DNA from: Artemia franciscana
Lineage: Eukaryota; Arthropoda; Branchiopoda; Anostraca; Artemiidae
Direction of reading: 5' to 3'
Length of the DNA: 64,000 nt
Assembly (NCBI RefSeq): GCF_032884065.1
Contig: NC_088866.1
Span: 52,832,068 to 52,896,067 of the forward strand
Shown: positions 1 through 64,000 of the stretch, piece by piece
How positions within the stretch are numbered: the stretch's first letter is position 1
Layout of the letters: every line of letters starts with the position of its first letter
Translations under genes and position numbers: made by a program
Notes under the pieces: generated by a model
Database searches by the model: none
The model's input: the letters and a program-made list of their open reading frames with translations, nothing else
What the model was told of the DNA's origin: nothing

Positions 1-1898
1 TTTTTCGCCCCTCCAACCCTGGATCCACTCCTGTACGTCCATGACTTCCTCTCAGAAGATATTTTCATACATTTTGCTTAAAATCCATGTTTCTCTGCAG
101 TATCTTTCTACTGGTTATTATATTTATATATTGAAATATTATATATTTCAATAAAATATATAATAAAGAGGTCATCACAAATATGAGGAAAAGCTGAGGC
201 TGGACCATAATTTGTATCACGTTTGTTAATTAATTTGGTATAAGTTCAGCTGCTTTCTCTGTTAGGATTGTCTTTATTTTCTGTTTTTATTTTACTATAA
301 GAAGATGTAGATGGGAGTCGAATCCCTTTTCAATGCCTTCTTCTTCTTGTTCCACTTTTTATTCCTTTTTTAAAGTTGGTTCTGAGCCAAAGAAAGAAAG
401 TAAGGAGGTCTGACCCCCTTAATTGGTTTTATTAGCCTGTTATAACTAAATAAAAATGACACCAAATGCATTTTTAATAACGTTATAAAACACATCAAAG
501 TTGAGAGCTGTATAAAGCTGATTTTTATGAAGCTGGTTAAGGAGCTGAAAGTTTGGCCATAGATCGCATAGGTTATTGTATATATTATATTCATTTTTTT
601 GAATTTACGTATGTTCAAATAAGTATACTTAACTGAGATAAAGACATTGAAGTATATTTATTTTATTCTATTGGTAGAACCAAAAATAATATTATGGACT
701 ATCAATATTTGGTGTTGTATCCATCTTATCATGTTTCCGTTTAGTTTAGTTGTTTTTAAGAGGATATTTAGTTGGATAGACTGATAGATCTATTAATTAA
801 AGTCAACATGTAGATGATAAATGAACAGACGAACAAGCACAATAAAGAAAGAAAACGGGACAGGTAAGCACACAACCAAAAACACTAATGAAAGCAAAGA
901 TTTTGTTTTAATATCCTACATATGCTATCTGTTACAAATAATGAAGTATTTAAATATTTTTTCTATCTTCTTTACTTTTTTTGCTATATTGTCAAGTTAT
1001 TTTTACTTTAGTTGTACACCTTTTTGCTTAAGCATTTTTAAATGAGTGTGTTCTGTTTGGTGCAGCTCTTGCTACAAAACACAACTTTCCATGGTCGTCC
1101 CAGGGATTTGATTTGTTTTTGCTGTTATTTGCAAGGAAAATGGAATAGCAGTTGTTGTAAAAATTGACCATTTGCCTTCTCAATCGGTACCAATCCACCT
1201 CTAAAAACAATCAATTGGAAAGTGGAGCTTTAGAGCAAGAACGCTAAATATAAGACGACTTTCGTATATTCTACCATAGTGGAAGCTAAGACAGCCTGAA
1301 AGGCTACCATGGGCTTCCACTGTCCAAGATACGGGACATTGGAACACAACACTAAATATGAACTTTTTTTTTTCATGTAACTTCTTTTTGGCGGTATATA
1401 AAAAATTGATCCATTTTGTTGACAACCAAGAATTTTGAATTCTTAGAAATGTTTTATTGGTTTCATTATATTGGCTATTCTTTGGATTCTGCCTTTTAGG
1501 GATGAAAGTGTAAGAAAGTCAGAATTTTTAAGTTTTTTGTGAAATATTTTCATGAAAGGATTTTAAGTTTTAGCTTTACAAGATTTTAAACCAAAACAAA
1601 GGGGCAGTTGCAAAAACTTAAGTAGGAAAGGGAAGAAGGCTTTAGACCCGTACTCCTCGCTCTGTAGAGTATTTAGGTTTCTTAAAATTCTTTCTGTAAT
1701 TTTTTCTATTGTCTTTTCTAAGACAATTTTCTAATTGGCTTTTCTTTTGCCTTTTCTAAGAGGTCATATTTGAAGCTTAGTTTAAAAAGTAATTCAAGGA
1801 TCAGCATGCATTGTAAATAAAGGTTTAACCACGCCGTTGATCTCAGGTTATTTTTATTATATCAAATGTATTATAAGTGTTTTTTCTTTGTTGCGTAG
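1..1898 (+). other. PPIL4 intron (partial), no exon seen
   Basis: AT-rich DNA upstream of the first visible PPIL4 exon. It ends in a pyrimidine-rich stretch and an AG at 1897-1898. I looked for the exon that should encode the end of the cyclophilin domain and did not find it, so that domain is presumably left of the window. The short open frames here show no recognisable protein similarity and are probably chance. Confidence 0.6.
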
Positions 1899-1995
1899 GA
1901 TCACCCACACGGTTATCCTCGATGACCCCTTTCCAGATCCTGAAGGTTTTTTGGCACCAGATAGGTCACCTGAGCCAACTCGTGAAATTCTTCAG
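1899..1995 (+). CDS. PPIL4: PPIL4 exon a: post-cyclophilin linker
   Basis: 97 nt. The first base completes an Arg codon from the previous exon, followed by 32 codons. Conserved blocks are [11 protein letters not shown] and [11 protein letters not shown]. Acceptor tag at 1896-1898; donor gtaaga from 1996. The exon ends on a complete codon. Confidence 0.93.
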
Positions 1996-4900
1996 GTAAG
2001 AACTTTATTTCTTTAATAGCTTGTGTGTACTACTAAAAATTCACTGCAGCACCAAACTGCTAGGGGCCAGAACTGCTGCCGGTGCTCCTTCTTCATCCCA
2101 ACCCATTCAAAGCTTCCCTTTTTACACCTTCCCAAGAAAATTAAATTTCATTTTAAATCCTTTCTTACAACCTATTTCTAACCAAATTGAGGACAGCTTG
2201 TTTTTCGTTTGGCCCAAGATGGTTAGCCAGAAAGGATGATCTTTGACAGTCTGCCATCCGCAAAAATTGTTTTAGTCATCTCGATCTTTTGCTCATTTCA
2301 GCCCTAAAAAGTGATATAAACCAAATTTTTAGTACAGCTTATCGTTTGATATACGGTGAGTTGGACGGGACAGTGTGTCAGTAGTTCCGCATGGTTTTGT
2401 CATATTTAAGAAGTTAGCTCCAGTATTATTATTGGGAGGAAGAGGGGTCTACATCCGGAGAGTCAAGGGGCATAGGCTATAAAATAATTGCCCTAGCAAA
2501 TTATTGGGAGAAAACTGCCCCCCAAACGACACCACTGATTATATTTAGTTTAAACATAAAATACAAAACATAGGATCTAAACAGTTCCCATTAGAAAAAA
2601 AATTCCCTCTTAGAAAAGGTTTCGAAAAAATACCCGCACGATTACTTAGTATGCATAAAAATTGCTTGCATGCATATACATAATATGTACATACATCATC
2701 AAGTGTTTACGTTTAGAGCTATTCAAAGGGGATTCTGCGCCCCCTCCCTTTACCTCTTATTCCATAATATCCTCTGATTTTGTGACGCTGTACCTTCTTA
2801 TGTTGTTTTCGTCAGGTATCCCCCCCCACTCCCACGCGAAAAAAAAAGAACTAAAGGAAGTTCTTTTACCTAAAGGAAGCATTCATTGGAGACAAGCGTG
2901 TACGAACCTTCAGTCGCCTGGCACTGGTAAACTCTAGAGGCGTAGGGGGTGCAGTCAAGGGTACCAGGCAGACAAGCACTTATAGTCTCTGTATCTCTTT
3001 TTTCCTCTCTTAATTTCTCTATATTTCTGTCTTTCTTTTCTTCCTTGCATATTTTCAGTAGTTTGCAACCTTGAAGTTCTGAATGAATATTCACGATTCT
3101 TCCACTACACGGTGGTAAATATTTCAGGGTGGAAGGATTGCTCCAGACGAAGATATTAACGAGTTTGCTGACCGCTCCCAAGAAGAAATCGAAGAATACA
3201 TTAAAGAGAAGGAAGCGAAGGCTCAAGCAACTATCTTGGAAATGATTGGAGATTTGCCAAGTGTTGACGTGGCCCCACCGGAGAATGTTCTTTTTGTTTG
3301 CAAATTGAATCCTGTGACAACAGAAGATGATTTGGCTATTATTTTTGGACGTTTTGGAAATATTGTCAGGTATAATTTGATAGTCTTTACATTTAAACCT
3401 ATTTTGTGACAGAATGGTGCAAATTTTGTTTCAATTGAAAACGACTAGGCTCTGTAAATTCGGACTGATAGGCCGAATTTATAGCGGTATTTTATGAAGT
3501 CTTTATTGGCAAAATATTTAGAATTTTTTTTTATTACTTATCTAAATAAGAATACCAATAGAAAGAAATTGGCCTGTAAATAAACAGGAAGGTTTAGTTT
3601 TATTCATTTTATTTACTTATCTAATTGTTTTTGTATTTATTTTGAACCCAATTTTGTAGTCAAGGAAGACAAGCTTTGCACTCTGAGATTTTCCAAGCTC
3701 CTGCTTGTAATTAATAGAATATACTTCTTTCTTTTTCTTTTCTTTTTTTTACTGTGAAATTCACCAAGCAAATTAAAATTTAACCTGTCAGAACCTACCT
3801 CAAGATTTGATCTTCTTGTATGACTACCTCTTGAAAGTGATCTACCTCGACAGTCTGCCTCAAAATCTTGATGCTGTACTTGTAGTGCGTAGAAATACTT
3901 ATATAGTAGGGATAGTCCGTCAGATCCTAATATATATCTGTATATATAAATATGTATATATATTTATTTATTTATTTAAATAGATACGAAAAATTTTTAG
4001 TCAAATAATTTATAGGGAAGATGTAAGATCTATGAAAAGTAAACATATTTTCAGGTTTACTTTTAACAGTTGACAAAGAAGCAAAGTGTAAATACTGTTT
4101 CCTTGCACACAATAAGGAAATTACAATTTTTTAACTTTGAATTGTGGGCAAAGACTACTCCATGATCTTTCTCTGGTCCCTAGGTGTCAACAGTCAAGCA
4201 TTTAATTGACTGTAGATATGCTGGATGCTTTTACAAGTATCGCAGCTAAACGGATTGAACAGGTGAATCGCGTTACCAGAGTCAGTCAAGTACGCGATTG
4301 GGGGAGGGGCGAAGGTTGGCCTCTTTTCAAACATCTTGTGGTAACGAACTGTAAGCTAGGAGTGACTCGGCTCAAAAATAAAAAAAAACGTAAAGAAGAA
4401 AGAGCGAGGATAATTACAGCCATTGACAAATCAAAGTGAACTATGCAAATATTTTGGTCGAGAAATATTGGCTACTGACTCACTCCCTACGGTACCTTGA
4501 CATTCACTCAAAGATCTCAGCATACACAAGCTACGTTAGGCCACAGCTTGAATACGCCACTGCCATCTGGTCGCCATATCTCAAAAAGGATATTGACAGA
4601 ATAAAACGAGTCCAGAAACACTTTGTAAAAGGACTTCAAGGATTCAGAAACCTACCGTATGACGAAGCTCTTAGAAAGCTCACTCTCCATAAACTTGAGA
4701 CAAGAAGAACGATCTTAGACTTAAAAACCCTCTGCAAGATAGTTAACAAGAATTTTGGGAACGTAAAAGACAAGTTCGTTTAAATATTTCCCCAAAGCAA
4801 CAAAAGATCGCACAGTCTGCAATTGGAGCCTGTGAAGATGAAGATTGAAAGATCTAATTCTTATCATCATTCGTTCATACCCCGGGTAATCAGGATCTAG

Positions 4901-7900
4901 AACAACTGCCATTCCCAGTCGAAAAGATGAAATCACTGGAAGCCATCTCCAATAGCCTAAACATAAACCTATCATATCTCGAGATTTTCAACGTAGGATG
5001 ACTTTAAATGGCAATCGTGCCGCTGTCTATCCGCTCTTCGCCCTGCGATAACATTTTCTTTTAATAAGGTGTCAGTTATGTGGAAATTTTGTATTAAACA
5101 TTTACAGAGAAAACAGGATTTTACAGAGAAAAATCCTATGATGTAGTGTAAAGATTTATTGAGCTTAAATTCTTATGTCCAAAATTATATTATCAATCAC
5201 CAAATTGCTGACCTTAACAAATCTTAATTGTTTGAGTAATAAGGAGATACGGGATCGTAAAACTTAAAAATCACTTAAATATAGCTTCATTATGTTACTA
5301 AGCACCAAATTGCTAACGTTCACAATTCTTGTGGCATTGTTTTAATTGTAACAACATTGTTTTAGTTGAAAGGTGATTACGGAATCGTGAAACTGAAAAA
5401 TCACTTCAGTTTGGGTTCATTATATTACCAGTCTCCAATTGCAATCATCAAGTTGCTAAATATATTACCAATCACCAAATTGTAAACGTCAACAGTTCTT
5501 AGTTGTTTTAGTTGCGAGGTGATACGAGACTGTGAAACTGATAAAATGCTTCAGAATGGGTTCGTTATATTACCAACCACTAAATTGCTTACCAATCACC
5601 AAATTGCTAACTTATATAACCAACTGCTAAGTTGATAACTTTAACAATTGCTAATTGTTTTAATTGCGAGGTGATACGAGACGGTGAAACTGATAAATCG
5701 CTTCAAAATGGGTTCGTTATATTACCAACTGCCAAGTTGATAACGTTAACAATTGCTAATTGTTTTAGTTGCGAGGTGATACGAGACGGTGAAACTGATA
5801 AAATCGCTTCAGAATGGGTTCGTTATATTACCAACCACTAAATTGCTTACCAATCACCAAATTGCTAACTTATATAACCAACTGCCAAGTTGATAACGTT
5901 AACAATTGCTAATGTTTTAGTTGCGAGGTGATACGAGACGGTGAAACTGATAAAATCGCTTCAGAATGGGTTCGTTATATTACCAACCACTAAATTGCTT
6001 ACCAATCACCAAATTGCTAACTTATATAACCAACTGCTAAGTTGATAACTTTAACAATTGCTAATTGTTTTAATTGCGAGGTGGTATGAGACGGTGAAAC
6101 TGATAAATCGCTTCAAAATGGGTTCGTTATATTACCAACTGCCAAGTTGATAACGTTAACAATTGCTAATTGTTTTAGTTGCGAGGTGATACGAGACGGT
6201 GAAACTGATAAAATCGCTTCAGAAAGGGTTCGTTATATTACCAACCACTAAATTGCTTACCAATCACCAAATTGCTAACTTATATAACCAACTGCCAAGT
6301 TGATAACGTTAACAATTGCTAATGTTTTAGTTGCGAGGTGATACGAGACGGTGAAACTGATAAAATCGCTTCAGAATGGGTTCGTTATATTACCAACCAC
6401 TAAATTGCTTACCAATCACCAAATTGCTAACTTATATAACCAACTGCTAAGTTGATAACTTTAACAATTGCTAATTGTTTTAATTGCGAGGTGATATGAG
6501 ACGGTGAAACTGATAAATCGCTTCAAAATGGGTTCGTTATATTACCAACTGCCAAGTTGATAACGTTAACAATTGCTAATTGTTTTATTGCGAGGTGATA
6601 CGAGACGGTGAAACTGATAAAATCGCTTCAGAATGGGTTCGTTATATTACCAACCACTAAATTGCTTACCAATCACCAAATTGCTAACTTATATAACCAA
6701 CTGCTAAGTTGATAACTTTAACAATTGCTAATTGTTTTAATTGCGAGGTGATATGAGACGGTGAAACTGATAAATCGCTTCAAAATGGGTTCGTTATATT
6801 ACCAACTGCCAAGTTGATAACGTTAACAATTGCTAATTGTTTTAGTTGCGAGGTGATACGAGACGGTGAAACTGATAAAATCGCTTCAGAATGGGTTCGT
6901 TATATTACCAACCACTAAATTGCTTACCAATCACCAAATTGCTAACTTATATAACCAACTGCTAAGTTGATAACTTTAACAATTGCTAATTGTTTTAATT
7001 GCGAGGTGATACGAGACGGTGAAACTGATAAAATCGCTTCAGAATGGGTTCGTTATATTACCAACCACTAAATTGCTTACCAATCACCAAATTGCTAACT
7101 TATATAACCAACTGCTAAGTTGATAACTTTAACAATTGCTAATTGTTTTAATTGCGAGGTGATATGAGACGGTGAAACTGATAAATCGCTTCAAAATGGG
7201 TTCGTTATATTACCAACTGCCAAGTTGATAACGTTAACAATTGCTAATTGTTTTAGTTGCGAGGTGATACGAGACGGTGAAACTGATAAAATCGCTTCAG
7301 AATGGGTTCGTTATATTACCAACCACTAAATTGCTTACCAATCACCAAATTGCTAACTTATATAACCAACTGCTAAGTTGATAACTTTAACAATTGCTAA
7401 TTGTTTTAATTGCGAGGTGATACGAGACGGTGAAACTGATAAAATCGCTTCAGAACGGGTTCGTTATATTACCAACTGCCAAGTTGATAACGTTAACAAT
7501 TGCTAATGTTTTAGTTGCGAGGTGATATGAGACGGTGAAACTGATACATCGCTTCAAAATGGGTTCGTTATATTACCAACTGCCAAGTTGATAACGTTAA
7601 CAATTGCTAATGTTTTAGTTGCGAGGTGATACGAGACGGTGAAACTGATAAAATCGCTTCAGAATGGGTTCGTTATATTACCAACCACTAAATTGCTTAC
7701 CAATCACCAAATTGCTAACTTATATAACCAACTGCTAAGTTGATAACTTTAACAATTGCTAATTGTTTTAATTGCGAGGTGATATGAGACGGTGAAACTG
7801 ATAAATCGCTTCAAAATGGGTTCGTTATATTACCAACTGCCAAGTTGATAACGTTAACAATTGCTAATTGTTTTAGTTGCGAGGTGATACGAGACGGTGA

Positions 7901-10900
7901 AACTGATAAAATCGCTTCAGAATGGGTTCGTTATATTACCAACCACTAAATTGCTTAACAATCACCAAATTGCTAACTTATATAACCAACTGCTAAGTTG
8001 ATAACTTTAACAATTGCTAATTGTTTTAATTGCGAGGTGATATGAGACGGTGAAACTGATAAATCGCTTCAAAATGGGTTCGTTATATTACCAACTGCCA
8101 AGTTGATAACGTTAACAATTGCTAATTGTTTTAGTTGCGAGGTGATACGAGACGGTGAAACTGATAAAATCGCTTCAGAATGGGTTCGTTATATTACCAA
8201 CCACTAAATTGCTTACCAATCACCAAATTGCTAACTTATATAACCAACTGCTAAGTTGATAACTTTAACAATTGCTAATTGTTTTAATTGCGAGCTGATA
8301 CGAGACGGTGAAACTGATAAAATCGCTTCAGAATGGGTTCGTTATATTACCAACCACTAAATTGCTTACCAATCACCAAATTGCTAACTTATATAACCAA
8401 CTGCTAAGTTGATAACTTTAACAATTGCTAATTGTTTTAATTGCGAGGTGATATGAGACGGTGAAACTGATAAATCGCTTCAAAATGGGTTCGTTATATT
8501 ACCAACTGCCAAGTTGATAACGTTAACAATTGCTAATTGTTTTAGTTGCGAGGTGATACGAGACGGTGAAACTGATAAAATCGCTTCAGAATGGGTTCGT
8601 TATATTACCAACCACTAAATTGCTTACCAATCACCAAATTGCTAACTTATATAACCAACTGCTAAGTTGATAACTTTAACAATTGCTAATTGTTTTAATT
8701 GCGAGGTGATACGAGACGGTGAAACTGATAAAATCGCTTCAGAACGGGTTCGTTATATTACCAACTGCCAAGTTGATAACGTTAACAATTGCTAATGTTT
8801 TAGTTGCGAGGTGATATGAGACGGTGAAACTGATACATCGCTTCAAAATGGGTTCGTTATATTACCAACTGCCAAGTTGATAACGTTAACAATTGCTAAT
8901 GTTTTAGTTGCGAGGTGATACGAGACGGTGAAACTGATAAAATCGCTTCAGAATGGGTTCGTTATATTACCAACCACTAAATTGCTTACCAATCACCAAA
9001 TTGCTAACTTATATAACCAACTGCTAAGTTGATAACTTTAACAATTGCTAATTGTTTTAATTGCGAGGTGATATGAGACGGTGAAACTGATAAATCGCTT
9101 CAAAATGGGTTCGTTATATTACCAACTGCCAAGTTGATAACGTTAACAATTGCTAATTGTTTTAGTTGCGAGGTGATACGAGACGGTGAAACTGATAAAA
9201 TCGCTTCAGAATGGGTTCGTTATATTACCAACCACTAAATTGCTTACCAATCACCAAATTGCTAACTTATATAACCAACTGCCAAGTTGATAACGTTAAC
9301 AATTGCTAATGTTTTAGTTGCGAGGTGATACGAGACGGTGAAACTGATAAAATCGCTTCAGAATGGGTTCGTTATATTACCAACCACTAAATTGCTTACC
9401 AATCACCAAATTGCTAACTTATATAACCAACTGCTAAGTTGATAACTTTAACAATTGCTAATTGTTTTAATTGCGAGGTGATATGAGACGGTGAAACTGA
9501 TAAATCGCTTCAAAATGGGTTCGTTATATTACCAACTGCCAAGTTGATAACGTTAACAATTGCTAATTGTTTTAGTTGCGAGGTGATACGAGACGGTGAA
9601 ACTGATAAAATCGCTTCAGAATGGGTTCGTTATATTACCAACCACTAAATTGCTTACCAATCACCAAATTGCTAACTTATATAACCAACTGCTAAGTTGA
9701 TAACTTTAACAATTGCTAATTGTTTTAATTGCGAGGTGATACGAGACGGTGAAACTGATAAAATCGCTTCAGAATGGGTTCGTTATATTACCAACCACTA
9801 AATTGCTTACCAATCACCAAATTGCTAACTTATATAACCAACTGCTAAGTTGATAACTTTAACAATTGCTAATTGTTTTAATTGCGAGGTGATATGAGAC
9901 GGTGAAACTGATAAATAGCTTCAAAATGGGTTCGTTATATTACCAACCACTAAATTGCTTGCCAATCACCAAATTGCTTACTTATATTACCAACTGCCAA
10001 GTTGATAACGGTAACAATTGCTAATTGTTTTAGTTGCGAGGTGATACGAGACGGTGAAACTGATAAAATCGCTTCAGAATGGGTTCGTTATATTACCAAC
10101 TGCCAAGTTGATAACGTTAACAATTGCTAATGTTTTAGTTGCGAGGTGATACGAGACGGTGAAACTGATAAAATCGCTTCAGAATGGGTTCGTTATATTA
10201 CCAACTGCCAAGTTGATAACGTTAACAATTGCTAATGTTTTAGTTGCGAGGTGATATGAGACGGTGAAACTGATACATCGCTTCAAAATGGGTTCGTTAT
10301 ATTACCAACTGCCAAGTTGATAACGTTAACAATTGCTAATGTTTTAGTTGCGAGGTGATACGAGACGGTGAAACTGATAAAATCGCTTCAGAATGGGTTC
10401 GTTATATTACCAACCACTAAATTGCTTACCAATCACCAAATTGCTAACTTATATAACCAACTGCTAAGTTGATAACTTTAACAATTGCTAATTGTTTTAA
10501 TTGCGAGGTGATATGAGACGGTGAAACTCATAAATAGCTTCAAAATGGGTTCGTTATATTACCCACCACTAAATTGCTTGCCAATCACCAAATTGCTTAC
10601 TTATATTACCAACTGCCAAGTTGATAACGTTAACAATTGCTAATTGTTTTAGTTGCGAGGTGATACAAGACGGTGAAACTGATAAAATCGCTTGAGAATG
10701 GGTTCGTTATATTACCAACCACTAAATTGCTAACTTATATTACCAACTGCCAAGTGGATACCGTTGACAATTGTTTTAGTTGCGAGGTGATATGAGACGG
10801 TGAAACTGATAAATCGCTTCAGAATGGGTTCGTTATATTACCAACCACTAAATTGCTTACCAATCACCGAATTTCTAACTTATATAACCAACTGCTAAGT

Positions 10901-13900
10901 TGATAACTTTAACAATTGCTAATTGTTTTAATTGCGAGGTGATTTGAGACGGTGAAACTCATAAATAAATAGCTTAAAAATGGGTTCTTTATATTACCAA
11001 CCACTAAATTGCTAACTTATATTACCAACTGCCAAGTGGATACCATTGACAATTTTTAATTGTTTTAGGTGCGAGGTGATATGAGACGGTGAAACTGATA
11101 AATCGCTTCAAAATGGGTTCGTTATATTAACAACCACTAAATTGCTTACCAATCACCAAATTGCCAAATCACCAATAACGTTAACAATTGCTAATTGTTT
11201 TAGTTGCGAAGTGATAAGATACCGTGAAACTGATAAATCGCATCAATACGGGTTCGTTATATTACCAACCACTAAATTGCTTACCAATCACCAAATTGGT
11301 TACTTATATTACCAACTGGCAAGTTGATAACATTAACAATTGCTAATTGTTTTAGTTGCGAGGTGATAAGATACCGTGAAACTGATAAATCGCTTCAATA
11401 TGGGTTCGTTATATTACCAACCACTAAATTGCTTACGAATCACCAAATTTGTTACTTATATTACCAACTGTCAAGTTGATAACGTTAACAATTGCTAATT
11501 GTTTTAGTTGCGAGGTGATAAGATACTGTGAAACTGATAAATCGCTTCAATATGGGTTCTTATATTACCAACCACTAAACTGCTTACCAATCACCAAATT
11601 GGTTACTTATATTACCAGCTGCCAAGTTGATAACGTTAACAATTGCTAATTGTTTTAGCTGCGAGGTGATACGAGTCTGTGAAACTAATAAATCGCTTCA
11701 AAATGGGTTCGTTATATTACCAACCACTAATTTGATTACCAATCACCAAATTGGTGACTTATATTACCAACTGCCAAGTTGATAACGTTAACAATTGCTA
11801 ATTGTTTTAGTTGCGAGGTGATAAGATACCGTGAAACTGATAAATCGCTTCAATGTGGGTTCGTTATATTACCAACTGCCAAATTGATAACGTTAACAAT
11901 TGCTAATTGTTTTAGCTGCGAGGTGATACGAGGCTGTGAAACTGATAAATCGCTTCAAAATGGGTTCATTATATTACCAACTATAATTGCTTACCAACTG
12001 CCAAGTTGATAACGTTAACAATTGCTAATTGTTTTAGCTGCGAGGTGATACGAGACCGTGAAACTGATAAATCATTTCAAAATGGGTTCCTTATATTACC
12101 AACCACTAAATTGCTTACCAATCACCAAATTGCTAACTTATATTACCAACTGCCTAGTTGATAACGTTAACAATTGCTAATTGTTTTAGCTGCGAGGTGA
12201 TACGAGACCGTGAAACTGATAAATCATTTCAAAATGGGTTCCTTATATTACCAACCACTAAATTGCTTACCAATCACCAAATTGCTAACTTATATTACCA
12301 ACTGCCAAGTTGATAACGTTAACAATTGCTAATTGTTTTAGCTGCGAGGTGATACGAGACCGTGAAACTGATAAATCATTTCAAAATGGGTTCCTTATAT
12401 TACCAACCACTAAATTGCTTACCAATCACCAAATTGCTAACTTATATTACCAACTGCTAAGTTGATAACTTTAACAATTGCTAATTGTTTTAATTGCGAG
12501 GTGATATGAGACGGTGAAACTGATAAATCGCTTCAAAATGGGTTCGTTATATTACCAACTGCCAAGTTGATAACGTTAACAATTGCTAATTGTTTTAGTT
12601 GCGAGGTGATACGAGACGGTGAAACTGATAAAATCGCTTCAGAATGGGTTCGTTATATTACCAACCACTAAATTGCTTACCAATCACCAAATTGCTAACT
12701 TATATAACCAACTGCCAAGTTGATAACGTTAACAATTGCTAATGTTTTAGTTGCGAGGTGATACGAGACGGTGAAACTGATAAAATCGCTTCAGAATGGG
12801 TTCGTTATATTACCAACCACTAAATTGCTTACCAATCACCAAATTGCTAACTTATATAACCAACTGCTAAGTTGATAACTTTAACAATTGCTAATTGTTT
12901 TAATTGCGAGGTGATATGAGACGGTGAAACTGATAAATCGCTTCAAAATGGGTTCGTTATATTACCAACTGCCAAGTTGATAACGTTAACAATTGCTAAT
13001 TGTTTTAGTTGCGAGGTGATACGAGACGGTGAAACTGATAAAATCGCTTCAGAATGGGTTCGTTATATTACCAACCACTAAATTGCTTACCAATCACCAA
13101 ATTGCTAACTTATATAACCAACTGCTAAGTTGATAACTTTAACAATTGCTAATTGTTTTAATTGCGAGGTGATATGAGACGGTGAAACTGATAAATCGCT
13201 TCAAAATGGGTTCGTTATATTACCAACTGCCAAGTTGATAACGTTTACAATTGCTAATTGTTTTAGTTGCGAGGTGATACGAGACGCTGAAACTGATAAA
13301 ATCGCTTCAGAATGGGTTCGTTATATTACCAACCACTAAATTGCTCACCAATCACCAAATTGCTAACTTATATAACCAACTGCTAAGTTGATAACTTTAA
13401 CAATTGCTAATTGTTTTAATTGCGAGGTGATACGAGACGGTGAAACTGATAAAATCGCTTCAGAATGGGTTCGTTATATTACCAACCACTAAATTGCTTA
13501 CCAATCACCAAATTGCTAACTTATATAACCAACTGCTAAGTTGATAACTTTAACAATTGCTAATTGTTTTAATTGCGAGGTGATATGAGACGGTGAAACT
13601 GATAAATCGCTTCAAAATGGGTTCGTTATATTACCAACTGCCAAGTTGATAACGTTAACAATTGCTAATTGTTTTAGTTGCGAGGTGATACGAGACGGTG
13701 AAACTGATAAAATCGCTTCAGAATGGGTTCGTTATATTACCAACCACTAAATTGCTTACCAATCACCAAATTGCTAACTTATATAACCAACTGCTAAGTT
13801 GATAACTTTAACAATTGCTAATTGTTTTAATTGCGAGGTGATACGAGACGGTGAAACTGATAAAATCGCTTCAGAACGGGTTCGTTATATTACCAACTGC

Positions 13901-16900
13901 CAAGTTGATAACGTTAACAATTGCTAATGTTTTAGTTGCGAGGTGATATGAGACGGTGAAACTGATACATCGCTTCAAAATGGGTTCGTTATATTACCAA
14001 CTGCCAAGTTGATAACGTTAACAATTGCTAATGTTTTAGTTGCGAGGTGATACGAGACGGTGAAACTGATAAAATCGCTTCAGAATGGGTTCGTTTTATT
14101 ACCAACCACTAAATTGCTTACCAATCACCAAATTGCTAACTTATATAACCTACTGCTAAGTTGATAACTTTAACAATTGCTAATTGTTTTAATTGCGAGG
14201 TGATATGAGACGGTGAAACTGATAAATCGCTTCAAAATGGGTTCGTTATATTACCAACTGCCAAGTTGATAACGTTAACAATTGCTAATTGTTTTAGTTG
14301 CGAGGTGATACGAGACGGTGAAACTGATAAAATCGCTTCAGAATGGGTTCGTTATATTACCAACCACTAAATTGCTTACCAATCACCAAATTGCTAACTT
14401 ATATAACCAACTGCCAAGTTGATAACGTTAACAATTGCTAATGTTTTAGTTGCGAGGTGATACGAGACGGTGAAACTGATAAAATCGCTTCAGAATGGGT
14501 TCGTTATATTACCAACCACTAAATTGCTTACCAATCACCAAATTGCTAACTTATATAACCAACTGCTAAGTTGATAACTTTAACAATTGCTAAATGTTTT
14601 AATTGCGAGGTGATATGAGACGGTGAAACTGATAAATCGCTTCAAAATGGGTTCGTTATATTACCAACTGCCAAGTTGATAACGTTAACAATTGCTAATT
14701 GTTTTAGTTGCGAGGTGATACGAGACGGTGAAACTGATAAAATCGCTTCAGAATGGGTTCGTTATATTACCAACCACTAAATTGCTTACCAATCACCAAA
14801 TTGCTAACTTATATAACCAACTGCTAAGTTGATAACTTTAACAATTGCTAATTGTTTTAATTGCGAGGTGATACGAGACGGTGAAACTGATAAAATCGCT
14901 TCAGAATGGGTTCGTTATATTACCAACCACTAAATTGCTTACCAATCACCAAATTGCTAACTTATATAACCAACTGCTAAGTTGATAACTTTAACAATTG
15001 CTAATTGTTTTAATTGCGAGGTGATATGAGACGGTGAAACTGATAAATAGCTTCAAAATGGGTTCGTTATATTACCAACCACTAAATTGCTTGCCAATCA
15101 CCAAATTGCTTACTTATATTACCAACTGCCAAGTTGATAACGGTAACAATTGCTAATTGTTTTAGTTGCGAGGTGATACGAGACGGTGAAACTGATAAAA
15201 TCGCTTCAGAATGGGTTCGTTATATTACCAACTGCCAAGTTGATAACGTTAACAATTGCTAATGTTTTAGTTGCGAGGTGATACGAGACGGTGAAACTGA
15301 TAAAATCGCTTCAGAATGGGTTCGTTATATTACCAACTGCCAAGTTGATAACGTTAACAATTGCTAATGTTTTAGTTGCGAGGTGATACGAGACGGTGAA
15401 ACTGATAAAATCGATTCAGAATGGGTTCGTTATATTACCAACTGCCAAGTTGATAACGTTAACAATTGCTAATGTTTTAGTTGCGAGGTGATACGAGACG
15501 GTGAAACTGATAAAATCGCTTCAGAACGGGTTCGTTATATTACCAACTGCCAAGTTGATAACGTTAACAATTGCTAATGTTTTAGTTGCGAGGTGATATG
15601 AGACGGTGAAACTGATACATCGCTTCAGAATGGGTTCGTTATATTACCAACTGCCAAGTTGATAACGTTAACAATTGCTAATGTTTTAGTTGCGAGGTGA
15701 TACGAGACGGTGAAACTGATAAAATCGCTTCAGAATGGGTTCGTTATATTACCAACCACTAAATTGCTTACCAATCACCAAATTGCTAACTTATATAACC
15801 AACTGCTAAGTTGATAACTTTAACAATTGCTAATTGTTTTAATTGCGAGGTGATATGAGACGGTGAAACTCATAAATAGCTTCAAAATGGGTTCGTTATA
15901 TTACCCACCACTAAATTGCTTGCCAATCACCAAATTGCTTACTTATATTACCAACTGCCAAGTTGATAACGTTAACAATTGCTAATTGTTTTAGTTGCGA
16001 GGTGATACAAGACGGTGAAACTGATAAAATCGCTTGAGAAATGGTTCGTTATATTACCAACCACTAAATTGCTAACTTATATTACCAACTGCCAAGTGGA
16101 TACCGTTGACAATTGTTTTAGTTGCGAGGTGATATGAGACGGTGAAACTGATAAATCGCTTCAGAATGGGTTCGTTATATTACCAACCACTAAATTGCTT
16201 ACCAATCACCGAATTTCTAACTTATATAACCAACTGCTAAGTTGATAACTTTAACAATTGCTAATTGTTTTAATTGCGAGGTGATATGAGACGGTGAAAC
16301 TCATAAATAAATAGCTTAAAAATGGGTTCTTTATATTACCAACCACTAAATTGCTAACTTATATTACCAACTGCCAAGTGGATACCATTGACAATTTTTA
16401 ATTGTTTTAGGTGCGAGGTGATATGAGACGGTGAAACTGATAAATCGCTTCAAAATGGGTTCGTTATATTAACAACCACTAAATTGCTTACCAATCACCA
16501 AATTGCCAAATCACCAATCACCAATAACGTTAACAATTGCTAATTGTTTTAGTTGCGAAGTGATAAGATACCGTGAAACTGATAAATCGCATCAATACGG
16601 GTTCGTTATATTACCAACCACTAAATTGCTTACCAATCACCAAATTGGTTACTTATATTACCAACTGGCAAGTTGATAACATTAACAATTGCTAATTGTT
16701 TTAGTTGCGAGGTGATAAGATACCGTGAAACTGATAAATCGCTTCAATATGGGTTCGTTATATTACCAACCACTAAATTGCTTACGAATCACCAAATTTG
16801 TTACTTATATTACCAACTGTCAAGTTGATAACGTTAACAATTGCTAATTGTTTTAGTTGCGAGGTGATAAGATACTGTGAAACTGATAAATCGCTTCAAT

Positions 16901-19900
16901 ATGGGTTCTTATATTACCAACCACTAAACTGCTTACCAATCACCAAATTGGTTACTTATATTACCAGCTGCCAAGTTGATAACGTTAACAATTGCTAATT
17001 GTTTTAGCTGCGAGGTGATACGAGATTTTGAAACTGATAAATCGCTTCAAAATGGGTTCGTTATATTACCAACCACTAAATTGATTACCAATCACCAAAT
17101 TGCTGACTTATATTACCAACTGCCAAGTTGATAACGTTAACAATTGCTAATTGTTTTAGTTGCGAGGTGATAAGATACCGTGAAACTGATAAATCGCTTC
17201 AATGTGGGTTCGTTATATTACCAACTGCCAAATTGATAACGTTAACAATTGCTAATTGTTTTAGCTGCGAGGTGATACGAGGCTGTGAAACTGATAAATC
17301 GCTTCAAAATGGGTTCATTATATTACCAACTATAATTGCTTACCAATCACCAAATTGCTAACTTATATTACCAACTGCCAAGTTGATAACGTTAACAATT
17401 GCTAATTGTTTTAGTTGCGAGATGATAAGAGACCGTGAAACTGATAAATCATTTCAAAATGGGTTCCTTATATTACCAACCACTAAATTGCTTACCAATC
17501 ACCAAATTGCTAACTTATATTACCAACTGCAAGTTGATAACGTTAACAATTGCTAATTGTTTTAGTTGTGAGGTGATACGGGACCGTGAAACTGATAAAT
17601 CGCTTCAATATGGGTTCATTGAGTTTGACAATCCCAAGTCAGCTGAGGAAGCTTATTTCAAGATGGACAATTGTTTGATTGATGATAGACGAATTCATGT
17701 CGACTTTAGCCAGTCTGTTGCCCATCTTAAGTGGAGAGGAAAAGGTATGTACACAAGAGAAATCAACAGTTTTTTTTATTATTACCTTAACCACATTATA
17801 AGATCAATATAAAAGTCGCGATACGTCGGGGGTGTAAGGCTCGAAGATATATCCAACCTTGTTGAATTTATGCCTTCATAAGCCGCTTTTAGCGTCGCTT
17901 TAAGTAGTAAAAACAAGTATGTCGCTCAACTTTAACGTAGAGGGCGCAGTATGGACATCAGAAATGTTATTTTTGATGTCCATAGGCAGCGCAATATCAC
18001 TGCCAAGTAAAGAGGGATGTGCGCACAATGTATTGTTTATTTATGAATTTTTAGACTGGGTCACTTTGCATAGAAGGAGTTGTAGAAACTTTGATAGGGC
18101 TCATTTAATTGGAAATAAAAAGTTCTACTGTTCTTTCTAATTGTCGAAAGTGGTCCTTCATTTTCCAAAACAAGCTTCCAGTTCAAATTTGAGATTTCCT
18201 TTTTCTTCAGCATTGTTGAAAGGTCCTGTAATTATTTAGTATCAACCGCATGAACAAAGGGTATAACCCCCTGAACAAAGGGTGTAACCCCCTGAACAAA
18301 GGCTGTAAGTTAGGCAATTTGTTCACTGTTTGCATATAGTATATGTAATTGAGAAAGGTATGCATGTTTGTTTGACCTCTGCTTTCCAAAAAGACAAAGG
18401 GCATTCAGGTGAGCCTTTCAGAGACGATTGAGGGGAGTGTTGAACTGAATTACAACAGGCTATGTGTTTAACTCAGTAACTCAGAAATGACTGAGTATAT
18501 TAATTTGGAACTTTCAGGAAATTATAGGGGATATGATCAATTGTTGACCTAAAATGTGTAACTACCACCACTAGTACTGCTTCTACTACTACTTATACAA
18601 GTACAGTACTACATTTAAAATATTGAGGGAAAATTTGAACTAATTCAAAAGACACTATGTGCATGCATATTGTCAAAAGGCCGTATCTTAAGTGGATTTA
18701 ATTATTAAGTTGGAACTTTCAGAAAATGCTTAAAGGGGAAGATCAGTTGACCAAAAGGCAATATGTAAATGTAACTACTATGCTTCTACCGCTGCTACAT
18801 TTACTACTACTACTACTCTCTTTTGGAACTACCACCTCTGGCTAAAGGCATTGAGAAGAAAATTATAAAAGTATATAAATAATCAGGCTATCAAAAGAAT
18901 AATCAGCAATGTAATAGCAACGGGTAATTGTAATAAGTTGAAACTTCCATGACTTGATGGGAATGATGCTCAAATCACCAAAAGGCAATGCACTATTAAT
19001 ACTACCACTAAAGTTACTGTAACTAATGATGCCAATGGTATTAATGTGAAAATTTTAGGGAACGTTTACGGAGAGTTTCAATTAAACGAAAAAACTATGC
19101 GCATTTAGGTTTTTAAAAGGGCATAAAAGCAATATCGCCACTCCATAAAAACTCTATAAAAGGGCCAGCGCCACTCTATAATAGCTAGAAATATCCTTGA
19201 AACTATTCCGTAATATATTTTTTATTATATAAGTTTATATATATCTTATATCGGTTTTATGTATAAGGGACTCTTTATATTTTTATATGTTTTGTTAAAG
19301 ATGTGGAAATTTGTTCTTTTTGTTTGGTTCTATTTTTATCGTTTGTAAAAACCCGTGTCGTTTAGCATAAGCAACCCGGAATTTGAATAATATGTTCCAG
19401 TCTCTTTACTCGCCAGGTGTGCCAGTTGGAAGGGGAAAATAGACCCATAGAGGTTCAAAAAATACCTTCCTCTTTGTCTCTCTGTTTAGAAAAGCTAAAT
19501 GAATGAAAATTACCCAAAAAGTTTTCATTGTTTGAGTCAGGATGGAGGGAATAGGCTTTTTTTGGAGGGGGGTATGTTAGACACTGTTTTGATGTATAAA
19601 ATTTGCTTTACTCCTTTTACCACTGTCTCAAATAGTGAAAATAACTATGATGTCTTTTATTAAATCACTCTAAGATGCGATCGAGCTCTTTTATATTTTC
19701 GTTGTCAAAAAATAAAAAGTATATCGTAATTTTGCTAGATAGCGAAAATAATGTTTTTCTAATCTATACTTTAGTTTTTGTTGAATTAAAATCAAGCCAT
19801 GTCCAGTTCGAAATAAAGCCAAGACAGTTAGTCTGAGTGAGAGACAAAGCTACCATAAGCTTTTTAGGATTGTATAACAATGATGTCATATCACTTGTTG

Positions 19901-22522
19901 ATAGAGGCTCTAACATCCGCCCATCCATCCTAGGGCAGAACTAAAGTAGATAGGCATAGAAAAAATGGATGATCGAGATTTTTGTTTTGACAATAGAATA
20001 GAAATATGTTGAATATTTATGGTGTAAAGGGGGGGGTGAAAATTACAATAGAGTATATCCAATTAAGTGAAATGTAGCTAAAAAAAATTGTTTTTGTTAA
20101 TTATTTTCGTGCAGCTATACATAGCTACATTTTTGAGACGACCCCCCCCCCTCTCCAAAAAAAGAAAAAACTTTAGGTTCTTATCCACTTCAAAAAATTG
20201 GTCTTAATCTGTCTATTATCTTTCCACTCCTCTTGTATCTGCAAAACATTCATCTGGTCACAAGAAATAATAAATTATAGGATGAAAAATATATATTATA
20301 TGAATAAAAATAATAAATATTAGATTGGAATAATGGGCATTCGTTTACACTTTACAACTCCTCATACATTCAGACTTGGCCTTTGCATGTTTGTCACTTG
20401 TCTTAATTTTCGGTATATGGTCCGTAACATTTACTTTTTAATAAAGAAATTTAATTTCGGGCTTGTTAAGCACTAACACCGACCCTATGTAGGTGGCGCT
20501 GCCACTGATTCCTATTTCCACCAGCTTGGGTATTGAGGTCATGGATGAAACTGTTTTTTATCTAAGCTGAAATTCTTAGTATTTTATTATTTTTTTTCCT
20601 TCTTTATATATCCTTTTAGACATTGTATCTATTAGGTAAAATATAAAATTTATTAATATAAATATGAATTAATTGTTTTTTCTTTATAACAAAGAGAAAG
20701 GGGGTTTGGTTTTACATTTTATTTTTTGTTATATATTTTTTTATTATATATATATACATATATATATATATTTCCATATACATACTGTAGCACTATTTTT
20801 TTTTAGTTATGTTTAGGTTTTATTTTAATCCAATTATTGTTGATAATGGAGGGAGTTATTTTAGGCTTTTTATCGAAGCTAAACTTTTACTATATTTATC
20901 TTTTCCTTTATAACCTTTTTGGATTGCTATTTATTTAGCAAATTTCAAATAAACTGCTTTTTTTTCTAATACAGAGGTAGAAAAGATTGAGATTGACATT
21001 TCATGTTTAGTTTTCAAGTTTCATTTTCATTTCCTTTCAATTGACTCTTTACTTTGTTTCAGGAAAAGGAGGTTATGCTGAAGATTTCGACCAAGATAAG
21101 TTTTTGGAGAAAAGGAAGAGGTCAAAAGATCACGAGAAAACTAAAAGAAAATCTGAAGAGCGTAGAAAGAAGAGTTCTGAAGACAGACAAAGGAAAAGCT
21201 CTGAAGAGAGACCAAGGAAAAGTTCCGAAGACAGACAAAGGAAAAGCTCTGAAGAGAGACCAAGGAAAAGTTCCGAAGACAGACAAAGGAAAAGTTCTGA
21301 GGAACGAGAAAAAAGCCCCAGCTTGACCATTAAAAAACCATCTAGAAGAAGCATAAGAAGACGCTCAGAAAGTCATGAAAACGGTAGATCCCTCAGTCGC
21401 TCACCTCAGAAACGACGTCGCAGCCCATCGGAGCATCGTCGTAGTCCATCATACCGCCGAAGACGATCTCCACCGCGAAGGTCTCCACCAAGACAGTGGC
21501 GCAATGATCGCTATTGGAATGGTGGACGTCGAGGGAGGAGTCCAGCTTACAGTCGAAATATGAATGATTGGAGAAGGTCTAGAAGATCCCCAATGTGGAG
21601 GGAGAGGCCTACTCGTTATTGGGATGATAGAGATAGGCATGATAGAGACAGCAGAAGACGTAGATCAAGCGAACGCGATTATGATCGAAGGCGTAGCGCA
21701 GATAGAGTACGCAAGTCTCCTGAATTGGAGCATCGTAGAAGATCGGAATCAAGGTATTCAAAAAGTCGATCTATCACTCCGGACATTAAAAAGCGCAAGT
21801 ATACCGAAAGTTCAAAGAAAAAAAGGCGAGAAACCTCTAGTGAGTCGGAAAAATCGGTTGAACGATCACCCAGTCATCATAAAGGTCGTCGCAGTCGTAG
21901 CAGAAGCATTCGTAAAGAAAGAACTGCTTCACCAGTTCCTCCTGCTCCTGTTGTTGAGATGACATATGATAAATTCGGCTTTCTTGGAAGAAAGCCACCA
22001 GTACCTACCGAATCAGAAAAGAAAGAGATATCCGCTAGAGAAAAAAGGCGTTCAAGATCCCGTAAAAGGTCTGTGTCACGTCGGAAGTCTCCTGAAACAC
22101 GAAAGAAAAGCTTAGAACCAAATGTTGACAAACGTAGACGACGAGGTTCCACGCCAGAAGGGCGTAGAAGGAGAAGTCCTTCCAGAGAAAAGGCTCGTCG
22201 TAGGAGCCGCAGTCGAAATCGCTCAGTAACTCCTCCTAGGAAAAGAGTGGTTACTCAAGAAAAACCGAAAAAAGCTGAAATTGTTAAAGAAAGACGTAAA
22301 AAGGTTGAAACAGAGACTGAAGAATCATCCGCAGAATCGAGTGCAGAAGAAGTAAGAAAGAAGAAGAAGAAGAAGGCTAAGGCGAAAAAGAAGAAATCTC
22401 GAAAAGAAGCTTCTGGCTCGGAAAGTAGTCAGGAGGCGGATTCTGATTCCGCAGAGAGCGACTCTGGTGCTGAAGAAAGGAAGAAGAAGAAAAAGAGCAA
22501 GAAGAAGAAGAGTAAAAAATAG
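1899..22522 (+). CDS. PPIL4: PPIL4-like cyclophilin/RRM protein, 3' part of gene (4 exons)
   Basis: Joined exons are 1899-1995, 3128-3369, 17566-17744 and 21063-22522, giving about 658 residues. All junctions are GT-AG and keep frame. The order matches human PPIL4 as I know it: the post-cyclophilin linker ([19 protein letters not shown]), a glutamate-rich helix, an RRM with RNP2 (LFVCKL) and RNP1 (YGFIEF), then [13 protein letters not shown] and a charged tail. PPIL4 is a nuclear peptidyl-prolyl isomerase-like protein associated with the spliceosome. The N-terminal isomerase domain is outside the window, so its catalytic state cannot be judged. The tail after the RRM is about 485 residues, far longer than the roughly 175 I recall for human, and is rich in RS, KR and K/E. 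Intron 2 (3370-17565) contains the decoy splice-site array. The identification is firm; the extended tail could be lineage-specific. Confidence 0.93.
1996..3127 (+). other. PPIL4 intron, nothing else recognised
   Basis: Spans from a gtaaga donor to a ttcag acceptor. It is AT-rich with C and T tracts. I see no transposon or RNA gene in it. Confidence 0.7.
3128..3369 (+). CDS. PPIL4: PPIL4 exon b: helix and RRM first half (RNP2)
   Basis: 242 nt, 80 codons plus two bases (AG) of a Ser codon. It encodes a Glu/Lys-rich helix ([16 protein letters not shown]), then [29 protein letters not shown] and FGRFGNIV. The RRM beta-1/RNP2 strand is LFVCKL. Donor gtataa follows 3369. The split Ser codon is completed by T at the start of the next exon, which identifies the true acceptor. 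Confidence 0.95.
3370..4337. other. PPIL4 intron 2, unique 5' part
   Basis: AT-rich intron sequence with a TA/ATTT low-complexity run at about 3938-3985. No gene or recognisable transposon seen. Confidence 0.6.
4338..4378 (+). repeat. R1 family 5'-end fragment
   Basis: About 40 bp resembling the conserved 5' end of the R1 family (taacgaactgt, then aggagtgactcggctc). It is a diverged short piece immediately before a LINE fragment. Confidence 0.55.
4436..5060 (+). mobile_element. Non-LTR retrotransposon fragment, RT C-terminal region
   Basis: The 115-codon frame at 4436-4783 carries the usual C-terminal signature of LINE ORF2 proteins: [45 protein letters not shown] and LKTLCKIV. The similarity continues past the stop in broken frames to about 5060. 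The polymerase core and endonuclease are absent, so this is a 5'-truncated, dead copy lying in the PPIL4 intron just before the satellite array. Confidence 0.85.
5188..5640 (+). repeat. Diverged 5' edge of the array
   Basis: The first units are strongly decayed. Examples are gagtaataaggagatacggg at about 5233 and gttgaaaggtgattacgg at about 5356. They still read gggttcatt like the true exon, where core units read gggttcgtt. This edge looks older than the core. Confidence 0.75.
8740..12000 (+). repeat. Large duplicated block of the array, copy 1
   Basis: Shares rare variants in the same order with 13875-17345. Examples are gatacatcg at about 10272, cataaataaatagctta at about 10968 and gataagatacc units from about 11211. 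The offset is about 5132 bp before 10,100, 5341 bp after it, and 5349 bp after an 8-bp microduplication near 11,170/16,511. Confidence 0.8.
13875..17345 (+). repeat. Large duplicated block of the array, copy 2
   Basis: Second copy of the block at 8740-12000, with two additional ~105-bp units near 15,235-15,540. Its 3' end leads into the genuine exon; the corresponding 3' end of copy 1 leads back into core dimer units at about 12,470. Confidence 0.8.
17566..17744 (+). CDS. PPIL4: PPIL4 exon c: RRM second half (RNP1), founder of the array
   Basis: 179 nt. T completes the split Ser codon, then [40 protein letters not shown] and LKWRGK, plus one base of a Gly codon. Acceptor ttttag at 17560-17565; donor gtatgt from 17745. 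This is the only copy that continues past TTCATT into the rest of the RRM and has a proper donor, so it is the functional exon at the 3' end of the array. Its third codon base differs from most units (TGT versus TGC). Confidence 0.95.
18248..18310. repeat. 21-bp minisatellite, three copies
   Basis: Three consecutive units of about 21 bp of the form gaacaaagggtgtaaccccct, the last one diverged. Confidence 0.8.
18480..19085. repeat. Diverged tandem triplication with TAC-rich cores
   Basis: Three units of roughly 235 bp. Each has ttggaactttcag or a similar block, a caaaaggcaat-type block and a (TAC)n-like tract with accaccact/actactact. They differ by many substitutions. Confidence 0.6.
21063..22522 (+). 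CDS. PPIL4: PPIL4 exon d: RS/KR-rich C-terminal tail and stop
   Basis: Two bases complete Gly, then about 485 codons to TAG at 22520-22522. After [14 protein letters not shown] the protein is low complexity. It has an eightfold-residue repeat (21173-21313), then many SR/RS, RRSPS and SRSRS dipeptides, an island at 21951-22000 ([19 protein letters not shown]), and a final K/E/S tail ending KKKKSKK. Such RS-like tails are typical of nuclear-speckle and spliceosome proteins. Frames on the other strand and in other phases here are shadows of the purine-rich coding strand. Confidence 0.92.
21173..21313 (+). repeat. 24-bp coding repeat (SSEDRQRK / SSEERPRK), about six units
   Basis: In-frame minisatellite inside the last PPIL4 exon. 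Units of eight residues alternate SSEDRQRK and SSEERPRK, so the higher-order period is 48 bp. Nucleotide identity between units is very high, which indicates recent expansion. Confidence 0.9.
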
Positions 22523-22720
22523 AAGAGGAGTTAAGAGATTTTTTATTTTGAATTTGGATGATTACAAACAATTACAAATTTTGTACCCTATCCAATTTAA
22601 CCTGTAGGCTTTTTGTATAATGTGAGTTTCATGGATTAAAATTACAGGCTGTTTCTATTGTGTAATTGTTTGTGATAGTCTACTATCAGATAAGCTCATG
22701 GTATGTCCTTGTTTTAAATT
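22523..22720 (+). other. PPIL4 3' UTR with candidate poly(A) signal
   Basis: Noncoding sequence after the stop. An ATTAAA hexamer at about 22634 is the nearest candidate poly(A) signal. The cleavage site cannot be placed from sequence alone. Confidence 0.5.
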
Positions 22721-22780
22721 GGTCCACCGTAAACTTAAAGAACAAGTAATATTTTGTTATATGAAAAACAGAGGTGGTGA

Positions 22781-23165
22781 AGAAAGGAAGAGGAAAAAGG
22801 GTAAAAAGATGATGAGTGAAAAATAGAAGAAAGGTAGAGGTTTTTATTTTGAATTTGGGGGATTTACAAACAAAATACAAATTTTGTTCCCGATCTAATT
22901 TTACCCGTAGTATTTTTGTATAATGTAAGTCTGATGGAACAAAATTACAGGCAAGGCCGTGACCGGGGAGGGGGTTGTTATTGGGTCCCCTCCCTGTCAA
23001 AAGGAACATATACAAATTCTTTGCCCCTCACCTCGCGACAAAAATCTTGGATACTCCTTGGATTACAGGCTGTTTTTGTTAGGTAATTTATTTGATTATT
23101 CCTACTACCGGATATGCTCATGGTAAGTCCTTTTAAATTTCTTTGCTGTAAACTGAGGAATCTAA
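22781..23165 (+). repeat. Duplicated 3' end of PPIL4 (last codons, stop, UTR)
   Basis: Diverged tandem copy of about 22480-22740. It repeats the Lys-rich end (aggaagaggaaaaagggtaa), an aaaaatag stop context, tttttattttgaatttgg, acaaattttgt, tttttgtataatgt, acaggctgttt and tatgctcatggtaagtcc. About 110 bp of unrelated GC-richer DNA (about 22,953-23,063) interrupts it. Confidence 0.8.
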
Positions 23166-23390
23166 TGATCTTTAGATACAAAATAGAACTGTCGAATTAT
23201 TTTAATTTCTTGTATAAAATGAGGAAAGATTTTGGTCATAAAAATTTACTGAATGAATCTTAAACGTTGATTGTGTGAATTATAAACATAAAGAGTTTTT
23301 AATCATTGGAATTTTGTCCTGTGGTTGGGATCCTGGGTTATGTCTTGTTTGTGAAGCCAAGACCCTATTCAGGGTTACTGGGTTGGACAC

Positions 23391-23449
23391 TTAATTGTCC
23401 AACCCGGACAATTAACAGTTTTGATGGCAATTAAAATTGCCATCAAAAC
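23391..23449. other. Two adjacent perfect hairpins
   Basis: TTAATTGTCC (23391-23400) pairs with GGACAATTAA (23406-23415). GTTTTGATGGCAATT (23418-23432) pairs with its reverse complement at 23435-23449. Arms of 10 and 15 bp have loops of 5 and 2 nt. Confidence 0.8.
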
Positions 23450-23934
23450 TATAGACATAAAGATATTATTAAAAATATAGATATGAACTATTTCAGGCTT
23501 CAGTGTCTAATACTTTTATCCTTCAGCTGTTCAAGTGATGTTTATCTGTTAATTTTTGTTCTCACAAAAATAGTAATAAATTAGCAAATTTTTAAATATT
23601 AGTACTTGAAGTCTTAGAATACATTTCTAAAGAAAAAAAATTGAAAAAAGGTTAAATAGAAATCCTATTCTGAGAAGGGTTGTTATTCCTTGCAAATATT
23701 TTAGTAAAAAATATAAATGTTAATCATTATCCTCAAAAAGTAAATTAACTGCTTATATTATTATTTAGTATCTTGAAGATTTTTTTTACAGGTGAATCCT
23801 GGAATATAGTTAAATTATGAGTGACAACCGGTATTTTGTCAAAAACTGCAATTAAGTGAACTTCTTAAATTTTTCGTAACCCTAGGTGTACAATGGTCAC
23901 AATTTCAGGTCAAATTTACATGGAGAAGGCTATT

Positions 23935-25028
23935 TAGACCAATAATTAAATTTAAAAAAAAACAAGTTTTTTTTTAACTGAAAATAAGGAGCGATATTAA
24001 AACTTAAAACGAACAGAAATTACTCCGTATATGAAAGGGGCTGTTCCCTCCTCAACGCCCCTCCCTTTACGCTAAAGTTTGACTTTCTCTCAACTCTACT
24101 GTTTAAAACAATAAAAAACTGACTTTCGTTTTCGTTTGACTTTCTCTCAACTCTACTTTTTACAACAATAAAAAACATCAGCGTTGAGGAGGGAACAGCC
24201 CCTTTCATATACGGAGTAATTTCTGTTCGTTTTAAGTTTTAGTATGCGTAATAATTTTTGTTCGTTTCAAGTTTTAATGCTGCTCCTTACTTCAGCAGAA
24301 AAATCCCCCCGAAAGCGTCTGTACACTTCCCAATAACCATTACTATATGTAAACACTGGTCGAAGTTTGTAACTTGCAGCCCCTCCCATGGGTACTGCGC
24401 GGGAGTAAGTCGTCCCCAAAGACATAGTTATTAGTTTTTCGACTATTAGGTTATCTCAGAATTTTGATCCGGCGACTTTGGGAAAAAATGAGCTTGGGAG
24501 GGGGCCTAGGTGCCCTCCAATTTTTTTTGGTCGCTTAAAAAGGGCACTAGAACTTTTAATAAAACCGTTAGAATGAGCCCTCTCACGACATTCTAGGACC
24601 ACTGTGTCGATACTATCGACAAATAAAAAGTCGATACTAACGATACTATCGACGTTTTTCTATAAAAAGAAAAACGAATAAACACGCATCCGTGATCTGT
24701 CTTGTGGCAAAAATGCAAAATTCCACATTTTTGTAGATAGGAGCTTGAAACTACGACTGTTTTTTTATATTGATTTGATATGATTTTCTGATACGCTGAA
24801 TCTGACGGTGTGATTTTCGTTAAGATTCTATGACTTTTAAGGAGTGTTTCTCCGTATTTTCTAAAATAAAGCAAATACTAAAATGTAACTGATGTGTAAG
24901 TCTAAATTTAATGAAACATATATATTTAAAATCAGCATTGAAATGCGATTTTTTGATGTAACTATTGTTATAAAATTCCGTTTTTTAGAGTTTCGGTTAC
25001 TATTGAGCCGGGTCGCTCCTTATTAAAG
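23935..25028 (-). mobile_element. R1 family copy, internally deleted, minus strand
   Basis: Contains the 3' palindromic module (arms around 24,000-24,060 and 24,180-24,240, each with cgaacagaaattactccg or its complement), joined to the 5' half. That half includes gggcacctag, the gcagcccctccc block, gatctgtctt, and the end gagccgggtcgctcctta at about 25,005-25,024. The outermost 5' hairpin is missing. Confidence 0.8.
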
Positions 25029-25239
25029 ACAGAGTCATTCCGAGGATTGGTGTGCCCTGGGCAAAATTAAATACAGTCTTCCCCTCCCGACTCATATATA
25101 AGCCAAAAAACCGAATCAAAATGGGCAGTTCTCTAGCCATGGCACCCTCCCCTCCCAAATGTGAGCCAATTGCCCCTACTCCCTTGAACGGCTCTGGGTA
25201 CAGACACAGCGTGTATGTTGGTATACATGATATGGATAT
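25029..25239. other. Unassigned spacer between R1 copies
   Basis: About 210 bp with C-rich runs and no recognised feature. It carries an 81-codon open frame with no recognisable similarity, probably chance. Confidence 0.4.
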
Positions 25240-26842
25240 TTTAGTGATTAAATTAAAAAAACAAGTTTTTTTAAATGAAAGTAAGGAACAACATTAAAAC
25301 TTAAAACGAACAGAAATTACTCCGTATATGAAAGGGGCTTTTCCTCCTCAATACCTCGCTCTTTAGGCTAAAGTTTGACTCTTTCTCTTAACTCTACTTT
25401 TTAAAAGAGTAAAAAGCTATAGCGTAAAGAGCAGGGCGTTGAGGAGAAAAAGCCCCTTTCATATATGGAGTAATTTCTGTTCGTTTTAATGTTGCTCCTT
25501 ACTTTCATTTAAAAAAAAGTGTTTTTTTATTTAATTTCTGAACGTTTTTGAATTAATGCATGTATTGATCTTGGCTCTGCACATAAATAATTAAACAAAT
25601 TTGCATATTAATTTTTTTTTGGCTAATTGGCTTTCTTGTAGTTTTTTTTTTTTTTGAGAAAAAAGGAGCGATGGAGGAGGCCTAGTTGCCCTCCAATTTT
25701 TCGATTACTTAAAAAGCAACTAGAACTTTTAATTTTTTACGAACGTTTTCATTATTAAAAAATATACGTAACTTACAAATTAACTTACGTAACGAACTTC
25801 TATATTCGTATATTTTTCTTGCATCTATGATGGGGTTCACCCCTTGTCGATACCTCGCTCTTTACGCTATAGCTTAAATTTTGTCCCAATTCCTTAAGAA
25901 TGACCTATGAATCACAAAGGCCGTAGAATAAATAGTTGAAACTATTAGAAATACTTTAGCGTAAAGAGTGAGGTATTACGAGGAGGTAAACCCCTCATAT
26001 GCGTAATAATTTTTGTTCGTTTCAGGTTTTAATGCTGCTCCTTACTTCAGCAGAAAAAACCTTTCATATTTATTTTTTCATTGTTTTTTCAAATAATGCT
26101 AGAAAATCCTGCGCCCCCCCTCATTGAAATTCTCTTCCCCTATGAGAAGGTCCTACATGGAAATATCCTGCCACGTAACCCCCCCCAACTCTCCCTCAGT
26201 TTGTAACTTGCAGCCCCTCCCAAGGGGACTGCGGGGGAGTAAGTCGTCCCCAAAGGCATAGTTGTTAGGTTTTTCGACTGTGCTGAATAAAATGGCTGTC
26301 TCAAAATTTTGATCCGGTGACTTTGGGGAAAAAATGAGCGTGGGAGGGGCCTAGGTGCCCTCCAATTTTTAAGGTCACTTAAAAAGGGCACTAGAACTTT
26401 TAATTTCCGTTAGAATGAGCCCTCTCGCGACATTTAAGGACCACTGAGTCGATACGATCACCCCGGGAAAAAAAACAAAAAACATGCATCCGTGATCTGT
26501 CTTTTGCCAAAAAATGCGAAATTCCCCATTTTTGTAGATAGTAGCTTGAAACTTCTACAATAAGGTTCTCTGATACGCTGAATCTGATGTGGGATTTTCG
26601 TTAATATTGTATGACTTTAGGGGTGTTTCCCCCTATTTTCTAAAATGAGTCAAATTTTCTCAGGCTCATAACTTTCGATGGATAAAGTCTTGATGAAACT
26701 TATATATCTAAAATCAGCATTAAAACGCGATTCTTTTGATGTAACTATTGGTATCAAAATTCCATTTTTTAGAGTTTTGGTTAATATTGAGCCGGGTCGC
26801 TCCTTACTTCAGGTCGTTACCAAGAACTGTTTGATAACTAGG
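25240..26842 (-). mobile_element. R1 family copy, near full length, minus strand
   Basis: Read on the minus strand it starts with gttatcaaacagttcttggt and the 5' hairpin (26,842 downwards), then ggagcgacccggctc and the shared internal blocks in the same order as the copy at 32,242-34,027. It ends with the palindromic module at about 25,250-25,520. No protein-coding capacity is visible. Confidence 0.82.
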
Positions 26843-27792
26843 CCACACTAATTTTTGACAGGTTTGTGCTAATCTGCTGTAAATGATTGTTAATCGAATA
26901 CATTTTAATTCATAAGTTTAAAAACGTTGAGGATAAATTATTTGCGCTTACATTAATAAGTGCAACATCAGGCTCCCAAAAATTAGAGAAAAAATAAAAT
27001 AAATTTAGGTCTAAGAAAAAGTTCTTATCTAAAAATCGAGTTCTTATCGAGATCTAAAAAAAATTTTAGATCTCGAACTTCTGAGAGGCTTCAAAAATTT
27101 ATCGGATCTAAAAGAAATTTTGACCTAGATTTTCTTATCAACGGCCATATCACAAACGTTTTTTCCTTTTTTGTTGATTAACTTTAAATAATTTAAATTG
27201 AAAGTTTTCAGTAGCCTTGAGCCGTCAGTCTCCAAGGGATCTCGAGTGACCAGGTCTAGAAAAGTGTCAAGTTAACCTCCAAGAGAAGCAGGCATGGATC
27301 CAGAGCTTTGATTTCTGAGGCGTGGCCGTTTTAGGAGGGAAAAGTGGGACATCACCCCTCCATCTAGAATTTTGCTAAAAATAGATGCGTTAAGGCCGAG
27401 CTTACTATCGAAGTAACGTAACGCAAGGGGAAGTTAACAGATGTTGTAAATTTTTGCGAATGATGGGGCTCCAGTTGGGGTTCCATCATGTGTGAACAAG
27501 TCTATTTTGATCCAATTTGCCACGTTTTTTTTATTTTCGAAAATTTTACCAACCTTTAATATTTTACGCAGTGTAAAATACATTAAAAAATAATTATGAC
27601 ACGATATAATTATGCGATGTGATGGCACAATATGATCAAACTTTGGCAGGTAGGTCCTAGTGGAATTTTTTGCGAGAGAGCGGATAGGCCACAGTAAGGC
27701 TCATTATGATACCACCAATATAATCAAAAAGCACTAATTAATTAAATAGTAATTATATCGTGCAGTAATTATTTTTGATATATTTTCAAACT
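26843..27792. other. Intergenic, nothing recognised
   Basis: AT-rich DNA. There is a local inverted/direct repeat of agatctaaaa near 27,050-27,110, with no gene or known element. Confidence 0.5.
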
Positions 27793-28500
27793 TTGCGGCA
27801 ACGAACTGCAGTAAGGAGCGACCCGGTTCAATAGTAAACGAAACTCTAAAACAGAATTTTGATACTAAAAGATACATTAAAAGAATTGTATTTTTATGCT
27901 GATTTTAAATATATAAGTTTCATCAAATTTAGTCTTACTCATCAAAAGTTACGAGCCTGAGAAAATTTGCCTTATTTTGGAAAATAGGGGGAAAAATTCC
28001 CTAAAAGTCATAGAATCTTAACGAAAATCACACCATCGCATTCAGCGTATTAGAGAACCCTAACTTAAAAGTTTCTAGCTCCTATCTACAAAAATGTAGA
28101 ACTTCGTATTTTTTGCCAGAAGACCGATCACGGGTGCGTGTTTTTTTTTTTTTTTTCAGAGGTCATCGTATCGACCAAGTGGTCCCAGAATGTCGCAAGA
28201 GGGATCGTTCTAACGGAAATGGAAAGTTGTAGTGCCCTTTTTAAGTGACCAAAAAAATTGGAGGGCACCTAGGCTCCCTCCCACGTTCATTTTTTCCCAA
28301 AGTTAACGGATCGAAATTTGGAGATAGCCATTTTGCTCAGCACTGTCAGAAAACATAATAACTATGTCTTTGGGGATAACTTACTCCCCCACAGTCCCCG
28401 GGGGAGGGGCTGTAAGTTACAAACTTTGACCAGTTTTTACATACAGTAATGGTTATTGGGAAGTATACACACGTTTTCAGGGGTATTTTTTTGTTGGGGG
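27793..28500 (+). mobile_element. R1 family 5' half
   Basis: Starts cggcaacgaactgcagtaag, then ggagcgacccggttcaatag, and runs through the T tract, the ttggagggcacctagg block and the aagttacaaactttgacca block to the gttttcaggggtatttt block. The downstream half and palindromic module are missing. Confidence 0.8.
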
Positions 28501-30563
28501 GGGGGTATTTCATACATCTTTTTGCTCTTTAAATGCATGTGAATGTGACGTCATTCACACAAAAAAGTTAGTTTTTGCAAAATTAAGCCTTGTCCATGAT
28601 CCACCGTCTTGTCCATGACCCACCAAAATGTAGCCATGTCCCACTTGTGAGGCCTACATTCCACGCTTGGAATTAAGGCCCTCGTGATTTCGTATCAGGT
28701 AGCTAACATGATAAAAAAAAGTTTTATCTATTTTTTTTTTTTATTCTAGGTAGCAAACAACAAGTAACTATTATTCATGAAGAATAGCCTATTGATTTTT
28801 TTACCACCAGACAGAACCAGACTGAACTAGTTTTTCTTAGATTATTGAACCGTACATGCTTAGAAAACTCAGAGCCTCTGAATATATTTATTTTGAAAAC
28901 TTAGGGTCCGTTTTCTTGAGGATGAGAGCTGCGTGGAAGTCATCCATCCACATGAACACGTGTTTTCGTTCTGTATTTGTTAAATACAAGTATGTTTTTG
29001 TTTACCTCTCATATACATATTCTTGAGCTTGTCGAAAAGCCCTAGTTCAACTCGACCTCGAGATCAGATTAGAGGCGAATAAAGAAATCCACCTTTTTGT
29101 CGACAAAATGATTGTTTTCGTGGGGATGGGAGGTAAACATGAGTTCAACCGCCATCCACATAAAAATAGGCCTTTCCTGCATAATGTTTAAGCAAATCTC
29201 ACTTATAATCTAATGGTTTTGCATAATACGTTTTCTTCATTGAATGTCCATGTGTGGTAAGTTTGAAAAGATTGCCAAGAAAACACTACGTTTTCTGATA
29301 TAAAGAAGCCGGGCTATCGTATGCTTAAGCTCTTTAAACTTTGGTCGAAAAAAGACAAGACATCAAGGCCTTAGAAGTTATTGTTTACTTCCGTAATTAA
29401 ATTAGTAATGATAATTATCAAAATAAAAAAAAACTACCCCTTAGATTACGCAAATATTATCAGAATGCTCATACGCCTGTCCATTCAAAACGCTTTTAAG
29501 GTAACCAAGGTTACTTCACAGTCTCGAGAACCTTTTTTCAGTCTATGTAGAGAATATTTTTTTAACTTAAAGCGAGCAATACTTTATTTTTCGCCTAAAC
29601 TATGGTGCTGGACTTGAGGCGGTCTGATCTAAAAAAGATTCTAAATTCAAAATCTGATTCTAAAATGAACTGAAGATTCGAATCTAAAGTGCTAAGATGT
29701 ACCAAAGAAGTGAAACATCTCCATGATCCCAAACAGAAACAATACCATCCCACAAACCGACACAAAAACGGGCTTAAGGGGAAAACTTGAATGCAGAGGT
29801 TTTTAATAATTCCATGTAAACAAATAATAAAGAGAGATAAAACTAAAATAAAACCTCAAACGAAACTGCGGCCAGTAGTGAGAAAAGAGATGAAAGACTA
29901 ATAACGTGGATATTTCGCCTGCATCTAAACTAGGCGTCCTCATCGCAACTTTTAAGAGCTTTCATACCATGTAAAAAATGGTACAGACCCGGAGTTTTTA
30001 GTGAATGTATCTTACTACAGATATACCAGGCCTTCATTTATCAATTTTTTTTATGTCAACGACGTTAATGGACAAGAGGTAAGAAAAAAAAGTCTGGGAA
30101 CCTACAATATATAATGAATTGTTAATTAACAACGTATATACTCCACTAAAAGCATATTTATTTCAATACAAAGCTATACAATACTTGAACTGATTCACCT
30201 CGAATCCTAGCTCACACTTAAAGACAAGAAAACATCGAACGATCGCTTTATCCATCAGTATAGGCCATCTGTTAGGAAGAACATGCTATGGATGGCGGGA
30301 AATTCAAAAACTTTTAAACATCATCATTTAGATGAAAAATACTTGAAACATCAGCTAATTTTAGTTTTCCATAAGGAACAAAGCGAACGCTCTGAAGGTA
30401 AAAAGAGCTGATCAATTAGAACTTTCGCCCCTAAATTTTTACCTTCAACAATATAATAAAAAGGTAAATTAAATTTGAAAGAAGAAAAAGACACACTAAA
30501 ACTATGGGTAGCTACAACGTAGCTTTGGTGTAGCCCAGGGTAAACCCTGGGTGCCTTTAGGCC
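28501..30563. other. Intergenic / AMD1 3' flank
   Basis: No gene recognised. A TTTATT at about 30,157 (AATAAA on the minus strand) is a possible AMD1 poly(A) signal. It is one of several by chance in such AT-rich DNA. Confidence 0.4.
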
Positions 30564-61443
<30,880 letters not shown>

Positions 61444-61705
61444 CTGAAAAAAAATATTCATATAATCCTTAATTCGTATAATCCACTTAAATTCTTAATA
61501 TCCACAAAATCCTAAATTAATCCCTTAATTCTAATCCTTAGTTATGAACCTACTGCTCTCGCTTAAAAAATATATCCTTAATTCGTATATTCCTATTTAA
61601 TCCTGTATATCCACATAATCACAGATTAATTCCTAATAGATTAATCCATAGTGATCCATTAGATTAATCCACAGTGATGAACATGCTGCTCTCGGTATAA
61701 AAAAA
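61444..61705 (-). repeat. Two degraded tandem copies of the AMD1 exon start and its acceptor
   Basis: Reading in gene direction, cgagagcagcatgttcatca occurs in the real exon (61443 down). It recurs as cgagagcagtaggttcataa (about 61,563 down) and as cgagagcagcatgttcatca (about 61,693 down). Each is preceded by an A/T-rich intron tail, and the intervening DNA shares tacgaattaaggat and tggatat/tgtgga blocks. The middle copy keeps an AG acceptor but runs into a stop; the outer copy has lost the AG. Confidence 0.85.
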
Positions 61706-61942
61706 TGAAAAAAAATCCTTAATTTGAGCGATTGATATAATCTCACATACATGCATTTAAACACCAACTTCAGAAGAGAAAGAGGATCAGAGTATTCCCG
61801 GGGAGGGGGGGTCAAAAATACGAAAAATGCAATTTAGGTCATATTTTCCAAAAGGAATATTTTAGACCCACTAGCAGGGAGAGAAATCTCACACCTATCC
61901 CAATGAGTCGTTATGATAATAGATATACAAAAGTCTGAATCA

Positions 61943-63285
61943 AACAGTTAATGATAACGAACTGTAGTCAGGAGCGACCCGACTCAATAGTAACCGAAAC
62001 TCTAAAAATGAAATTTTGACACCAATAATTACATCAAAAGAATTACATTTTATGCTGATTTTAAATATACAAGTTTGATCAAGTTTAGTCTTGCCCATCA
62101 AAAGTTACAAGTCAGAGAAAATTTACCTTATTTTAGAAACTAGGGAAAACACCCTCTAAAAGTCAAAGAATCTTAACGAAAATCACACCATCAGATTCAG
62201 CGTATCAGAAAACCCTGCTGTATGTGTTTCAAGCTCCTATCTACAAAATGTAGAATTTTGTATTTTTTTTTTTGCCAGAAGACAGATCACGGATGCGTGT
62301 TTATTCGTTTTTTTGTTGTTTTTTTTTTTCCCCAGGGGTAATCGTGTCGACTCAGTGGTTCTAGAATGTCGCGAGAGGACTCATTCTAATGGAAATTAAA
62401 AGTTCTAGTTCCCCTTTTAAGCGACCAAAAAAATTGGAAGGCATCTACACCCCCTCCCACGCTCATTTTTTCCCAAAGTCACCGGATCAAAATTTTGAGA
62501 TAGCTGTTTTGTTCAGCATATTCGAAAAACCTAATAATTATGTCTTTCGGGACTACTTAATCCCCCACAGTCCCCGGTGGAGGGGCTGCAAGTTACAAAC
62601 CTTGACCATTGTTTACGCATAGTAATGGTTATTGGGAAGTGTAGAGACGTTTTCGGGGGGACTTTTTCGCGTTGAGGGGAGGTGAGGTTATTAGGAGAGG
62701 TGGTTACATGGGAAGATCTTTCCATGGAAGAATTTATCACGAGGGAAGAGAATTTTTATGAAGGGGCCCTAGGAGTTTCTAGCTTTATTAAAGAAAAGGA
62801 GAAAATAAACGAAAAAATTTACTTTAGCTGGAAGTAAGGAGCAGCATAAGAACCTAAAACGAACAGAAATTATTACGTTTCCAGGGGGTTCGTCTCCTCC
62901 ATAATACCTCACTCTTTACGCAAAAGTATTTATAGTAATTTTAACTATTTATTCTACGGTCTTTGTGATTTAGGGGTCATTCTTAAAGAATTGGGACAAA
63001 ATTGAAGCTTCAGCGTAAAGAGCGAGGTATTGGCGTGGGGGCGAACCACCTCATGTACGAGATAAAAATATACAAATATAGAAGTTCGTTACGTAAGTTA
63101 ATTCGTAAGTACGTATATTTATTACTAATAAAAAGTTCATAAAAAAATTAAAAGCTCTAGTTGCCTTTTTAAGTAATCAAAAATTGGAGGGCAACTAGGC
63201 CTCCTCCCGCACCCCTTTTTATCAAAATTATCCGATCAAAACTATGAGAAAGTTATTTAGGTAGCCAAAAAAAAATTAAATGCAA
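61943..63285 (+). mobile_element. R1 family copy, near full length
   Basis: Starts tcaaacagttaatgataacg, then caggagcgacccgactcaat, followed by all the internal blocks through the palindrome-related taatacctcactctttacgc and gagcgaggtattggcg, and the ttggagggcaactaggcctc block. The terminal palindrome is absent. Confidence 0.83.
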
Positions 63286-64000
63286 ATTTCGCTAATGTGG
63301 GAACCCGTCACCCATAGACTGAAAACTAAAAAAAAACTCCACCCCTCTCCTACAGGCCCAACCTCTTTAAGATCTACTAGGATAGTAGCCATCAATGCCA
63401 ATTCCAAAATTCGGGCCATGTCTCAACAATAATTCCAGGTTCGGTTCATTATTAGTGTTGTTCAGTGTTTTTAGTTTTATTTATTTAATGATTTTATTTT
63501 CTGGCAAGAGATTTGAATTTGAACCTGATGATAACAGGCACAGGTCCTGTCGAAATTATCGTTTGAAAAAATCAATCACTTGACATCCATAACTTAGGTA
63601 AGCTTATTACCATCTATCATTATTACCCCTTGCTTGGAAGGAGTGACGCACCTAGACCCGGAAAAATGCATGGAAAATATAAATTCGGGATATATATTTG
63701 CATATTAGGGGGTTGGGGTGGTAATAAGGTAAAGTGAAGCATTTACAGGAATGAAAAAAGTATTTTAAAGTTGTTTTAAGGAGGAGTAATTCTGCACAAG
63801 CTCCAAAAAGGGCCTTTAAAGTTAAAAACGGATGTATTTATTTCAATACGATCATACTGTACGTTAGCTTTTGAACTGACATTCGTTTCAGGGTAAACGA
63901 TCATTTTGGGCGTTTTTGGACTGATTCTCTCAATATGTAGTAATATAGGATTCGTGGACTTAGGATACTAACTCACTCAATATACCACTAGATGGCTTAG
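63286..64000. other. AMD1 intron or flank, nothing recognised
   Basis: I searched the minus strand for the N-terminal AMD1 exon(s) and found none. The 62-codon plus-strand frame at 63,395 has no recognisable similarity. Confidence 0.5.

Follow-up and report, generated by a model that had tools for sequence, protein, structure and literature searches.

A tandem array of truncated exon starts and intron ends in an intron of Artemia franciscana PPIL4

The window analyzed here, a stretch of 64,000 nucleotides of the Artemia franciscana genome (C4:52832068-52896067), holds exons a to d of a PPIL4 gene that begins about 26 kb left of the window and ends at position 22522. COX1 on a 15,822-bp contig of the assembly is 100% identical to COX1_ARTSF of this species. 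The PPIL4 gene is intact, with 8 exons, GT-AG introns and a predicted product of 813 aa, and the protein of exons b to d matches both RRM_1 and human PPIL4 (7qtt_V). The intron between exons b and c (3370-17565; 14,196 nt) is occupied for most of its length by a head-to-tail array of units, each of which joins the end of that intron to the start of exon c. The features are as follows, in window positions.

1899..1995, + strand: PPIL4 exon a, encoding the linker that follows the PPIase domain, with residues also present in the NCBI model P0241
3128..3369, + strand: PPIL4 exon b, encoding linker sequence and the first half of the RRM, with donor CAG|GTATAA at 3370
5187..5565, + strand: units 1-3, truncated and diverged copies that form the distal edge, with a mean pairwise identity of 0.638 (left edge set by eye)
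5566..12547, + strand: units 4-55, first large block, in which most units measure 104/105 or 152/153 nt
12548..17468, + strand: units 56-92, second block, whose three longest matches to the first block (offsets 5132, 6421 and 5343) show 98.6-99.5% identity
17469..17565, + strand: intron end of the functional unit, equal to the decoy consensus at 97/97 compared sites, with one 1-nt deletion
17566..17744, + strand: PPIL4 exon c, the sole full copy, with donor AAG|GTATGT at 17745
21063..22522, + strand: PPIL4 exon d (RS-rich C-terminus), stop codon included

The NCBI protein "PPIase sig-7-like isoform X2" carries the residues of exon b joined directly to those of exon c at 17566, and it is identical to the 813-aa PPIL4 except for 16 aa that are absent from a coding repeat in exon d. 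The annotated protein is continuous across the two exons that flank the array, which places the array wholly within a PPIL4 intron; this continuity, which comes from NCBI annotation and not from RNA data, argues against a reading in which exon c is not used. A different intron of the same gene contains two unrelated and smaller arrays, with periods of 119 and about 295, so that arrays in introns appear ordinary here. A search of the window for known RNA families returned none at gathering thresholds.

Exon-start units number 93, from about 5187 to 17619, and comprise 92 truncated units and the real exon c; the count derives from 97 anchor matches, of which 4 off-register ones were removed by hand. 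Each truncated unit consists of the PPIL4 intron end and the first ∼54 nt of exon c (the repeated part of the exon being 17566-17619, 54 nt), and its intron part is either short (∼51 nt) or long (∼98 nt), the long form containing internal 19-nt repeats. Among the 92 intervals between units, spacings of 105 (26), 153 (26), 152 (21) and 104 nt (6) are the commonest. A preliminary description of this DNA had named the gene as PPIL4, placed roughly 90 tandem units between exons b and c and proposed a count with a tandem repeat finder; the protein matches and the intact 8-exon model bear out the first point and our count the second, and TRF reports periods that agree with the unit spacings. It had also held that only the last copy carries the remainder of the exon and its donor, and we find these only in the copy at 17566-17744. 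Its account of the unit stands in composition but not at its end, which was put just after RNP1: the copies stop within GGGTTC.TT, inside what we take to be RNP1 (..LQYGFI without EF), and the continuation beyond this point is found only in exon c.

The units are arranged in a higher-order block structure, and the array consists largely of two near-identical blocks of about 5-6 kb each, with 99.47% identity between 7568-10414 and 12700-15547 and 98.96% between 9982-11997 and 15325-17346. Just 48 of the 93 units are distinct in sequence. Mean pairwise identity is 0.95 among units 4-42, 0.926 among units 87-92 and 0.638 among units 1-3; the interior of the array is homogenized and its distal edge diverged, while divergence at the proximal edge exceeds that of the interior only slightly.

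We searched the whole genome, allowing ≤3 mismatches, with a 35-mer from the exon half of the unit and a 34-mer from its intron half, and all matches (44/44 and 82/82, respectively) fell inside the array, with no match genome-wide for the reversed-pattern control of either. A second PPIL4 exon c was not found among 12 protein matches, which were exons b, c and d at this locus and 9 weak ones (30-42% identical), and an exact 27-base pattern had no match in the viral and prokaryote collections. No array of this design was found among the matches listed in a search of open-licence literature, judged from titles and abstract openings; most subscription journals lie outside that collection. The junctions between units read GGGTTC[AG]TT|ATATTACCAA, exon c at the corresponding point reads GGGTTCATT|GAG, and the left edge of the array reads AAAATT|ATATTATCAA. 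These sequences fit a single tandem duplication at a microhomology of about 3 bp, followed by unequal exchange. In such an event exon c, after ...GGGTTCATT, would have been joined to the intron at ATATTA(C/T)CAA through about 3 bp of shared sequence, which would have left a truncated start of exon c ahead of the full one, and unequal exchange would then have raised this truncated start to 92 copies. The same origin, a duplication across the boundary of the intron and exon c and growth by unequal exchange, had been proposed earlier, and the block duplications fit it.

At the acceptor position the 92 truncated units carry AG in 61 cases, AA in 30 and TA in 1, the AA units apparently forming one subfamily. 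The last 25 intron nucleotides of the real site are matched exactly by 30 of the AG decoys, and in a further 19 the ungapped comparison is thrown out of register by a 1-nt deletion. The real intron end agrees with the decoy consensus at 97/97 sites, so nothing in the sequence as far as the AG can identify the real site, and since 30 AG decoys match its last 25 nt, dozens of near-identical acceptors must be passed over. The earlier claim of dozens of near-perfect upstream acceptors therefore holds for the 61 AG decoys, with 30 exact over the last 25 nt, but fails for the third of the units that lack AG. Slower splicing, circular RNAs and a fidelity sensor with feedback on PPIL4, which that description had also suggested, are hypothetical consequences of the array. 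The least variable 14-site window of the unit lies at -8..+5, with 2 variable sites of 14; we rejected selection preserving the splice module as its explanation, the excess conservation not being significant (permutation P 0.23). RNA structure at the acceptor was likewise rejected, as six of six folds were unremarkable (z between -0.62 and 0.39).

The typical unit reads TTTTAG|TTGCGAG|GTGATA, with the AG and the GT 7 nt apart, and GAG|GTGATA is present in 84 of the 92 decoys. Donors were scored with crude base weights, which give 5.82 for exon c and 0.72 for exon b; that a real donor scores only 0.72 makes the score a rough guide. The best donors of the array score 4.37 (1 site), 3.5 (1), 2.11 (2), 2.09 (2) and 2.03 (GAG|GTGATA, 84 sites). 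Donors scoring ≥4 occur once in 12.4 kb of array, against about 0.5 per kb in shuffles, a scarcity that we do not read as selection because the units are not independent, while those scoring ≥2 are dense (7.3 per kb, against 2.05 per kb in shuffles). As the donor of exon b scores below GAG|GTGATA and sites at ≥2 are this dense, it would not be strictly true to say that the array has no donor. We examined 62 decoy sites for stops and pseudoexons, namely the 61 AG decoys and one spurious TTTGAG in an AA unit. Read-through from 62/62 (61 true) runs into a stop in the exon b frame after no more than 199 nt, and the units are accordingly not coding. GAG|GTGATA likewise lies 30-320 nt downstream of 62/62 (61 true), in 34 cases at 159-160 nt and in 13 at 111-112 nt, and 60 of the 62 potential pseudoexons so bounded, mostly of 111-160 nt, contain a stop in frame with exon b. 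The AG decoys together with the weak, donor-like GAG|GTGATA could on these grounds form potential poison pseudoexons.

We think it likely that the array is a private intronic satellite, which arose from one tandem duplication, grew by unequal exchange and is mostly neutral, with the true site found by exon definition. The site at 17566 would be picked since it alone opens a complete exon, one that has a stronger donor, as exon definition across a 14.2-kb intron would predict, and the decoys would be mostly ignored, leaving the array nearly neutral or mildly costly; exon definition would then be the reason that the satellite is tolerated. The spread of AA to 30 copies, the lack of significant conservation of the splice module, the ordinary folds and the presence of two other arrays in the gene together favor a tolerated satellite. 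It is very improbable that a mobile element or retrocopy delivered the exon fragment and the array. Precedent exists in Helitrons and similar elements, which carry gene fragments in tandem, but the pattern matches are confined to the array with none dispersed, the unit crosses the native boundary of intron and exon without a break, and the array stops at the native exon; with matches only in the array and exon c in single copy, we disfavor such an origin. An artefact of assembly, in which the real array is about half as long and was doubled when a PacBio-based assembly joined two haplotypes, seems unlikely to us, although the halves are 98.6-99.5% identical in their three longest matches and the probable source assembly was built from 20-kb PacBio Sequel libraries (PMC11492255). 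The array contains no N, the unplaced contigs have no match to either the exon-half or the intron-half pattern, and the halves differ by whole units, with units 77-78 lacking a counterpart in order. If the near-identical halves are joined haplotypes the copy number may be overstated, but the finding holds even for a halved array.

Function as an array of decoy exons would differ from tolerance in its outcome: the AGs would engage U2AF/U2 and the GAG|GTGATA of the following unit would engage U1, so that the intron is detained or poison transcripts are made, PPIL4 is reduced and the gene is perhaps autoregulated. For this reading, which we regard as distinctly unlikely, speak the GAG|GTGATA downstream of every examined decoy site and the stops within nearly all pseudoexons, as well as precedent. 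Decoy exons in detained introns are described for OGT, SF3B1 and ARGLU1 and need weak 5' sites; the decoy exon of OGT, ∼150 nt long and with weak sites, requires its 5' sites for detention, and decoys go with longer retained introns, SF3B1 having one (PMC12017769). The host intron of the PPIL4 array is likewise long (14,196 nt), as in detention by decoy exons. PPIL4, itself a spliceosomal protein, binds intron sequence downstream of the branch site and forms part of a brake on PRP2 (PMC10208982); the occurrence of the array in an intron of this very gene is a suggestive coincidence and not evidence of feedback. Against a decoy function, 30 of the 92 decoys are AA, a form that spread regardless, the splice module is without significant conservation, and the RNA folds are ordinary. 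A stronger version, in which satellite acceptors and weak donors form a multi-copy device that titrates splicing complexes, with array length setting PPIL4 output and possibly sensing spliceosome capacity, is in our judgment improbable.

The PPIL4 array constitutes a natural experiment on how the spliceosome finds a 3' splice site. With 30 upstream AG decoys equal to the real site over its last 25 nt, whatever distinguishes real from decoy must lie downstream of the AG or be positional, and exon definition is thereby testable in a native gene. The sequences further suggest concerted evolution that reaches a functional acceptor and is held off at the coding exon. We compared sites over 45 distinct units among units 3-92, with units 1 and 2 left out and shown separately. 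The real unit differs from the decoy consensus at 0/97 intron sites and 5/54 exon sites (Fisher p 0.005) and from units 4-42 at 1/97 and 6/54 (p 0.009), while against units 47-54, and likewise against units 87-92, the figures are 2/97 and 5/54 (p 0.098). As a control, the divergence of the decoys themselves from consensus is 5.3% in the exon piece and 3.7% in the intron part; at least 5 exon differences occur in 11/45 distinct decoys, the complete lack of intron differences in only 1/30 long distinct decoys, and a skew equal to that of the real unit in 1/45. Two exon c sites differ from all 45 distinct decoys, both synonymous (TGT/TGC and CGG/CGA), and unit 1 matches exon c at both of these sites, unit 2 at one of them. 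Codon-position structure is absent from the decoy exon pieces, with 12, 7 and 7 variable sites at positions 1, 2 and 3 (18 sites each). Unequal exchange would keep the interior uniform and apparently also the intron end of the functional copy, and purifying selection on the protein would shelter the coding part of exon c. Homogenization by the array probably extends to the real intron end, with the coding part kept out of it, presumably by selection; the evidence for sheltering is modest, as the decoys too vary more in the exon and the contrast with the nearest units reaches only p 0.098. The case for a tolerated satellite is unaffected, because it does not rest on sheltering.

Several known systems share parts of this design. 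Dscam-type clusters consist of complete tandem alternative exons, each with a donor; the PPIL4 array resembles them in holding many tandem copies from one exon and differs in that its copies are truncated and noncoding. The decoy exons of OGT, SF3B1 and ARGLU1 resemble it in lying within a long intron as pseudoexon-like sequences whose inclusion would bring a stop; their 3' and weak 5' sites have candidate counterparts in the array. The OGT case concerns one ∼150-nt decoy with experimentally demonstrated detention, whereas PPIL4 has 61 candidate acceptors in tandem that stem from the next exon, known from sequence, with paired 3' and 5' matches present and a strength estimated from crude weights only (PMC12017769). 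Tandem-repeat genes such as UBC and VCX3A also have splice sites once per unit and many in-register choices, but there AGGT serves as both sites, in coding repeats in the case of UBC, while in the noncoding PPIL4 unit the AG and the GT stand 7 nt apart, and the NCBI PPIL4 model splices to the last unit only (PMC10809524). CeRep25B of Caenorhabditis elegans is likewise an intronic tandem repeat with a possible bearing on splicing; this minisatellite is palindromic, has a unit of 24 bases and occurs at multiple loci, whereas the PPIL4 array is confined to one locus and holds an acceptor and an exon start (PMC4039745).

Tandem repetition in PPIL4 extends to the intron between exons 1 and 2, which carries two further arrays (the stretches holding this intron, L002 and L003, have their own numbering).

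L002:1641-2718, tandem array, period 119, 9 copies
L003:6702-8327, tandem array, period ~295, 5.6 copies
37388-37584, in the window and not in this intron, a small TTGGTCATACA/TTTCGTTCG tandem array

No match longer than 60 nt is shared between the period-119 or period-~295 array and the main array between exons b and c. We also observed a coding repeat with a period of 48 bp in exon d (21169-21300). Because NCBI isoform X2 of PPIL4 is missing one 16-aa unit of this repeat, it may be polymorphic in length, or a unit may have been misread as a small intron.

A whole-genome search of the A. franciscana assembly returned 75 COX1 matches, counting those of the mitochondrial contig, and several are almost full length and located on chromosomes. 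The chromosomal matches reflect either many nuclear mitochondrial copies or mixing in the assembly.

Open frames also lie outside the PPIL4 exons.

4427-4783, 118-aa open frame a short way upstream of the main array
48679-49104, minus strand, S-adenosylmethionine decarboxylase-like open frame (PF01536, E 4.5e-11)
54370-54915, partial reverse transcriptase matching RVT_1 (E 7e-12)

The 118-aa frame had no Pfam match; judging by eye, it resembles the C terminus of a reverse transcriptase from a LINE. The minus-strand frame is probably an exon belonging to a neighbouring gene. Besides the RVT_1 fragment, additional open frames are present at 49-54 kb of the window.
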